64,000 bases of DNA from Arenivirga flava (lineage in GTDB: Bacteria; Actinomycetota; Actinomycetes; Actinomycetales; Microbacteriaceae): assembly GCF_030161575.1 (NCBI RefSeq), contig NZ_BSUL01000001.1, positions 992,001-1,056,000 of the forward strand. Reading direction: 5' to 3'. A program made the position numbers and the translations under genes. Shown here piece by piece: positions 1 to 64,000 of the stretch (its first letter is position 1; every line of letters begins with the position of its first letter). A model generated the notes under the pieces. That model did not search any database. It saw only the letters and a program-made list of their open reading frames with translations, and had not been told where the DNA came from.

Positions 1-761
1 CGTACCCGCCGCGGCGGCGCGGGGAAGAGCCGATCCGGGCCGTGCAGGACGTCTCGTTCACGCTCGAGCCCGGCGGCTCGCTCGCCCTGGTCGGCGCGAG
101 CGGCAGCGGCAAGAGCACGATCGCGAAGATGCTCACCGGCGTCGAGCGGCCGACCAGCGGCACCGTGCGCTTCGGCGACCTCGACATCGGCCGGCTCAAG
201 CGGCGCGAGCTGCGCACGCTGCACCGCGATGTGCAGATGGTGTTCCAGGACCCGTACGCCGCGCTGAACCCGCTGCACACCGTCGAGTACACGCTGACCC
301 GACCCGTCGAGAACTTCACGGGGCTCACCGGCTCGGCGGTGCGGCGGCGCGTGCTCGAGCTGCTCGAGACCGTCGGGCTGAACCCTGTCGAGCAGTTCGC
401 GGCCAAGCTGCCGCACCAGCTCTCGGGTGGCCAGCGCCAGCGCGTGGTGATCGCCCGCGCGCTCGCCAGCGATCCGCAGGTGATCATCGCCGACGAACCG
501 GTCTCGATGCTCGACGTCTCGCTGCGCGCCGGCGTGCTGGCGCTGCTCGAGGACCTGCGCGAGCGCTGGGGCGTCTCGCTGCTCTACATCACGCACGACC
601 TGCTGAGCGCCCGGCTCATCACCGACCGCATCCTGGTGCTCAATCAGGGCCGGGTCGTCGAGCGCGGCGCGACGGACGAGGTGCTGCGCGCTCCCGGCGA
701 CGAGTACACGGTGCGGCTGCTCGATGCCGTACCCGACCCGCGGCGGGCGGGGATGGTGTGA
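1..761 (+). CDS. Peptide/nickel-type ABC transporter ATP-binding protein (5' partial)
   Basis: Cytoplasmic ATPase subunit of an oligopeptide-type importer (DppF/OppF-like by overall pattern). The frame is open to the left edge of the window, so the true start lies upstream; a GTG at 42 is internal because the upstream codons already read as typical N-terminal sequence before the Walker A. Visible motifs are Walker A GASGSGKST, Q-loop VFQDPYAALNP, signature LSGGQRQRV, Walker B VIIADEP with an Asp-Val-Ser D-loop region, and switch His in ITHD. The C-terminus has the usual short tail of this family. It overlaps the next gene by 4 nt (GTGA), so the two are probably co-transcribed. The substrate cannot be told from the ATPase alone. 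Confidence 0.93.
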   Translation, partial: YPPRRRGEEPIRAVQDVSFTLEPGGSLALVGASGSGKSTIAKMLTGVERPTSGTVRFGDLDIGRLKRRELRTLHRDVQMVFQDPYAALNPLHTVEYTLTRPVENFTGLTGSAVRRRVLELLETVGLNPVEQFAAKLPHQLSGGQRQRVVIARALASDPQVIIADEPVSMLDVSLRAGVLALLEDLRERWGVSLLYITHDLLSARLITDRILVLNQGRVVERGATDEVLRAPGDEYTVRLLDAVPDPRRAGMV

Positions 762-1630
762 GCGCGTTCGCACCGCATCCGGTCTACGGGGACTTCGCGC
801 TCGACCCGGGCCTCGACACCGTCGGCGTCGAACTGCCCGTCGGCACGCTCAGCGCCTTCCTGATCGAACCGCGGAGACCGGGGCGGGCGACCGCGCTGCT
901 CGTGCCGGGGTACACGGGGTCGAAGGAGGACTTCCGGCTGCTGCTGCCCGAGCTCGCCGCCGCCGGCGTGCGCGCCCTCGCGATCACCCGTCGCGGGCAG
1001 GCGGACTCGGCCGCGCCGGACGACCCCGACGCGTACGCGCTCGACGAGGAGGCGGGCGACGTCGCCCAGGTCGCCGCGCTGCTGGCCGCCGCGAGCGACG
1101 ACGCGGCCGTGCACCTGCTCGGCCACAGCCTCGGCGGCGTGATCGCCGCGCGGGCCGCCGCCCTCGCTCCGGAGCGCTTCGCGAGCCTCACCCTGCTCTG
1201 CTCCGGCCCGCACGGCTGGGCGTACCGCAAGCTGCGCGAGCGCGTGCTCGCCGGGACCGAGGGCAACCTCGCGGTCTGGCAGTCGGCGAACCCGCGCTGG
1301 CACGGCGTGCCCGAGGAGGCGATGGATGCGGATGCGCGCTTCGTGCGCCGGCGCATGCTCGACACGAGCGCGCGCAGCATCGTCGGCGGCGCGGTGATCC
1401 TGGAGGACGAGCACGACCTCACCGAGGAGGTCGGGGGCACGGGCCTACCGGTGCTCGTCGCGCACGGCGAGCACGACGACGCCTGGCCGACCCCCTGGCA
1501 GCGGGCCATGGCCGAGCAGCTGGGTGCCCGCTACGCCGTCATCGGCGACGCGTTCCACTCGCCCGGCATCGAGGCGCCGGCCGCCACCGCGGCGCTGCTC
1601 GCGGACTTCTGGACCGCCGCTCAGGCGTAG
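758..1630 (+). CDS. Alpha/beta hydrolase
   Basis: 290-residue alpha/beta-hydrolase-fold protein. The nucleophile elbow GHSLGG places the catalytic Ser near residue 124. A probable acid lies in the HGEHDDAW stretch and a probable catalytic His in AFHSPG near the C-terminus, giving the expected Ser-Asp-His order. An early VPGYTGS loop fits the oxyanion-hole region. No signal peptide is seen, so it is probably cytoplasmic. The GTG start overlaps the stop of the preceding ABC ATPase by 4 nt, suggesting that the transporter may import a substrate for this hydrolase (inference). Its 3' end overlaps the convergent protease gene by 10 nt. The specific ester or amide substrate is unknown. Confidence 0.88.
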   Translation: MSAFAPHPVYGDFALDPGLDTVGVELPVGTLSAFLIEPRRPGRATALLVPGYTGSKEDFRLLLPELAAAGVRALAITRRGQADSAAPDDPDAYALDEEAGDVAQVAALLAAASDDAAVHLLGHSLGGVIAARAAALAPERFASLTLLCSGPHGWAYRKLRERVLAGTEGNLAVWQSANPRWHGVPEEAMDADARFVRRRMLDTSARSIVGGAVILEDEHDLTEEVGGTGLPVLVAHGEHDDAWPTPWQRAMAEQLGARYAVIGDAFHSPGIEAPAATAALLADFWTAAQA

Positions 1631-2811
1631 AGCGAGGGCCGATAGCGCACGAGGCCGTCGAGCAGGGCGGCCTCGTCTCGCCGCGCGGCCTCGACCCCGC
1701 GGTCCAGTGCGATGCGGTTGCGCGCGTAGGCGAGGCGCGTCGCATCGAGTTGGAAGCGCCGCATGAGGTCGCCGCGCCCGCGGGACCGCGCCCAGCGCAG
1801 GGCCTGCTGGCGACCCGGCCAGGAACCGAGCATGTCCACCTCGAAGGGCAGGAACCATCCGGCGCGCGCGTACTCGACCAGGCGCGCCCTCACCAGCGCC
1901 GCCTCCCGACGCCGCAGCCAGACGACGAGCACGATCGCGCCGACGAACAGCGGCAGCTGCACCACCGCGTAGTAGCCGATGAACGGGAGCAGCCCGCCGC
2001 CGAAGACGAAGCTGGCGCCGTTCCAGAGCGCGTGCAGGAGGATGGCCGGCACGAGTCCGACGGCGAACGCGACGAGGCCGCCGAACGCGCCGCTGCGGCG
2101 CGCGGCGATGCCGAGCGCCAGGCCGATGCACGCGGTGAACATGACGTGCGCGAACGGCGACATCACGGCGCGGACGAAGAAGATGAAGCCGACCGAGAAG
2201 GGATCGCCGCCCGAGAGCACGACCTCGTTGCCGAAGTAGAGGATGTTCTCGACGAAGGCGAAGCCGACCGCGACCATCGAGGAGAGGACGATGCCGTCGA
2301 CCGGCCCGTCGAAGTGCCGGCCGCGCAGCGCCCAGAACAGGATCAGCACGCCCAGGCCCTTGCCGAACTCCTCGACGATCGGAGCCTGCACGACCGCGCC
2401 GAGGAACTCGCTGGTGCCGAAGCCGGTGAGGTAGCCGGCGATCTCGACCACGAGGCCGACGAGCAGCGCGATCGCCACCGAGAGGCCGGCGCCCCAGAGG
2501 AACGCGAACCAGAGCGCGCCGCGCGGCTCCGGCTCCCACCGATCGATCCAGCGGATGCCCCAGAGCACCGCACCGAGCGGCAGCAGCGCCAGCACCGCGC
2601 CGGTCGCGAAGGCGCCGACGCCGAGCCCGGTGACGAGGTAGCCCAGCACGCCGAGCAGCACCAAGGCGAGCAGCACGATGCCGATGGCGCCGAGGACGAT
2701 CACCGCGGTGCTGGTGCGGCGTGCCGGCCGGGCGAGCTGCGCGGGAGCGGCGTACTGCGCCGGATGGGGGTTCGCTCCGGGCTGCCCGTGCGGGCTCGAG
2801 GGGTGGCTCAC
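1621..2811 (-). CDS. PrsW-family intramembrane metalloprotease
   Basis: 396-residue polytopic membrane protein. The family's conserved features are present: the EE pair in PIVEEFGKG (about residues 147-148), FVENILYFG (Glu near 188), a His in FAHVMF (near 222) and a later LLHALWNGAS. These match the glutamate/histidine metal-binding pattern of PrsW proteins, relatives of CPBP proteases that cleave anti-sigma factors inside the membrane. The N-terminal 30 residues are Pro/Ala-rich and cytosolic-looking, followed by about eight hydrophobic segments. The start is GTG with a TAGGGT hexamer 6 nt upstream, so it may be leaderless. No sigma/anti-sigma pair is nearby, so the target is unknown. Confidence 0.88.
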   Translation of the reverse strand: MSHPSSPHGQPGANPHPAQYAAPAQLARPARRTSTAVIVLGAIGIVLLALVLLGVLGYLVTGLGVGAFATGAVLALLPLGAVLWGIRWIDRWEPEPRGALWFAFLWGAGLSVAIALLVGLVVEIAGYLTGFGTSEFLGAVVQAPIVEEFGKGLGVLILFWALRGRHFDGPVDGIVLSSMVAVGFAFVENILYFGNEVVLSGGDPFSVGFIFFVRAVMSPFAHVMFTACIGLALGIAARRSGAFGGLVAFAVGLVPAILLHALWNGASFVFGGGLLPFIGYYAVVQLPLFVGAIVLVVWLRRREAALVRARLVEYARAGWFLPFEVDMLGSWPGRQQALRWARSRGRGDLMRRFQLDATRLAYARNRIALDRGVEAARRDEAALLDGLVRYRPSLYA

Positions 2812-2817
2812 GGCATC

Positions 2818-2823
2818 ACCCTA
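2818..2823 (-). promoter_or_regulatory. -10-like box of the PrsW gene
   Basis: TAGGGT on the minus strand, 6 nt before the GTG start. The spacing implies a leaderless or nearly leaderless transcript. No clear -35 element. Confidence 0.5.
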
Positions 2824-2920
2824 TCCAGCGGGGCGAGCGCTGAGCCGACGCCCATCCGCTCTCCACACGGCGCCCAGCGGTCGTTCCTAGCGTCGACGGC
2901 ATCGACGGAAGGAGCGGCCC

Positions 2921-3190
2921 ATGCCGCAGGGACGCGGGGCGGACAGCCTCAAGGATCCGGAGCTGTACGAGGAGCTGCGCGAGCAGGGGAACTCGAAGGA
3001 GAAGGCGGCGCGCATCTCGAACGCGGCCGCGAAGCGGGGCCGGTCCGCGGTCGGTCGCAAGGGCGGCGAGTCCGGCGACTACGAGGACTGGACCGTCGCC
3101 GACCTGCGCGCCCGGGCGAAGGAGCTGGGCCTGACCGGCTACTCGGGCAAGCGGAAGAGCGAGCTGATCAGCGCGCTCCGGAACCACTAG
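2921..3190 (+). CDS. Small protein with C-terminal Rho-N/SAP-like motif (DUF7218-like)
   Basis: 89-residue basic protein. The N-terminal half ([19 protein letters not shown] and following) matches a widespread actinobacterial small-protein pattern that contains a conserved [12 protein letters not shown] stretch. The C-terminal half ([19 protein letters not shown] and [11 protein letters not shown]) is a classic SAP/Rho N-terminal helix-extended loop-helix nucleic-acid binding motif. It probably binds DNA or RNA; the role is not known. The ATG is preceded by a good ribosome site (GGAAGGAG). The last 23 nt overlap the 3' end of the convergent aspartase gene. Confidence 0.82.
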
Positions 3191-4646
3191 GCGCGGAGCC
3201 GTCCGGCCGGATCACGGGGATCGCGGCGGTGACGACCTCGAGGCCGGAGAGCCGTTCCGGCGAGAGCACGCGGCGGACCTGCTCGGCCGACATCAGCCCC
3301 TCCTCCACGACGAGCCGGGCGACCGTCGCGCGCTCCGCCAGGGCGCGCTTGGCGAGCTTCGCCGAGGCCGCGTAGCCGATGTAGGGCGTGAGCGCCGTGA
3401 CGACGCCCACGGAGCTGCCGACCTGGTCCTCGAGGTGCTCGACGTTCGCCGTGATGCCGTCGACGCAGTTGACCCGCAGGGTGCGGCACGCCTCCGTCAT
3501 CCAGACCAGGCTCTGCATGATCGAGTGCACGATCACGGGCTCGAAGGCGTTGAGCTGCAGCTGGCCCGCCTCCGCGGCCATCGTGACCGTCACATCCGCC
3601 CCCGCCACCGAGAAGGCCACCTGGTTGACGACCTCGGGGATCACCGGATTGACCTTGCCCGGCATGATGCTCGATCCGGCCTGCCGCGGCGGCAGGTTGA
3701 TCTCGCTGAGCCCGGCCTGCGGACCGGAGGAGAGCAGCCGCAGATCGTTGCAGATCTTCGAGAGCTTGATCGCGCTGCGCTTGAGCGCGCCCGAGACGGT
3801 CATGAAGACGCCGGCATCGCTGGTCGCCTCGATGAGGTCGGGGGCGGTCTGCAGGCGGAAGCCCGGCACGCTCTCCCCCACGATGGCGCTGAGCTCGGCG
3901 AGCACCGCGTCGCCGTAGTTCGGGTCGGCGGTGATGCCGGTGCCGATGGCGGTCGCGCCGAGGTTGATCTCGCCGAGCAGCGGCAGCGTCTCGCGCAAGC
4001 GCTGCAGGTCCTCGCCGAGGGTGTGCGCGAAGCCTCGGAACTCCTGCCCCAGCGTCATCGGCACCGCGTCCTGCAGCTGCGTGCGGCCGACCTTGAGCAC
4101 GTTGTGGAACTCCTGGCCCTTGCGGCCGAAGGCCACGCGCAGGTCCTCGAGCTCGGCCAGCAGCCGGTTCAGCGTGAGCGCCATCGCCATCTTCACGGCG
4201 GTCGGGTACGTGTCGTTGGTCGATTGGCTGCGGTTGACGTCGTCGATCGGATGCAGGTGCGCGTAGTCGCCCGGCGCACGGCCGTCGAGGCCCAGCCCGA
4301 CGTTCGCGATCACCTCGTTGGTGTTCATGTTCGTGCTCGTGCCCGCGCCGCCCTGGATCACGCCGACCACGAAGGCCTCGTGGTGCGCTCCGTCGAGCAC
4401 CGCGGCGCACGCGCGGTCGATGAGCTCGGCCCTCTCGGGTTCGAGCACCCCGATGCGGGCGTTGGCCCGCGCCGCGGCCTGCTTGACCATGACGAGGGCC
4501 CGCACCAGGTCGGGGTAGACCGAGATCGGCCGCTTGCTGATCGGGAAGTTCTCGAGCGCCCGGGCGGTGTGGATGCCCCAGAGCGCATCGGCCGGCACCT
4601 CCAGGCTGCCCAGGGAATCGGTCTCGGTGCGGGTGGCCTGCTCCAT
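3168..4646 (-). CDS. aspA: Aspartate ammonia-lyase
   Basis: 492-residue member of the fumarase/aspartase superfamily, cytoplasmic tetramer by family, converting L-aspartate to fumarate and ammonia. The superfamily signature [11 protein letters not shown] (catalytic Ser loop, about residues 324-334) is followed by VIPEVVNQV, which fits aspartases rather than class II fumarases. The N-terminal [15 protein letters not shown] and [11 protein letters not shown] blocks also match aspartase. I chose the ATG at 4646 because homology begins within the next 20 residues; an in-frame start at 4715 adds a tail that does not look conserved. Upstream is a CAGACT hexamer 6 nt from the ATG, a weak version of the box seen before other genes here. 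It may feed fumarate into the TCA cycle. Confidence 0.93.
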
Positions 4647-4770
4647 CGTCCCAGTCTGGCCCGCACGCTCGGCTGAGGCCACCCGTACGCGGGGACGGTG
4701 CCGGATCGATGCCACCGCGGCATCCTGCGGGCGTTCGGGATGCCAGCACCGCGCATCCAGCCGCCGTTCA

Positions 4771-4776
4771 TACGGT
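4771..4776 (+). promoter_or_regulatory. -10-like box of the acidic protein gene
   Basis: TACGGT ending 7 nt before the ATG at 4784. No Shine-Dalgarno is present, in keeping with a leaderless transcript. Confidence 0.5.
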
Positions 4777-4783
4777 CAATGCC

Positions 4784-5242
4784 ATGAGCACTCCCCGAGA
4801 CGAGAACGACCAGCAGATCCTCGCCGACACCGGCGCCTCCGACGACCAGCGCGACTCGCTCGTCTCCGGCAACACCGACGCGTCGGATGAGCGGGACATC
4901 GTGGCTCCGGCACCCGGCAACGAGGACCCGGACGCCGAGCGCTCGCTCGCCGATGAGGCGCCGCTGGACGAGTCCGAGTTCCCCGAGCCGACGCTCGAGG
5001 AGGACGACGAGCCGAACGCGGCGCCGCTCGAGGAGGACCTGAGCGACCTGCTGCCCGAGCAGGGTCACGGCCCGGATGACGACGAGTCGGCGCTCGTCGA
5101 GTACGGCGAGGAGGAGGACGGCGAGCTCGCTCCGACCGACGCGGAATCGCGTCTCGACGACGAGGTCGTCCGCGTCACTGGCGACGACCCGGACGAGGAC
5201 GCCGACCCCGCGGCCTTCGACCCGATCGACGCGGACCGCTGA
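4784..5242 (+). CDS. Acidic, lysine-free, probably disordered protein
   Basis: 152-residue protein dominated by Asp and Glu, with Pro and Ala between acidic runs. I see no lysine, cysteine or tryptophan, and very few hydrophobic residues, so it is likely intrinsically disordered. No domain is recognised. The start MSTPRDEND is chosen because the TACGGT box ends 7 nt upstream; an earlier in-frame ATG at 4709 would put a His/Pro-rich tail of different composition in front. Related acidic proteins are common as hypothetical genes in Microbacteriaceae (from memory, not checked). It stands alone between aspA (divergent) and the phosphodiesterase gene. Confidence 0.75.
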   Translation: MSTPRDENDQQILADTGASDDQRDSLVSGNTDASDERDIVAPAPGNEDPDAERSLADEAPLDESEFPEPTLEEDDEPNAAPLEEDLSDLLPEQGHGPDDDESALVEYGEEEDGELAPTDAESRLDDEVVRVTGDDPDEDADPAAFDPIDADR

Positions 5243-5367
5243 TCCGACCCGCTGCGTTCACCGACGCGCCACGCCCGGTACACCCCCGCACGCGGGGCGT
5301 GTGCTGGGCTTGACGCGGATCCAGGATGGAGCAACTCCGCTCCACCCCCGCAGCGATGGAGACCAGC

Positions 5368-6327
5368 ATGAACCTCCGGCAGGCCGAGCACCCCCGGCCG
5401 AACCACTTCCTGCTCCACATCAGCGACACCCACCTGCTCGACGCCGACGCCGGGCTCTACGGCTCCGAGGTCGACAGCGCCGACACCCTGCGCCGGCTCG
5501 TCGCAGACGTCGACCGCTCCGAAGCTCGGCCCGATGCCGTCGTCATCACGGGCGACGTGGCCGACAAGGGCGAGGCCGGCGCCTACGTGAAGGTGCGCGA
5601 ACTGCTCGAACCCGCCGCGGCACGCTGGGGCGCCGAGATCGTCTGGGTCATGGGCAACCACGACGAGCGCGGAGCATTCCGCGAGCACCTGCTCGGGCAG
5701 TTCTCCAGCGATCGGCCGGTCGACCGGGTGCACGACCTCGGCGGCCTCCGGCTCATCGTGCTCGACACGACGGTGCCTGGGCACCACCACGGCGAGGTGT
5801 CCGACGCGCAGCTCGACTGGCTGGCCGAGGAGCTCGCCACCGAGGCCCCGCACGGCACCATCCTGGCGCTGCACCACCCGCCCGTGCCCACGGTGCAGGA
5901 CCTCGCCGTGCTCGTCGAGCTGCGCGATCAGCACAAGCTCGCCGAGGTGCTCGAGGGCAGCGACGTGCGCTCCATCCTGGGCGGCCACCTCCACTACTCG
6001 TCGACGGCGACCTTCGCCGGCATCCCCGTATCGGTCGCGAGCGCGACCTGCTACACCCAGGACCTCGCCGAGGCGGGCCGCGGTACCCGCGGGCGCGATG
6101 GCGCGCAGTCCTACAACCTCGTGCACGTCTACGAGCGCACGGTGCTGCACACGGTCGTGCCGATGGGCGAGTACGCCACGGTGGGACGCCCCGCGGATGC
6201 GGCCGAGACGGCCCGCCGCCTCGAGGCCGCGGGCGTCGTCATCGCGGACGCCCCCGAGCTGCCGGTGCCCGTGGAGGAGCCGCTGACGATGCCCATCCCC
6301 ATGCTGCGGGCGGATCGCACGGCTTGA
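5368..6327 (+). CDS. Metallophosphoesterase, CpdA-like
   Basis: 319-residue calcineurin-like phosphoesterase. All five metal-site motifs are visible in order: [29 protein letters not shown] and GGHLHYSS. This set and the length fit the class III cyclic-nucleotide phosphodiesterase (CpdA/Icc) group, which hydrolyses 3',5'-cAMP, although other phosphodiesters are possible. No signal peptide or membrane segment. I chose the ATG at 5368 because GGAG lies 6 nt upstream and the fold begins about 12 residues later; ATGs at 5326 and 5356 are alternatives. A TTGACG at 5310-5315 could be a -35 element, but no good -10 follows at the right distance. Confidence 0.88.
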
Positions 6328-6334
6328 GACGGGC

Positions 6335-7875
6335 TTAGGCCTCGGGCCGCTCCCAGGGCGCAGCGATCGGGTAGTAGCGCTCCAGGAAGGCCGTCACCCG
6401 GCGCATCCGCTCCCCCGCCGAGACCTCCGGGAAGCTGCCGTCGTTGAGGCAGAAGAAGTCCCGATCGCGATCGCGGAGCATCCGCTCCATGCGGCGCAGC
6501 CCCGGCGCGCGGTGGTGTCGACGTAGAGCATCGTCGAGTGCTCGTTGGTCACAGCCCGGCCCGTCATCAGCGCGTAGTAGTGGTACAGCGAGTTGGTCAC
6601 CGAGATGTTGTCGGCGGCGCGGAACGGGCTGCCCGCGGTGGCGCGGAACTCGGCCGGGAACTCCTGCTCGAGCTCGGCGATGACGCTGCGGCGCAGCGGC
6701 GCGGCCGTGTGCTCGAGGTGCCGGGTGGTGATCGCGCCGAAGCGCTCGCGCAGGAGGCGGCGGTTGACCCGGGCGGCGTTGTCGTGTCCGCTGCGCGACG
6801 GGTTCGTGTCGCCGAGGCCGATGCGGGTCGTCGCCTCGAAGAACTTCGAGATGCCCCCGGGCGAGAAGAAGTCGTCGGGACTGACCGGGCGGCCGAAGAA
6901 CATGTCGTCGTTCGAGTAGAGGAAGTGCTCGCTGAGACCCTCGATGCGGTGCAGCTGCGCCTCGACGGCATGCGAGTTGTGCGTGGGCAGGTCCTCCTGC
7001 CGCTCGAAGAACTCCTCGCTGCGCACGAGGGTGACCTTCGGGTGCTCGGCCAGCCAGGCCGGGCGCGGCGAATCCGTGGCGATGAAGATGCGTCGCACCC
7101 AGGGCGCGAAGAGGTGCACGCTGCGCAGGGCGTAGCGCAGCTCGTCGATCTGCCGGAAGCGGGCCTCGTGGTCGTCGCCCTCGCCGATCACGTGACCCTG
7201 CATCCGCTCGGCACGTCGCTTCTGGAACTCGGGATCGTTTCCGTCGACCCACGAGAAGACCATGTCGATGGGGAACGACACGTCGCTCACGTGCGGCGCG
7301 AACATGTTCTGCAGCGTCGGCCAGACCACGCCGTGCAGCTCGATGCGCTCGTCGATCGCCTCGGTGCGCGGCAGCCGCCTGCGCATGAGCGCGTTCTCGA
7401 GCGGAGCCACGATCTCCTCGGCGCCGAAGTCCCACAGCTCGATCTGCACGCCGTTGGCGGCACCGTAGCGCAGCTGTCCGCTGGGGTCGATGCGCGGGCG
7501 CCACAGCCGCCACACGCGCGCCTTGCCGCGGGCGAAGCGACCGGCGGAGACGAGGGCGGCCGGCTCGTCGCGGTCGAGCGGCTTCGCGTAGAACGGCTCG
7601 TCGGGAGCGGATGCGGTGAACACCCGGTTGATGCGCTTGCGGTCCGCCCGGTCCAGCGCGATCACCAGGCGCCCCCGATCGCCGCGCACGAGCAGGTGCT
7701 CCAGGCCGCTGCGCTCGAGCGTCTTGCGGATGGAGAGCAGGTCGCGCACGTGCGCCTGCTCCGGCGTGAGGCGGTCGTTGATGAGGGTGTGGCGGCCCTT
7801 GCGCAGGGTCACGTCGGCGCGCTGCAGGAGTTCCGCGGGGGCGGGACCGACGATCGAGGAGGCGGTGTTGCTCAT
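6335..7875 (-). CDS. Stealth-family sugar-phosphate transferase (frameshifted in this sequence)
   Basis: Stealth proteins transfer hexose-1-phosphate to capsule or cell-wall glycans. The conserved regions appear in order: an N-terminal block, IDMVFSWVDGNDPEF (CR1), RDELRY-like helix and IATDSPRPAWL (CR2), HNSHAVEAQLHRI and YSNDDMFFG (CR3), and a C-terminal block with DFFCLNDGSFPE and YYPIAAPWE (CR4). CR4 is only reached after a frame change at about 6500-6510: the upper frame runs on to 6394 as nonsense, the lower frame ends at 6335. Adding one G to the GGGG run (plus-strand C run 6500-6503) restores one frame of about 513 residues. ATG at 7875 has TAGACT 7 nt upstream. The gene is single, not next to other glycan genes. 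Confidence 0.85.
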
Positions 7876-7882
7876 TCCGCTC

Positions 7883-7888
7883 AGTCTA
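7883..7888 (-). promoter_or_regulatory. -10-like box of the Stealth gene, overlapping an upstream stop codon
   Basis: TAGACT on the minus strand, 7 nt before the ATG at 7875. Its first three bases are the TAG stop of the upstream oxidoreductase gene. Confidence 0.5.
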
Positions 7889-9388
7889 GGGACGCGCGGG
7901 GGCGAGTCCTCGCGTCGCGGGACCCTCGATGAGCGCGCCGTCGGCCTCGAAGCGCGATCCGTGCAGCGGGCAGTCCCAGCTGCGCTCGGCCTCGTTCCAG
8001 CCCAGCACCCCGCCGAGGTGGGGGCAGACGGCGCTGACGGCGCAGGTGCGGCCCTCGACGGTCGAGATCGCGACCGGGCCGGAGCCGCTGCGCCGGATCG
8101 TGCCGCGGCCCTCGCGTGGCGCCGGTCCGGAGCGCGGCGCCCGCAGCGCCGCGGTCCAGCCCTTGAGCATCCACCAGCCGACGGCGGCGTTGACGCCGAT
8201 GCCGCGGCCCATCGCTCGCGGGAGGGTCGGGCGGCGGTGCAGGGTGCGCGCCCACTCGGGCGTGCCGCCCTCGAGGTCGCCGGCCAGCGTGAGCGCTGCC
8301 GCCGCCGCGTTGGTCATGCCCCACTTCTCGTAGCCGGTCGCCACGTACAGGCGCCCGCGCCCGCGGGGCAGCCAGCCGACGAACGGCACGTGGTGCGGCG
8401 TCGAGTAGTCCTGGGCGCTCCAGGCGTGCAGGCGCTCTGCGCCCGGGAAGTGCTCCTCGGTCCAGGCGAGCAGCGCCTCCTGCGCCTCGTGCGTGCGTGC
8501 GCGCCGCCCGACGGGGTGCCCCTCGCCGCCGACGAGCAGCAGCTCGCGGTCGCCGTCCGGCGCGGTGCGCAGGGAGCGGCTCGGCGCGTCGACGGAGAGG
8601 TGCATCCCAGCGGGGATCCGGCCGGGCACCGAGAACGCCGCCGCGTAGGAGCGCATCGGCTCGAGCTTGGCGAAGTAGAGCCCGCGGTCGAGCACGGGCG
8701 CACCCGTGGCCAACACGGCGCGCTCGGCGCGGATCTCGCCGCGGTCGGTGCGCAGCACCGCGCCGGCGTCCTCCAAGCCGACCGAGCGCACCCGCACCTC
8801 CTGGTGGATGGCGCCGCCCACGGCGACGACGGCGCGCGCGAGCGCCGCGAGCAGCTCCATGGCGTCGAACTGCGCCTGGTCGCGCAGCACCACCGCGCCG
8901 GTCACGGGGAACGGCAGCTCGGGCACGGCGTCGACCAGCTGCGTCTCCAGACCTGCCTCCTGCGCCACCCGGTGCTCGGCCTCGACCGTGCGACGACCCT
9001 GCTCGGTGGTCGCGTAGCTCACCGCATCGCGCCGCTGCACCGCGACGCCGAGCTCCTCGGCGAGATCGAGCACCAGGCGCTGCCCCGCGCGGTTGGCGTC
9101 GACGTAGGCGCGCAGCACCGCGGCGATGTTCGACGAGCGGATGGACTGCAGCTGCGAGCCCTGCAGCAGGCTCAGCTTCGCGGTCGAGTTGCCGGTCGCG
9201 ACCGAGCCGATCTCGCGCGCCTCGACGACGACGACGCGGCGTCCTCGACGCGCGAGCAGCAGCGCCGTCAGCAGGCCCGTGAGCCCGCCGCCGACCACCG
9301 CGTCGTCGTAGCGGTCCTCGACGAAGGCCGTCGACGGGATGTCGTGGGGGCGGGAGCGCCAGAGGGAAGTCGTGCGGTGGGAGGTCAT
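7886..9388 (-). CDS. FAD-dependent oxidoreductase with C-terminal Rieske domain
   Basis: 500-residue fusion. The N-terminal DAO-type domain starts with a dinucleotide-binding GGGLTGL and an acidic strand end VVVVEAREIG, followed by TGNSTAKLS. The C-terminal domain has a Rieske [2Fe-2S] site: CPHLGG and CPLHGSRF give the Cys-x-His and Cys-x2-His pair. This fusion is a known family in which electrons can pass between flavin and iron-sulfur centre. Substrate unknown. The ATG at 9388 has TAGCGT 6 nt upstream. The stop codon overlaps the promoter box of the Stealth gene 10 nt downstream; the genes may be separate transcripts or a run-through pair. Confidence 0.88.
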   Translation of the reverse strand: MTSHRTTSLWRSRPHDIPSTAFVEDRYDDAVVGGGLTGLLTALLLARRGRRVVVVEAREIGSVATGNSTAKLSLLQGSQLQSIRSSNIAAVLRAYVDANRAGQRLVLDLAEELGVAVQRRDAVSYATTEQGRRTVEAEHRVAQEAGLETQLVDAVPELPFPVTGAVVLRDQAQFDAMELLAALARAVVAVGGAIHQEVRVRSVGLEDAGAVLRTDRGEIRAERAVLATGAPVLDRGLYFAKLEPMRSYAAAFSVPGRIPAGMHLSVDAPSRSLRTAPDGDRELLLVGGEGHPVGRRARTHEAQEALLAWTEEHFPGAERLHAWSAQDYSTPHHVPFVGWLPRGRGRLYVATGYEKWGMTNAAAAALTLAGDLEGGTPEWARTLHRRPTLPRAMGRGIGVNAAVGWWMLKGWTAALRAPRSGPAPREGRGTIRRSGSGPVAISTVEGRTCAVSAVCPHLGGVLGWNEAERSWDCPLHGSRFEADGALIEGPATRGLAPARP

Positions 9389-9394
9389 GCGGCG

Positions 9395-9400
9395 ACGCTA
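9395..9400 (-). promoter_or_regulatory. -10-like box of the FAD/Rieske oxidoreductase gene
   Basis: TAGCGT, 6 nt before the ATG at 9388; leaderless arrangement. Confidence 0.5.
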
Positions 9401-9504
9401 GGCCCGCATCCGCTCGTCCGCTCCCCCTCTGCGCCCCCGCACAGGCGGCCCTCCGCCGGTGCACGGACCGCCGCGGGTCGCGTGCGCCGAGCGGATGGGC
9501 GGCC

Positions 9505-11634
9505 TCAGCGGCGGTGCAGCGCCTGCTTCAGCAGGTGCACCAGCGCATCGACCTGCAGGCTCGTCGCGTCGACGATCTCGCTGTCGTCGCCGTCGAGCGC
9601 GCGGGCGGCGAGGCCGGCCTTGCTGTCGATGAGCTCGGCGATGCGCGAGTCGATCGTCTGCGCGGCGATGATGCGCCACGCGATGACCGGCTGCTCCTGA
9701 CCGATGCGGTGCACGCGGTCGATCGCCTGGATCTGCTCGGCCGAGGTCCAGCTCAGCTCGGCGAGCACGACGTTCGAGGCCACCTGCAGGTTGAGGCCGA
9801 CGCCTGCGGCGGTGAGCGAGCACACCGCGACGGCGACCTCGGGGTCGTTCACGAAGGCGTCGATCGCCGCCTGGCGCTGGGCCGGCGTCTGATCGCCGCG
9901 GATGCTGATCGAGCGCAGTCCCTCGCGCTCGAAGGTGGCCTCCGCGGTGTCCATCACGTCGATGTGCTTCGCGAAGAACACGACCTTGCCGGCGGAGCGG
10001 GCGAGCTGCGCGGTGTAGTCCGCGGCCAGGCCGGCCTTCGCCTTGCCGATGATGCGCAGCATCGTGAAGACGTTGTCGCCGTCGCCGGCCGACTTCGACT
10101 CCTCGAGCTCCCACTGCGCGACGAGGCGCATGAGCTCGTCGTCGCTGATCGGGGCGGCGTCGACCCGCGACTCCTGGCGCGCCTTCTTGGCGCGCCGGAA
10201 GCGGTCGAGCAGGCGCTGGCCGAGCTCGCGCTCCGCGGCCCGGATCGAGCGGCCGGCGCTGTCGTCGAGCTCGACGGGCAGATCGGCGATGCGGCGCGAG
10301 GGCAGGTCGCTCGCGACGTCCTCCTTGCGGCGGCGCACGATGCCCTGATCGATCACGGCCTGGCGCGCGGCGGCGAAGAAGCCCGGCTCCGCGGGGGTGA
10401 GACCGATGCCCTCGAGCTCGCGCATGAGCTGGGGCAGCGGCTTCTTGTCGTCGATCCAGCCGAGCATCTGCCAGATAGCCCGGAAGTCGTCGATGTCGTT
10501 GATGAGCGGCGTGCCGGTCAGCGCCATGAGGAGCGCGTTCGGCTTGCGCGCGCGGATGCTGCGGCTCAGCTCGAGCACGTGCTTCGAGCGCTGGGAGGAC
10601 AGGTTCTTGATGAAGTGCGCCTCGTCGACCACCATGCCCTGGAAGCCGTGGTTCTTCAGCCAGCCCACGTGACGGTCGAGCACCTCGTAGTTGACGACGA
10701 TCACGTCGGCGAAGGCGTCGAGGTCGTCGCCGTCGCCCTGCACCACCGTGGCGGAGCGGTTCGGGATCCAGCGCTGCACCTCGCGGGCCCAGTTCACCTT
10801 CACCACGTTCGGCACGACGACCAGCAGCGGGAAGGCCTTGGCCGCGTTCGCCGCGAGCAGCGACTGCGCGGTCTTGCCGAGACCCGGCTCGTCGGCGAGC
10901 AGGAAGGTGCGGTGCCCCTCGCGGGCGCTCTCCACCAGCTCGGCCTGGTGCGGCATGAGCTCCAAGCCGCCGCGCAGCGCGGTCGCCGCGCCGGGCTCGG
11001 GCAGCGCCATGCTCGCCGCGTTGCCGCCGGAGCCGTGCTCGAACGAGCGGAACAGCGGGCCGAGCAGCTCCCAGTTGCCAAGGCGTCCTCCCACGACCGG
11101 CTTCGGCGCGACCGCGTCGAAGTCCGGCGCGAGGAACGGGTTCGCCAGCGCGCGCTGGCGCACCGAGACGGGCACGACCTGGCGCTCGTTGACCTCGGCG
11201 ACGGCGACGGCCGGCTTCTCCTCGGTGACGATCTGCTCGTCCAGGCTCAGCTCCATGCCCGCCTCGAGCAGCAGGTCGCGGCGCAGCTTCTGGGCGCTCG
11301 CCGGCAGGCTCTCGCTCTCGAGCAGGGCGATCAGCGACGTGTCGCGCGCGGCGGTCTGGGCGAGGATGCTCGCGATGCCGTCGAGCCGCTTCAGCTGCTC
11401 GGCGCGGTCGCCGTCGCTCACCTCGGTGTCGGCCTTGACCCGGGCGCGCTCCTCGCGCATCAGGATGGCGACGACGAGGAACCGGGTACGGCCGCTCGGC
11501 GAGACCTTGCCGCGCTGGGCGGCGGCCTCGACCTGGCGCACGGTGCGCGCGAGCACGGGGATGAGCCCCGAGTTGTCGACGTAGCGCTTGCGCGCGTTCG
11601 AACGGCTGCGGGTGGTGGCACCGGACCGGGCCAT
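9505..11634 (-). CDS. SNF2-family DEAD/DEAH-box helicase
   Basis: 709-residue Swi2/Snf2-like ATPase. Motif I is ADEPGLGKT, motif II is VVDEAHF, motif III region ALTGTPLIND, and the C-terminal helicase lobe ends with the typical WTSAEQIQAIDRVHRIGQ (motif VI). The N-terminal about 230 residues are helical, charged and without a recognised domain. These ATPases remodel DNA-protein complexes; the bacterial roles are poorly defined. I chose ATG 11634 (MARSGATTRSRS) because a GGAGG lies just upstream and the earlier 48 codons look like untranslated sequence. It is a single gene, divergent from deoC with 274 nt between them that show no other feature than the deoC promoter box. Confidence 0.9.
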   Translation of the reverse strand: MARSGATTRSRSNARKRYVDNSGLIPVLARTVRQVEAAAQRGKVSPSGRTRFLVVAILMREERARVKADTEVSDGDRAEQLKRLDGIASILAQTAARDTSLIALLESESLPASAQKLRRDLLLEAGMELSLDEQIVTEEKPAVAVAEVNERQVVPVSVRQRALANPFLAPDFDAVAPKPVVGGRLGNWELLGPLFRSFEHGSGGNAASMALPEPGAATALRGGLELMPHQAELVESAREGHRTFLLADEPGLGKTAQSLLAANAAKAFPLLVVVPNVVKVNWAREVQRWIPNRSATVVQGDGDDLDAFADVIVVNYEVLDRHVGWLKNHGFQGMVVDEAHFIKNLSSQRSKHVLELSRSIRARKPNALLMALTGTPLINDIDDFRAIWQMLGWIDDKKPLPQLMRELEGIGLTPAEPGFFAAARQAVIDQGIVRRRKEDVASDLPSRRIADLPVELDDSAGRSIRAAERELGQRLLDRFRRAKKARQESRVDAAPISDDELMRLVAQWELEESKSAGDGDNVFTMLRIIGKAKAGLAADYTAQLARSAGKVVFFAKHIDVMDTAEATFEREGLRSISIRGDQTPAQRQAAIDAFVNDPEVAVAVCSLTAAGVGLNLQVASNVVLAELSWTSAEQIQAIDRVHRIGQEQPVIAWRIIAAQTIDSRIAELIDSKAGLAARALDGDDSEIVDATSLQVDALVHLLKQALHRR

Positions 11635-11895
11635 GGTCCTCCTCGGATCAGGGGTTGGCGCATCCGCTCGGATGCGTCGGTACGCCGTGCACCGGACGGG
11701 CCGTGATCGGGATGCGGGCGCTGCACCCCGGGACCCGGGTCGCAGCTGCGGCGAGCGGATGCGGAACCGGTCGGGCACGATAGCGGCGGGGCCCCGTCGT
11801 GACCGCGCCAGGATGTCGGCGCGTGACGGGGTGCGTCGTCGCTACGCGGACAGCCTACCGTGCGCGGCGGCCCGGATGCGCGCAGGCCCCGCCCG

Positions 11896-11901
11896 TAGAA
11901 T
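11896..11901 (+). promoter_or_regulatory. -10 box of deoC
   Basis: TAGAAT, the closest match here to the sigma-70 consensus, ending 7 nt before the ATG at 11909. Confidence 0.55.
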
Positions 11902-11908
11902 CGGGGGC

Positions 11909-12636
11909 ATGAGCCAGACCCCTCCCGCCGTCACCGTCGCGCAGATCGCCGGCATGATCGACCACGCCATCCTCAAGCCCGAGCTGACCCGCGCCGAGGT
12001 CGACGCGCAGCTCGACGTCGCCGCCGAGCACCGCATCTTCAGCGTGTGCGTGCGCCCCAGCGACATCGCGCACGCGGTCGAGCGCCTCACCGGCAGGGGG
12101 TGGCGGTCGGCACCGTGATCGGGTTCCCGCACGGCACCACCTCGACGGCGGGCAAGGTCGCCGAGGTGCGCCAGGCGCTCGCCGACGGCGCCGTCGAGCT
12201 CGACATGGTCGTGAACATCGGATGGGTGCGCTCGGGGCTGCTCGCCGAGGTCGAGCAGGACATCCGCTCGGTCGTCGAGGCCGCCGACGGCCACATCGTC
12301 AAGGTGATCCTCGAGACCGCGCTGCTCGACGACGAGCAGATCGCCGCCGCGTCGGCGGCCTCGGACCGCGCCGGCGCCCACTTCGTCAAGACCTCCACCG
12401 GGTTCGCCGGCGGCGGCGCGAACCTGCACGACCTGGCGATCATGAAGGCGAACGTCGGCGAGCGCGTCGAGCTGAAGGCCTCGGGCGGCGTGCGCAGCCT
12501 CGACACCGTGCTCGAGATGCTCGCCGAGGGCGTCACCCGCTTCGGCACGAGCGGCACCGCGACGATCCTCGGCGACCTCGCCGCCCGGATCTCCGGCTCC
12601 GCCGGCACGGGCGCGGTCGACGAGACCTCCTACTAA
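11909..12636 (+). CDS. deoC: Deoxyribose-phosphate aldolase (frameshifted in this sequence)
   Basis: Splits 2-deoxyribose-5-phosphate into glyceraldehyde-3-phosphate and acetaldehyde. The N-terminal part (IDHAILKPELT, FSVCVRPSDI) is read in one frame to about 12095, then VGTVIGFPHGTTSTAGKVAEV, the Schiff-base region HFVKTSTGFAGGGA and the phosphate-site KASGGVRSLD continue in the next frame. Adding one G to the run GGGGG at 12096-12100 gives a continuous 242-residue protein of normal length. A housekeeping catabolic enzyme with all catalytic motifs intact points to a sequence error. ATG 11909 with TAGAAT 7 nt upstream. The stop overlaps the next start (TAATG), so the next gene is coupled. Confidence 0.9.
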
Positions 12637-12947
12637 TGGCCGCCCCGGCGGCGCGGCGTCCGCGGCCGGTCGTGCTCGTGGTGCTGGACCTCGCCGCCGG
12701 AGCGTTCGTGCTGCTGTTCACCGCCGTGCTCGGCCTCTCGGCCGGCAGCGTGGTGTCGGCGTTCCCGGACGCCTGGCTGCTCGCGCTCTGCGCGGCGCTG
12801 CTCATCGGAGCGTGGGCGGCGAGTCTGGCCCTCTACCTCATCCGCGCCGTTCAGCGCCGCTGGGCCTGGTACTGGCCCTCGCTCGGCGGCGTCGCCATCG
12901 TGCTCGTCCTGTGGGCCGGCACGCTGCTCCAGTCGGCGCTCCTCTGA
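12636..12947 (+). CDS. Small membrane protein
   Basis: 103-residue protein with three hydrophobic helices (about residues 11-35, 45-68 and 80-102) and short basic loops (RRPRP at the N-terminus, RAVQRRWAW between helices 2 and 3). No known domain. Its start codon overlaps the deoC stop by 1 nt, so it is translated by coupling; small membrane proteins in this position are common in actinobacteria. No function is proposed. It is followed by the repeat-rich gap 12948-13459. Confidence 0.75.
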   Translation: MAAPAARRPRPVVLVVLDLAAGAFVLLFTAVLGLSAGSVVSAFPDAWLLALCAALLIGAWAASLALYLIRAVQRRWAWYWPSLGGVAIVLVLWAGTLLQSALL

Positions 12948-12997
12948 GCCGACCGCTGCGCCGCCACCCCTGCGGCGCATCGCCGCGCCCGCCCCGA

Positions 12998-13080
12998 CCC
13001 AGACCCCACGCCCCACGCCCCAGGCCCACGCCCCAGACCCCACGCCCCAGGCCCCAGGCCCCAGGCCCCAGGCCCCAGGC
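12998..13080. repeat. C-rich heptamer tract (CCCCAGG/CCCCACG)
   Basis: Short tandem tract made of CCCCAGG units (five perfect in a row near 13043-13079) and related CCCCACG units. It lies directly beside palindromic element A. The rest of the gap 12948-13459 holds element A and a GGCGCGGGCGG-type low-complexity tract at about 13325-13440; I see no gene. Confidence 0.75.
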
Positions 13081-13090
13081 GTGCATGCGC

Positions 13091-13240
13091 GTCAGGAATG
13101 ACGGAGCGACGCCCCCCTGCCGCGTCAAAATGAAGGAGATCTGCGGCGACACGCAGGACCTATCCGTCCTGAAACGGCGTGTCGTGGACCATCTCCTTCA
13201 TTGTGGAACGGGCGGATGCGCGGACTCCTTCGTTCCTGAC
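13091..13240. repeat. Palindromic intergenic element A (nested inverted repeats)
   Basis: Outer arms: GTCAGGAATGACGGAG at 13091-13106 against an imperfect reverse complement at about 13225-13240 (two mismatches). Inner arms: AATGAAGGAGAT (about 13129-13140) against ATCTCCTTCATT (about 13191-13202), then CGACACGC against GCGTGTCG, with a small AGGAC/GTCCT hairpin in the centre. It lies between convergent genes and could form a large hairpin or cruciform. No coding potential is seen. Confidence 0.75.
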
Positions 13241-13459
13241 GAGCCTCCTGGCCGCAGCCCGCCTCGGGGACTCGGGCCCGAGCCGGTTCGACCACCGGAG
13301 GCGGGCCCGAGCTCGGCACGCAGGCTCGGGACGGCACGGGCGGGGCGGCGCGGGCGAGGCGGCGCGGCGCGGCAAGACGGCGCGGGCAGTGCGGCGCGCG
13401 GGCGGGGCGGCGCTGAGCGGCGCGGGCGGGGCGGGCAGCGCGGATGAGCGCGGGACGCC

Positions 13460-14845
13460 TCAGCGCCAGGCCGCGGGGTCGCCGCCCCAGGAGCGCGGCG
13501 GAGCGGGCCAGGACCGCCGCCCGAAAGCCGGCTGCGCCGTGGTGAGCCCGTGCAGGTGCACGAGCGATGGCTCGAAGGCGTCCGCGGCGGTGGCAGCGCC
13601 CGCATCCGCTCCCCGTGGCAGTGCGAGCAGCGCCGCGGCCGTCCTGGCGAGCGAGGCGCGGATTCGAGCCGAACCGCCCTCCGCGACGGCGCGCAGCACG
13701 GCGGCCACCAGCAGGTAGCCCGTCGCATGGTCCAGCGCCTGCGCGGGCAGAGCGCTCGGCGTATCCGTCGCGCCCTCAACCACGGCGATGCCGCTCGCAG
13801 CCTGCACGAGGCTGTCGAAGCCGCGGCGATCGGCCCACGGCCCTGACCACCCCCAGGCTGAGAGCTCCGCGACGACGAGAGCGGGATGCCGGCCCACGAT
13901 CGCCTCGACATCGAGCGCACCGGGACGGTACCCGAGCAGCAGCACGTTAGCGCTCTCGAGCAGCCGCTCGAAGCGCGCGGAGCCGTCGACGCTCCGCACG
14001 TCGAGCAGCGCGCTGCGCTTGCCGTGCCCGGTGTCGAGGTGCTGCCAGCCGAGCTCGGGCAGCCGCGGCGGGTCGATGCGCAGCACGTCCGCACCGAGCA
14101 GCGCGAGCGTGCGCCCGGCGACCGGTCCCGCGATCACCCGCGTGAGGTCGAGCACGCGCAGTCCGGCGAGCGGCGCGCCGGCGGCGCGCGGCCCCTCGGC
14201 GACCGTCGGCGCGTCCGCGGTGCGCCGCGCGCCCGGGCTGCGCCGCGGCTCCGAGCCGCGCGCACCACGGCGCCAGCGCAGTCGCGCACCCGTCCGCTCG
14301 AACTGCACCAGCGGGCCCGCGGCGCCGGCACGGCCCTGCGGCGAAGCGCCCCACTCCCCCTCGGTGCGCACGGCGACGGCCAGCGCACCGTTCGCTGCGG
14401 CGGCGCGCTCGACCTCCGCCCCCGTCATCGAGCGGATGCGCGCATCCAGCGCCGCCGCATCCGCTGCGCCGGTCAGGCCCAGCGATCGCAGCAGCCGCTC
14501 GTGGTGGTGCGGGTAGTTCGCATGCGTGCGCACGAAGCCGTCGGCTGCGGGCCGGAACCCGGAGAGCGGATGCCACGCCCGAGGCGCCTCGCCGTGATGG
14601 CGGAACCACCGCTCGCTCGTCACGGCCGTCGCTGCGTGCACCGGATCGATGCGGATCGGGGCGGCGGAATCCTCGAGCTCCTGCGCCGCGAGCGCCGCGG
14701 CGGCGACGGCGTCGTGGACCAGCCGCGCGACCGGCAGCGCCGCCCGGAGCGGGGGCGGGGACGAGCCCTGGACGAGCACCAGCCGCATCGTGTCGCCGCC
14801 CACATCGCGCCAGACCTCGGCGAGCAGGCCGTCCTCGGAGCTCAT
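13460..14845 (-). CDS. CaiB/BaiF (class III) CoA-transferase family protein
   Basis: 461-residue protein. The C-terminal half carries the family core: LAGLRVLDLTRVIAGPVAGRT followed by LGADVLRID, GHGKRSALLD and the LVQAASGIA region. In class III CoA-transferases the catalytic Asp follows about 165 residues into the domain; I cannot place it with certainty. The N-terminal about 220 residues look like a degenerate second copy of the fold with an ARG-rich linker at about 195-235. Substrate acids unknown. I start at ATG 14845 because TAGCGT ends 6 nt upstream; an in-frame GTG at 14851 is less likely. Flanked on both sides by repeat-filled gaps. Confidence 0.85.
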   Translation of the reverse strand: MSSEDGLLAEVWRDVGGDTMRLVLVQGSSPPPLRAALPVARLVHDAVAAAALAAQELEDSAAPIRIDPVHAATAVTSERWFRHHGEAPRAWHPLSGFRPAADGFVRTHANYPHHHERLLRSLGLTGAADAAALDARIRSMTGAEVERAAAANGALAVAVRTEGEWGASPQGRAGAAGPLVQFERTGARLRWRRGARGSEPRRSPGARRTADAPTVAEGPRAAGAPLAGLRVLDLTRVIAGPVAGRTLALLGADVLRIDPPRLPELGWQHLDTGHGKRSALLDVRSVDGSARFERLLESANVLLLGYRPGALDVEAIVGRHPALVVAELSAWGWSGPWADRRGFDSLVQAASGIAVVEGATDTPSALPAQALDHATGYLLVAAVLRAVAEGGSARIRASLARTAAALLALPRGADAGAATAADAFEPSLVHLHGLTTAQPAFGRRSWPAPPRSWGGDPAAWR

Positions 14846-14851
14846 GGCCAC

Positions 14852-14857
14852 ACGCTA
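14852..14857 (-). promoter_or_regulatory. -10-like box of the CoA-transferase gene
   Basis: TAGCGT, 6 nt before the ATG at 14845. Confidence 0.5.
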
Positions 14858-14902
14858 ACGCCGCCTCGGCCGCCGACGAGCCCGCGCACGACATCGCCCC
14901 AG

Positions 14903-14984
14903 CGTCACGAACGACGGAATCGAGCAGCACGCCCCGGCCACCCCCGCCGTCACGAACGACGGAACCGAGCAGCACGCCCCGGCC
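14903..14984. repeat. Direct repeat pair beside element B
   Basis: Two 37-bp copies (14903-14939 and 14948-14984) with one mismatch and a 45-bp period. Each begins CGTCACGAACGACGGAA, so each contains the arm motif of the palindromic family. Confidence 0.85.
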
Positions 14985-14986
14985 GA

Positions 14987-15061
14987 AACGACGGAGATCT
15001 GACAAGACACGCCGGATCGAGTAGCATCCAGCACGGCGTGTCACGCAAGATCTCCGTCGTT
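14987..15061. repeat. Palindromic intergenic element B
   Basis: Outer arms AACGACGGAGATCT (14987-15000) and AGATCTCCGTCGTT (15048-15061) are perfect complements over 14 bp. Inner arms ACACGCCG (15007-15014) and CGGCGTGT (15034-15041) pair over 8 bp. The layout is the same as in element A. It lies in the 387-nt gap upstream of the CoA-transferase gene, which otherwise contains only repeats. Confidence 0.85.
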
Positions 15062-15064
15062 CGG

Positions 15065-15127
15065 GCAGCCCGGGTGCGGGACGGCCCCGTCATTGGGGCA
15101 GCGCGGGTGCGGGACGGCTCCGTCATT
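15065..15127. repeat. Second direct repeat pair beside element B
   Basis: Two 30-bp copies (15065-15094 and 15098-15127, period 33) with two mismatches, each ending in CCGTCATT. The second runs into GCTCCGTCATTCCTGAC (15117-15133), the exact reverse complement of the left end of element A. Confidence 0.85.
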
Positions 15128-15180
15128 CCTGACAGGGGCCGAGGTACGGGCGCCGCGGCCGGAACCGACGAGCAGCCGCG

Positions 15181-15250
15181 CCTCGGACCCACTCGAGCCG
15201 CCTCGCCTCGGACCCGCTCGAGCCGCCGGACCTCAGACCCGCTGGGGCCG
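15181..15250. repeat. Three 20-bp direct repeats overlapping the 3' end of ribF
   Basis: Units CCTCGGACCCACTCGAGCCG (15181-15200), a one-mismatch copy (15206-15225) and a diverged copy (15231-15250), at an exact 25-bp period. The last copy includes the ribF stop codon, so the other two look like duplications of the gene's end. Confidence 0.8.
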
Positions 15251-16186
15251 CGGTGCCGCCGCGAGGATCGCCCGGGTGCGCTCGACGTCGTCGGCCATCT
15301 GCTCGAGCAGGGGGTCGATGCCATCAAACTTGCGCATGCCGCGGACGAAGTCGACGAAGACCACCTCGACCGTCCTGTCGTAGAGGTCGAGGTCGGCGTC
15401 GAGCACGTAGGCCTCGACCTGCTGCTCGGGCACGCCGTCGAAGGTGGGGTTGTTGCCGACCGAGATGGCGGCGGGCAGCGGCTCGCCGTCGACCACGAGC
15501 CAGCCGGCGTAGACGCCGTCCGCGGGGATGCGGCCCTCGGAGCGCCTCGAGAGGTTCGCCGTCGGGTATCCGAGCTCGCGGCCGCGCTGCGCACCCCTGA
15601 CGACGACGGCGCGCACCGAGGGGCTGCGCCCCAGCAGCTCGCCCGCGTGGGCGACCTCGCCGGCGGCGAGCAGCTCGCGCACCCAGGTCGACGAGGCCCG
15701 GCGCCCGCCCTCGGGCTGCACCTCCTCGATCACGCGCACCTCGACGCCCGCGGCGCCGAGCCGCTCGCGCAGCAGCGCGACGCCGCCGCGCCCGCCCGCG
15801 CCGTAGCGGAAGTCCTCGCCCACCAGCAGCAGCTTCGCGTCCAGCGCGCCGAGCAGCACGTGATCGATGAACGTCTCGGGCTCCTGGCTGGAGAACGCGC
15901 GATCGAAGGGCACCATCAGCAGGCCCTCCACGCCGAGCGACTCGATGAGCTCCCGCTTCTGCACGTTGCTGATCAGCGCGGGCGGGCAGACCGCGGGCCG
16001 CAGCAGGGCGAGCGGGTGGCGGTCGAAGGTGAGCACGGTGGAGCGCAGACCGGATGCGGCAGCCGCCTCGATGAGGTCGGCGACGATGGCCCGGTGTCCG
16101 GCGTGCACGCCGTCGAACTTGCCGATGGTCACCGCGCTGGGTCCCCAGTCGTCCGGGACCTCGTCGACCGAGCCGAAGAACCGCAC
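15233..16186 (-). CDS. ribF: Bifunctional riboflavin kinase/FMN adenylyltransferase
   Basis: 317 residues, normal length for RibF, which makes FMN and FAD from riboflavin. The N-terminal adenylyltransferase domain has VTIGKFDGVHAGHRA (nucleotidyltransferase HxGH-type motif) and LVGEDFRYGAGGRGG. The C-terminal kinase domain has GRELGYPTANL, PADGVYAGW and SVGNNPTFDG. I chose GTG 16186 (VRFFGSVDEVPDDW) because it follows 2 nt after the stop of the upstream gene and is at the start of homology; upstream in-frame codons would overlap that gene. Probably co-transcribed with the small membrane-protein genes and truB. The stop lies inside a 25-bp-period repeat. Confidence 0.94.
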   Translation of the reverse strand: MRFFGSVDEVPDDWGPSAVTIGKFDGVHAGHRAIVADLIEAAAASGLRSTVLTFDRHPLALLRPAVCPPALISNVQKRELIESLGVEGLLMVPFDRAFSSQEPETFIDHVLLGALDAKLLLVGEDFRYGAGGRGGVALLRERLGAAGVEVRVIEEVQPEGGRRASSTWVRELLAAGEVAHAGELLGRSPSVRAVVVRGAQRGRELGYPTANLSRRSEGRIPADGVYAGWLVVDGEPLPAAISVGNNPTFDGVPEQQVEAYVLDADLDLYDRTVEVVFVDFVRGMRKFDGIDPLLEQMADDVERTRAILAAAPRPQRV

Positions 16187-16188
16187 GA

Positions 16189-16614
16189 TCAGACCGCCGC
16201 GGCAGGGGTCGGCGCCGCGGCGCGGCGGCGGTTGAGCAGCCACCAGATGCCCAGGAACGGCAGCACCAGCGGGATGAAGAGGTAGCCCATGCCGAAGGTG
16301 GACCAGACCGACGGATGCGCGAACAGCTCGGGGTGCGTGAGGCTCAGGACACCGACGGTGAGCACGCCGACCAGCTCGAAGCTGACGGCGGCCCACGCCA
16401 GAGCCGCGCCGCGCCGGCCGAGGGCGAGGCCGATCGTCGCGACCACGTACACGAGCGCGGCCACGGCCGAGAGCGTGTAGGCGACGGGCGCCTCGTCGAA
16501 CTTGCTGACGATCTGGTAGACGCTGCGGCCGGTCGCCGCGATCGCGAGGATCGCGTAGACGACGACGAGCACGCGGCCCACGCCGCCCGGGCGCGACGAG
16601 AGCTGTTCGGACAT
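16189..16614 (-). CDS. Four-helix membrane protein, function unknown
   Basis: 141-residue protein with four hydrophobic segments (about residues 13-33, 47-67, 72-92 and 104-126) and an Arg/Ala/Pro-rich C-terminal tail. It looks like a conserved actinobacterial integral membrane protein but I recognise no named family. ATG 16614 is supported by TAGGCT ending 8 nt upstream. Its stop is 2 nt before the ribF start, so ribF may be expressed from the same promoter. Confidence 0.78.
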   Translation of the reverse strand: MSEQLSSRPGGVGRVLVVVYAILAIAATGRSVYQIVSKFDEAPVAYTLSAVAALVYVVATIGLALGRRGAALAWAAVSFELVGVLTVGVLSLTHPELFAHPSVWSTFGMGYLFIPLVLPFLGIWWLLNRRRAAAPTPAAAV

Positions 16615-16622
16615 CGCCGACC

Positions 16623-16628
16623 AGCCTA
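16623..16628 (-). promoter_or_regulatory. -10-like box of the membrane protein gene upstream of ribF
   Basis: TAGGCT, 8 nt before the ATG at 16614. Confidence 0.45.
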
Positions 16629-16637
16629 CCGCTCGGC

Positions 16638-17006
16638 TCAGGCGCCCTGGACCGTCCAGATCACGTGCATCCGGTAGACCATGATCGCGATCGAGATGCC
16701 GACGACGCCGAGGATCACGGTGGCCCACCGCCCCCGGTCGACGAGCCCCCAGATGACCGCGAACGGCGGCATGAGCACCGCGGTGACGAGGTAGATCCAG
16801 AACTCGAGCAGGTCGCCGGTGGGCTCGTTGCCCGCGAACGGCGCGATGATCGCCACCACGACCTGCACGATGAGACCGAGCTCGACGAGCGCGGTGCCGC
16901 CGAGCACGAGGTCGTTCGGCGCGACCTTGAGCAGGCCGGCGACGACGCCGATGAGGCCGACCAGGCCGGCGACGGCGACGAGGGTCCAGGTGAGTCCGAC
17001 GATCAC
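16638..17006 (-). CDS. Four-helix membrane protein, function unknown
   Basis: 122 residues with four hydrophobic segments (about 1-26, 34-58, 69-91 and 96-116), one acidic/polar loop near NEPTGD and almost no soluble part. No family recognised. The GTG start overlaps the truB stop by 4 nt (GTGA), so it is translationally coupled to truB. Its position between truB and ribF is a usual place for small lineage-specific membrane genes, and nothing more can be said. Confidence 0.75.
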   Translation of the reverse strand: MIVGLTWTLVAVAGLVGLIGVVAGLLKVAPNDLVLGGTALVELGLIVQVVVAIIAPFAGNEPTGDLLEFWIYLVTAVLMPPFAVIWGLVDRGRWATVILGVVGISIAIMVYRMHVIWTVQGA

Positions 17007-17941
17007 GGCGCGGCCACCTCGTCCGCGGGGAAGTTCACGAGCGTGCGCAGCCCGTCGCCGCGACGCGCGGCGAGCCCGAGCAGGTCGCCCGTCGGCGTGA
17101 GCACCGCGAGCGGTCCCGTCGCCTCCGGCAAACCGTCCGGGCGGATGCGCTTGCCCTGCGAGAGCGCGAGCGCGTCGTCCGCGTCGAGCCGCACCGTCGG
17201 GAACAGGGCGCCGGCGACGTCGGCCGGCCGCAGCATCCGCGCGCCCACGTCGAGATCGTCGGCCAGCTCGGGGGCGTGGGCCACGGCGAACGGCCCGACG
17301 CGGGTGCGCCGCAGCGCCGTGAGGTGCCCGCCGACGCCGAGCGCGGCGCCGAGGTCGCGGGCGAGTGCGCGGATGTAGGTGCCCGAGGTGCAGACGACCC
17401 GAACGTCGAGATCGAGGAAGCCGTCGACCCGCCGCGACGCGAGCACCTCGAAGGCGTCGATGCGCACGGGGCGGGCGCTGAGCTGCACGTCCTCGCCCTC
17501 CCGGGCGCGGGCGTAGGCGCGCTTGCCGTCGACCTTGATCGCGCTGACGGTGCTCGGCACCTGCTCGATGTCGCCGCGCAGCGGCGCGATGGCCGCCTCG
17601 ACGGCCTCGTCGGCGAGGTGCGCCGTCTCCGCGGTGCCGGTGATCTCACCCTCGGCGTCGTCGGTCACGGTCGAGGCGCCGAGCCGGATGGTCGCGGTGT
17701 ACTCCTTGTCGAGGCCCACGAGGTAGGTGAGCAGCCGCGTCGAGCTGTTCAGGCCGAGCACGAGCAAGCCCGTGGCCATGGGGTCGAGCGTGCCGGCGTG
17801 GCCGACCTTGCGGGTGCCCGCGAGCCGACGTGTGCGGGCGACGGCATCGTGGCTCGTGAGGCCCTGCGGCTTGTCGAGCAGCAGGATGCCGCTGCCGGCC
17901 CTCGGTCGCTGGTGCTGCTGCTGCGCGGGGCCCTCGTTCAC
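17003..17941 (-). CDS. truB: tRNA pseudouridine(55) synthase
   Basis: 312 residues. TruB makes pseudouridine 55 in the T-loop of tRNAs. Visible motifs are LLLDKPQGLTSHD, KVGHAGTLDPMATG (the catalytic Asp is in GTLDP) and IRLGASTVTDDAEG, followed by a C-terminal part with VRLDADDALALSQGKRI, as in PUA-like tails of actinobacterial TruB. Two GTG codons are possible; I prefer 17941 because TAGCCT ends exactly 6 nt upstream, making 17947 part of the promoter spacer. Divergent from panE, and first gene of a truB-membrane gene-(membrane gene)-ribF run. Confidence 0.94.
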   Translation of the reverse strand: MNEGPAQQQHQRPRAGSGILLLDKPQGLTSHDAVARTRRLAGTRKVGHAGTLDPMATGLLVLGLNSSTRLLTYLVGLDKEYTATIRLGASTVTDDAEGEITGTAETAHLADEAVEAAIAPLRGDIEQVPSTVSAIKVDGKRAYARAREGEDVQLSARPVRIDAFEVLASRRVDGFLDLDVRVVCTSGTYIRALARDLGAALGVGGHLTALRRTRVGPFAVAHAPELADDLDVGARMLRPADVAGALFPTVRLDADDALALSQGKRIRPDGLPEATGPLAVLTPTGDLLGLAARRGDGLRTLVNFPADEVAAP

Positions 17942-17947
17942 CGGCAC

Positions 17948-17953
17948 AGGCTA
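17948..17953 (-). promoter_or_regulatory. -10-like box of truB
   Basis: TAGCCT, 6 nt before the GTG at 17941. Confidence 0.5.
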
Positions 17954-17991
17954 CCAGCGAGCGGATGCGCGCCTCCGTCGGGCGGTCGCCG

Positions 17992-17997
17992 TAGGAT
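17992..17997 (+). promoter_or_regulatory. -10-like box of panE
   Basis: TAGGAT, 6 nt before the ATG at 18004. Confidence 0.5.
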
Positions 17998-18003
17998 CGA
18001 CGG

Positions 18004-19056
18004 ATGCGGATCGCGGTGCTCGGGGCTGGCGCCGTCGGCGGCACCCTGGCCGCCCTGCTGGACCGGGCCGGTCACGAGGTCGCCGTGACCGCGCGGGGCG
18101 CGCACCTCGCGGCCATCGCCGAGCGGGGGCTGAGCCTGCGCGGCGGATGGGGCGAGCACGTCGCCCGCATCCCCGCAGCCGAACGCCTCGACCGCTCCCC
18201 CGAGCTCGCGATCGTCGCCACGAAGGCGCAGGACGCCGGTGGCGCCATCGCGGCCGGCGCCGAGCTCCTGGCCGGGGTGCCGCTCGTGATCGTGCAGAAC
18301 GGTCTCTCCGGCATCGACTCGGCCGCCGCATCCGCTCCGTCCTCGCCGCTGATCGGCGGGCTCGCCCTCTTCGCCGCCTCGCATCTCGAGCCCGGACTCG
18401 TCGAGGTGACGGCGCCGGGAGCGCTGCTGCTCGCCCCCGGAAGCCGCGGGGCGGGCGCCGCGCTCGCCCTCGCGGCTCGCGCGCTCGCACCGCTGCTGCC
18501 GGTGCAGCTCGGCGACGACCTGCGCGCGGCGCAGTGGAGCAAGCTGCTCGTCAACCAGGTGAACGCGCTCCCCGCCGTCACCGGGCTCAGCGTGCAGGCG
18601 ACTGTCGCGCACACGGGTCTGCTGCGCGTGCTCACGCGCAGCATGCAGGAGGCAGCCCGGGTCGCCGCCGCATCCGGCGCCCGTTTCGCGCCGCTCGGGG
18701 TCGTCGACGAGCGCGCCGTGGCCGCGTTGCGGACCCTGCCGACGGCCCTGGCCGCCGCGCTGCCGCGACGCATGGCCCGGAGCATGGGCGACGTGCCGAA
18801 CCCCGGCTCGACCCTGCAGTCGGTGCGCCGTGGGGTGCCCACCGAGATCGACCACCTCAACGGTGCGATCGTCGACGCGGCGCGCTCCGCCGGCCTCCAG
18901 GCCCCGGTGAACGCGGCGATCACCGCGATGGTGCACGAGGCCGCGGCGCGCGGCTTCCTGTCGCCCGACGAGGTCGTCGCGCGCATCGCCGCGATCGATG
19001 CGCCGCAGACCCGTCTGGGCGCGCTCGCCCGCCGCCTCGGCGGTGCGCGTGGCTGA
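18004..19056 (+). CDS. panE: 2-Dehydropantoate 2-reductase
   Basis: 350 residues. The family reduces ketopantoate to pantoate with NADPH for coenzyme A synthesis. The N-terminal MRIAVLGAGAVGGTLA is the NADP-binding GxGxxG turn. VIVQNGLSG contains the conserved Asn, WSKLLVNQVNALPAVTG holds the catalytic Lys region, and PGSTLQSVRRGVPTEIDHLNG is the C-terminal domain signature. Paralogues with other keto-acid substrates exist, so the exact substrate is inferred. TAGGAT lies 6 nt before the ATG. The 3' end overlaps mutY by 8 nt. Confidence 0.85.
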   Translation: MRIAVLGAGAVGGTLAALLDRAGHEVAVTARGAHLAAIAERGLSLRGGWGEHVARIPAAERLDRSPELAIVATKAQDAGGAIAAGAELLAGVPLVIVQNGLSGIDSAAASAPSSPLIGGLALFAASHLEPGLVEVTAPGALLLAPGSRGAGAALALAARALAPLLPVQLGDDLRAAQWSKLLVNQVNALPAVTGLSVQATVAHTGLLRVLTRSMQEAARVAAASGARFAPLGVVDERAVAALRTLPTALAAALPRRMARSMGDVPNPGSTLQSVRRGVPTEIDHLNGAIVDAARSAGLQAPVNAAITAMVHEAAARGFLSPDEVVARIAAIDAPQTRLGALARRLGGARG

Positions 19057-19954
19057 CGCCGCCGTGGTGCGGGCGCTCGGCGATCCGGCACTGGGCAGCG
19101 CGGTCGCCGACTGGTTCGCCGACGCCGCGCGCGATCTGCCCTGGCGGGCCGAGGGCTTCGGCGCGTGGGGCGTGCTCGTCAGCGAGATCATGCTGCAGCA
19201 GACCCAGGTCGATCGGGTGATCCCCCGGCTCGCCGCGTGGCTGGAGCGCTGGCCGACGCCCGCCGACCTGGCGGCCAGCCCGCCGAGCGAGGCGGTGCGG
19301 ATGTGGGACCGGCTCGGCTACCCCCGCCGCGCGCTGCGGCTGCACGCCTGCGCCACCGCCATCGCCGAGGAGCACGGCAACGTGGTGCCGGACGACGTCG
19401 ACGCCCTGCTCGCGCTGCCGGGCATCGGGGACTACACCGCGCGGGCCGTGGCCGTCTTCGCGTACCGCCAGCGGCATCCGGTCGTCGACACGAACACGCG
19501 GCGCGTGATCGCCCGCGCGGTGCTCGGGCACGCTGAGGCCGCGCCGCCCCACCGGCGCGATCTGGTCGACATGACCGCGCTGCTGCCGGAGGACGTCGCC
19601 GCCTCGACGGTCGTGAACGCGGGGGTGATGGAGCTCGGGGCGATCGTCTGCACGGCCCGGTCGCCGCGCTGCGACGCCTGCCCGATCGCGGCGCGGTGCG
19701 CCTGGCGCGCCGCGGGCTACCCCGCCTACGACGGACCGGTGCGGCAGCGGCAGGCGCGCTTCGAGGGCAGCGACCGCCAGGCGCGTGGCCGCATCCTCGC
19801 CGAGCTGCGCCGGTCCGAGGTGCCCGTGCCCGCTGCCGAGCTGCTGGCGCTCGCCCCCGATGCCGCGCAGCTCGAGCGGGCCCTCGACGGGCTGGTCGCC
19901 GACGGCCTCGCCACCGGCGACCCGGATTCCGGCTACGCGCTGCCCGGGTCCTGA
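19049..19954 (+). CDS. mutY: A/G-specific adenine glycosylase
   Basis: 301 residues. MutY removes adenine paired with 8-oxoguanine. Motifs are SEIMLQQTQV (Glu nucleophile-assisting region), the helix-hairpin-helix LPGIGDYTARAVAVFAY, the catalytic Asp in VVDTNTRR, and a [4Fe-4S] cluster with spacing Cys-x6-Cys-x2-Cys-x5-Cys (CTARSPRC and CPIAARC). There is no long C-terminal NUDIX-like 8-oxoG recognition domain of the E. coli length; the tail of about 80 residues is a short helical segment, as in many actinobacterial MutY proteins. I start at GTG 19049, which overlaps panE by 8 nt; an earlier ATG at 18998 would add 17 residues read inside panE. Confidence 0.93.
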   Translation: MADAAVVRALGDPALGSAVADWFADAARDLPWRAEGFGAWGVLVSEIMLQQTQVDRVIPRLAAWLERWPTPADLAASPPSEAVRMWDRLGYPRRALRLHACATAIAEEHGNVVPDDVDALLALPGIGDYTARAVAVFAYRQRHPVVDTNTRRVIARAVLGHAEAAPPHRRDLVDMTALLPEDVAASTVVNAGVMELGAIVCTARSPRCDACPIAARCAWRAAGYPAYDGPVRQRQARFEGSDRQARGRILAELRRSEVPVPAAELLALAPDAAQLERALDGLVADGLATGDPDSGYALPGS

Positions 19955-20015
19955 GACGCTGCGACGTACGGCGTCACGGCGCGTCGCATCCCGGCAGGAC
20001 GGATGCGGATGCGCC

Positions 20016-20021
20016 TACCGT
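20016..20021 (+). promoter_or_regulatory. -10-like box of the tRNA-like gene
   Basis: TACCGT ending 8 nt before the predicted 5' end of the tRNA at 20030. Confidence 0.5.
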
Positions 20022-20029
20022 GGAGGCAA

Positions 20030-20101
20030 CGCGGTGATCCGGATGGTTCCGGGCCCCGGCTCATATCCGGGAGCGCAGCAGGTTCGACTCCTGCCGCCGC
20101 G
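20030..20101 (+). tRNA. tRNA-Met-like gene (anticodon CAU), non-canonical core
   Basis: A 72-nt cloverleaf can be drawn: acceptor CGCGGTG/CGCCGCG (one G-U), D stem CCGG/CCGG with loop ATGGTT, anticodon stem CCCGG/CCGGG with 7-nt loop CTCATAT (anticodon CAT), T stem GCAGG/CCTGC with loop TTCGACT. The T arm is fully canonical. Odd points are A rather than T at position 8, a 6-nt D loop, two nucleotides between the D and anticodon stems, a 6-nt variable loop, and no encoded CCA. The -10 box upstream and the strong hairpin downstream support it as a transcribed RNA. It lacks the C1xA72 mismatch of initiators, so elongator Met or a lysidine-type Ile tRNA are the options. Confidence 0.6.
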
Positions 20102-20106
20102 TCGGG

Positions 20107-20151
20107 ACGACGGAGGGCTGCGCGGCGGATCGCCGCGCAGCCCTCCGTCGT
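20107..20151. terminator. Long perfect hairpin between convergent tRNA-like gene and rbfA
   Basis: A 21-bp perfect stem (20107-20127 against 20131-20151) with loop GAT. It sits between the 3' ends of the tRNA-like gene and rbfA, so it most likely stops transcription from both sides. There is no T run, as is usual in this G+C range. Confidence 0.75.
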
Positions 20152-20163
20152 GCAGGGTCGGGT

Positions 20164-20610
20164 TCAGCCCTCGTAGGCGTCGTCGTCGCGCTCGCGCGGC
20201 TTGACGTACGGGTCTTCGTCGCCGGCGTACCGCCCGCCGGCGGCGAGGCGCTCGAGCTCGGCGTCGCGGGCCTTCGCCTGCGCGAGCAGGTCGGTGAGGT
20301 GCGAGGCGTTCTCGGGCAGGGCGTCGAGGATGAACTCGAGGCTCGGCGTCAGCCGGGCGGTGATGTTCTTGCCCACCTCGGTGCGCAGCATGCCGGTGGC
20401 GCTCTTCAGCGCCGCGGCGGTGTCCGCGCGCTCCTCATCGGAGCCATAGACCGTGTAGAAGATCGACGCATGCTGCAGATCGCCGGTCACCCGGACGTCC
20501 GTGATGGTCGCGAAGCCCATCCGCGGGTCCTTGATGCCCTTCTCCAGCCGCCGCGCGACGATCTCCTTGATGCGGTCGGCCATCTTCCTGGCGCGCTGCT
20601 CATCGGCCAT
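20164..20610 (-). CDS. rbfA: 30S ribosome-binding factor A
   Basis: 148 residues. RbfA binds the immature 30S subunit and helps mature the 5' end of 16S rRNA. The KH-like fold is seen in [36 protein letters not shown] and [12 protein letters not shown], with a charged C-terminal extension. ATG 20610 (MADEQRARK) is preferred over GTG 20622 because AAAGGTGG lies about 8 nt upstream. Last gene of the nusA-ylxR-infB-rbfA operon, separated from infB by a hairpin. Confidence 0.93.
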
Positions 20611-20649
20611 GCGGGCCACCACCTTTCGTTGTGTTCGTACGGATGCGGG

Positions 20650-20683
20650 AAGGGCCCCGCGAGCCGGAGCTCACGGGACCCTT
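20650..20683 (-). terminator. Intercistronic hairpin between infB and rbfA
   Basis: 15-bp stem (20650-20664 against 20669-20683, two G-U pairs in the transcript) closed by a C(UCCG)G tetraloop, an extra-stable UNCG type. There is no T run. It may be a partial terminator or a processing/stability element that lowers rbfA output relative to infB. Confidence 0.6.
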
Positions 20684-20694
20684 CTCACCGGGGA

Positions 20695-23447
<2,753 letters not shown>

Positions 23448-23453
23448 AGTTCT

Positions 23454-23481
23454 CCTGTCTACGGGCCTGCGCCCGGACAGG
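23454..23481 (-). promoter_or_regulatory. Hairpin masking the infB ribosome-binding site
   Basis: Arms CCTGTC+CGGGC (23454-23466) and GCCCG+GACAGG (23471-23481) form an 11-bp stem with a 2-nt bulge and a 4-nt loop. In the transcript the GACAGG-complementary arm contains the start of the AGGAG ribosome site of infB. It may tune infB translation. Confidence 0.45.
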
Positions 23482-23523
23482 GGCAGACCTCAAATGGTGC
23501 GGACGGTGCTCATTCCGAGCCGT

Positions 23524-23850
23524 TCATGAGTTGTCCATGAGCCGTTCTGCCTGTTCTCTGAGGGTGTTCGACGCGGGATCCGCTGCGGTCCTCAGCGCCC
23601 GGCCCAGGGCCCGGCGGGAGATCGCACGCTCCCAGCAATCGCGTGAGGGATGCAGCCACGCGCCCCGCCCCGGCAGGACGGCGCGTTCATCGAGAACGAG
23701 CCCTTCTGCCCCGGCGACGATCCGCACCAGGGCGGACCGCTCGGCACGCGCGCGACAACCGACGCACGTTCGTACAGGACCCAGCGTAGCACTCGGCTCG
23801 TCGCCGGCCCGCGCGGCGCGCTCCTCCGACGGCGAACGGCGACGGCTCAC
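23524..23850 (-). CDS. YlxR-family RNA-binding protein
   Basis: 108 residues. The DUF448/YlxR signature is clear: [19 protein letters not shown] and [17 protein letters not shown], followed by the RALGRALR helix. YlxR is a small nucleic-acid-binding protein of the nusA-infB operon, reported in Bacillus and Clostridium to affect transcription and RNase P. GTG start overlaps the nusA stop by 4 nt, so it is coupled. The Cys pair CVGC is conserved in the family. Confidence 0.92.
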
Positions 23851-24836
23851 GACTCCATGACGGAGTCGGGCTGGATGTCGATCTTGGCACCGGTGAGCTT
23901 GGCGGCCAGACGCGCGTTCTGGCCCTCCTTGCCGATGGCGAGCGACAGCTGGTAGTCGGGCACGAGGGCGCGCACCGCCTTGGTGGCCGCGTCGATGACG
24001 AACGCGCTCGAGACCTTGGCGGGCGACAGCGCGCTGGCGACGAAGGTCGGCAGGTCCTCGGAGTAGTCGACGATGTCGATCTTCTCCTGGTTCAGCTCGG
24101 CGGTGACGGAGCGCACGCGCTGGCCCATCTCGCCGATGCAGGCGCCCTTCGCGTTCACGCCGGCCTGGGTGGCGCGCACGGCGATCTTCGTGCGGTGCCC
24201 GGCCTCGCGGGCGAGCGAGGCGATCTCGACGATGCCGCTGGCGATCTCCGGCACCTCGAGGGCGAAGAGCTTGCGCACGAGACCGGGGTGGGTGCGCGAG
24301 ACGGTGATCTGCGGTCCCTTGGGCCCCTTGCCGACGGCGGTGACGTAGACGCGGATGCGGCGGCCGTGCTGGTACTCCTCGCCCGGCACCTGCTCCTCGG
24401 GCGGCATGATCGCCTCGACGGTGCCGAGGTCGATGTGGATCATCCGCGGGTTCGGCCCCTGCTGGATGACGCCGGCGACGATGTCGCCCTCCTTGCCGCG
24501 GAACTCGCCGAGCACCTTGTCGTCGCCGATGTCGCGCAGGCGCTGGTTGATGACCTGCTTGGCGGCGAAGGCGGCGATGCGCCCGAAGTCCTCGGGGGTC
24601 TCCACGGCCTCGCCAACGACCTCTCCCTCCTCGTCGCGCTCGGGCACGAAGAGGGTCACGTGACCGGTCTTGCGGTCGAGCTGCACGCGGGCCTCGGCGT
24701 CGGCGGCGGCGCCCAGCTCGCCGGCGTTGCGCACGTAGGCGGTGAGGATCGCCTGCTCGATGATCCGCACGAGCTCCTCGAACGGGATCTCCCGCTCGCG
24801 CTCCAGCAGTCGCAGCACGGCCAGATCGATGTCCAT
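23847..24836 (-). CDS. nusA: Transcription termination/antitermination protein
   Basis: 329 residues, the short actinobacterial form without C-terminal acidic repeats. The N-terminal RNA-polymerase-binding domain ([20 protein letters not shown]) is followed by S1 ([20 protein letters not shown]) and KH domains ([23 protein letters not shown] and [15 protein letters not shown]). ATG 24836 has GAGGAGA 4 nt upstream, and TAGCAT (24891-24896, minus strand) is a plausible -10 with a leader of about 45 nt. It is the first gene of the operon; rimP, which normally precedes it, is absent, and an asparaginase gene diverges instead. Confidence 0.95.
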
Positions 24837-24883
24837 GGGGTCTCCTCTATTCAGCTCTCAGCCCGCCGTTGCTCGCGCGGGCA

Positions 24884-24912
24884 CCGGACGATGCTAGCTC
24901 ATCGTCGTCCGG
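24884..24912. promoter_or_regulatory. Imperfect palindrome over the nusA -10 box
   Basis: Arms GACGATG (24887-24893) and CATCGTC (24900-24906) flank CTAGCT; an outer CCGG repeats on both sides with a 3-nt offset. It covers the minus-strand TAGCAT box. It could be an operator or a chance dyad. Confidence 0.35.
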
Positions 24913-24929
24913 CGACCCACCGCCGTCGC

Positions 24930-24935
24930 TAGCCT
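24930..24935 (+). promoter_or_regulatory. -10-like box of the asparaginase gene
   Basis: TAGCCT, 6 nt before the GTG at 24942. Confidence 0.5.
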
Positions 24936-24941
24936 GGACGG

Positions 24942-25901
24942 GTGAGCGACGCCATCCCCCTCCGCCCCCTCTCCCCCGCCGGCTGCGTGCCGCTCGCCGT
25001 GGTCGAACGGTCCGGTCTCATCGAGTCGCAGCACCTCGGAGCGGCCGTGCTGGTCGACCCCGACGGCGCGGTGCTCGAAGCGCACGGCGACGTCGAGGCG
25101 CACGTGTACCCGCGCTCGACCCTCAAGCCGTTCCAGGCCACCGCGGCGCTGCGCAGCGGGCTCGGCCTCGTCGGAGAGCAGCTGGTGCTGTCCACGGCGA
25201 GCCACGCCGGCACGGAGCGGCACCAGGCCGTGGTGCGGACGATCCTCGACGGCGCCGGTCTCGACGCGTCGGCGCTGCGGTGCCCTCCCGCCTGGCCGGG
25301 CGATCGCGCCGCCCGGGCAGCCGCATCCGCTCCCTCTCGGCTGGCGATGAACTGCTCCGGCAAGCACGCCACCTTCCTCGCGGCCTGCGTGCGCGAGGGC
25401 TGGACGCTCGAGGACTACCTGGCGCCGGAGCACCCGCTGCAGGCGCGCATCCGCTCGGTCGTGGCGGAGCTGACCGGCGCCGAGCCGGCGCACTGGGGCG
25501 TCGACGGATGCGGCGCCCCCGTCGCCGCGATGGGCCTGCTGCAGCTGGCCCGCGGCCTGGCGGCGCTCGAGCGCTCGGGATCGCCGCTGCCGGCGGCGAT
25601 CCGCGAGCACCCCTGGGCGATCGACGGCGAGGGCCAGGCGAACACCGCGGTGATCGAGCGCACCGGCGTGGTGGCCAAGCTCGGCGCGGAGGGCGTGCTC
25701 GTGCTGCTCACGCCGGAGGGGGCGGCCGTCGCGCTGAAGAGCCTGGACGGCTCGCACCGGGCCACCACGATCGCGGGCCTCGGGCTGCTGGCCCGCAACG
25801 GTCTCGTCGATGCGGAGGCGGCGGCGGATGCAGCGGCCGCGACCGCGGAGGCCGTCACCGGCGGCGACGAGGTCGTCGGCGGGCTGCGGCTGGCGCTCTA
25901 G
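24942..25901 (+). CDS. Asparaginase (L-asparaginase II / AnsA-like family)
   Basis: 319 residues of the PF06089-type asparaginase family (also called rhizobial-type), distinct from the E. coli type I/II fold. Conserved blocks are VYPRSTLKPFQA (with the Ser-Lys pair), STASHAGTERH, NCSGKHATFLAAC (Ser-Lys and Cys) and VDGCGAPVAAM (Cys). No signal peptide, so cytoplasmic. It would release ammonia and aspartate, which the aspartase encoded at 3.2-4.6 kb could use (inference). GTG start is leaderless-like. Stops of this gene and the convergent LLM monooxygenase gene overlap in CTAG. Confidence 0.88.
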   Translation: MSDAIPLRPLSPAGCVPLAVVERSGLIESQHLGAAVLVDPDGAVLEAHGDVEAHVYPRSTLKPFQATAALRSGLGLVGEQLVLSTASHAGTERHQAVVRTILDGAGLDASALRCPPAWPGDRAARAAASAPSRLAMNCSGKHATFLAACVREGWTLEDYLAPEHPLQARIRSVVAELTGAEPAHWGVDGCGAPVAAMGLLQLARGLAALERSGSPLPAAIREHPWAIDGEGQANTAVIERTGVVAKLGAEGVLVLLTPEGAAVALKSLDGSHRATTIAGLGLLARNGLVDAEAAADAAAATAEAVTGGDEVVGGLRLAL

Positions 25902-27304
25902 ACCGGCGCTCCGAACCGCAGCGGCTCGACCGGCACGTCCAGGTTGCGCCCGCCGCGGTAGCGCGCCGCGATGTGGTGCTCGGGCAACCGCGCCCGGCCC
26001 GCGCCGAAGAGCTGCTCGCGCAGCGTGAGACCGTCTCCGTCGCGGAGGCGGCCGCGACGCCGCAGCTCGGGCACGACGAGGTCGGCGAAGTCCCGCGCCG
26101 TGTCGAAGGAGTGGTACTGGCGCAGGTTGATGCCGTCGATGCCGTCCTCGTCGAGCCAGCGCTCGATCTCGTCGGCGACCACGGTGGGCGTACCGACGAC
26201 GAAGTAGCGGCCCTCGCGGCCGCCGACGAGCTTGTCGAGCACCTCGCCGACCGTCCCGCCCGGCGGCAGCTGGAAGCGGCCGGTGATGGCCGGCTCGCCC
26301 CGCAGCACGACATCGATGGGCGTCTCGCGCGGGTACGCGGTGAGGTCGACCGGCAGGCTCGCGTGGGCGAGGATGCCGTCGATGCTCGTGCGGCGCCGGT
26401 ACTCGCGCCACCGGTCCTGCGCCTCCTCCTCGGTGCGACCGACGACGACGCCGGCCTGCACGATGCAGCGCAGGTCGTCACCGGAGCGACCGTGCCGCAC
26501 CGCGGCCTCGCGCATGCCGCGGGCGTTTCGGCGGAAATCCTCGGCGGTCCGTCCGCCCGTGAACACCACCTCGGCGTGCCGGCCGGCGAACTCGATACCC
26601 GCCGGCGAGCCGGTCGCCTGGAACAGCACGGGCGTGCGCTGCCGGCTCGGCGAGGCGAGGTGCGGACCGGCGACGCGGAAGTGCTCGCCGACGTGGTCGA
26701 TGTACCGCACGCCCTCCGGGTCGCTGTAGACGCCGCGCTCGCGGTCGACCACGACCGCGTCATCGTCCCAAGAGCCCTCCCAGAGCTTGTAGACCACGTC
26801 GAGGAACTCGTCCGCGATCTCGTAGCGGCGGTCGTGCGGGATCTGGTCGTCGAGACCGAAGTTGCGCGCGGCGTTCTTCAGGTAGCTGGTGACGATGTTC
26901 CAGCCGACGCGCCCGTTCGTCAGGTGGTCCAAGGTGGACATCCTGCGCGCGAAGGCGAAGGGCGGCTCGTAGCTCGTCGAGAACGTGGCGCCGAAGCCGA
27001 TCCGCTCGGTGACCGCGGCCATCGCCGGGATGACGAGCAGCGGGTCGTTGGACGGGATCTGCAGCCCCTCGCGGATCGCCGTCTCCGGTCCGCCGCGGAA
27101 GGTGTCGTAGGCCCCGACCACGTCGGCGAGGAACACGCCGGTGAAGCCGCCGTGCTCGAGGATCTGCGCGAGCTCGGTCCAGTAGGAGAGCTCGTTGAAG
27201 CGGTGCCGTTGGTTGCCCTCGAGCGGCCAGAGCCCGTGGGTGATGTGGCTCACCGTGTTCATCTCGAAGAGGTTGAGGATGAGCGGCTTCGGCTCCCCGG
27301 TCAT
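25898..27304 (-). CDS. LLM-class FMN-dependent monooxygenase (NtaA/SnaA/DszA type)
   Basis: 468 residues. Bacterial luciferase-like flavoprotein that needs reduced FMN from a partner reductase. The NtaA/DszA subfamily is shown by ILNLFEMNTVSHITHGLW, GFTGVFLADV, FSTSYEPPFAFARRMSTLDHLT, GRVGWNIVTSYL and the C-terminal VVADEIERWLDEDGIDG. Family members cleave C-N or C-S bonds in nitrilotriacetate, sulfones or similar molecules. ATG 27304 overlaps the stop of the upstream flavoprotein gene by 4 nt, so they are coupled. With the divergent ABC importer it probably forms an uptake and oxygenation pathway; the substrate is unknown. Confidence 0.88.
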   Translation of the reverse strand: MTGEPKPLILNLFEMNTVSHITHGLWPLEGNQRHRFNELSYWTELAQILEHGGFTGVFLADVVGAYDTFRGGPETAIREGLQIPSNDPLLVIPAMAAVTERIGFGATFSTSYEPPFAFARRMSTLDHLTNGRVGWNIVTSYLKNAARNFGLDDQIPHDRRYEIADEFLDVVYKLWEGSWDDDAVVVDRERGVYSDPEGVRYIDHVGEHFRVAGPHLASPSRQRTPVLFQATGSPAGIEFAGRHAEVVFTGGRTAEDFRRNARGMREAAVRHGRSGDDLRCIVQAGVVVGRTEEEAQDRWREYRRRTSIDGILAHASLPVDLTAYPRETPIDVVLRGEPAITGRFQLPPGGTVGEVLDKLVGGREGRYFVVGTPTVVADEIERWLDEDGIDGINLRQYHSFDTARDFADLVVPELRRRGRLRDGDGLTLREQLFGAGRARLPEHHIAARYRGGRNLDVPVEPLRFGAPV

Positions 27305-28536
27305 CGCCCGGCGCCCTCCGCCGCCGCGGCGGGAGCGCCCGGCGGCCGCCACCCCGGCAGCTCCCCCAGCAGCTCCCACTGCCCGAGCGCGCGTCGACGC
27401 TGCACGATCGGGTTGTGCGAGGCGATCGTGCGCGCGTTGCGCCAGTGCCGATCGAGGGCGACCCGGTTGCTCACCGCGCTGGCGCCGCCCACCTCGAAGA
27501 GCTGCTCCGCAGCGTCGAGCACGAGCGGAGGCACGATCTGCTGCAGGCGGAACACGGCGAGCATGGCGTCGCGGAGCCGCTCCTCAGGCTCCCCCGCGCG
27601 CACCGCGGCGAGCGCCGCGTCGAGCTCCTGAGCTCCGGAGCGCACCAGCCGGGCCGCGGCGTCCGCCGCGGCGGAGAGCGAGCCGACCACCGACTGGACG
27701 AGCGGATCCTCGCGCGGCGACTGATCGAGCCCGAACGTCCGCTCGCGAGGCTGCACGAACGCGACGGTGTCCTGCAGCGCGCGGCGAGCGATGCCCGCGA
27801 GCACGGCGAGCAGCACGAGCTGCCAGACGGCGGCGAGCAGCCAGCCCCTCGCGGTCCCGACATCGTCCTGCCGGTGCACGTCGAGCGGGTCCACGACGGC
27901 GCCGTCGAAGACGGTGGTGCCGCTGCCCGTGAGCGGCTGCCCGAAACCGTCCCAGTCGTCGACGGATCGCACGCCGGCGGCGACCTCGACGAGCACGCCG
28001 ACCCGCTCGTCGCCGTCCAGGGCGGAGAGCTGGATCCAGTCGGCGTAGATGCTGCCGGTCGTGTAGTACTTGGTCCCCTCGAGGAGGAGGCGGTCGCCGT
28101 CGCGGCGCAGGCGCGTCGTGATCTCGGCACGGAGGCTGCGCTCGGACTGCGCGTTGCCGATCAGGGCGCCGTGGGCGATGCGCTCGGCCCAACGTCGCCG
28201 GTGCTGGTCGCCGGGGCCGTCGAGCCCCTCGAGCAGCAGGGTCTCGACGACGCCGATGTGCCCGCGGAAGAGGTGGGCGAGGTTGGGGTCGGCCGTCGCG
28301 ACGTCGATGAGGAGGTCGATGGTCTCCGACAGGGCCAGGCCCGGACCGCCGTGCTCGGCGGGCAGGCGCAGCCGCCCGAATCCCAGGTCGAGCAGGGCCC
28401 GCACGTCGTCGTGCAGCAGTTCGCGCTCCTGCTCGCGGCGCACCGTGTCGGCGGCGACCCGTTCGAGCAGCGGGGCGAGGGTCCGGCGGAGACCCTTCGC
28501 GTCGAGGGTGGTCGGCTGCGGCGCTGCGATCGTCAT
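27301..28536 (-). CDS. Acyl-CoA dehydrogenase-like flavoprotein (DszC/SfnB-like)
   Basis: 411 residues with the acyl-CoA dehydrogenase fold: an N-terminal helical domain (LLDLGFGRLRLPAEHGGPG), a middle beta domain (LIGNAQSERS, KYYTTGSIYADW) and a C-terminal helical domain (DRHWRNARTIASHNP). The DRHWRNART-x-ASHNP ending is typical of the monooxygenase branch (DszC, SfnB), not of fatty-acid dehydrogenases. It likely oxygenates a sulfur or nitrogen compound with reduced flavin. TACCGT lies 7 nt before ATG 28536. First gene of the two-gene flavoenzyme operon, divergent from the importer genes. Confidence 0.87.
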   Translation of the reverse strand: MTIAAPQPTTLDAKGLRRTLAPLLERVAADTVRREQERELLHDDVRALLDLGFGRLRLPAEHGGPGLALSETIDLLIDVATADPNLAHLFRGHIGVVETLLLEGLDGPGDQHRRRWAERIAHGALIGNAQSERSLRAEITTRLRRDGDRLLLEGTKYYTTGSIYADWIQLSALDGDERVGVLVEVAAGVRSVDDWDGFGQPLTGSGTTVFDGAVVDPLDVHRQDDVGTARGWLLAAVWQLVLLAVLAGIARRALQDTVAFVQPRERTFGLDQSPREDPLVQSVVGSLSAAADAAARLVRSGAQELDAALAAVRAGEPEERLRDAMLAVFRLQQIVPPLVLDAAEQLFEVGGASAVSNRVALDRHWRNARTIASHNPIVQRRRALGQWELLGELPGWRPPGAPAAAAEGAGR

Positions 28537-28543
28537 GCCCGCG

Positions 28544-28549
28544 ACGGTA
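28544..28549 (-). promoter_or_regulatory. -10-like box of the flavoenzyme operon
   Basis: TACCGT, 7 nt before the ATG at 28536. Confidence 0.5.
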
Positions 28550-28619
28550 CTGCCGGCTCGGCCCCCGATCGGGTGAGGCTGCGCCCGGTGTCGTTCCGTG
28601 ACGCCCGGTGACCGGGGCG

Positions 28620-28678
28620 CGAGCGCATCGCGCTCGGTCCCACCAGCATCGGGGCCACGGAGGGCGAGCGACGCGCTC
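28620..28678. promoter_or_regulatory. Two short palindromes upstream of the importer operon
   Basis: CGAGCGCATCGCGCTCG (28620-28636) is a perfect 7-bp dyad. GAGCGACGCGCTC (28666-28678) is a 5-bp dyad with the same half-site start. Both lie between the divergent flavoenzyme and importer operons and could bind a shared regulator, but no regulator gene is present. Confidence 0.35.
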
Positions 28679-28700
28679 CGCACGATCGACAGGAGCGACC

Positions 28701-30323
28701 ATGCCCATCCAGCCCCGCCGCCTGGCCGCGCCCCTCGCGGCGCTCGCCGTGACCGGATTGCTGACCTCGTGCGCCGCATCCGCCTCACCGGCCGGCGCGA
28801 GCGGGGAGCGCGAGGGCGGCGAACTCGTCTACCTCGATGCCGAGCTCACCTCCAACACGCAGCTGCAGACGAGCGGCACCTGGCAGGACAGCGCCTACGT
28901 GACGAACATCACCGACCGCCTGGTGTTCAAGGACCCGGAGACGGGCGAGCTGCAGCCGCACGTGGCCGAGGACTGGACGGTGAGCGAGGACGGCCTCGTC
29001 TACGAGTTCGCGATCCGCGAGGGGATCACCTACAGCGACGGCACCGATCTGGATGCGGCGAACGTGGAGCGCAACCTCGAGTGGCAGTCGCAGGGCGATC
29101 CCGAGCAGGGCATCCCCGCCAACAACTGGCTGCCGCCCATCGCCGACATCAGCTCGGGCGACGGCACGGTCACCGTCAAGCTCGAGCAGCCCTACGCGCC
29201 GCTGCTCGACGTGCTCTCCTTCTGGCGCACCTCCCTCGTCGCCGACGCGACGATCGACTCGACGATCGAGGAGCAGTCGCAGATCACCGGCATCATCGGC
29301 AGCGGCCCCTTCACGGTCGAGAGCGAGGTGTACGGCGAGGAGATCGTCTTCGCCAAGCGCGAGGGCTACGACTGGGCCCCGTCGAGCTGGGAGCACCAGG
29401 GCGAGGCGTTCCTCGACCGGGTCACCGTCATCCCCGTGACCGAGGACAGCGTGCGGCAGGGATCGCTGCGCTCGGGCGAGGCGGACCTCATCCGCTACGT
29501 GCTGCCCAGCGAGGAGCAGGGGCTCATCGACGCGGGCATCGAGGTGGTCGGGGTGCAGGGCACCGGCAACGCCAACGTGTGGGACGTGCGCCAGTCGGCG
29601 CCCTTCGTGGACGACGTGCGGGTGCGGCAGGCGCTGCAGGTCGGCATCGACCGCGAGCAGATCGTCGACGACCTCTACAGCGGCAACTGGCAGGCCGCCA
29701 CGAGCACCGTCTCGCCCGGCACCTTCGGCTACGTCGACCTCGCCGAGTCGCTGCGGTTCGACCCCGAGCGCGCCGAGGCGCTGCTGGACGAGGCGGGCTT
29801 CACCGAGCGGGATGCCGACGGGTACCGCACCCGAGACGGCGAGCGGCTCAGCCTCACCACCTACGTCGACGTCTACGACTCGACGGCCAAGCCGCTCTTC
29901 CAGCTCATCCAGTGGCAGCTGCAGCGCCTCGGCATCGAGCTCGTCATCGAGGAGACGGACTACGCCAACTACAGCGCGGTCATCGCCGACCCGTCGATCG
30001 CGGTGCGCCGCAACGGCTGGCCGGAGGCCGACGCCTGGGTGCGGCAGAGCGTAAACTACTCCGTGGACGGCAGCAACCTGCTGAATCTGCCGGAGGACGA
30101 CCGCGTGCTCGCCGACCTCTACGCGCAGCAGGCGGTGACGACGGATGCGGCTGAGCGCGCGCGCATCGTCGGCGAGATCCAGCGGGTGTCGGTGGAGCAG
30201 GCCTACCTGCTGCCGATCCTCGACGACAGCCAGGTGTTCGGCATCCAGCCGACCGTGCACGACCTGCGCTGGACCGCCGAGGCGCGCCCGTGGTTCTACG
30301 ACGCCTGGACCGAGCGGAAGTAG
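28701..30323 (+). CDS. ABC transporter substrate-binding lipoprotein (peptide/nickel family)
   Basis: 540-residue extracellular binding protein of the SBP_bac_5 family. It has a lipoprotein signal: basic MPIQPRR, hydrophobic core, lipobox LTSC (Cys near residue 22). The mature part shows DRLVFKDPETGELQPHVAEDW, FAIREGITYSDGT, VRQALQVGIDREQIV and the C-terminal WTAEARPWFYD. ATG 28701 has AGGAG 5 nt upstream; an earlier in-frame start would precede the signal peptide. First gene of a four-gene importer operon, divergent from two flavoenzymes. Confidence 0.92.
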   Translation: MPIQPRRLAAPLAALAVTGLLTSCAASASPAGASGEREGGELVYLDAELTSNTQLQTSGTWQDSAYVTNITDRLVFKDPETGELQPHVAEDWTVSEDGLVYEFAIREGITYSDGTDLDAANVERNLEWQSQGDPEQGIPANNWLPPIADISSGDGTVTVKLEQPYAPLLDVLSFWRTSLVADATIDSTIEEQSQITGIIGSGPFTVESEVYGEEIVFAKREGYDWAPSSWEHQGEAFLDRVTVIPVTEDSVRQGSLRSGEADLIRYVLPSEEQGLIDAGIEVVGVQGTGNANVWDVRQSAPFVDDVRVRQALQVGIDREQIVDDLYSGNWQAATSTVSPGTFGYVDLAESLRFDPERAEALLDEAGFTERDADGYRTRDGERLSLTTYVDVYDSTAKPLFQLIQWQLQRLGIELVIEETDYANYSAVIADPSIAVRRNGWPEADAWVRQSVNYSVDGSNLLNLPEDDRVLADLYAQQAVTTDAAERARIVGEIQRVSVEQAYLLPILDDSQVFGIQPTVHDLRWTAEARPWFYDAWTERK

Positions 30324-30327
30324 CCGG

Positions 30328-31308
30328 ATGCGCCTCCGTCCCGCCGCCGTGCTGCGCCGCCTGGGCCAGTCCGCCCTCGTCGTCGCCCTCACCTACGTGC
30401 TCGTCTACGCGGTGCTGTTCCTGCTGCCGGGCGATCCCATCCGCAGCCGCATCGACAACCCCCAGAACCCGATCCCCGAGGAGCAGGCCGAGGCGATCAT
30501 CAACTACTACCGGCTGGATCTGCCGCCGCTGGAGCAGTTCTGGTTGAGCGTCACGCGGCTGCTGCAGGGCGACCTCGGCTACTCGCTGACCAACGGGCGC
30601 CGGGTCTCGGACCTCGTCGCCCAGGGCTTCGGCGAGACGGCGACCCTCGCGGGCGTCGCGCTGCTCGTCTCCGCTGCGCTCGCGCTGCTCATCGCGCTCG
30701 GGGCCGTCTTCGCACCGTGGGCCCGGTTGCGCGGCCTGTTCCGCACCCTGCCCGCGGTCGCGCTCGCGACGCCCGGGTTCCTCATCGGCCTGGTGCTGCT
30801 GCAGGTCTTCGCGTACCAGCTCGGCTGGTTCTCGTCGATCCGCGACGAGGGGGCCAGGTCGCTCATCCTGCCCGCCCTCACCCTGGGCATCGGCGCGAGC
30901 GCGCCCATCGCGCAGGTGCTCATCGAGGGCCTCGAGAGCGCCTGGCGGGAACCGTTCGCAACCGTGCTGCGCGCGGGCGGCTTCCCGCGCCGCTCGATCA
31001 TCGGGCGTCACGTGCTGAAGAACGGCGCCATCCCCGCGGTCACCCTCCTCGGGCTCACCGTGGGCGAGCTGCTCGCCGGCAGCGTCATCGCCGAGACGAT
31101 CTTCTCCCGCACCGGGCTCGGCTTCGTCACGGAGCAGGCCGTGCGGGCGCAGGACGGCCCGACCGTGCTCGCGGTGGTGATGGTCGTCTCCGTCGTGTTC
31201 ACGCTCGTGAACCTCGCGACCGACCTCGTCTACCCCCTGATCGACCCTCGGATCGGCGGACCCCGGTCCGCGCGCATCCGCCCGCACCGCGAGGAGATCG
31301 CCGCATGA
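30328..31308 (+). CDS. ABC transporter permease (DppB-like)
   Basis: 326-residue inner-membrane permease. N-terminal helix followed by the periplasmic loop with FLLPGDPIR, then about five more helices. The EAA loop is GLESAWREPFATVLRAGGFPRR, with TLLGLTVGELLAGSVIAETIFSRTGLG as the typical DppB ending. Starts 4 nt after the binding-protein gene and overlaps the next gene by ATGA. It pairs with the next permease to form the channel. Confidence 0.92.
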   Translation: MRLRPAAVLRRLGQSALVVALTYVLVYAVLFLLPGDPIRSRIDNPQNPIPEEQAEAIINYYRLDLPPLEQFWLSVTRLLQGDLGYSLTNGRRVSDLVAQGFGETATLAGVALLVSAALALLIALGAVFAPWARLRGLFRTLPAVALATPGFLIGLVLLQVFAYQLGWFSSIRDEGARSLILPALTLGIGASAPIAQVLIEGLESAWREPFATVLRAGGFPRRSIIGRHVLKNGAIPAVTLLGLTVGELLAGSVIAETIFSRTGLGFVTEQAVRAQDGPTVLAVVMVVSVVFTLVNLATDLVYPLIDPRIGGPRSARIRPHREEIAA

Positions 31309-32153
31309 GCGCCGTCCTGCACCGCATCCGCTCCGCACCCCGCACGCGCCCCCGCCTCGGCGTCGTCGACGTGCTGGCCCTCGGGGTGCTCGCGCTCGTC
31401 GCCCTCGCGATCGTCGCCCCGGGTGTGCTCGCACCCGCCGACCCGCTCGAGGCGGTGCCCGGCGGCACGCTGCAGCCGCCCGGCAGCGCAGGGCTGTTCG
31501 GCACCGACTACCTGGGCCGCGATGTGCTCTCGCGGATCGTGCACGGCACGGGCCGCACGGTGCTGGCCTCGTCCATCGCGGTGGCCATCGGCCTCGGCGC
31601 CGGCAGCGCGCTCGGCCTGATCGCCGCCTACTTCGGCGGATGGGCGGATGCGGTCGTCAGCCGCGTCGTCGACGTGCTGCTCTCGATCCCCGGCTTGCTG
31701 CTCTCGATGGTCGTCGTCGTGGCGCTGGGGTTCGGCTCCACGAACGCCGCCATCGCGGTCGGCGTGGCGAGCATCGCCGCCTTCGCGCGGCTGATGCGCT
31801 CGGAGGTGCTGCGGGTGCGCGAGCTGGGCTTCGTCGAGTCGGCGCGGCACCTCGGCGTGCGGCCCTGGGCGGTGCTGCTGCGGCACGTGCTGCCCAACTC
31901 GGCGGCTCCCGTGCTGTCGATGACCGCCCTGCAGTTCGGCAACGCGATCCTCTGGATCGCCGCGCTGAGCTTCCTCGGCTACGGCGCACCGCCGCCGCTG
32001 CCCGAATGGGGTCTGCTCGTGTCGGAGGGCCGCGGCTACCTGTCGTCGTCCCCCTGGCTGACCCTGCTGCCCGGCCTCGTGATCGTCGCGACCGTCGTCG
32101 CGATCAGCCGGGTATCCGCCCTCATCGCCGAGACCCGGAGGACCAGGCCATGA
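31305..32153 (+). CDS. ABC transporter permease (DppC-like)
   Basis: 282-residue permease of the DppC type. FGTDYLGRDVLSRIVHGTGRT is the hallmark after the first helix. The EAA loop is RVRELGFVESARHLGVRPW, and LGYGAPPPLPEWGLLVSEGRGY is the conserved C-terminal loop. About six transmembrane helices. ATGA overlaps on both sides couple it to its neighbours. Confidence 0.92.
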   Translation: MSAVLHRIRSAPRTRPRLGVVDVLALGVLALVALAIVAPGVLAPADPLEAVPGGTLQPPGSAGLFGTDYLGRDVLSRIVHGTGRTVLASSIAVAIGLGAGSALGLIAAYFGGWADAVVSRVVDVLLSIPGLLLSMVVVVALGFGSTNAAIAVGVASIAAFARLMRSEVLRVRELGFVESARHLGVRPWAVLLRHVLPNSAAPVLSMTALQFGNAILWIAALSFLGYGAPPPLPEWGLLVSEGRGYLSSSPWLTLLPGLVIVATVVAISRVSALIAETRRTRP

Positions 32154-33766
32154 CCATCGCCCTCGATCGACCGACCGCCGCCACCCGGACCGCCGTCCTC
32201 GAGACGACCGGACTGCGGATCGGCTACACCGGTCGCGACCGCACTCGGCGCACCGTCGTGCAGGGCGCGGACCTGCGGCTCGAGGCGGGGCGCACCCTCG
32301 CGCTCGTCGGGCAGTCGGGTTCGGGCAAGAGCACCATCGCGGCGGCGCTCGCGGGGCTGCTGCCCGCGAACGGCACCGTCGAGTCGGGTGCCATCCGGCT
32401 CGACGGCGTCGACGCCACGGCCCTCGACGAGCGCGGCTGGCGCGCCCTGCGGGGCGGCGTCGTCGGCACGGTGCCGCAGGACCCGCTGAGCTCGCTCGAC
32501 CCGCTCGAGCGGATCGGCACCCGCCTCGTGCGCACGCTCGCGCTGCACGCCGGCCTCCCCCGCGCCGCGCGCAGGGTGCGGGCGGTGGAGCTGCTGCGCG
32601 CGGTCGGCATCCGCGACGCCGAGGAGAGGCTGCGAGCCTTCCCTCACGAGCTCTCGGGCGGCCAGCTGCAGCGCGTGCTCATCGCCCTGGCGATCGCGGG
32701 GCGGCCACGGCTGCTCATCGCGGACGAGCCTACGAGCGCCCTCGACGTGACCGTGCAGCGCACCATCCTCGATCTCATCCGGAGCCTGCAGGAGCAGCTC
32801 GGACTGGCCGTGCTGCTCATCACCCACGATCTGGCACTCGCCGCCGAGCGGGCGGACGAGGTCGCGGTGCTGCACGACGGTCGCATCGTCGATCAGGGCC
32901 CCGCCCGGAGGGTGCTCGAGCAGCCGGAGGACGCCTACACGAGCACCCTCTTCGCCACCGCACCGGCGCTCTCCCCGGACCGCTACGGCGACCGGGAGCG
33001 CGCCCGCTCCGCCGAGGACGTGGTCGTGGTGCGCGACCTGGTCAAGCGCTTCGGCCGCGGGGCGCCCGCCGTGGACCGGGTGTCGCTCACCGTCACCCGC
33101 GGCGAGGTGCACGCGCTCGTCGGCGAGTCCGGCTCCGGCAAGACCACGGTGGCCCGCGCGGTCGCCGGGCTCACGGCCTTCGAGGGCTCGATCGCGGTCG
33201 AGGGCACGGCGCTCGCCGCCGATCCGCCCCGCAGCAACCCGCATCCGCGGCTGCTGCAGCTCGTCTCGCAGAACCCGCTCGCCGCACTCGATCCGCGGTT
33301 CACCGTGCGGCGCGCCGTCGAGGAGCCGCTGCGGGTGCACGGCGGCGGCAACCGTGCGCAGCGACGCGAGCGGGCGGAGGCGGTGCTCGACGAGGTCGCA
33401 CTGCCCGACTCCCTGCGCGAGCGGCGCCCGCACGAGCTCTCCGGCGGCCAGCGCCAGCGGGTCGCGATCGCCCGCGCCCTGGCACTCGCACCGCGGGTGC
33501 TGCTGCTCGACGAGCCGACGAGCGCCCTCGACGTGGTCGTGCAGGCGCAGATCATCGACCTGCTCATGGGCCTGCGCGAACGCGAGTGCCTCAGCTACCT
33601 CGTGATCACCCACGACCTGAGCCTGGTGCGGCAGATCGCCGACCGGGTCACGGTGCTCGAGCACGGCAGGGTCGTGGAGAGCGGACCGGTGCGCGGGCTC
33701 TTCGCGGCACCGGCCGAGGAGTACACCCGTCGGCTCATCGCGGCGATCCCGCGCGGGCTCGGCTGA
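32150..33766 (+). CDS. Fused double ATP-binding protein of the peptide-type ABC importer
   Basis: 538 residues holding both ATPases (DppD- and DppF-like) in one chain. First domain: Walker A VGQSGSGKST, signature LSGGQLQRV, Walker B LLIADEPTSALD, ITHD. Second domain: GESGSGKTT, LSGGQRQRV, LLLDEPTSALD, ITHD. Each ends with the family's C-terminal extension (EDAYTSTLF, EEYTRRLI). Fusion gives a fixed 1:1 ratio. With the binding protein and the two permeases the importer is complete. Confidence 0.92.
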   Translation: MTIALDRPTAATRTAVLETTGLRIGYTGRDRTRRTVVQGADLRLEAGRTLALVGQSGSGKSTIAAALAGLLPANGTVESGAIRLDGVDATALDERGWRALRGGVVGTVPQDPLSSLDPLERIGTRLVRTLALHAGLPRAARRVRAVELLRAVGIRDAEERLRAFPHELSGGQLQRVLIALAIAGRPRLLIADEPTSALDVTVQRTILDLIRSLQEQLGLAVLLITHDLALAAERADEVAVLHDGRIVDQGPARRVLEQPEDAYTSTLFATAPALSPDRYGDRERARSAEDVVVVRDLVKRFGRGAPAVDRVSLTVTRGEVHALVGESGSGKTTVARAVAGLTAFEGSIAVEGTALAADPPRSNPHPRLLQLVSQNPLAALDPRFTVRRAVEEPLRVHGGGNRAQRRERAEAVLDEVALPDSLRERRPHELSGGQRQRVAIARALALAPRVLLLDEPTSALDVVVQAQIIDLLMGLRERECLSYLVITHDLSLVRQIADRVTVLEHGRVVESGPVRGLFAAPAEEYTRRLIAAIPRGLG

Positions 33767-33785
33767 GCGAGCGGGCGGCCCCGGT

Positions 33786-33974
33786 TCACGTCCGGAGGAT
33801 CTTCTCCATCGCCTCGCCCTCGGCGAGCTCGTCGACCAGCTTGTCGAGGATGCGGATCTCGCGCATCGTGCCCGGTTCCAGCTCCTCCACGCGCGTGCGG
33901 CCCGTGCGATCCGCCTTCGTCACGGAGAGCGGATGCACGGCGGTCACCGCCGTCGTGACGATGCGGTGGCTCAT
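33786..33974 (-). CDS. Small conserved-looking protein, function unknown
   Basis: 62-residue protein with a beta-rich N-terminal half ([20 protein letters not shown]) and an amphipathic C-terminal helix ([18 protein letters not shown]). No family recognised. A strong GGAGGAG ribosome site lies 5 nt before ATG 33974, 16 nt after the proS stop, so it is probably expressed with proS. Codon use looks like its neighbours. Confidence 0.6.
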
Positions 33975-33990
33975 CCGTGCTCCTCCGGTC

Positions 33991-35745
33991 TCAGAACGAG
34001 GCGAGCGCCTCATCGATCGTGACACTGGAGCGCTCGCCGGAGCGGCGGTCCCAGAGCTCGACGCGACCCTCGGCGGCGTCGCGGCCGACGATCACGATGC
34101 GCGGCACACCCAGCAGCTCGGCGTCGCCGAACTTGACGCCGGGGCTCACCTTGGGCCGGTCGTCGTAGAGCACCTCGAGGCGCTTGGCCTCGAGCTGCTC
34201 GGCGACGCCCTGGGCGACCTCGAAGATCGCCGCGTCGCGGCCGGTGGCGACGACCTGCACGTCGTAGGGCGCGACCTCCTCGGGCCAGATGAGGCCCTTC
34301 GCGTCGTGGTTGGCCTCGGCGATGGCGGCGAGGATGCGGGTGACGCCAATGCCGTAGGAGCCCATCGTGACGGTAACGAGCTTGCCGTTCTCGTCGAGCA
34401 CCTTGAGGCCGAGCGCCTCGGCGTACTTGCGGCCGAGCTGGAAGACGTGGCCGATCTCCATGCCGCGGGCGAGCTCGACGGGCCCGGAGCCGTCCGGCGC
34501 GGGGTCGCCCTCGCGCACGGAGGCGATGTCGGCGACGCCATCGGCGACGAAGTCGCGGCCCGCGACGAGGTCGAGCACGTGCTGCTCGTCGACGTTCGCG
34601 CCGGTGACCCAGGCGGTGCCGTCGACGACGCGGGGGTCGACGAGGTAGCGGATGCCCGTGCTCGACTCCTCGCCGAGCACCGCGCCGCGGACCGACCAGG
34701 GGCCGATGTAGCCCTTGACCAGGCCGGGGTGCCTCGCGAAGTCGGCCTCGCTGGCCGCATCGACCTCCGCGGGGGCGAAGACGACCTCGGCGCGCTTCAT
34801 GTCCGCGTCGCGATCGCCGGGGATGCCGACGACGACGAGCTCGCGGGTGCCGTCGAGGTGGGTGAGCGCCAGCACGACGTTCTTCAGCGTGTCGGCGGCG
34901 GTCCACGGCTCGGCCTTCGCGTGCCGCTCGTTGAGCAGCTCGACGAGGGTCGCGATCGTGGGGGTGCCAGGAGAGTCGACGACGGTCGCCGGGGCGAGGC
35001 CCTCGAGGCTGCGCGCCTCGGGCGCGGGCGTCGTGTACGCCTCGACGTTGGCCGCGTAGCCGCCGGCCGAGCGCACGAAGGTGTCCTCGCCGATGGGCGT
35101 GGGGTGCAGAAACTCCTCGCTGCGGGAGCCGCCCATCGCACCGGCGTCGGCCTGCACGATCACGTACTCCATGCCGAGGCGGGCGAAGATGCGCTCGTAG
35201 GCGTCGCGCTGCGCCTGGTAGCTCGCGGCGAGGCCCTCGTCCTTGACGTCGAAGGAGTACGCGTCCTTCATCGTGAACTCGCGGCCACGCAGCAGGCCCG
35301 CGCGGGGGCGCGCCTCGTCGCGGTACTTGTCCTGGATCTGGAAGATCGTGAGCGGCAGGTCCTTGTACGAGCCGTAGAGGTCCTTCACCAGCAGCGTGAA
35401 GACCTCCTCGTGCGTCGGCGCCAGCAGGTAGTCCGCGCCCTTGCGGTCCTGCAGGCGGAACAGCCCGTCGCCGTACTCGGTCCAGCGGTTCGTGACCTCG
35501 TAGGGCTCGCGGGGCAGCAGGGCCGGGAAGTGGACCTCCTGCGCATCCGCCGCCGCCATCTCCTCGCGGATGATCGTCTCGATGCGCGCCTTGACGCGCA
35601 GACCCAGCGGCAGCCAGGCGAAGACGCCCGGCGCCTGGCGGCGGATGTAGCCGGCGCGCACGAGCAGCTTGTGGCTGGCGACCTCGGCGTCCACCGGGTC
35701 CTCGCGGAGGGTGCGGACGAACAGCTTGGAGAGACGGGTGATCAC
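33991..35745 (-). CDS. proS: Proline--tRNA ligase
   Basis: 584 residues, bacterial-type class II ProRS with an editing (INS) domain between motifs 2 and 3. Motif 1 region [26 protein letters not shown], motif 2 [25 protein letters not shown], editing domain about residues 230-400 ([27 protein letters not shown]), motif 3 [14 protein letters not shown], and the anticodon-binding domain at the C-terminus. GTG start with TAGGAT 6 nt upstream, so leaderless-like. Confidence 0.95.
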
Positions 35746-35751
35746 CCGGCG

Positions 35752-35757
35752 ATCCTA
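35752..35757 (-). promoter_or_regulatory. -10-like box of proS
   Basis: TAGGAT, 6 nt before the GTG at 35745. It overlaps the 19-nt gap after the SGNH hydrolase gene. Confidence 0.5.
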
Positions 35758-35764
35758 CCGATGG

Positions 35765-37222
35765 TCAGGGCTGCACCGGTTCCGCGGCGACGAGCTCGAC
35801 GGCGTTCAGCGAGGCCGCGGCGCCCTGCTCGACGCGCACGTCGATCCACAGCCGGCCCCGCGCATCCGGCACCAGGTCGCCGATGGCGGCCGTCTCGCGC
35901 CCGGCACCCGGCCCGCCGGTGCGCAGCTGCGCGGCGCCGCCGGATGCGCCGTGGACGACGAGCTCGGCCGTGCTGCCCGGTGCGCCCGGGCTCGCCCCGA
36001 CGACGCGCAGCGCGTACCGGAGCTCGGGGTCGAGCCCCTCCAGTAGGAAGCCGCCGGGCAGGTCGTCGTCACCGCCCGGGCGGTCGTCCGCCGTCGCGAT
36101 CCAGGCGTCGCGCGTCGCGCTGGGCACGGCGAGGTCGCCGAGCGCCGAGCCCGGCGCGGTCGGACCCGCCTCGGCGGCGGTGCTCGCCCGGAAGCCGCCG
36201 GTCACCGTCATCGCGACGCCGGTCATCCGGCCCCCGTCCGTGACGAGCGACCCGCGATGCTCCCCGGCGACGACGTCGCCGCCCGGCGCCGTCGGCCACC
36301 AGTCGTTCCACTGGCGGCCCTCGTCGTCGAGTCCGGTCGGCACGCCGACGACCCCGTCGTCGGCGCCGAGGTCGAGCAGCAACCGCTCCCCGGGGCGCAG
36401 GCCCTGCACCGTCGGACGGGCGGCCTCCGACGGTCCGACCGCGGAGTCCAGCACGGGGAGCAGCACCTCGAGCCAGGCCGCGTAGCCGGCCGGTGTCAGG
36501 TGGATGCCGTCGATCGAGAGCCGGTCGAAGGCGGCGCGATCCGTCGCCGCGAGCTGCTCGAACGGTGTCGCGATGTCGACGTAGTGGACGCCGGGATCGG
36601 CCGCCGCGTCGGCGGCCAGCAGCCGGTTGGCCTCGCGCCGCGCCCGTTCGACGCCGTCGCCGGCGTCGACCGTGGCCGGCGTCGGAGCGATCGCGAGCAC
36701 GAGCACCTGCGCGTCGGGGCGGCCCGCGCGCACCAGGGCGACGAAGTCGCGCACGTCCGCGGCCAGCCGCTCGGGCGAGCCCCCGGCGCGCAGGTCGTTG
36801 AGCCCGGTCCGCAGCACGACGGCGCGCGGTGCGAGCGGGGCCACCAGCCACGGCGACTCGGCGAGGACCTGCCCCATGACGGAGCCGCCCCAGCCGCGCT
36901 GCACCACGTCGTAGTCGGGCAGATCGCGGGAGAGCGACTCCCAGCGGCGGATGCTGGAGCTGCCGATGAAGAGGACCGAGTCGGTACCCGGCGCATCCGC
37001 CCGGTCCTGCTCGACCCAGCGGCGCACCTCGCGGGTGCCGGAGCTCCCGGACGGGTAGGACGGTGCGGCGACGGGCTCCTCCGGCAGGGCCGGCACGGGG
37101 ATGCTCGGTGCGGGCGCCGGCGGCTCGGGCGCACCGGCCATGGCCGCGCCGGCGCCGGCGCCGGCGAAGACGCCCGCCGCGAGCACGCATGCGAGCGCCG
37201 TCGTCCGACGTCGAGCGAGCAC
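35765..37222 (-). CDS. Secreted SGNH/GDSL-family hydrolase with extra C-terminal domain
   Basis: 485 residues with a Sec signal peptide (MLARRRTTALACVLAAGVFAG, cleavage probably near AMA-GAP) and a Pro-rich linker. The hydrolase domain has block I FIGSSSIRRW (nucleophile Ser), block II Gly in RGWGGS, block III RTGLND (Asn) and block V DGIHLTPAGY (Asp and His). The last about 230 residues are a beta-rich domain with a D-x-D-D/G pattern, with no recognised family, perhaps carbohydrate binding. A likely substrate is an acyl ester or acetylated glycan outside the cell. Confidence 0.85.
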   Translation of the reverse strand: MLARRRTTALACVLAAGVFAGAGAGAAMAGAPEPPAPAPSIPVPALPEEPVAAPSYPSGSSGTREVRRWVEQDRADAPGTDSVLFIGSSSIRRWESLSRDLPDYDVVQRGWGGSVMGQVLAESPWLVAPLAPRAVVLRTGLNDLRAGGSPERLAADVRDFVALVRAGRPDAQVLVLAIAPTPATVDAGDGVERARREANRLLAADAAADPGVHYVDIATPFEQLAATDRAAFDRLSIDGIHLTPAGYAAWLEVLLPVLDSAVGPSEAARPTVQGLRPGERLLLDLGADDGVVGVPTGLDDEGRQWNDWWPTAPGGDVVAGEHRGSLVTDGGRMTGVAMTVTGGFRASTAAEAGPTAPGSALGDLAVPSATRDAWIATADDRPGGDDDLPGGFLLEGLDPELRYALRVVGASPGAPGSTAELVVHGASGGAAQLRTGGPGAGRETAAIGDLVPDARGRLWIDVRVEQGAAASLNAVELVAAEPVQP

Positions 37223-37359
37223 GGCGTTCCCCCATCGTCCGGGCGGCCCCCTGCCGCGCCGGAGGACGCCGACCGTACCGTGCGCGGGGCGAGCAGGCGG
37301 AGCGGCGTCGCGACGATGCTAACCCGCCGCCGCGCCGCGAGCGGCAGCGCCGCGCGCGG

Positions 37360-38289
37360 TCAGAGCCGCAGCGCGAGCGCGTTCGCGGTGAGGCCCGCCG
37401 CCGTGCCGCAGAGCAGCACCGTGCCGCCGGGGCCGATCCGACCCTCCTCGAGCGAGCGGATGAGGGTGTACGGCACCGAGGAGGAGACCATGTTGCCGTA
37501 CTCCGCCACCCGGTCGACGAAGAGCGCCTTCGGGATGCCGATGCGCCGCATCGCGATCCCGAGCGCGCCGCTCGCCTGGTGCGGCACGACGAGGTCGAGG
37601 TCGTCGAGGCCGAGCCCCGCCCGCTCGAAGAAGCGGTCGAAGAACGCCGGCAGCACGGCCAGCATGCTCATCAGCGCCCGCCGGCCCTGCATGTCGAAGA
37701 GGTAGTCGCGCGGGTCGCCCTCGGCGTACGCCTGCGCCGGATGGAGCGAGAGCCCACCGCGCAGCTCGGTGTCGTGCGCGTGCTGCGGCCAGGTCCGCTG
37801 CAGGCTCGCGAGCACGCCCCGCGACCCGTCGCCGCGGGTGAGCACGACGGCGGCCCCCGCATCCGAGAACAGCTCGAAGCTCTCGCGCTGCTCCGGGTCG
37901 AGGAAGCGGCTGCCGACGTCGCCGCTGACGACGAGCACCCGCTCGTAGTCCCCGGCGTCGAGGTAGCGCGAGGCGACGTCGAGCGCCGTGATGAAGCTGG
38001 TGCAGGTCGAGTTGACGTCGAAGGCCGCCGCGGTGGCGTGCGGTGCGACCCGCTCCATGACGAGCGCCGCCGTGCACGGGATCGGCTGCACCCCGGCGGC
38101 GCAGGCGGCGATGACGCAGTCCACGTCGTCCGGGCGCAGGCCCGCGTGCGCGATCGCGCGCTCCGCCGCCTCCGCCAGCAGGTCGAGCTGGCCGCGGTCG
38201 TCCTCGATGCGGTGCCGCGTCTGACGCCCGAAGGCCACGATGCGGCCGGGCAGGCTGGTGCCGTAGCCGGCGATCTCAAGCCGACGCAT
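37360..38289 (-). CDS. 3-oxoacyl-ACP synthase III family protein (FabH/OleA-like)
   Basis: 309-residue thiolase-fold condensing enzyme. The catalytic triad is intact: Cys96 in VNSTCTSF, His237 in VPHQASG and Asn266 in EYGNMVSS. The C-terminal GTAAGLTANALAL matches the glycine-rich end. The N-terminal TSLPGRIVAFGRQTRHRI differs from housekeeping FabH. The position in an operon with an acyl-activating enzyme and a reductase suggests a special acyl condensation. I chose ATG 38289 because AAGGAGG ends 6 nt upstream; the ATG at 38295 has no spacing. It overlaps the preceding gene by 14 nt. Confidence 0.88.
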   Translation of the reverse strand: MRRLEIAGYGTSLPGRIVAFGRQTRHRIEDDRGQLDLLAEAAERAIAHAGLRPDDVDCVIAACAAGVQPIPCTAALVMERVAPHATAAAFDVNSTCTSFITALDVASRYLDAGDYERVLVVSGDVGSRFLDPEQRESFELFSDAGAAVVLTRGDGSRGVLASLQRTWPQHAHDTELRGGLSLHPAQAYAEGDPRDYLFDMQGRRALMSMLAVLPAFFDRFFERAGLGLDDLDLVVPHQASGALGIAMRRIGIPKALFVDRVAEYGNMVSSSVPYTLIRSLEEGRIGPGGTVLLCGTAAGLTANALALRL

Positions 38290-39538
38290 CCGCATCCTCC
38301 TTCCACGCGCGCTCGACGCGCCGCAGCTTGCGGGTCGGATCGGGAGCGTACGCCCCGAAGCGCAGCTCGGGGGCGGGCGCGCCCTGCCGCCGCCAGAGCG
38401 CCTCCAGCCGCTCCCGCACGCCCGCCTCGCCGGCCGGGTCGTCGAGCAGCACCTCGACGCGCTCGGCGCCGGTCTGCACCACGCGCCACTGGCTGAAACC
38501 CTCGGCGTGGATCATCGCGCGAGCCACGAGGTCGGCGAAGACCCGTACGCCGCCCAGCAGCAGCGCATCGTCCTCGCGGCCCTCGATGCGCTCGAGCGCG
38601 GTCAGTACGCTGCCGCAATCGCAGGGCTCCGCGCGCTCGACGAGCAGGTCGTTCAGGCGGTACCGCACGATCGGCTGCGCGACGCGCGAGAAGTCGGTGA
38701 CGATCGGCACGAAGCGGCGCCCCTCGACCGCCTCCCGCTCGAACAGCAGGAGCTCCTCGTTGAGGTGCAGCACGCCGCGATCGCAGGTGCGGGCGAGGAA
38801 GCCCTCGGTGCACTGGTACAGCTGGTGGAGGAACGGCTGCCCGAACGCGGCCTCCAGCCGGCGCGCATCCGCTCGCTCGAGCACCTCCGCGACCGCGTAG
38901 ACGCGCTGCGGTCGCAGCTCGAGGCCGGCCTCGGCGATCGCGAGCAGCACCGACGGGGGCGCCACCAGGATGGTGGGCTCGTAGGCGGCGAGCGAGCGGA
39001 TGCGCTCCCCGAGGTCGCCGTGCACGTCGAAGTACCGGAACTCCACGGCCCGCGAGCGCACGGTGTCGTAGAGCTCGTTGCCGGCGCGCAGGAACAGCGC
39101 GATGCGGTGGTCCAGGATGCGCCCGCGCGGCAGCGTGAGCGCCAGCACCGTGCCGGCCCAGGCATCGCGCTCGGCGGCGCTCACGACGAAGACGCCGCGA
39201 TGACCGCTCGTACCGCTCGAGAGCCCGACGGAGACGCCGTCGAGGGTGCCGCCGAAGTCGCGGCGGCGCTCCGCGTCCGCGGCGAGCGCGACCGCGTCGT
39301 CGAGGGTGACCCCCACCGTGTTCATCGCGTCGAAGTTCGCCATCATCACGGCCTTGTCCATGCGCGGCAGCTCGTCGAGGCGTGCCGGCGCCGCGGCGAA
39401 CCACGGCGAGCGCCGCCGCAGCAGGCGGAGGTGCCGGCGCACGCGTCGCCGCTGGTGGCGCTCGAGCTGCGCCCTGCTACGGAAGCGCCGCAGCCAGCGC
39501 GCGACGACGAAGGCCCGCACGATCCTCAGTCGGCCCAC
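38276..39538 (-). CDS. F390-synthetase/PaaK-related AMP-forming adenylating enzyme
   Basis: 420-residue member of the phenylacetate-CoA ligase/coenzyme F390 synthetase branch of ANL enzymes. The P-loop is LSSGTSGHRG. Later come FLHQLYQCTEGFLA (A5-like motif with Glu), IVRYRLNDLL (A8-like region) and a C-terminal lobe ending RKLRRVERAWKED. It is shorter than OleC-type ligases. It probably activates an acyl acid with ATP. The GTG start overlaps the MBL gene stop by 13 nt and its end overlaps the condensing enzyme, so it is tightly coupled. Confidence 0.85.
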   Translation of the reverse strand: MGRLRIVRAFVVARWLRRFRSRAQLERHQRRRVRRHLRLLRRRSPWFAAAPARLDELPRMDKAVMMANFDAMNTVGVTLDDAVALAADAERRRDFGGTLDGVSVGLSSGTSGHRGVFVVSAAERDAWAGTVLALTLPRGRILDHRIALFLRAGNELYDTVRSRAVEFRYFDVHGDLGERIRSLAAYEPTILVAPPSVLLAIAEAGLELRPQRVYAVAEVLERADARRLEAAFGQPFLHQLYQCTEGFLARTCDRGVLHLNEELLLFEREAVEGRRFVPIVTDFSRVAQPIVRYRLNDLLVERAEPCDCGSVLTALERIEGREDDALLLGGVRVFADLVARAMIHAEGFSQWRVVQTGAERVEVLLDDPAGEAGVRERLEALWRRQGAPAPELRFGAYAPDPTRKLRRVERAWKEDADASA

Positions 39539-40295
39539 AGCAGGTCCACCCCCTCGGGGTGCGGATCGTGGGCGAAGCGCAGCCGCAGCCCGGCGGCCTC
39601 CGCGGCGAGCAGTCGCTGGGCCGTGCGGGCCTGGGCGGCGTGGTCGTGGCCGACGGCGCGGGGCAGGGCGCGCATCCGCTGCTCCTCGCCGAGCAGATCG
39701 CGGCTCCAGGCCGCGTCGCCGGCGAGCAGCACCCTCCCTGCACGAGTACGCCGACGTGCCCGCGGGCGTGCCCGGGCAGGTCGACGAGGCACAGGGAGCC
39801 GTCGCCGAAGAGGTCGTGCGTCGCGAGCCCGTGGTGCTCGTCGTCGAAGCGGTCGACGACGATGCGAGGAGCCGAGTCGAACCACGGCGGCAGGAGCCCG
39901 GGGAGCACGCCCTCCCTCAGCCTCGGCGCCCGGAGGGTCTCCACGAGCCCTGCGCTCAGCACGAACGTCGCGTGCGGGAGGTCGCGCACCCCGCCGAGGT
40001 GGTCGGGGTGCAGGTGGGTGAGCACCACGTGGGTGACCGTCGACGGGTCGACCTGCTCGGCGATGGTCTCGCCGGGGCGGACGCGGGGCGGGAGCAGGAG
40101 GCGGTACGCCCATCCGCTCGCTCCGGTGCCCCAGGAGCGGCCGGCGTACCCCGTGTCGACGAGCACGCGGCGCTCGCCGTCGTCGTAGCGGAACACGCCG
40201 GCGGGGAAGACCCTGCGTTCGCGGGGTGCGCCGCGCAGCAGGGCGCCGACGTCGTGGCTGGTCTCGCCGCAGCGGTGGTAGTGCAGCTCAGGCAT
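39526..40295 (-). CDS. MBL-fold metallo-hydrolase (frameshifted in this sequence)
   Basis: The metallo-beta-lactamase fold motif HLHPDHLGG is intact, with an early VDTGYAG Asp strand and HARGHVG for a metal His. The next metal ligand (LLAGDAAW) and the C-terminal part (VGHDHAAQART, ADPHPEGVDLL-like end) are in another frame after about 39734. Adding one G/C to the plus-strand CCC at 39732-39734 yields a 256-residue protein. Lactonases and thioesterases are common in this family. It lies between the reductase and adenylating genes of the operon and starts inside the end of the reductase gene (8-nt overlap). Confidence 0.83.
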
Positions 40296-41235
40296 AGCTG
40301 GCGAGCCCCTCGTCGAGGCTCACCAGGGGCTCGTAGCCGAGCACCCGCCGGGCGGCGCCGATGTCGAGCGTCTGCGAGAAGGCGATCGACGCGACCGTGT
40401 ACCGGGTGAGCGGCGGCTCGGGGCGCCCGGGCAGGCGGGCGGCGACCGCCTCGAGCGCTCCGGCCGCGGCCAGGACGGGACGGATGGGCAGGTGCCGGTA
40501 CCGGGGAGCGATGCCCATGCCGTCCAGCAGCTGGTCGAGCAGGTGCTTGAATGGGCGCGGGTCGCCGTTCGTGACGTTGAGCACCTCCCCGTCCGCGCCG
40601 GGCGCCTGGAGGGCGAGCCGTGCCGCGCTCGCGACGTTCTCGACCGCGGTGAGGTCGACGAGGTTGCCGCCGCCCCGGAAGAGCGGGATGCCGATCCGCT
40701 CGTGCACCGCGAGCAGGCGCGGCACCAGCGTGCGCTCGCCGCGGCCGATGAGGCCCCTCGGACGCAGGACCACGACCTCCGGCCGGGCGCGCTCGCCCAG
40801 CAGCAGCGCCTCCGCGGCGCGCTTCGAGCGGATGTACCCGTTCATCGCGCGGGCGGGCTGCGGATCGTGCTCGCGGATGCCGATGCGGTCGCGGGCCTCG
40901 GCGTGCACGCTCGGCGAGGAGATGTGCACGATGCGACGGGCGCCGCTGCGCCGGGCGAGTTCGAGCACGTGGCCCGTGCCCTGCACGTTCGTGCGCTCGA
41001 AGTCGCGCCATCGCCCCCACGGGGTGGAGAGCGCGGCGCAGTGCACGATGACGTCGGGGCGCAGGCCGGAGCCGGGCAGCGCGTGCAGGTCGCCGACGAG
41101 ACGGGGCGCATCGGTGGGGAGCATCCGCTCGTCGCGGCCCGCTGCGGTGACCTCGTAGCCGTGCGCGAGCAGCTCCCGGACGACGTGACGACCCAGGAAG
41201 CCGCTCGCGCCGGTGACCAGCGCGTGTTCGCCCAT
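40288..41235 (-). CDS. NAD(P)-dependent epimerase/dehydratase (3-beta-HSD/OleD-like)
   Basis: 315-residue extended short-chain dehydrogenase. The Rossmann turn is VTGASGFLGRH; HCAALSTPW is the active-site entry, SSPSVHAEA the Ser region, and YIRSKRAAE gives the YxxxK pair. It resembles reductases such as OleD or 3-beta-hydroxysteroid dehydrogenases. I start at ATG 41235 because TAGGAT ends 7 nt upstream; 41244 is possible. It is the first gene of a four-gene operon and diverges from a glycosyltransferase. Confidence 0.88.
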   Translation of the reverse strand: MGEHALVTGASGFLGRHVVRELLAHGYEVTAAGRDERMLPTDAPRLVGDLHALPGSGLRPDVIVHCAALSTPWGRWRDFERTNVQGTGHVLELARRSGARRIVHISSPSVHAEARDRIGIREHDPQPARAMNGYIRSKRAAEALLLGERARPEVVVLRPRGLIGRGERTLVPRLLAVHERIGIPLFRGGGNLVDLTAVENVASAARLALQAPGADGEVLNVTNGDPRPFKHLLDQLLDGMGIAPRYRHLPIRPVLAAAGALEAVAARLPGRPEPPLTRYTVASIAFSQTLDIGAARRVLGYEPLVSLDEGLASYA

Positions 41236-41242
41236 GGACCGC

Positions 41243-41248
41243 ATCCTA
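41243..41248 (-). promoter_or_regulatory. -10-like box of the reductase/MBL/ligase/synthase operon
   Basis: TAGGAT, 7 nt before the ATG at 41235. Confidence 0.5.
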
Positions 41249-41266
41249 GGGCGGACCGCCCTCCCC

Positions 41267-41272
41267 TAGGCT
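41267..41272 (+). promoter_or_regulatory. -10-like box of the glycosyltransferase gene
   Basis: TAGGCT, 7 nt before the ATG at 41280. The two divergent boxes are only 18 nt apart. Confidence 0.5.
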
Positions 41273-41279
41273 CGCTGCC

Positions 41280-42494
41280 ATGCGGATCGCCCTGGTGACG
41301 GACTACTGGCTGCCGACGCTCGGCGGCGTGCAGACGGCGGTCAAGGCGCACCGGGAGGCGCTTGAGGCCGCCGGGCACGAGGTGGTCGTCGTGGCGCCGC
41401 TGTTCGAGCGGAGCGCGGACCCCGGCGTCGAGGCGCTGCCGGTCTCGCCGGTGTTCCGCCCCGACGGCTTCCCGTTCGCCTGGCCGCCGCGGCGCATCCG
41501 CGCGCAGCTGCGGGCGTCCTTCGAGCGACGCGGCATCGACGTCGTGCACACCCACTCCGAGATGTTCGCCGCGCTCGGCGCCATCGGGGCGGCGCGCGAT
41601 CTCGGCCTGCCCGTCGTGCACACCATGCACGGTCGCGTCGACGTCTACACCGCCAGCGTGCTGCCGCTGCCGTCGGTCACCACCCGGCTGCTCGCGGCGC
41701 TGCACGCCCGGCACGTGAGCCGCCGCGGCGTCGCGGTGCCCGGCCGCACGCCGTACACGGCCACGGCGACCGCGCGGCGGATGTGGCGGCTCATGGCCGC
41801 GCAGTCCCGGGCCAGCGCGCACGTGATCGTGCCCTCCGCCCACTTCGCCGCCAAGCTCGCCGCTCAGGGTGTGACGACCCCCACGACCGTGCTGTCGAAC
41901 GGCCTCGAGGCCTCGGTGCTCCACCGGGTCGGCGTTCCCGTGGAGCGGAGCCTCGAGCCGGGCGAAGCCCTGCGACTGCTCTGGGTCGGCCGGCTCTCGC
42001 CCGAGAAGCGCCCCGCGGTGCTCGCCGAGGCCGCGCGGTCCTTCGGCCCCGATGTGACCGTCGACGTCTACGGCGAGGGCATGGCCCGCCGTGCCCTCGA
42101 GCGGATGCGCGCCCCCGTCGCCCTGCACGGCGCGGTGCCGCAGGGCGCCGTGCTGGAGGCCATGCGCGGCGCCCATGCCCTGGTCTCCAGCTCGCTCGAC
42201 TTCGACAACCAGCCGATGGTGCTGCTGGAGGCCATCGCGTCCGGGCTGCCGGTGATCCACTGCGATCCGGACCTGGCCGAGATCGTGCCGGCCGGGGGCG
42301 GGTGGCTCGCGCCGACGCCGGACGCCGCGGGGCTGGCGGCGGCGGTCGCGCACCTGCGCAGCGACCCCGCGGCGATCGCCCGCGCGAGCCGCGCGATGCT
42401 CGGGGCGCGCGACGGCGTGGTCCAGCGAGTCGACGGGCTGCTGCGCGTCTACGAAGCGGCGGTCGCGGCCGGGCCGGCGGAGCGCATCCGCTGA
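41280..42494 (+). CDS. GT-B glycosyltransferase, family 4
   Basis: 404 residues. The N-terminal Rossmann half has TDYWLPTLGGVQTAV and HTHSEMFAALGA. The C-terminal half has LLWVGRLSPEKRPAVL, VDVYGEGMARRAL and the donor-binding EX7E-like region around LVSSSLDFDNQPMVLLEAIASGLPVI. This resembles mannosyl- and glucosyltransferases of lipid or cell-wall glycan synthesis, such as PimB-like enzymes. No signal peptide; the acceptor is probably at the inner membrane face. Leaderless-like ATG start. Confidence 0.88.
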   Translation: MRIALVTDYWLPTLGGVQTAVKAHREALEAAGHEVVVVAPLFERSADPGVEALPVSPVFRPDGFPFAWPPRRIRAQLRASFERRGIDVVHTHSEMFAALGAIGAARDLGLPVVHTMHGRVDVYTASVLPLPSVTTRLLAALHARHVSRRGVAVPGRTPYTATATARRMWRLMAAQSRASAHVIVPSAHFAAKLAAQGVTTPTTVLSNGLEASVLHRVGVPVERSLEPGEALRLLWVGRLSPEKRPAVLAEAARSFGPDVTVDVYGEGMARRALERMRAPVALHGAVPQGAVLEAMRGAHALVSSSLDFDNQPMVLLEAIASGLPVIHCDPDLAEIVPAGGGWLAPTPDAAGLAAAVAHLRSDPAAIARASRAMLGARDGVVQRVDGLLRVYEAAVAAGPAERIR

Positions 42495-42519
42495 CCTGCG
42501 GAGCAGCGCGCCCGGCCGG

Positions 42520-43674
42520 TCAGGCCGTGACGACCTGCGCGGTGCCGGTCGGTGCGTCGGGGCCGAGCTCGTCGGCGATGCGCTGCGCCTCCTCGATGAG
42601 CGTGGCGACGATCTCGTGCTCGGGCACCGTCTTGATGACCTCGCCCTTCACGAAGATCTGGCCCTTGCCGTTGCCGCTCGCGACTCCGAGGTCCGCCTCG
42701 CGCGCCTCGCCGGGTCCGTTGACGATGCAGCCCATCACGGCGACCCGCAGGGGCACGGTCATGCCCTCGAGGCCGGCGGTCACCTGATCGGCGAGCGTGT
42801 AGACGTCGACCTGCGCGCGGCCGCAGCTGGGGCAGGAGACGATCTCGAGCTTGCGCTCACGCAGGTTCAGCGACTGCAGGATCTGCAGCCCGACCTTGAT
42901 CTCCTCGACCGGCGGCGCCGAGAGGGAGACGCGGATGGTGTCGCCGATGCCCTCGCCGAGCAGGATGCCGAAGGCGGTCGCGCTCTTGATGGTGCCCTGG
43001 AAGGCGGGGCCGGCCTCGGTGACCCCGAGGTGCAGCGGCCAGTCGCCGCGGGCGGCGAGCTGCCGGTAGGCCTGCACCATCACGATGGGGTCGTTGTGCT
43101 TGACCGAGATCTTGAAATCGTGGAAGTCGTGCTCCTCGAACAGGCCCGCCTCCCAGACGGCGCTCTCGACGAGCGCCTCCGGCGTGGCCTTGCCGTGCTT
43201 CTGCAGCAGGCGGGCGTCGAGGCTGCCCGCGTTGACGCCGATGCGCAGGCTCACGCCCGCATCCTTCGCCGCCTTCGCGATCTCGCCGACCTTGTCGTCG
43301 AACTGGCGGATGTTGCCCGGATTCACGCGGACGGCCGCGCATCCGGCGTCGATCGCCTGGAAGACGTACTTCGGCTGGAAGTGGATGTCGGCGATGACCG
43401 GGATCTGGCTCTTGCGCGCGATGATCGGCAGCGCGTCCGCGTCGTCCTGGCTGGGCACGGCGACGCGCACGATGTCGCAGCCGGATGCGGTGAGCTCGGC
43501 GATCTGCTGCAGCGTCGCGTTGATGTCGGTGGTCGGCGTGGTGGTCATCGACTGCACGCTGACCGGGGCGTCGCCACCGACGAGCACGCTGCCGACCCTG
43601 ATCTGCCGGCTGCGGCGGCGCGGGGCCAGCACGGGCGGGGGCGCGGCGGGCATTCCGAGGTTCACTGCGGGCAC
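42520..43674 (-). CDS. ispG: 4-Hydroxy-3-methylbut-2-enyl diphosphate synthase (flavodoxin)
   Basis: 384 residues. IspG catalyses the sixth step of the MEP/DXP isoprenoid pathway with a [4Fe-4S] cluster. The TIM-barrel part starts [19 protein letters not shown], with [10 protein letters not shown]. The C-terminal cluster-binding part has [10 protein letters not shown] and [11 protein letters not shown], holding three conserved Cys. GTG start with TAGGCT 6 nt upstream, so leaderless-like. dxr of the same pathway is at 47.3 kb. Confidence 0.95.
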
Positions 43675-43680
43675 CCGGCC

Positions 43681-43686
43681 AGCCTA
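43681..43686 (-). promoter_or_regulatory. -10-like box of ispG
   Basis: TAGGCT, 6 nt before the GTG at 43674. Confidence 0.5.
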
Positions 43687-44024
43687 GGCGGCACGCGCTG
43701 GACGGCTGCGGGGCGCGCAGGGCTCGCACAGCACACGGTTGGAGGCATCGAGATCGACCTGCGCCTCGGGTTCCCGCCTTCCGTCCATCCGCTCGCGCCG
43801 CCCATCCGCTCGGCCCGTTCGTTCCGCTCGCGCCAGATCGTGTTGGGGCGCTTCGGCGACGCTGGGGCATGCGCCCGCGCGCCCCGATGTCGCCGACGCG
43901 CCCCGAAGCTTCTTCGCGACGGCGGGCGAGGCTACCGCGCGAGGACCCGTAGGCCGGGCGGTGTCAGGCCGAGCCGCCTCAGCCCGAGCCGCCGAACTCC
44001 TCGCGCCCACCGCACACGGAATTG

Positions 44025-44125
44025 CCGAACGACGGAGATCGGCGGACTCGCCGAGGCTGTTCCCCGCATTCACCGGGGTACCTGGGCGCCCGTGCCCGGC
44101 TCCGGGCCGGATCTCCGTCGTTCGG
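44025..44125. repeat. Palindromic intergenic element C
   Basis: Perfect 16-bp arms CCGAACGACGGAGATC (44025-44040) and its complement (44110-44125) enclose 69 nt with small internal dyads such as CCCCG/CGGGG. It lies in the 501-nt gap 43675-44175 between the protease gene and ispG. Besides the ispG box I see no gene there. Confidence 0.85.
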
Positions 44126-44175
44126 CGAAAGCGCCGACCTGGAACGCGAGGCGTGGGCGATGGGCAGCCGTGCGC

Positions 44176-45552
44176 TCAGAACAGGCTGATCGGGTTGACG
44201 ATGTCGGCGTAGATGAGCAGGGCGCTCATGCCGCCGAGCAGGATGACCACGACGAAGGTCAGCGGGATCACCTTGGCGGTGTCCACGGGGCCCGGATCGG
44301 ACCGGCCGAAGAGTTTCGCGAAGAAGCGGCGCACCGCCTCCCACACGGCGCCGGCCACGTGCCCGCCGTCGAGCGGCATGAGCGGCACGAGGTTGAAGAC
44401 GAAGAGCATCACGTTGAGGCTGCCGAGGATGCCGAGCATCGCCGAGATCCGGTCCGCGACCGGCAGCGCGTCGTACGACGCGATCTCGCCCGCGAAGCGT
44501 CCGACGCCGACGACGCTCATCGGGCCGTTCGGATCGCGCTCACCCCCGCCGAACGCAGCTTGGGCCACGTCGACGAGCCGCTGCGGCAGGTTCAGGATGA
44601 GGTGCACGACCCGGCCGATGTTGTCGCCGACCGCGGCGGGCACCTCGGTGATCGACTGGTGCACGGTCTCGTACTGCGGACTGACGCCGACGAAGCCGAC
44701 CTCGGCGGTCACCGGATCGCCGGCGTCGTCGAGCACGGGCCGCCCGTCGTCGTCGTAGACGGCGCGCTCGGTGAGCAGCGGGGTCACCTGCAGGCTGACG
44801 GGCTCGCCGTCGCGCAGCACCTCGAGGGTGAAGGTGCGGCCGGGCGCGTCGCGGATGATGCCGCTGACCTGATCCCAGTTCGCCGCATCCTGCCCGTCGA
44901 TGCCCACGATCTCGTCGCCCGGCAGCACGCCGGCCTCGGCACCCGGCGCGATCGGGTCGCCGGCGGCGCACTCGGTCTGGGCGCTGCCGGCCGGCACCAC
45001 GCACTCGCTGACGCTCGAGACGGTGAGCCCGGGCTGGGCGACGCCGAAGCCGGTGAGCACGATCGCCGTGAAGAGGAAGCCGAGCACGAGGTTCATCGCC
45101 GGGCCGCCGACCATGATGACGATGCGCTTCCAGACCGGCAGTTGGTAGAAGGTGCGGTGCTCCTCGCCCCGCACGATGGTCTCGGCGCTCGCCTCGCGGG
45201 CCTCCTCGATCATGGAGGCGATGCCGCCGGGCCGCCGTTCCGCCCGATCGTCGCCGGAGAGCGCCTGCAGGAATCCGGTGCTGGCCTCGCGGGGCGCGCC
45301 TCCGGGGCGCTTCGGCGGGTACATGCCCGACATCGCGATGTAGCCGCCGAGCGGAACCGCCTTGACGCCGTACTCCGTCTCACCGCGCTTGCGCGAGAAG
45401 ATGGTTGGCCCGAATCCGATCATGTACTGCGTCACGCGCACGCCGAAGAGCTTCGCGGGCAGCAGGTGCCCGATCTCGTGCAGGCCGATCGACACGGCGA
45501 GGCCGACGACGATGACGAGCACGCCGAGCACGTAGAGCAGCACGGATTCCAC
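44176..45552 (-). CDS. M50-family site-2 metalloprotease (RseP-like) with PDZ domain
   Basis: 458-residue membrane zinc protease. The active site HEIGH is in SIGLHEIGHLLPAKLFGV (second His pair), a PDZ-like domain spans about residues 160-270 (APGAEAGVLPGDEIVGIDGQ), and the second metal site is in NLVPLMPLDGGH (the Asp). Four transmembrane segments. It cleaves membrane anti-sigma factors or signal-peptide remnants by family. I chose GTG 45552 because TACCGT ends 6 nt upstream (GTG 45558 is part of that spacer). In many actinobacteria this gene sits between dxr and ispG; here an epimerase and a repeat gap intervene toward dxr. Confidence 0.9.
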   Translation of the reverse strand: MESVLLYVLGVLVIVVGLAVSIGLHEIGHLLPAKLFGVRVTQYMIGFGPTIFSRKRGETEYGVKAVPLGGYIAMSGMYPPKRPGGAPREASTGFLQALSGDDRAERRPGGIASMIEEAREASAETIVRGEEHRTFYQLPVWKRIVIMVGGPAMNLVLGFLFTAIVLTGFGVAQPGLTVSSVSECVVPAGSAQTECAAGDPIAPGAEAGVLPGDEIVGIDGQDAANWDQVSGIIRDAPGRTFTLEVLRDGEPVSLQVTPLLTERAVYDDDGRPVLDDAGDPVTAEVGFVGVSPQYETVHQSITEVPAAVGDNIGRVVHLILNLPQRLVDVAQAAFGGGERDPNGPMSVVGVGRFAGEIASYDALPVADRISAMLGILGSLNVMLFVFNLVPLMPLDGGHVAGAVWEAVRRFFAKLFGRSDPGPVDTAKVIPLTFVVVILLGGMSALLIYADIVNPISLF

Positions 45553-45558
45553 GTGCAC

Positions 45559-45564
45559 ACGGTA
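45559..45564 (-). promoter_or_regulatory. -10-like box of the site-2 protease gene
   Basis: TACCGT, 6 nt before the GTG at 45552. Confidence 0.5.
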
Positions 45565-45694
45565 GTGCCCCGGGGCTATGAACCCGCTGCGGGCACTGCT
45601 GCACCCTCTTCTGGGGGTCCGGCCCCGACCGGAGCACCGCTAGCGTCGGGCGAGGACTGCGGTCCGCACGCGACGACGGTGGGGGGACGATCGG

Positions 45695-46630
45695 ATGCGA
45701 CGTCTCATCGTCGGTGCCGGTGCGGTGGGCACCGAGCTCGCCCGCCTGCTGCTCTCGCGCGGCGAGATGGTCCGCCTCGCGAGCACGAGCGGTCGGGCGG
45801 TGCCGGGGACGGAGTCCCTCCGACTCGACGCCGTCGACGCGACCGCGCTCACGGCGGCCGCGGCGGGTTGCCGGACGATCTTCCTGCTCGTCAACCCTCC
45901 GTACACGACCTGGCCGGAGACGCTGCCGCCGGTCGTCGACGCCGCCATCGAGGCGGCCCGCCGCTCGGGCGCCGACCTGGTGATGGGCGGCAACCTCTAC
46001 GCCTACGGGCCGGTCGACGGCGCCATGACGGAGCGCTCGCCGCTCGCCAGCACCGAGGGCAAGGGCATGCTGCGCGCCGAGCTGTGGCGCCGCGCGCAGG
46101 CGGCGACCCTGCGCGGCGACGTGCGCGCGGTGGAGGTGCGCTCGAGCGACTACTACGGCCCGACCGCCGGCGCGAACGCGCACCTGGGCACGAAGTTCTT
46201 CGGGCCGCTGGTCGCGTCGGAGACGGCCCGCGTCACCGGCGACCCGCTCATGCCGCACAGCTGGAGCTACATCCCCGACTTCGCGGCGACGCTCGCCGCG
46301 GCCGCCGACGACGAGCGCAGCTGGGGCCGCGCCTGGCACGTGCCGAGCGGCGAGCCGCGCACCATGCGCGACATCGCTGCGGAGACGAACATCGTCGCCG
46401 GCAGCACGGGCGACCTCGAAAGGGTCAATCCGACCCTCGTGGCGCTCGCGAAGCTGGTCTCGCCGTTTCTCCGCGAGGTCGACGCGGTGCGCTACGAGTT
46501 CGAACGGCCCTACGTGCTCGACGCGAGCGAGACCGAGCTCGCACTGCAGCTGCGTCCCACACCGTGGCGCGAGGCGCTCGAGGCCACCGTCGAGGCGAAC
46601 CTGCGCGCTCGGCGCCGCGCGCTGCGCTGA
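45695..46630 (+). CDS. NAD-dependent epimerase/dehydratase family protein
   Basis: 311-residue extended SDR-like protein. The start MRRLIVGAGAVGTELARLLL has the Rossmann glycine turn. NPPYTTWPETLPPVV and MGGNLYAYGP follow, with AELWRRAQAATL in place of a clear YxxxK motif, so catalysis may be atypical. RSSDYYGPTAG and SWSYIPDFAATLAAAA are typical of nucleoside-diphosphate-sugar epimerase relatives. Substrate unknown. A TAGCGT about 50 nt upstream could be a -10. Inserted between the site-2 protease gene and dxr. Confidence 0.83.
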   Translation: MRRLIVGAGAVGTELARLLLSRGEMVRLASTSGRAVPGTESLRLDAVDATALTAAAAGCRTIFLLVNPPYTTWPETLPPVVDAAIEAARRSGADLVMGGNLYAYGPVDGAMTERSPLASTEGKGMLRAELWRRAQAATLRGDVRAVEVRSSDYYGPTAGANAHLGTKFFGPLVASETARVTGDPLMPHSWSYIPDFAATLAAAADDERSWGRAWHVPSGEPRTMRDIAAETNIVAGSTGDLERVNPTLVALAKLVSPFLREVDAVRYEFERPYVLDASETELALQLRPTPWREALEATVEANLRARRRALR

Positions 46631-46635
46631 TCCCG

Positions 46636-46760
46636 CCGCCGGCAGCCGCCGCGCCACCAGCACCCGCCCCGCCACCAGCAGCCCTCCCCGCCACCAGCCA
46701 CCAGCACCCCGCCCCGCCACCAGCAGCCGCGCCGCCAGCAGCCCGCCGACCACCGCCCCC
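46636..46760. repeat. C-rich CCACCAGCA-type tract
   Basis: Low-complexity tract built of CCGCCACCAGCA-like units just after the epimerase stop and next to element D. Confidence 0.7.
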
Positions 46761-46764
46761 GATC

Positions 46765-46846
46765 CCAAATGACGGACGCAGCGCCGTGAAGCGCCAGGGC
46801 AGCGCGCGCCGACACCTCCGATCCTGCCGATCTCCGTCATTCAGGA
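46765..46846. repeat. Palindromic intergenic element D
   Basis: Arms AATGACGGA (46769-46777) and TCCGTCATT near the right end. 82 bp. Almost identical to element E 286 bp further on. Confidence 0.85.
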
Positions 46847-47050
46847 TCGCCAAGGCGCCTGAGGGGAGCATTCTCCGCCGGGACACGTTCCGCGCGCCGG
46901 TGAGGGCGCGCTTCCCGATGGCGGACGTTTCGCACGCCGGTCCAGCGCACGGCACGGCGGAGGCAACCTCGCGCGCTCGGCGCCGGGCTCTTCGCCGACC
47001 CTGCCGCCCGCCCGACCCCGATCCGATTCCGCCGCGACCCCGGCCCCGGC

Positions 47051-47132
47051 CCCGAATGACGGACGCAGCGCCGTGAAGCGCCAGGGCAGCGCGCGCCGAC
47101 ACCTTCGATCCTGCCGATCTCCGTCATTCGGG
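47051..47132. repeat. Palindromic intergenic element E
   Basis: 82-bp copy of element D with only three or four differences; left and right ends CCCGAATGACGGA and TCCGTCATTCGGG are perfect complements. The gap 46631-47308 holds D, E, the C-rich tract and the tandem repeat, with no gene seen. Confidence 0.88.
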
Positions 47133-47184
47133 ATCACCGCGGTGCTCGAAGGGCGCGTTCTCTGCGGGAAGACATGACGCGCAC

Positions 47185-47290
47185 CGGTGACGGGGCGCCT
47201 CCCGCCGGGAAAGCATCAGTACCTCGGTGACGGGGTGCCTCCCGCCGGGAAAGCATCAGTACCTCGGTGACGGGGCGCCTCCCGCCGGGA
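47185..47290. repeat. 40-bp tandem repeat (2.6 copies)
   Basis: Units at 47185-47224 and 47225-47264 differ by one base; a partial third runs 47265-47290. Degenerate units can be seen to the left (about 46870-46950 and 47150-47184). It ends 18 nt before the dxr stop. Confidence 0.88.
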
Positions 47291-47308
47291 GACGTCCCGA
47301 ACGCCGGG

Positions 47309-48394
47309 TCAGCGCGCGGCGATGCGCCGGTCGGCTTCGAACCGCGCCCAGCGCTCGGCCTCGAGCAGCTCGTCCAGGCCGGGGCGGGCGGATGCGGGGT
47401 CGAAGGCCTCGACCACGTCGCGCACGGTGTCCACGATGCCGGTGAACCCGATCCGTCCTGCGTGGAAGCCCGCGACGGCCTGCTCGTTCGCGGCGTTGTA
47501 GACGGCGGGATGCGCGCCTCCGGCAGCGCCGACCTCGCGTGCGAGGGCGACGGCCGGGAAGGCCGCGTCGTCGAGCGGCTCGAAGGTCCAGCTGCTGGCA
47601 CGGGTCCAGTCGAGCGGCGCGCCCGCGCCGGGTACCCGCTCGGGCCAGCCGAGCGCGAGCGCGATGGGCAGCCGCATGTCGGGCGGCGACGCCTGCGCGA
47701 GGGTGGAGCCGTCGACGAACTCGACCATGGAGTGCACGATCGACTGCGGATGCACGACCACGTCGATCCGCTCGTAGCCGAGGCCGAACAGCAGGTGCGC
47801 CTCGATGACCTCGAGACCCTTGTTCACCAGCGTCGCGGAGTTGGTCGTGACCACGGGGCCCATGCTCCAGGTCGGGTGGGCCAGCGCCTGCGCGGGCGAC
47901 ACGTGCTCCAGCTCGGCACGGCTGCGGCCACGGAACGGACCGCCGGACGCGGTGAGCACGAGCCGCCGCACCTCGTCAGCCGTGCCGCCGCGGAGGGCTT
48001 GCGCGAGCGCGGAGTGCTCGGAGTCGACGGGCACGAGCTGGCCGGGTGCCGCTCTGCCGGTGACGAACTCGCCGCCCACGACCAGGCTCTCCTTGTTGGC
48101 CAGGGCGAGGGTGCGGCCGGCGTCGAGCGCCGCCAGCGTCGGCTCGAGCCCCACCGAGCCGGTGATGCCGTTGAGCACGACGTCGGCGGTGACGTCGCGG
48201 ACGAGCTGCGCGGACTCCGCGGCCCCGAGCGCCGTGTGCTCGACGCCGAACTCGGCGGCCTGCGCCGCCAGTGCCGACCGGTCGGTGCCGGCCGAGAGGC
48301 CGACGACGCGGAATCGGTCCGGCGCGGCGCGGATGACGTCGAGCGCCTGCCGGCCGATCGATCCCGTCGATCCGAGGACGACGACGTCGCGCAT
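47309..48394 (-). CDS. dxr: 1-Deoxy-D-xylulose-5-phosphate reductoisomerase
   Basis: 361 residues. Converts DXP to MEP with NADPH, the committed step of the MEP pathway (target of fosmidomycin). Motifs are [17 protein letters not shown] (NADPH), [28 protein letters not shown] (metal Asp/Glu) and TASGGPFRG, plus [15 protein letters not shown] 48394 has a GAGGGGAG ribosome site. It follows the FKBP gene by 19 nt, so they are probably co-transcribed. Confidence 0.95.
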
Positions 48395-48413
48395 CCGCTC
48401 CCCTCCCGCGGGC

Positions 48414-49349
48414 TCAGCGGATGCCGAGGATGTCGACGACGAAGACGATCGTGTCGCCGACCTCGATGCCGGCGTTCTCGTTGCCGGTGGCGTAGCCGAG
48501 CTCGGACGGGATGGAGATGATGACCTGCGAGCCGACCGTCTGGCCTGCGACGCCCTGCGTGAAGCCGGGGACGAGGCTGGACAGCGGGAAGGTGGAGGGC
48601 TCGCCGCGCGCCCAGCTCTCGTCGAAGACCTCGCCGGTGCGCCAGTTGACGCCCTGGTACTGGACCACGACGGTGTCGGACTCCTCGACGACCTCGCCGT
48701 CGCCCTTCTGCAGCACGCCGACGGTGAGCTCCGCGGGCGGGTCGCTGTCGGGGATGGTGACCGTCGGACGGCCGTCCTCGTCGAGCTCGACGGTCGGCAG
48801 GCCGGCGACGGGATCCTGCGGCTCGCCGTCGGCGCGGTCGGGCACCTCCGGCAGCTTCTCGACGATGTCGGCCAGCAGCACGACGTTCTCGGAGCCGTCG
48901 AGGCCGAGCTGGGTGTTGCCCTGGGTGCCGAAGAACTCCTCGGGCGGCAGGATCGAGAGCACCCGGGAGCCGACCGGCACGCCCTCGAAGCTCTTGTTGA
49001 TGCCGGTCGGGAAGGTGCTGTCGATGCCGAACTGCTCGGGCGCGGCGCCGTCCCAGCCGTTGCTGAACAGCTCGTCGCCCGTGGTGCCGTTGACGAAGAC
49101 GTAGGAGATCGTGAAGGCGTCCCCCTCGGCGAGCTCCTCGCCATCGCCCTCCTCGAGCACCTTCGTGGCGAAGGCGTCGGCCTCCAGCGGCGTCTCGAAG
49201 GTGAGCTCGGGCTTGACGTCGCCCTCGCCGGTGACCGTGATCTTGTCCAGCGGGGCCGCGCTCGAGATGGAGCAGGCGGTGAGGGTCGCGGCGAGGAGCA
49301 CGGTGGCGGGCAATGCGAGGCGGCGGAGGCGCAAGAAGGAGTCCTTCAT
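48414..49349 (-). CDS. Secreted FKBP-type peptidyl-prolyl isomerase lipoprotein (two domains)
   Basis: 311 residues with a lipobox LTAC after a basic N-terminus (Cys about residue 26). Two FKBP-like domains are seen: an N-terminal one ([21 protein letters not shown]) that looks diverged, and a C-terminal one with full features ([60 protein letters not shown]). It likely helps fold exported proteins on the outer face of the membrane. No box close to the ATG; a CATACT about 35 nt upstream is a weak -10. First gene before dxr. Confidence 0.9.
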
Positions 49350-49440
49350 CGTTCGGCGGTGATCGGCCCGATCGGGCCCGCGCCAGTATGGCAGCCGGCT
49401 CTGAACGGAGGGTCCAGGCGCGTCGCCGCGCAGGGCGCGC

Positions 49441-49914
49441 TCAGGCGCGCACGCGGTGCCTCGGCTCGTGCCGCACCGCGAAGGCCACCGAGTTCGCGAT
49501 GAAGCAGAGCTCGGCGGCCCTGCCGTGCAGTGCGGCCGCGGCCTCGACGTCGGCGCCCTCGGCCAGCTCGACGTCGGGCCGCAGCACCGCGCCGGTCATG
49601 CGCCCGCTGCCGTCGGACTCGACGACGAGGTTCGCCGAGGGTGCGTCCCGGTAGCCGACGACGCGGACCCCGGACAGGGCGGCGACGTGCAGGTAGGACA
49701 TCATGTGGCACTCGGCCAGGGCCCCGAGCAGCAGCAGCTCCGGATTCCAGCGGTCCGCGTCGCCGCGGAAGATCCGGTCCGCGGACCCGGGGATCGGCGG
49801 ACGTCCCTGCGCGCGCAGCTCGTGCTGACGGCCGTAGTCCCGCGGCCCGCTCGTGCCGCTGCCGCGGTCGCCCTGCCACTCGAGCTCGAGGCTGAACCGC
49901 TGTTCGAGGGGCAT
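49441..49914 (-). CDS. OsmC-family peroxiredoxin-like protein
   Basis: 157 residues. OsmC/Ohr proteins reduce organic hydroperoxides with two Cys. Both are present: ALAECHMMSYLHVA and AAELCFIANSV. NPELLLLGALAEC is the typical first-Cys helix. I chose ATG 49914 (MPLEQRFSLEL) because TAGCGT ends 7 nt upstream; 49923 would fall in the box spacer. It sits next to, but in the same direction as, the FtsK module; a functional link is not evident. Confidence 0.87.
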   Translation of the reverse strand: MPLEQRFSLELEWQGDRGSGTSGPRDYGRQHELRAQGRPPIPGSADRIFRGDADRWNPELLLLGALAECHMMSYLHVAALSGVRVVGYRDAPSANLVVESDGSGRMTGAVLRPDVELAEGADVEAAAALHGRAAELCFIANSVAFAVRHEPRHRVRA

Positions 49915-49921
49915 GCGCGTC

Positions 49922-49927
49922 ACGCTA
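49922..49927 (-). promoter_or_regulatory. -10-like box of the OsmC gene
   Basis: TAGCGT, 7 nt before the ATG at 49914. It overlaps the stop region of the FtsK-type ATPase gene. Confidence 0.45.
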
Positions 49928-52714
49928 CACGGCGGCGCGATGCTCGCGGGCGACGGCCTCGAGCGCGACGGCCCGGATGCCCTCCGGGCCGGCCAGCCAC
50001 GCCTCCCCCGGCGCCACGGGCGGCGGCAGGACCGAGGGTCGCAGCAGCGAGCGGACGTCCGCCAGCGATCCCCCGGTGATCAGCACCGCTCCGTGCTGCG
50101 CGAGGCGCGCGAAGAGCCCCCATCGCGCGTTCCAGTCGTCCAGGTCGCCGACGAGCAGCGCCGTCGCATCGACGCCGATGCCGGCCGACTCGGGCGCATC
50201 GAGGGCGAGCGCGCGCAGGCCCGGGTCGGCGGCGCACCAGCGGTCCGCGATGCGACGGGCGTCCGCGCCGGCGATCGCGCGGATCGACCGCGGGTCCACG
50301 CACTCGGGCAGGCCCTCCTCATCGGCGCCGGGATCGTCGACGAGGGCGAGCTGCAGTCGGCGACCGCCGACGGTGCCCGCTCCCGGAGGCAGTGCCGGGT
50401 CGTGCAGCTGGGGCGCACCTCCCGCGAGCGCATGCTCCTGCCGGTCGTCGATGCGCAGCAGCACCCGGCTTCGGCAGAGCTGCACGAGCGCACCCAGGCC
50501 CGCCGGACGCTGCGCCGTCACGAGCACGTGGAGGCCGCGCGCGGGCGCCTCCCGCAGCAGGCGGGCGAGCCGGTCGAGGGCGTGCAGCCGGTGCTCCTCG
50601 CCGAGCCGGTCGAGGAGCAGGTCGAGATCGTCGAGCAGGAGCGCGGAGGCACCGACGGCGAGCTCGGCGCCCTCGATCGCCCGCCAGAGGTCGCGCGGCC
50701 CGCGACCGGGCCGTCGCACCGGCAGCCCGACCCGCTGCGCGGCCCGCTGCGCCGCGGCCACGGCACCCGTGCGACCGCTGCCCGCTCCGCCGAGGACGAG
50801 CACGGGACCCGAAGCGCCCAGGTCGAGCACGTCGCGGCGCTGCTCCTCGGGCACGTCGAGCAGGCCGAGCGCCAAGCCCTCCCCCGGCAGCAGCCGCGGA
50901 TCGAGCCACGCCGACAGTGGCGGGAGCCAGGGGCGGAAGGGTTGGGCGGCGTCGGCCCAGCGCTCCCGCACGGCCTCGGCGTCCCTCGTCGACGGCAGCG
51001 CCATCTGCGCCTCGACGGTCTCCCCCTCGACCAGCACGATCGCGCGACCGGGCCGCGCCGCAGGCAGCGCCGCCGCCGCCGGCACGCCGACCACGGCGCT
51101 GCTGTCGGCCTCGCTCATCACCCGCAGCGCGATCCGCAGGGCCGCGTTCGCGAGCACGCCGTCGCGCACCGCGCCCGCCGGTCGCTGCGTGCAGAGCACG
51201 AGATGGATGCCGAGGGACCGCCCACGTGCCGCGAGATCGGCGATGAGCGGCTCGAGCTCGGGCAGCGCCTGCATCATCGCGGCGAACTCGTCGATGATCA
51301 CGACGAGCCTGGCGAGGCGGCCCGGCTCGAGCTCCGCGATGGAGCGCGCGCGATGCTCGGCGAGCAGGCGTTCGCGCCGGCGCGTCTCGGCGCGCAGGCT
51401 CTCCAGTGCGCGCCGAGCGGCGGACGCGTCGAGGTCGGTGATCACCCCGACGACGTGCGGCAGCGCCTCGAGCGGCGCGAATGCGGCGCCGCCCTTGAAG
51501 TCGACGAGCAGCACGGCGAGCTCGTCTGGGGCGCGGGTGCCGGCCATCGCGAGCACCCAGGACACGAGCAGCTCGCTCTTGCCGCTGCCCGTCGTGCCGG
51601 CCACGAGCGCGTGCGGCCCGTGCCGCAGGAGGTCGATGGCCAACGGGCCGTGCGCCCCGACGCCGAGCACCGCGCGGAGTCCCTCGGGGGCCGGCTGCTC
51701 GATCCCGGCGAGAGCGACCCGCTCCGGTACGGTCGCCGCCGCGGCTCCCGAGCCGAGGCGAGCCGACTCCTCGAACAGCAGCGCCGCGCCGGCGGACGCG
51801 GCGGCGAGGCCGCAGAGCTCCGGTTCGAATGCGCCGATGGATGCGGCGTCGGAGTGGCGCAGCAGCCGCGCGCCGGCGCCGTCCACCACGACCACCACCT
51901 CGCAGCCGGGCGGCAGCTCGGCCTCCCGTTCGCGCAGCGCGAGCCATGCGGGCTCGCCCTGCTCGGTCCAGGCGACCTGCTCGGCCCATCCGTCGCCCGC
52001 CGCGGCCTCGTCGGCGGCGCGTCGACGAAGCGGATGCGGTGCACGCGCGAGCCAGGACCACTCGCCGCCCGCCGGCGCCTCGACCCGCATCGCGGAGGGC
52101 GACACGACGCACAGGCGGTGCAGCAGCAGCGCCCTGGCGATCGCGCGAGCGATGGTCGGCGACGCGACCACCCCGATGCGCCGGGCATCGGTGCCGATCG
52201 GCGCGCCCTCCAGCACCCGCACGCTCTCGATGAGCCGGTCGCGGCGCTCGGTCTCCTGCGCACGCTCCCCGTCGGCGACGTTGCGCTCCATCCTCAGCGA
52301 GCTGCGGCGAGCACCCGTGCCGATGCGCACGGAGGCGTCCGGACCCCAGCGCCGTCGCAGGCCGGCCTCGCCTCGCAGCTCCTCGCTCAGCGTCGGCAGC
52401 GTCGCGTCGAGCTCGCGCCGTTCCTGCTCGTGGCGCAGGATCACCGCCTCCTGTGCGGCCGCGCACTCCTCGTCGAAGCGGCGGCGCTCGCGGCGGAGTC
52501 GCCGCCGAGCACCGATCCTGCCGTCGGCGAGCGCGCCGACCGCCACGATCGGACCGAGCAGCGCGAAGAGGAGCGCGAAGGGCGAGCGGGTGACCGCCCA
52601 GATCAGCAGCGCGCCCACCAGCGGGGCGAGGCTCGCGACGAGCGGGAACGGCATCGGCTCCGTCCGGCTGGGGCCGCGCGGTCCGCGGAGGGGTTCGCTC
52701 GTCGCATCCGTCAT
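49925..52714 (-). CDS. FtsK/SpoIIIE-domain ATPase (EccC/EssC-like)
   Basis: 929 residues. Two transmembrane helices near the N-terminus (about residues 19-62), then a helical stalk. A first full ATPase domain has Walker A AGTTGSGKSELLVSW and Walker B LVVIIDEFAAMM with VLCTQRPAGAV. A second domain has GGAGSGRTGAVAAA and ALLLDDLDLLLDRL and looks diverged (Lys replaced by Arg). This is the layout of the T7SS motor family rather than of a DNA translocase such as FtsK. WXG100, EccB, EccD and mycosin genes are absent. ATG 52714 has GGAG just upstream. It is last in a run with FHA, pseudokinase and PP2C genes. Confidence 0.87.
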   Translation of the reverse strand: MTDATSEPLRGPRGPSRTEPMPFPLVASLAPLVGALLIWAVTRSPFALLFALLGPIVAVGALADGRIGARRRLRRERRRFDEECAAAQEAVILRHEQERRELDATLPTLSEELRGEAGLRRRWGPDASVRIGTGARRSSLRMERNVADGERAQETERRDRLIESVRVLEGAPIGTDARRIGVVASPTIARAIARALLLHRLCVVSPSAMRVEAPAGGEWSWLARAPHPLRRRAADEAAAGDGWAEQVAWTEQGEPAWLALREREAELPPGCEVVVVVDGAGARLLRHSDAASIGAFEPELCGLAAASAGAALLFEESARLGSGAAAATVPERVALAGIEQPAPEGLRAVLGVGAHGPLAIDLLRHGPHALVAGTTGSGKSELLVSWVLAMAGTRAPDELAVLLVDFKGGAAFAPLEALPHVVGVITDLDASAARRALESLRAETRRRERLLAEHRARSIAELEPGRLARLVVIIDEFAAMMQALPELEPLIADLAARGRSLGIHLVLCTQRPAGAVRDGVLANAALRIALRVMSEADSSAVVGVPAAAALPAARPGRAIVLVEGETVEAQMALPSTRDAEAVRERWADAAQPFRPWLPPLSAWLDPRLLPGEGLALGLLDVPEEQRRDVLDLGASGPVLVLGGAGSGRTGAVAAAQRAAQRVGLPVRRPGRGPRDLWRAIEGAELAVGASALLLDDLDLLLDRLGEEHRLHALDRLARLLREAPARGLHVLVTAQRPAGLGALVQLCRSRVLLRIDDRQEHALAGGAPQLHDPALPPGAGTVGGRRLQLALVDDPGADEEGLPECVDPRSIRAIAGADARRIADRWCAADPGLRALALDAPESAGIGVDATALLVGDLDDWNARWGLFARLAQHGAVLITGGSLADVRSLLRPSVLPPPVAPGEAWLAGPEGIRAVALEAVAREHRAAV

Positions 52715-52805
52715 GGCTCCAGCGAAGCGAGCAGAGCGCGGCGCCGGCCCCCGCTCGCTCGAAACCGTGGAGGCGGGACCCCTGTGGAGGGGCTGCGCCC
52801 CCGGA

Positions 52806-53141
52806 TCAGTCGAGCAGGAAGAACTGCTCGCCGACCTCGACGCGGCTGCCGCGGGGCGCGCGGTACCGGCGCCCCGGCTCGCAGCGCACCGGCGACTCGC
52901 CCGGCGCCCAGAGCACGGTGCCGTTGCCGGAGTGGCGGTCGAGGATCCAGAACTCGCCGTCGTCGATGCCGAACTGCAGGTGGGTCTTCGACACCGAGCG
53001 TCCGGCATCCGGGACGCGGATGAGGTGGGTGGCGGTCGTGCCGGGGTCCGCCGCCGGGTGCCGCCCCAGCAATCCGCCGCCGCGGACCGCGTAGCTGTCG
53101 CCCGTGCTGAACTGCAGCAGGAATCTTTCGTTCGCGTCCAT
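52806..53141 (-). CDS. FHA-domain protein
   Basis: 111 residues, nearly all one forkhead-associated domain that binds phosphothreonine. The signature residues are in GRHPAADPG (Gly-Arg), SVSKTHLQF (Ser and His), and LDRHSGNGT (Asn-Gly). No transmembrane segment. GGAGG lies 9 nt before ATG 53141. It lies between the pseudokinase and the FtsK-type ATPase and may recruit a phosphorylated partner to the ATPase; which kinase would phosphorylate it is unknown since the local kinase-like protein looks inactive. Confidence 0.88.
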   Translation of the reverse strand: MDANERFLLQFSTGDSYAVRGGGLLGRHPAADPGTTATHLIRVPDAGRSVSKTHLQFGIDDGEFWILDRHSGNGTVLWAPGESPVRCEPGRRYRAPRGSRVEVGEQFFLLD

Positions 53142-53230
53142 GACGCAGCACCTCCTCGGCCGTCGCGCGCATCCCGAGCACCCGTCGACCGGCCCCGAGG
53201 TTAGCAGCCGTCGCCCCATGCCGGCGGCGC

Positions 53231-54409
53231 TCAGGGTGCGAGCGCGGCGCAGACCGGCACGCTGTGCTCGCCCAGGCGGCCCTGGCGGCTCACCGCCACC
53301 GAGAGGCAGACGGTCGCGCCGGCCGCGGCGTCCACGCGCAGACGGGGCTCGTCGACGAGCGATGGCACGCCGCCGTCGACGCGCACCCGGTAGCGGTCGC
53401 CCGCCTCGAGGCCGGGGTCGCTCCAGTCGAACGTCACCGCGGCATCGTCGGCATCCGCCCGGAGGTCCTCCACGACGGGGATGCCCGGGCCGGAGCTGCG
53501 GGCCAGCGACGCGAACAGCGACGCACCGACCGCGATCGCGGCGACCGCGACGACGAGGAGGCCCCAGGAGACCAGCCGGGCACCGCGTCGCGGTGCGTGC
53601 ACGGGGCGGTCCGCCTCGGCGAGGATCCGGGCGTCGAGCGGGCTGCGCCCGTCGAGCGCCACCTCGATCGGCGTGACGGCCAGACCGAGCTCCGCCTGCG
53701 CCTCGCGCAGCTCCAGCACGAGTTCGAGCGCCGAGGCGTGGCGCCGTGCCGGATCGCGCGACGTGGCCCGGTCGAGGACCCGCCGCACCGGGGCCGGTAC
53801 CGCCTCCTCGCCGACCGTCTCCCGCAGCGTCGCGCCGAGGTCGTGCACATCCGCGGCCACCGTCAGCGGTCCGCCGGCGCGCACCTCCGGCGCGCTGAAG
53901 ACGTCGTCCACCGACGGCACCGCGGCGATGTCGAACGCGGCGGCGTAGCCGCTGGCGGCGAGCACGATCGAGCCGAAGGGGGTGAGCAGCAGATGCACCG
54001 GTCGCACGCCGCCGTGCAGCACCGAGGAGCGGTGCAGGGTCTCGAGCGCGCTGCCGATGCGCACTCCCATCGTCAGTGCCTCCTCGAGCCCGAGCCGTCT
54101 GCCGCCCTCGGCGATGTGGCCGGTGCACACCTCGGTGACGACGTAGGGTCGGCCGTCGCTGGCGATGGACGCCTGCAGCACGGTCAGCACGGACGGATGC
54201 GCGCTCACGAGCGCCATCCGATCGGCGGCGGTGCGGAAGCGCTCCCGCGCGGCATCGGAGGCGACCGGTCGCTGCAGCACGGTGAGCAGCACGGGACGCC
54301 GCGGCGCGAGCTGCTGCGCGGTGTAGATGTCCACCAGCTCGCCGGAGCTGTGGAACCGCACATCGCCGAAGCCGGGCACGGCCAGGGGTCCGAGCGGCGA
54401 GGAGGTCAC
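53231..54409 (-). CDS. Membrane pseudokinase with C-terminal extracellular domain
   Basis: 392 residues. The N-terminal about 230 residues follow a serine/threonine kinase outline (VVTEVCTG hinge, SALETLHRSSVLHGGVRPVHLLL catalytic-loop position, DDVFSAPEVRAGG APE-like, a final helix DPARRHASALELVLEL). The catalytic-loop HRD is HGG with no Asp, no DFG is seen (SGYAAAFDIA instead), and no clear VAIK Lys. One transmembrane helix (about 285-305) is followed by a beta-rich domain like fibronectin type III. It probably acts as a sensor or scaffold, not a kinase. GTG start, 6 nt from the PP2C stop. Confidence 0.8.
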   Translation of the reverse strand: MTSSPLGPLAVPGFGDVRFHSSGELVDIYTAQQLAPRRPVLLTVLQRPVASDAARERFRTAADRMALVSAHPSVLTVLQASIASDGRPYVVTEVCTGHIAEGGRRLGLEEALTMGVRIGSALETLHRSSVLHGGVRPVHLLLTPFGSIVLAASGYAAAFDIAAVPSVDDVFSAPEVRAGGPLTVAADVHDLGATLRETVGEEAVPAPVRRVLDRATSRDPARRHASALELVLELREAQAELGLAVTPIEVALDGRSPLDARILAEADRPVHAPRRGARLVSWGLLVVAVAAIAVGASLFASLARSSGPGIPVVEDLRADADDAAVTFDWSDPGLEAGDRYRVRVDGGVPSLVDEPRLRVDAAAGATVCLSVAVSRQGRLGEHSVPVCAALAP

Positions 54410-54415
54410 GATCGG

Positions 54416-55191
54416 TCAGGCCTCGTGCAGGTCGAGCACGATGAGCGTCACGTTGTCGCGGCCGCCGGCGTCGAGCGCCGCGTCGAGCAGGGCCTGCGCG
54501 GTGGCCTCCGCGGAGAAGCCGGCCGTCACGTGCATCCGGATCCAGTCGTCCCGGAGCTCCTTGGTCAGGCCGTCCGAGCAGATGAGGAGGCGGATGCCCG
54601 CGCGCAGCGGGATGAGCCAGACGTCCGGCTGCGGATCGTCCTCGAAGCCGATGGCGCGGGTGATGACGTTGCTGTCGGGGTGGTGCTCCGCTTCCGCCTC
54701 GCTGATCATGCCGGCGTCGACCATGGCCTGCACGACCGAGTGGTCGACCGTGACGCGGGCGAAGTCCGGGCCCTCGGCGGCGTAGACGCGGGAGTCACCG
54801 AGATTGAGGACGGCGAGGTAGGGGTGCCCTCCTCGGCGACGAGCGCGGCACCCGTCACGGTGGTGCCGCTGCCGCGGCCGCCGGCGATTTCGCCATCGTG
54901 GATATCGAGCGTGGCCCGCGCGAGCGCCGCGGTGATCTCGTCGATGGAGGTCAGGCCGTCGGAGGCGAGCTCCCCCAGACGGCGCACGACGGCCGCGCTG
55001 GCGACGTCGCCGGAGTCGTGGCCGCCCATGCCGTCCGCCACCGCGAAGACCGGCGCCATCGCGACCAGGCTGTCCTCGTTGAGCGAGCGCCGGTGGCCGA
55101 CGTCGGTGAGCGCATGCCAGCTCAGCGCGAGCGCGGGACCGCCCTCGACGGGCACCGGCACGGTGCCCGAGGCCTCCCCGAGCTGCAGCAC
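54416..55191 (-). CDS. PP2C-family protein phosphatase (frameshifted in this sequence)
   Basis: Metal-dependent serine/threonine phosphatase. Motifs: RRSLNEDS, FAVADGMGGHDSG (metal Asp), GSGTTVTGAAL in one frame, then LNLGDSRVYA, LICSDGLTKEL and GGRDNVTLIVLD in another. Adding one G/C to the plus-strand CCC at 54827-54829 restores a 258-residue protein with all metal ligands. A GTG at 55191 is 2 nt after the aldo/keto reductase stop; I chose it because the fold starts soon after. It may dephosphorylate targets bound by the FHA protein. Confidence 0.87.
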
Positions 55192-55193
55192 GG

Positions 55194-56168
55194 TCAGGAC
55201 CGCCCGTCGGCGAAGATCGCGTCGATCTCGCGCAGATCGGCCTCGTCGGGCGTCCACGCGGTCGCCGCGGCGGCGTTCTGCACGAGCTGCTCGGGACGCG
55301 TCGCGCCCGCGATCACGCTCGCGAGCCCCGGCTGTGCGAGCAGCCAGCCGAAGGTGGCCTCGAGCATGGAGACGCCGCGCTGCTCGGCGAAGGCGCGGTA
55401 GCGCTCGATCGCCGGCCACGGCGCCGACTCGAGCAGCTGCGGCTTGGAGTGCGTGATCCGGCCGTCGCTCGGTGCGGCGTCGCTGCGGTACTTGCCGGTC
55501 AGCAGGCCGTTGGCGAGCGGGAAGTAGGGCAGGAAGCCCAGGCCGTAGGCCCGCACCGCCGGCAGCACCTCCGCCTCGGCGCCGCGGGCGAGCAGGCTGT
55601 ACTCGTTCTGCGCGCTGACGAACGGCACGGCGCCGTCGCGGCGCGCCACGAACTCGGCCTCGGCGATCTGCCAGCCGGCGAGGTTCGAGTGGCCGAGGTA
55701 GCGCACCTTGCCCTCGCGCACGAGGTCGCCGAGCACGTCGAGGGTCTCCTCGATCGGGGTGATCGGATCGGGGGCGTGCAGCTGGTAGAGATCGATCCAG
55801 TCGGTGCGCAGGCGGCGCAGCGACGCCTCGACCGCGAGCCGGACGTATCGACGGGAGCCGCGCGCACCCCAGTCCGGGCCGTTCGCCCCCTCCATGTCCA
55901 TGCCGAACTTCGTGGCGAGCACGAAGCGGTCGCGCCGTCCCTGCAGCGCACGCCCGAGGACCTCCTCGCTGAGGCCGCGGCGGGCGCCGTAGATGTCCGC
56001 CCCGTCGATGAGGTTGACTCCGGCGTCGAGCGCGGCGCCGATGACGGCGTCCGCGCCCTGCTGGGTCTCGGTGGCGGTGCCGGCCCGACCGAAGTTATTG
56101 CCGCCGAGGCCCACCGCCGAGACGACGAGTCCGGAGCGGCCGAGCGGGCGGAGGAACGGGGCTGGCAT
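55194..56168 (-). CDS. Aldo/keto reductase
   Basis: 324 residues, (beta/alpha)8 NADPH-dependent reductase. The tetrad Asp-Tyr-Lys-His is visible: GADIYGARRG (Asp and Tyr), LATKFGMD (Lys) and LYQLHAPDP (His). SNLAGWQIAEAE and the C-terminal VIAGATRPEQLVQN bind the cofactor. It resembles the YajO/Tas-like group. Substrate unknown. TACGAT ends 6 nt before ATG 56168. It precedes the PP2C gene by 2 nt, so expression may extend into the FHA/FtsK module. Confidence 0.9.
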   Translation of the reverse strand: MPAPFLRPLGRSGLVVSAVGLGGNNFGRAGTATETQQGADAVIGAALDAGVNLIDGADIYGARRGLSEEVLGRALQGRRDRFVLATKFGMDMEGANGPDWGARGSRRYVRLAVEASLRRLRTDWIDLYQLHAPDPITPIEETLDVLGDLVREGKVRYLGHSNLAGWQIAEAEFVARRDGAVPFVSAQNEYSLLARGAEAEVLPAVRAYGLGFLPYFPLANGLLTGKYRSDAAPSDGRITHSKPQLLESAPWPAIERYRAFAEQRGVSMLEATFGWLLAQPGLASVIAGATRPEQLVQNAAAATAWTPDEADLREIDAIFADGRS

Positions 56169-56174
56169 CCCCCC

Positions 56175-56180
56175 ATCGTA
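56175..56180 (-). promoter_or_regulatory. -10-like box of the aldo/keto reductase gene
   Basis: TACGAT, 6 nt before the ATG at 56168; a G6 run separates them. Confidence 0.45.
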
Positions 56181-56266
56181 GGCGCGCGACGGCTCCTCCC
56201 CCGACGCCGGACCGGATGCGCGTCCACCATCCGCGCCCGTCGACCGCTGCCTGCGCCCCGCCTCGC

Positions 56267-56272
56267 TAGCCT
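56267..56272 (+). promoter_or_regulatory. -10-like box of tag
   Basis: TAGCCT, 6 nt before the ATG at 56279. Confidence 0.5.
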
Positions 56273-56278
56273 CGCCGC

Positions 56279-56863
56279 ATGGATGATCTGAGGACGGGAC
56301 CGGATGGCCTGCGGCGCTGCGGATGGGTGGGCGACGACGCCGAGTACCGCCGCTACCACGACGAGGAGTGGGGCGTGCCGCTGCACGGCGACCGTGCGCT
56401 CTTCGAGAAGCTCAGCCTCGAAGCGTTCCAGTCCGGGCTCTCCTGGATCACGATCCTCAAGCGGCGGCCCGGGTTCCGCGCCGCGTTCTCGGGCTTCGAG
56501 CCCGCGGTCGTCGCGGCCTACGACGGTGGAGACGTCGAGCGCCTGCTCGCCGATGCGGGCATCATCCGCAACCGGGCCAAGGTGCTCGCGACGATCGCCA
56601 ACGCCCGCATAGTGGCCGCCTGGGAGCCGGGCGCACTGGACGCGCTGATCTGGTCGTTCGAGTCATCGCCGGGGCCCGCTCGGCGGACGCTGGCGGACGT
56701 GCCCGCCACGACCGAGGCGTCGGTGTCGCTGAGCGCCGAGCTGCGGAGCCGCGGGCTGCGCTTCGTCGGGCCGACGACCGGCTACGCGCTCATGCAGTCG
56801 GCCGGGCTCGTGCACGATCACCTCGCCGGGTGCCACCGGTTCGATCCCGCGCGGGTGGTGTGA
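56279..56863 (+). CDS. tag: DNA-3-methyladenine glycosylase I
   Basis: 194 residues, usual length. Removes 3-methyladenine from alkylated DNA. Motifs are RRCGWVG with YHDEEWGVPL near the N-terminus and LVHDHLAGCHR near the C-terminus, which give the Cys/His zinc ligands, and EAFQSGLSWITIL with the Glu at the base pocket. Leaderless-like ATG. Convergent with thiL, 22 nt apart. Confidence 0.93.
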   Translation: MDDLRTGPDGLRRCGWVGDDAEYRRYHDEEWGVPLHGDRALFEKLSLEAFQSGLSWITILKRRPGFRAAFSGFEPAVVAAYDGGDVERLLADAGIIRNRAKVLATIANARIVAAWEPGALDALIWSFESSPGPARRTLADVPATTEASVSLSAELRSRGLRFVGPTTGYALMQSAGLVHDHLAGCHRFDPARVV

Positions 56864-56885
56864 CCTCCGCGCCGCGAGACGGTGC

Positions 56886-57896
56886 TCAGCCGACGCCGCC
56901 GTCCCACCCGGCGTAGGGGTCCCATCCGCTCAGGTCCACCGGCGCGCCGTCGACGGTGAGCTCGTCACCGGGCACCGTGCGGCCGATGCGCGTGAAACCG
57001 TGCGGCAGCTCGGCGCCGTCGGGCAGCACCGCCAGCAGCGAGTGGTCCTCGCCACCGGCCAGGGCGAGCTCGAGGCCGTCGGCGACCTGCGGGGCCAGTG
57101 CTCGCACCGCGGCGGCGGCGAGGTCGATGCCCACCCCGCTCGCCCGGATGACGCGCCGCGCGTCGAGCGCGAGGCCGTCGGAGAGGTCGAGCATCGCGGT
57201 GGCACCGGCCAGCGCGGCCGCCCTGCCGGCCGCGATCGGCGGTTGCGGCGCGAGCTGCGCACCGACCCAGCTCGGGTGCCGTTCGCGCAGACGCGACGCG
57301 AGGGCGGCATCCGGCTCCCCCGAGCCGTCGACGCCCTCCGAGAAGAGCAGCCGCAGACCCAGGGCCGCGCGACCCAATGGACCCGCGACGGCGACGACCT
57401 GCCCCGGCGAGGCGCCGTCGCGGCGCACCGGGGCGCGTCCCTCCAGGTCGCCGAAGGCGGTCACGGCGAGGGTGAGCGAAGCGGATGCGGAGAGGTCGCC
57501 GCCGACCACGCCGCACCCCGGCGCGAGGGCCTCGCACGCATCGCGCAGTCCGTCGGCGATCGCCTCGAGCAGGGCGATCGGCGTCGACGTCGGGGCGGCG
57601 AGCCCGACGAGCAGTCCGGAGGGAACCGCGCCCATCGCGGCGACGTCGGCCAGGTTGGCGGCGGCGATCTTCCAACCCAGGTCGTGCCCGCTCGACCATG
57701 CGAGGCGAAAGTCCGGGCCGTGCACCATGAGGTCGGTCGTCGTGACGAAGCGGCCGTCCGGCGCGGCGACGACCGCGGCGTCGTCGCCCGGGCCGAGCAG
57801 GGCGCCCTGCGCGGCGGGCAGACGGCGGGTGATCCGTTCGAGCACCGCGAGCTCCCCGAGCCCGCCGAGCGTCCCGTCGTCGCCAGATCGCTCCAT
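56886..57896 (-). CDS. thiL: Thiamine-phosphate kinase
   Basis: 336 residues. Makes thiamine diphosphate from thiamine phosphate. The PurM-like fold is shown by GPGDDAAVV, TTDLMVHGPDF, NLADVAAMGAVP, VVGGDLSASASL and DLSDGLALDARR, each with the metal-binding Asp pattern. C-terminal AGGEDHSLL is typical. ATG 57896 has TACCGT 7 nt upstream; the box overlaps that of the divergent DUF3515 gene. Confidence 0.94.
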   Translation of the reverse strand: MERSGDDGTLGGLGELAVLERITRRLPAAQGALLGPGDDAAVVAAPDGRFVTTTDLMVHGPDFRLAWSSGHDLGWKIAAANLADVAAMGAVPSGLLVGLAAPTSTPIALLEAIADGLRDACEALAPGCGVVGGDLSASASLTLAVTAFGDLEGRAPVRRDGASPGQVVAVAGPLGRAALGLRLLFSEGVDGSGEPDAALASRLRERHPSWVGAQLAPQPPIAAGRAAALAGATAMLDLSDGLALDARRVIRASGVGIDLAAAAVRALAPQVADGLELALAGGEDHSLLAVLPDGAELPHGFTRIGRTVPGDELTVDGAPVDLSGWDPYAGWDGGVG

Positions 57897-57903
57897 GCTC
57901 CTC

Positions 57904-57913
57904 ACGGTAGCCT
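57904..57913. promoter_or_regulatory. Overlapping divergent -10 boxes of thiL and the DUF3515 gene
   Basis: Minus-strand TACCGT (57904-57909) and plus-strand TAGCCT (57908-57913) share two bases. They lie 7 and 8 nt from the two start codons. Only one polymerase can occupy the site at a time. Confidence 0.55.
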
Positions 57914-57921
57914 GTCGCACG

Positions 57922-58502
57922 ATGCGCCCCTCACCACGCCGGCTCGCGGCGACCCTGCTGCCCGCTGCCCTCATCACCGGCGCGGTCGCCGGCTGCACCC
58001 CGATCGTCAACCTGGAGCCCGCCGCCGACGCCGGAGACCCCGGCTGCGCCGAGATCATCACCCGGCTCGACCTCATCCCCGACATGGAGGGCCTCGAGCT
58101 GCGCGAGACCAATGCGCAGGCCACGGCCGCCTGGTCGCAACCGGGGTCGGACCAGAGCGCCGTGCTGCTGCGCTGCGGCGTGGAGCCCCCGGACCCACGG
58201 CGGAGTTCACCTGCGTGACCATCGGCGACGTCGACTGGCTGCAGGACCCGAGCGAGGACCCGGTCTACCGGTTCATCACCTACGGCCGCACGCCCGCGAC
58301 CGAGGTGATCGTCGACACGGAGCAGATGATCTCGGGCACGAACGTGCTCAACAACTTGCAGAACACCATCGACTACGCGCCCGCGGAGCGCGCGTGCGTC
58401 GCCGCGCAGGACGTCTTCGGCGGCGCCACCCCCGACGAGGAGGGCACCCTCGTCGACCCGGACGGGGCGCCCGCGCCCGAGGAGACCGCCCCCGCGGAGT
58501 GA
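57922..58502 (+). CDS. DUF3515 lipoprotein (frameshifted in this sequence)
   Basis: DUF3515 is an actinobacterial exported protein of unknown role, often next to ddl/thiL. The N-terminus has a lipoprotein signal ending GAVAGC (Cys about residue 25) and RLDLIPDMEGLELRET. After RCGVEPP the correct continuation (EFTCVTIGDVDWLQDP, RFITYGRTPATEVIVD) is in the next frame. Adding one C to the CCCCC run at 58186-58190 or one G to the following GG restores a 193-residue protein. It ends 3 nt from the convergent ddl gene. Confidence 0.85.
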
Positions 58503-58505
58503 TCG

Positions 58506-59603
58506 TCAGCGGACGGTCTCGAGCCCGAGCTGGATGAGCTCGTCGATGAGGTCGCCGTAGGCCAGTCCACTGGCCTCCCAGAGCTTCGGGTACATCGAGA
58601 TGGGCGTGAAGCCGGGCAGCGTGTTGAGCTCGTTCACCACGAAACCCTGCTCGGTGAGGAAGAAGTCCGCGCGCGCCAGGCCCGCGCCGCCGATCGCCTC
58701 GAAGGCGCGCGCCGCGAGGCGCTGCATCTCGGCGAGGTCGGCGGGGTCCATCTCGGTCGGGCAGCGCAGCTCGACGCCGTCGGCGCCCGAGTACTTCGCG
58801 TCGAAGTCGTAGAACTCGCGGCCCGTGACGATGATCTCGCCGGCCACCGAGACGCGGGGACCCGCGCCGTCGCGACCGCCGAGCACGGAGACCTCGACCT
58901 CGCGTCCGACGACCATGGGCTCGATGAGCACCTTCGAGTCCTCCGCTAGCGCGATCTCGACCGCAGCGGCGAGATCGGCGGGCGCCTTCACCTTGCTGAC
59001 GCCCACCGACGAGCCGGCGCGGGCCGGCTTGACGAAGACGGGGTAGCCGAAGCCCTCCGCCGCCGCCTCGGCCTTCGAGCGGTCGCCCGCCCACTCGCGC
59101 GCGGTGACCGTGTACCAGGGGGCGATCGGCACGCCGGCCTGCTCGAGCACGCGCTTGAAGGCGTCCTTGTCGAAGCCGATGGCCGAGGCGAGGATGCCGT
59201 TGCCGACGTAGGGGATGTCGAGCAGCTCGAACCAGCCCTGGATCGCACCGTCCTCCACGGTCGGACCGAGCAGCGCCGGGAACACCACGTCGATCTCGCC
59301 GAGCGAGCGGCGCGTGCCGTCCTGCTCGGTCACGAACAGCTCGCGACTGCCGGGCGCCTCGGGGAAGTGCACGCGGGTGCCGTTGTCCTGCACGACCGCG
59401 TGGCGGTCCGGGCGCATCCGCCACAGCTCGGGGTCGCCGTCCTGCAGCGTGAGGACGCCGTCGAGGGTGATGCCGACGGGGATGACCTCGTACTTGTCGG
59501 TGTCGATCGCACCGAGCACGCCGCTCGCGGTGCCGGTGCCGACGATGTGCTCGCTGGTCCGGCCGCCGAAGAGGAGGGCGACGCGGGTCTTCTGCTGGGT
59601 CAT
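58506..59603 (-). CDS. ddl: D-alanine--D-alanine ligase
   Basis: 365 residues, normal for actinobacterial Ddl. Makes D-Ala-D-Ala for peptidoglycan. Motifs are VALLFGGRTSEH, the ATP-grasp GYPVFVKPARAGSSVGVSKV (Lys and Gly-rich loop), LIEPMVVGREVEVSVLGG, and FLTEQGFVVNELNTLPGFTPISMYP (metal Glu and Asn). ATG 59603 precedes the first conserved block directly. No good Shine-Dalgarno (AGAAAG). Last gene of the leuC-leuD-murA-plsC-gpsA-ddl run; 128 nt separate it from gpsA. Confidence 0.95.
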   Translation of the reverse strand: MTQQKTRVALLFGGRTSEHIVGTGTASGVLGAIDTDKYEVIPVGITLDGVLTLQDGDPELWRMRPDRHAVVQDNGTRVHFPEAPGSRELFVTEQDGTRRSLGEIDVVFPALLGPTVEDGAIQGWFELLDIPYVGNGILASAIGFDKDAFKRVLEQAGVPIAPWYTVTAREWAGDRSKAEAAAEGFGYPVFVKPARAGSSVGVSKVKAPADLAAAVEIALAEDSKVLIEPMVVGREVEVSVLGGRDGAGPRVSVAGEIIVTGREFYDFDAKYSGADGVELRCPTEMDPADLAEMQRLAARAFEAIGGAGLARADFFLTEQGFVVNELNTLPGFTPISMYPKLWEASGLAYGDLIDELIQLGLETVR

Positions 59604-59731
59604 CCGGGTCTGCTTTCTGGTCGTGCGCGGGAGGAACGGGACGAGCGGATGCGCGGAACCGGCGACCCCGACCGCTCCCCCGCCGGGGCTCGTCGCGATG
59701 AGGTGGTGCTGGTGCCCGGCGCGGACGGCGG

Positions 59732-60796
59732 TCAGCGCTGGTGCTCGTCCTGCGGCAGGTCGTCGCCGTCGGTCGTGAGGTGCGGGGCGATGTCCCGCGG
59801 CGACATGGTACCGGCGAGCACCTCCGCCACCTGGCGCACGATCGGCATGTCGACGCCGAGCCCGTCGGCGAGCTCGAGCACGGGGGCCACGGAGGAGAGC
59901 CCCTCCGCGGTCTGGTTCATGCGGCGGACCACATCCTCGAAGCTGTAGCCCTGCCCGAGCAGGCGCCCCGCTGTATTGTTGCGCGAGAGCGGGGAACCGC
60001 AGGTGGCGATGAGGTCGCCGAGCCCCGCGAGACCGGACATCGTTTCCGGTCGGGCTCCGGAGGCCACCGCGAACGAGGTGATCTCGGCGAGCCCGCGTGT
60101 GATGATCGAGGCCTTCGTGTTCTCGCCGTAGCCCACGCCGTCGACGATGCCGACGGCCACGGCGATGAGGTTCTTGAGCACGCCGCCGAACTCGGTGCCG
60201 ATCACGTCGTTGTTCGTGAACGAGCGCAGGTACGGCGCGTGCGCTGCGACGGCGACCTGGCTGGCGGTCTGCGGATCGGAGGAGGAGACGACGATCGCGG
60301 TCGGCTGCTCCTTGGCGATCTCGAGCGCGAGGTTCGGCCCGCTCGCCACGGCGATGCGCCCGGGCTCGATGTCGAGCTCCTGCGCGATCACCTCGCTCAT
60401 GCGGTAGCGGGTGCCCTTCTCGACGCCCTTCATGAGACTGACGACGGGCACGCCGGCGGGGATCATCTCGCGCACGGCGCGCAGGTTCTCGCGCAGCGAC
60501 TGGCTGGGCACGGAGAGGAAGACCATCTCGCTCGTGTCGAGCACCTCGCGCAGGTGCGACGAGGCCCAGAGGTTGGGCGGCAGGTCGATGCCCGGCAGGT
60601 AGTCGCTGTTGCGTCGGCTCTCCGCGATCTCGCGCGCCAGCTCGGCGCGGCGCGCCCAGAGCGACACGTCGGCGCCGCCGTCCGCGAGCACCTTGGCGAA
60701 GGTGGTGCCCCAGCTGCCGGCGCCGAGCACCGCGACCCTCCGGGCTCCGGGGGTGATGATCCGCAGCGGGACGGTGTTGGTCGGTACGTTCCTCAC
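59732..60796 (-). CDS. gpsA: Glycerol-3-phosphate dehydrogenase [NAD(P)+]
   Basis: 354 residues. Supplies sn-glycerol-3-phosphate for phospholipids. Motifs are RRVAVLGAGSWGTTFAKVLA (NAD site), VSLMKGVEKGT, ASGPNLALEIA, FGGVLKNLIAVAVGIVDGVGYG with the catalytic Lys, and CGSPLSRNNTAGRLLGQG. The GTG start overlaps the plsC stop (GTGA), so they are coupled, which matches their shared lipid role. Confidence 0.95.
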   Translation of the reverse strand: MRNVPTNTVPLRIITPGARRVAVLGAGSWGTTFAKVLADGGADVSLWARRAELAREIAESRRNSDYLPGIDLPPNLWASSHLREVLDTSEMVFLSVPSQSLRENLRAVREMIPAGVPVVSLMKGVEKGTRYRMSEVIAQELDIEPGRIAVASGPNLALEIAKEQPTAIVVSSSDPQTASQVAVAAHAPYLRSFTNNDVIGTEFGGVLKNLIAVAVGIVDGVGYGENTKASIITRGLAEITSFAVASGARPETMSGLAGLGDLIATCGSPLSRNNTAGRLLGQGYSFEDVVRRMNQTAEGLSSVAPVLELADGLGVDMPIVRQVAEVLAGTMSPRDIAPHLTTDGDDLPQDEHQR

Positions 60797-61575
60797 GGGC
60801 GGCCCGCCTCCTTCTGATCGTGCTTCGCCGGGTCCCACAGCTCGGCCGGCGGCGTCTCGCCGCGCAGCTCGCCGAGCAGCCCGGCGATGGCGTGCATGAC
60901 CCGGTCCGTACCGGCGTCGACGGCGGCGCGGTCGGCTCGGGTGCCGGGCTCCACGCCCAGGTCGACGGGGTCGCCGACCAGGATGTCCACCGGCTTGCGC
61001 CGCAGCAGCGTGATCCTGCGCCCGTAGCGCGCCATGAGCTGCTGACTGCCCCAGTGGGCCACGGGGATGATCGGGATGCCGTGCTCGAGGGCTGCGCGCA
61101 CGGCCCCGGCACGTCCGCGCATCGGCCACAGGTCGGGTTCGCGGGTGAGCGTGCCCTCCGGGTAGACGATGACGGCGTGGCCCTTCGCGAGGAGGTGTCC
61201 TGCGGCGGCGAGCGGATCGGCTCCGCGCCCCGCACCGCGCTCCACCGGGATCTGCCCCGACGCGCGCAGGATGCCTCCGAGCACGGGCACCCGGAAGAGC
61301 GACGCCTTGGCCAGGAAGCGCGGCACGCGACCCATCTTCCACATGGCGATGCCCATCACGACCGGATCGATCTCGGTGAGGTGGTTGGGCGCGAGGATGA
61401 AGGCGCCCTGCTTCGGCAGCTTGTGCGCGTCGCGGATGCGCCAGCGCACCGACAGGTTCATGATCGGCAGCACGATGACGGCGAGCAGCCAGAAGAACGG
61501 ACTGCGCAACCGCTCCGAACGCGGGCGCGGCGACGGGCCCGCCGATCCCGCGGCGGGCCGGTCGCTCGCGCTCAT
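60793..61575 (-). CDS. 1-Acyl-sn-glycerol-3-phosphate acyltransferase (PlsC family)
   Basis: 260 residues. N-terminal membrane segment (FFWLLAVIVLPIMNL), then the acyltransferase motifs NHLTEID (HX4D), GQIPVERG and VIVYPEGTLTRE, and PIIPVAHWG. Transfers an acyl chain to lysophosphatidate. It partners with gpsA. ATGA overlap with murA upstream couples it to cell-wall synthesis genes. Confidence 0.92.
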   Translation of the reverse strand: MSASDRPAAGSAGPSPRPRSERLRSPFFWLLAVIVLPIMNLSVRWRIRDAHKLPKQGAFILAPNHLTEIDPVVMGIAMWKMGRVPRFLAKASLFRVPVLGGILRASGQIPVERGAGRGADPLAAAGHLLAKGHAVIVYPEGTLTREPDLWPMRGRAGAVRAALEHGIPIIPVAHWGSQQLMARYGRRITLLRRKPVDILVGDPVDLGVEPGTRADRAAVDAGTDRVMHAIAGLLGELRGETPPAELWDPAKHDQKEAGRP

Positions 61576-62948
61576 CGGTCCTGTGCCTCGAAGGTGAAGT
61601 CGGCGCCGAGCTGCTCGAGCTTGTCGATGATGTGCTCGTAGCCGCGGCTGATGATGCCCATGTTGCTCACCGTCGAGGTGCCCTCGGCCGCCAGCGCGGC
61701 GATGAGGTAGCTGAACCCGCCGCGCAGATCGGGCACGTGCACGTCGGCGGCCCGCAGCTCGGTCGGTCCCTCGATCACGGCGGCCTGCTCGAGGTCGCGC
61801 CTGGGCACGCGGCGGTAGTCGCCGTCGAGGCCGTGCTCGTGCACGACGATGTCGGCGCCCATCTCGACGAGCGCCTTGGTGAAGCCCAGGCGGTTCTCGT
61901 ACACCGTCTCGTGCACGACCGAGCGGCCCTCGGCCTGCGTGAGCGCGACGATGAGCGGCTGCTGCCAGTCCGTCATGAAGCCCGGGTGCACATCCGTCTC
62001 GACGTTCACCGGCTTCAGCGGGGTGCCCGGGTGGTAGAAGCGGATGCCGTCGTCCTCGATGTCGAAGGCGCCCCCGGCCTTGCGGAACACGTTGAGGAAG
62101 GTCATGAGCTCGATCTGGTGCGCGCCCTCGACGAAGATGTCGCCGCGGGTCGCCAGCGCGGCCGAGGCCCAGCTGGCGGCCTCGTTGCGGTCGAAGAGCG
62201 CGGTGTGCAGGTAGCCGCCGAGCTCCTCGACACCCTCGATGAGGATGACGCGGTTCGGCTCGACCGAGATGATCGCGCCCATCTTCTGCAGGATCGCGAT
62301 GAGGTCCATGATCTCGGGCTCGATCGCCGCGTTCTTCAGCTCGGTGGTGCCCTTCGCCAGCACCGCCGTGAGCAGCACCTGCTCGGTGGCGCCGACGCTC
62401 GGGTACGGGAACTCGATGTTCGCGCCCTTCAGGCCGTCGGGGGCCGTGAGGTGGATGCCCTCGTAGGACTTGTCGACGACCGCCCCGAAGGCGCGCAGCG
62501 CGTCGAGGTGGAAGTTGATCGGGCGGTTGCCGATGCGGCAGCCGCCGAGGTCGGGGATGAACGCCTCGCCGAGCTTGTGGAGCAGCGGGCCGCAGAACAG
62601 GATCGGGATGCGACTGGAGCCGGCGTGCGCGTCGATCTCGGCGAAGTGGGCCTGGAGCACGTTGCGCGGGTCCATCTCCAGCACACCGGGCGCGGTCTCA
62701 GTGACGATGACGCCGTGCACCTCGAGCAGATCGCGGACGACCTTGACGTCGCTGATGTTGGGCACGTCGCGCAGCGTGCTCGTCGAGCTGCCGAGCAGCG
62801 CCGCGACCATGGCCTTCGTCGCGAGGTTCTTCGCGCCTCGCACGCGGATCCGGCCCTGCAACGGCTTGCCGCCGTGGATGGTGATCGTGTCGGAGATCAG
62901 TCCGACGCGCTCACCGGCCTTCTTCGCATCCTTGACGAGGGAATTCAC
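61572..62948 (-). CDS. murA: UDP-N-acetylglucosamine 1-carboxyvinyltransferase
   Basis: 458 residues. First committed peptidoglycan step. The EPSP-synthase-like fold starts [20 protein letters not shown]. The fosfomycin-target Cys is present in [22 protein letters not shown]. Others: [45 protein letters not shown] and [13 protein letters not shown]. The GTG start overlaps leuD by GTGA. The N-terminus has about 15 extra residues relative to short MurA proteins. Confidence 0.93.
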
Positions 62949-63559
62949 TCAGCACCTGCACTCTGACGGACGGGCAGCGTTCGCGGTCGCCAACGCTCGC
63001 GACGGGATTCGAACTCGCTGATCGCCTGCTCGTTGCGGAGCGTGAGGGCGATGTCGTCGAGGCCTTCCAGAAGCCGCCACCGAGTATAGGCATCGATGTC
63101 GAAGCCGATGCTGAGCGCGCCGACCGACACGGTCTGCGTCTCGAGATCCACGGTCATCTCCCGGCCGGGCTCCGCCTCGAGCTCCGCCCAGATGCGCTCG
63201 ATGTCGGCCTCGGGCACCTGTCCGGCGAGCAGTCCCTGCTTGCCCGAGTTGCCCCGGAAGATGTCGGCGAAGCGCGGGCTCAGCACCACGTCGAAGCCGA
63301 AGTCGCGCAGCGCCCACACGGCGTGCTCGCGGCTCGAACCGGTGCCGAAGTCGGGGCCGGCGACCAGGATGCGGGCGCCCTGGTAGGCGGGCTGGTTGAG
63401 GATGAACTCCGGGTCCTGCCGCCAGCCGTGGAAGAGGGCGTCGTCGAAGCCGGTCTTGGTGACCCGCTTGAGGAAGACGGCGGGGATGATCTGGTCGGTG
63501 TCGACGTTGGAGCGCCGGAAGGGCACGCCGACTCCGGTGACGCTGCTGAACTTCTGCAT
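62945..63559 (-). CDS. leuD: 3-Isopropylmalate dehydratase small subunit
   Basis: 204 residues. Small subunit of isopropylmalate isomerase (leucine synthesis), partner of LeuC. Motifs are [36 protein letters not shown] (substrate-binding loop), and [16 protein letters not shown] overlaps the leuC stop by 1 nt (TGATG). Confidence 0.95.
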
Positions 63560-64000
63560 CAGGCCTGGACCTCCTGGTTCCGCTGCTGGCCGGCGGGGGC
63601 GAACGCCGTGTCGATCGAGAGATCCCACGGGCTGGAGAGGGTGCCGCGGATGGCGGTGGCCGCGGCCACGAGCGGCGAGACCAGGTGCGTGCGACCGCCC
63701 TTGCCCTGACGGCCCTCGAAGTTGCGGTTGGAGGTGCTGGCGCAGCGCTCCCCCGGCGCGAGCTGGTCGGGGTTCATGCCGAGGCACATCGAGCAGCCGG
63801 CGAAGCGCCACTCGGCGCCGAAGTCCTTGATGACCTGATCGAGGCCCTCGGCCTCGGCCTCCAGGCGCACGCGAGCGGAGCCGGGGACCACCATGACGCG
63901 CACCCCGTCCGCCTTCTTCTGCCCCTGGATGATCGAGGCGAAGGCGCGCAGGTCCTCGATGCGGCTGTTGGTGCAGGAGCCCATGAAGACCGCGTCGACG
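63559..64000 (-). CDS. leuC: 3-Isopropylmalate dehydratase large subunit (5' partial)
   Basis: The C-terminal part of the aconitase-family large subunit; the gene runs off the right edge of the window, so the N-terminus is not seen. Visible are [17 protein letters not shown] (first cluster Cys), [13 protein letters not shown] (two more Cys of the [4Fe-4S] cluster), [22 protein letters not shown] and [10 protein letters not shown]. It forms a heterodimer with LeuD. Confidence 0.95.

Follow-up and report, generated by a model that had tools for sequence, protein, structure and literature searches.

Genes and promoters of the locus

The window, a 64,000-nucleotide stretch of the Arenivirga flava genome (contig NZ_BSUL01000001.1, positions 992,001 to 1,056,000), contains a four-gene operon on the minus strand (41235 to 37360). 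An OleD-like SDR is followed by an MBL hydrolase, a TIGR02304 ligase, and a ketoacyl synthase III (KSIII), while a glycosyltransferase gene diverges from the upstream end.

40288 to 41235, minus strand: SDR of the extended type, OleD-related, operon gene 1 (Pfam Epimerase/3Beta_HSD)
39526 to 40295, minus strand: MBL-fold hydrolase, lactonase-like, frameshifted (Lactamase_B; open frames 40295-39477 and 40113-39526)
38276 to 39538, minus strand: adenylate-forming ligase, F390-synthetase-related TIGR02304 (PaaK superfamily), by profile score and motifs
37360 to 38295, minus strand: ketoacyl synthase III, MxnB/CorB side of the KSIII family (start at 38289 or 38295)
41236 to 41279, no strand assigned: divergent intergenic region with two predicted leaderless promoters, from the motif pattern in relatives
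41280 to 42494, plus strand: GT4 glycosyltransferase, divergently oriented, the fifth gene in actinobacteria (Pfam Glyco_transf_4 / group 1)

All four operon genes were found on the minus strand at the place given in the initial annotation, and the overlaps it described are present at all three junctions, measuring 8 nt between the SDR and MBL frames, 14-20 nt between ligase and KSIII, and 13 nt between MBL and ligase, provided that both MBL frames count as one gene. A single operon with one predicted promoter is likewise supported, the SDR start at 41235 carrying a leaderless TAGGAT-N7-ATG. A corresponding TAGGCT-N7-ATG lies on the glycosyltransferase side. Both sides carry this leaderless TAnnnT pattern at every one of the 28 relative loci, against a background of 0.73% of ATG/GTG. 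Moreover, the GT4 gene and the four-gene set, which we term the cassette, are confined to the same six of 199 family genomes. The paired promoters together with this shared distribution thus make GT4 part of the actinobacterial set. As judged from sequence, the divergent glycosyltransferase belongs to the cassette in actinobacteria only, which substantiates the tie to the operon suggested earlier. No carrier protein gene is present within the operon.

The MBL reading frame breaks at about 39733-39737 through a one-base frameshift in this assembly, which puts the third metal His in a different frame from the Asp and the last His. The initial annotation correctly reported the gene but overlooked the break. 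The gene is in frame in all relatives tested, the frameshift being specific to the Arenivirga flava window. Taken at face value, the frameshift would suggest that the operon is broken or degenerating in this strain and hence a relic only here. However, the MBL gene of the sister genome is intact, and the downstream half in the window is 93% identical to it (dN/dS 0.11). Two further frameshifts relative to the sister genome occur within about 25 kb, and the genome assembly comprises 5 contigs at a completeness of just 93%, so that an assembly indel is the likely cause. The MBL frameshift is thus probably an assembly error, and decay of the operon is a doubtful account of it.

Recurrence of the cassette across phyla

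The cassette recurs far beyond the window. All four families are present at 60 of the 70 loci collected with the ligase as sole search handle, usually abutting and in the same direction, and the four-gene set is seen in at least eight bacterial phyla. Co-occurrence of the four families is far above chance, and the gene set is a phylum-spanning cassette rather than a local oddity. Further, the KSIII and SDR trees are in broad agreement, and dN/dS values of 0.11-0.31 against the sister genome mark purifying selection across all five genes. Within the family, the distribution is patchy (6 of 199 genomes), and genome G002 displays an empty site, with ispG 52 bp from proS.

Of the six family genomes with the cassette, four lack the ligase; in these four relatives, no TIGR02304 member was found genome-wide, and glycosyltransferase, SDR, MBL, and KSIII are retained. 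Consequently, the ligase is dispensable, a ligase-dependent route cannot be universal, and the ligase-free relatives offer a natural experiment on its contribution. Accessory genes at other loci encode a fatty acid hydroxylase, a desaturase, a Rieske oxygenase, an ATP-grasp protein, and a GNAT protein, and are compatible with tailoring of an acyl product. We found no description of the product or pathway in the open-access papers searched, in agreement with the earlier statement that no defined pathway was known with this gene set. A gene set of such phylogenetic breadth to which no product is assigned lends itself readily to the discovery of metabolites.

Enzyme families and the proposed route

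The KSIII triad Cys98-His239-Asn268 is intact, as initially noted, and every complete row in an 81-row set shares it. In a rapidly built tree, in which some branches are long and some forks open, the cassette KSIIIs group with MxnB/CorB (SH-aLRT 98), apart from OleA and from the two FabHs of the genome. MxnB is also the best structural match of the KSIII model (pLDDT 93.3; Z 42.2), although the rank among KSIIIs is close, with Z 40.8 for a FabH. In its CHN triad, FabH-side phylogeny, and lack of Glu at the OleA position, the enzyme agrees with the MxnB/CorB type (PMC4578411). The actinobacterial and Fusobacterium KSIIIs are devoid of the N-terminal segment TNxDL...DEWIxxRTGI, in which a Trp of E. 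coli FabH stacks on the CoA adenine; its loss might reflect a substrate on a carrier protein in place of CoA, a point on which the route proposed below does not depend.

Outside the broken MBL frame of the window, catalytic residues are intact in the partner enzymes as well. The SDR retains YxxxK in all rows and scores 171 bits on the OleD profile NF042422 (cut-off 580), on which homologues from the same order reach 260-393 bits; no sequence of the order attains the cut-off, so that the score alone is a weak guide. The earlier label of an OleD-like reductase fits in that the SDR is OleD-related, though it falls in a clade separate from OleD (support 99). The metal ligands of the MBL enzyme (HxHxDH, His, Asp, His) are conserved in relatives. 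Because the window frame is broken, its structure was modelled on the sequence of relative L013. The nearest folds are all lactonases (Z 26.5-23.8), whereas beta-lactamase and glyoxalase II types stay below Z 17. The model has an AHL-lactonase-type fold and speaks for a lactone as possible substrate, which the initial annotation had considered. It would be unusual for an enzyme of this fold to be a constant part of a biosynthetic cassette. Its proposed role as a simple substitute for OleB is weakened, since the MBL enzyme is a constant core member whereas the ligase in the OleC-like role is not.

The ligase reaches 426.7 bits on TIGR02304 (curated cut-off 251.9) and contains the adenylation motifs SSGTSGxRG, YQCTEG, RYRLxD, and a C-terminal K. 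Its description as a short PaaK-like enzyme is thus right as to the superfamily but not as to truncation, as it is a full TIGR02304 member. In the open-access papers searched, no function is demonstrated for TIGR02304 and no paper names the family; a role in the cassette would give a function to proteins now annotated merely as 'F390 synthetase-related'.

On balance, we consider it somewhat more likely than not that the cassette, conserved and horizontally spread, is biosynthetic and makes a specialised acyl-derived metabolite by a route whose reaction steps, substrates, and product we infer as follows. KSIII would use a FabH/MxnB-type mechanism, as opposed to the Glu-dependent one of OleA, to join two activated acyl units and yield a beta-keto acyl or a beta,delta-diketo/pyrone-type product. 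The OleD-like SDR would reduce a keto group, and the lactonase-type MBL enzyme would release a hydroxy acid by hydrolysis of a lactone or thioester. Where present, the ligase may adenylate this hydroxy acid so that an ester, amide, or lactone can form, and GT4 would glycosylate the product. Speaking against this route are the broken MBL frame, the want of a carrier protein gene in the operon, the ligase-free relatives, the restriction of the glycosyltransferase link to actinobacteria, and the quality of the tree behind the KSIII-MxnB grouping. The actinobacterial version is a divergon in which GT4 faces SDR-MBL-(ligase)-KSIII. More tentatively, a fixed core of MxnB-side KSIII, OleD-like reductase, and lactonase-type MBL, complemented by lineage-specific ligase, glycosyltransferase, ATP-grasp, hydroxylase, and desaturase, might define an undescribed pathway class of at least eight phyla that makes lactone- or hydroxyacyl-derived lipids or signals.

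A narrower possibility, which we rate as unlikely, is a lactone or pyrone signal or antibiotic. Here, KSIII would link an acyl chain to a beta-ketoacyl one in the manner of MxnB; the resulting pyrone or delta-lactone would be reduced by the SDR and opened by the MBL enzyme, for maturation or for self-protection and turnover. The proximity of KSIII to MxnB in structure and tree and the exclusively lactonase neighbours of the MBL fold are in line with such chemistry. However, neither a PKS nor a source of the second chain lies next to the cassette, the triad is equally compatible with FabH-type decarboxylative use of malonyl-ACP, and the structural rank is close.

An ole-type pathway is distinctly less probable. 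It would require OleA-like non-decarboxylative head-to-head condensation, OleD reduction, and the ligase as OleC to form a beta-lactone, with the MBL enzyme in the place of OleB, a scheme that the OleD-related SDR, the adenylate-forming ligase, and the lactonase-like MBL would suit. In OleA, Glu117, which is followed by Pro, is essential for condensation (PMC7064751), but this column holds I, L, or M in all 71 cassette KSIIIs (Ile in the window), as opposed to EP in true OleA rows. The published OleA signature EPxx[AS]x(14,18)DxxNACL (PMC7158056) is present in five of six OleA rows and in no cassette row, including that of the window. On PRK09258, the KSIII scores 82 bits versus 424-445 bits for true OleA. 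Nor is the ligase an OleC, and four relatives lack it but keep the other genes; true OleA-OleD pairs are present separately in the same order. The kinship to OleA assumed at first is therefore not supported, and membership in ole is rejected on Glu column, signature, tree, and scores. The cassette is probably a real pathway, yet not a version of ole.

Housekeeping fatty-acid primer supply by a spare FabH with functionally unrelated neighbours is highly improbable: the KSIII fold and triad would permit it, but the operon KSIII scores 147 bits on the FabH profile TIGR00747 (cut-off 292), which the two FabHs of the genome exceed (310.8 and 303.8 bits), and its separate clade, the patchy family distribution, and the fixed partner genes across phyla argue against it. 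Identity with housekeeping FabH, the placement that would have refuted the reading in the initial annotation, is thus rejected.

Comparison with known systems

As the initial annotation put it, the cassette resembles ole clusters without matching them. Ole clusters (OleA, OleB or OleBC, OleC, OleD) produce long-chain olefins and beta-lactones (PMC7158056, PMC7064751), and an OleA-C-D cluster without OleB in an A. atraurantiacus region also includes a glycosyltransferase (PMC7064751). Both systems unite a thiolase-superfamily condensing enzyme, an OleD-related SDR, and an adenylate-forming ligase in one operon. In contrast to ole, the cassette KSIII has neither the OleA Glu nor the signature, the ligase belongs to TIGR02304/PaaK superfamily and is dispensable, and a lactonase-like MBL enzyme is part of the core; neither OleC nor the alpha/beta hydrolase OleB is encoded in the operon.

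MxnB and CorB of the myxopyronin and corallopyronin systems (PMC5724707, PMC4578411) are tree neighbours of the cassette KSIII, which shares their Cys-His-Asn triad and likewise lacks Glu at the OleA position; MxnB is also its best structural match. Two chains, each bound to a carrier, are condensed by MxnB, in which a V replaces the catalytic Glu of OleA and PpyS (PMC4578411, PMC5724707). In the MxnB/CorB type, this condensation proceeds through two tunnels. However, MxnB and CorB serve type I PKS lines, none of which adjoins the cassette, and MxnB has the N-terminal segment that the KSIIIs of actinobacteria and Fusobacterium lack. The MBL enzyme is likened to N-acyl homoserine lactonases and 4-pyridoxolactonase by its modelled fold, predicted dinuclear metal ligands, and top structural matches, while its identity to them is 17-25%, far below the NCBIfam cut-offs, and it resides in a biosynthetic operon instead of a quorum-quenching or catabolic setting.

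Gene layout and the interrupted MBL frame

The cassette and its neighbors are arranged as follows:

41235-37360, minus strand: four-gene set of SDR, MBL, ligase, and KSIII
From 41235, minus strand, first gene: extended SDR
Second gene, minus strand, split in two frames at ~39733-39737: MBL-fold hydrolase
Third gene, minus strand: adenylate-forming ligase (TIGR02304, 426.7 bits versus a cut-off of 251.9)
Last gene, minus strand, ending at 37360: ketoacyl synthase III (KSIII)
From 41280, divergent to the cassette: GT4 glycosyltransferase gene (GT)
35765-37222, between cassette and proS: GDSL hydrolase gene

The four overlapping genes of the initial annotation are present on the minus strand, adjacent reading frames sharing 8 to 20 nt. 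The MBL frame breaks at a GGGAGGG run; this break is confined to the window, and MBL is in frame in every relative tested. The part past the break retains 93% identity with sister genome G072 (dN/dS 0.11), two more frameshifts relative to G072 occur in ~25 kb, and the A. flava genome (5 contigs) is 93% complete. The break is thus probably an assembly indel. The further frame breaks, at ~54820 and ~58190, likewise point to assembly indel errors.

Distribution and the actinobacterial form

A ligase-only scan of species genomes, together with plasmid matches, yielded 70 loci. KSIII, SDR, MBL, and ligase occur together in 60 of them, a count that includes close kin (e.g., a dozen Pectobacterium-type loci) rather than 60 independent events; several of the 10 incomplete loci reach contig ends. 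This co-occurrence is not chance. Annotated records likewise list these products next to one another. Carriers belong to Actinomycetota (Microbacterium, Ruania, Occultella, Propioniciclava, Demequina), Pseudomonadota (Pectobacterium, Serratia, Cupriavidus, Massilia, others), Bacillota (Paenibacillus, Pontibacillus plasmids), Cyanobacteriota, Bdellovibrionota, and Bacteroidota, with a Fusobacterium and a Vulcanimicrobiota MAG. Outside actinobacteria, ATP-grasp, GNAT-like, Rieske, fatty acid hydroxylase, and desaturase genes are added. These partners are lineage-specific: enterobacterial Pectobacterium-type loci, including L059, carry fatty acid hydroxylase and desaturases, Paenibacillus and cyanobacteria have ATP-grasp and GNAT, and a Rieske oxygenase occurs in Oxalobacteraceae and cyanobacteria (L074 and L039 are among loci with such partners).

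In actinobacteria, GT faces SDR-MBL-ligase-KSIII, an exact pattern in 24 loci. A proposed action of GT with the operon gains support from a TAnnnT box 5-9 nt before both start codons in 28/28 loci and the window (window-wide background for ATG/GTG, 0.73%). Moreover, among 199 genomes of the family, the only ones with GT (E up to 1e-60) are the six cassette carriers, and three more have an SDR of the cassette kind without GT; none of these counts takes phylogeny into account. The Fusobacterium vincentii locus L076 shows the actinobacterial gene order and a KSIII with a shortened N-terminus, 46% identical to that of the window; this likeness suggests transfer between phyla.

The cassette lies between ispG and the GDSL gene, which adjoins proS in this genus and is 68% identical in G072. 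In G002, GDSL and cassette are both absent and the ispG-proS gap is 52 bp; this junction is an empty site.

Ligase, SDR, and MBL

The window ligase keeps all adenylation motifs. The ligase is an optional member, since four relatives (G031, G087, G105, G184) encode GT-SDR-MBL-KSIII at 57-78% identity without an intervening ligase, and searching their whole genomes yielded no TIGR02304 member. MBL is kept in all four. Loci L113-L115 (G045, G170, G116) combine an actinobacterial-type SDR and MBL with a different, divergently placed KSIII, without ligase or GT.

The SDR conserves YxxxK and the Rossmann glycines; its predicted relationship to OleD holds, though it sits in a clade of its own. The MBL model, built from a relative because the window frame is broken (pLDDT 93.2), has lactonases as its 19 best structural matches (Z 26.5-23.8), while beta-lactamase and glyoxalase II types score Z < 17. 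MBL hence fits the lactone chemistry suggested initially, although it may instead hydrolyze a thioester.

KSIII and the proposed route

A housekeeping FabH identity, named initially as a refuting outcome, is rejected: KSIII scores 147 bits, versus 310.8 and 303.8 for two other KSIIIs of the genome, which exceed the FabH cut-off. A 51-row tree unites it with the remaining cassette KSIIIs of actinobacteria and Fusobacterium in a single clade (100), nested with other cassettes and MxnB/CorB (SH-aLRT 98), apart from FabH (99) and OleA. The supposed kinship with OleA is also not supported, as the position of the OleA catalytic Glu is I, L, or M in 71/71 cassette rows. A ~17-20-residue segment kept in FabH, OleA, and other cassette KSIIIs is missing from the actinobacterial and Fusobacterium enzymes. 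The predicted model (pLDDT 93.3) best matches MxnB (Z 42.2); with a FabH close behind (Z 40.8), structure by itself cannot decide between MxnB-type and FabH-type.

From the observed gene families and linkage, we infer step order, substrates, and product. In the favored view, KSIII would perform a FabH- or MxnB-type condensation, followed by reduction by the SDR; MBL would hydrolyze a lactone or thioester, the ligase may provide an optional reactivation step, and GT may glycosylate in actinobacteria. We found no description of the cassette in an open-access library; as subscription journals were mostly outside the search, it is apparently an undescribed, new form of acyl-condensing pathway, and a broad, testable target.

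Among known systems, ole is approached by L116-L118 of the same family (G026, G093, G154), which hold a TIGR02304 ligase, an OleD-like SDR, and a KS with the OleA EP motif but no MBL. In this ole-like set, a PaaK-type ligase stands where OleC would. The cassette KSIIIs instead resemble MxnB and CorB, which group with them and also lack the OleA-type Glu (V94 in its place), their mechanism being unlike OleA/PpyS (PMC4578411); MxnB joins two carrier-bound chains (PMC5724707).
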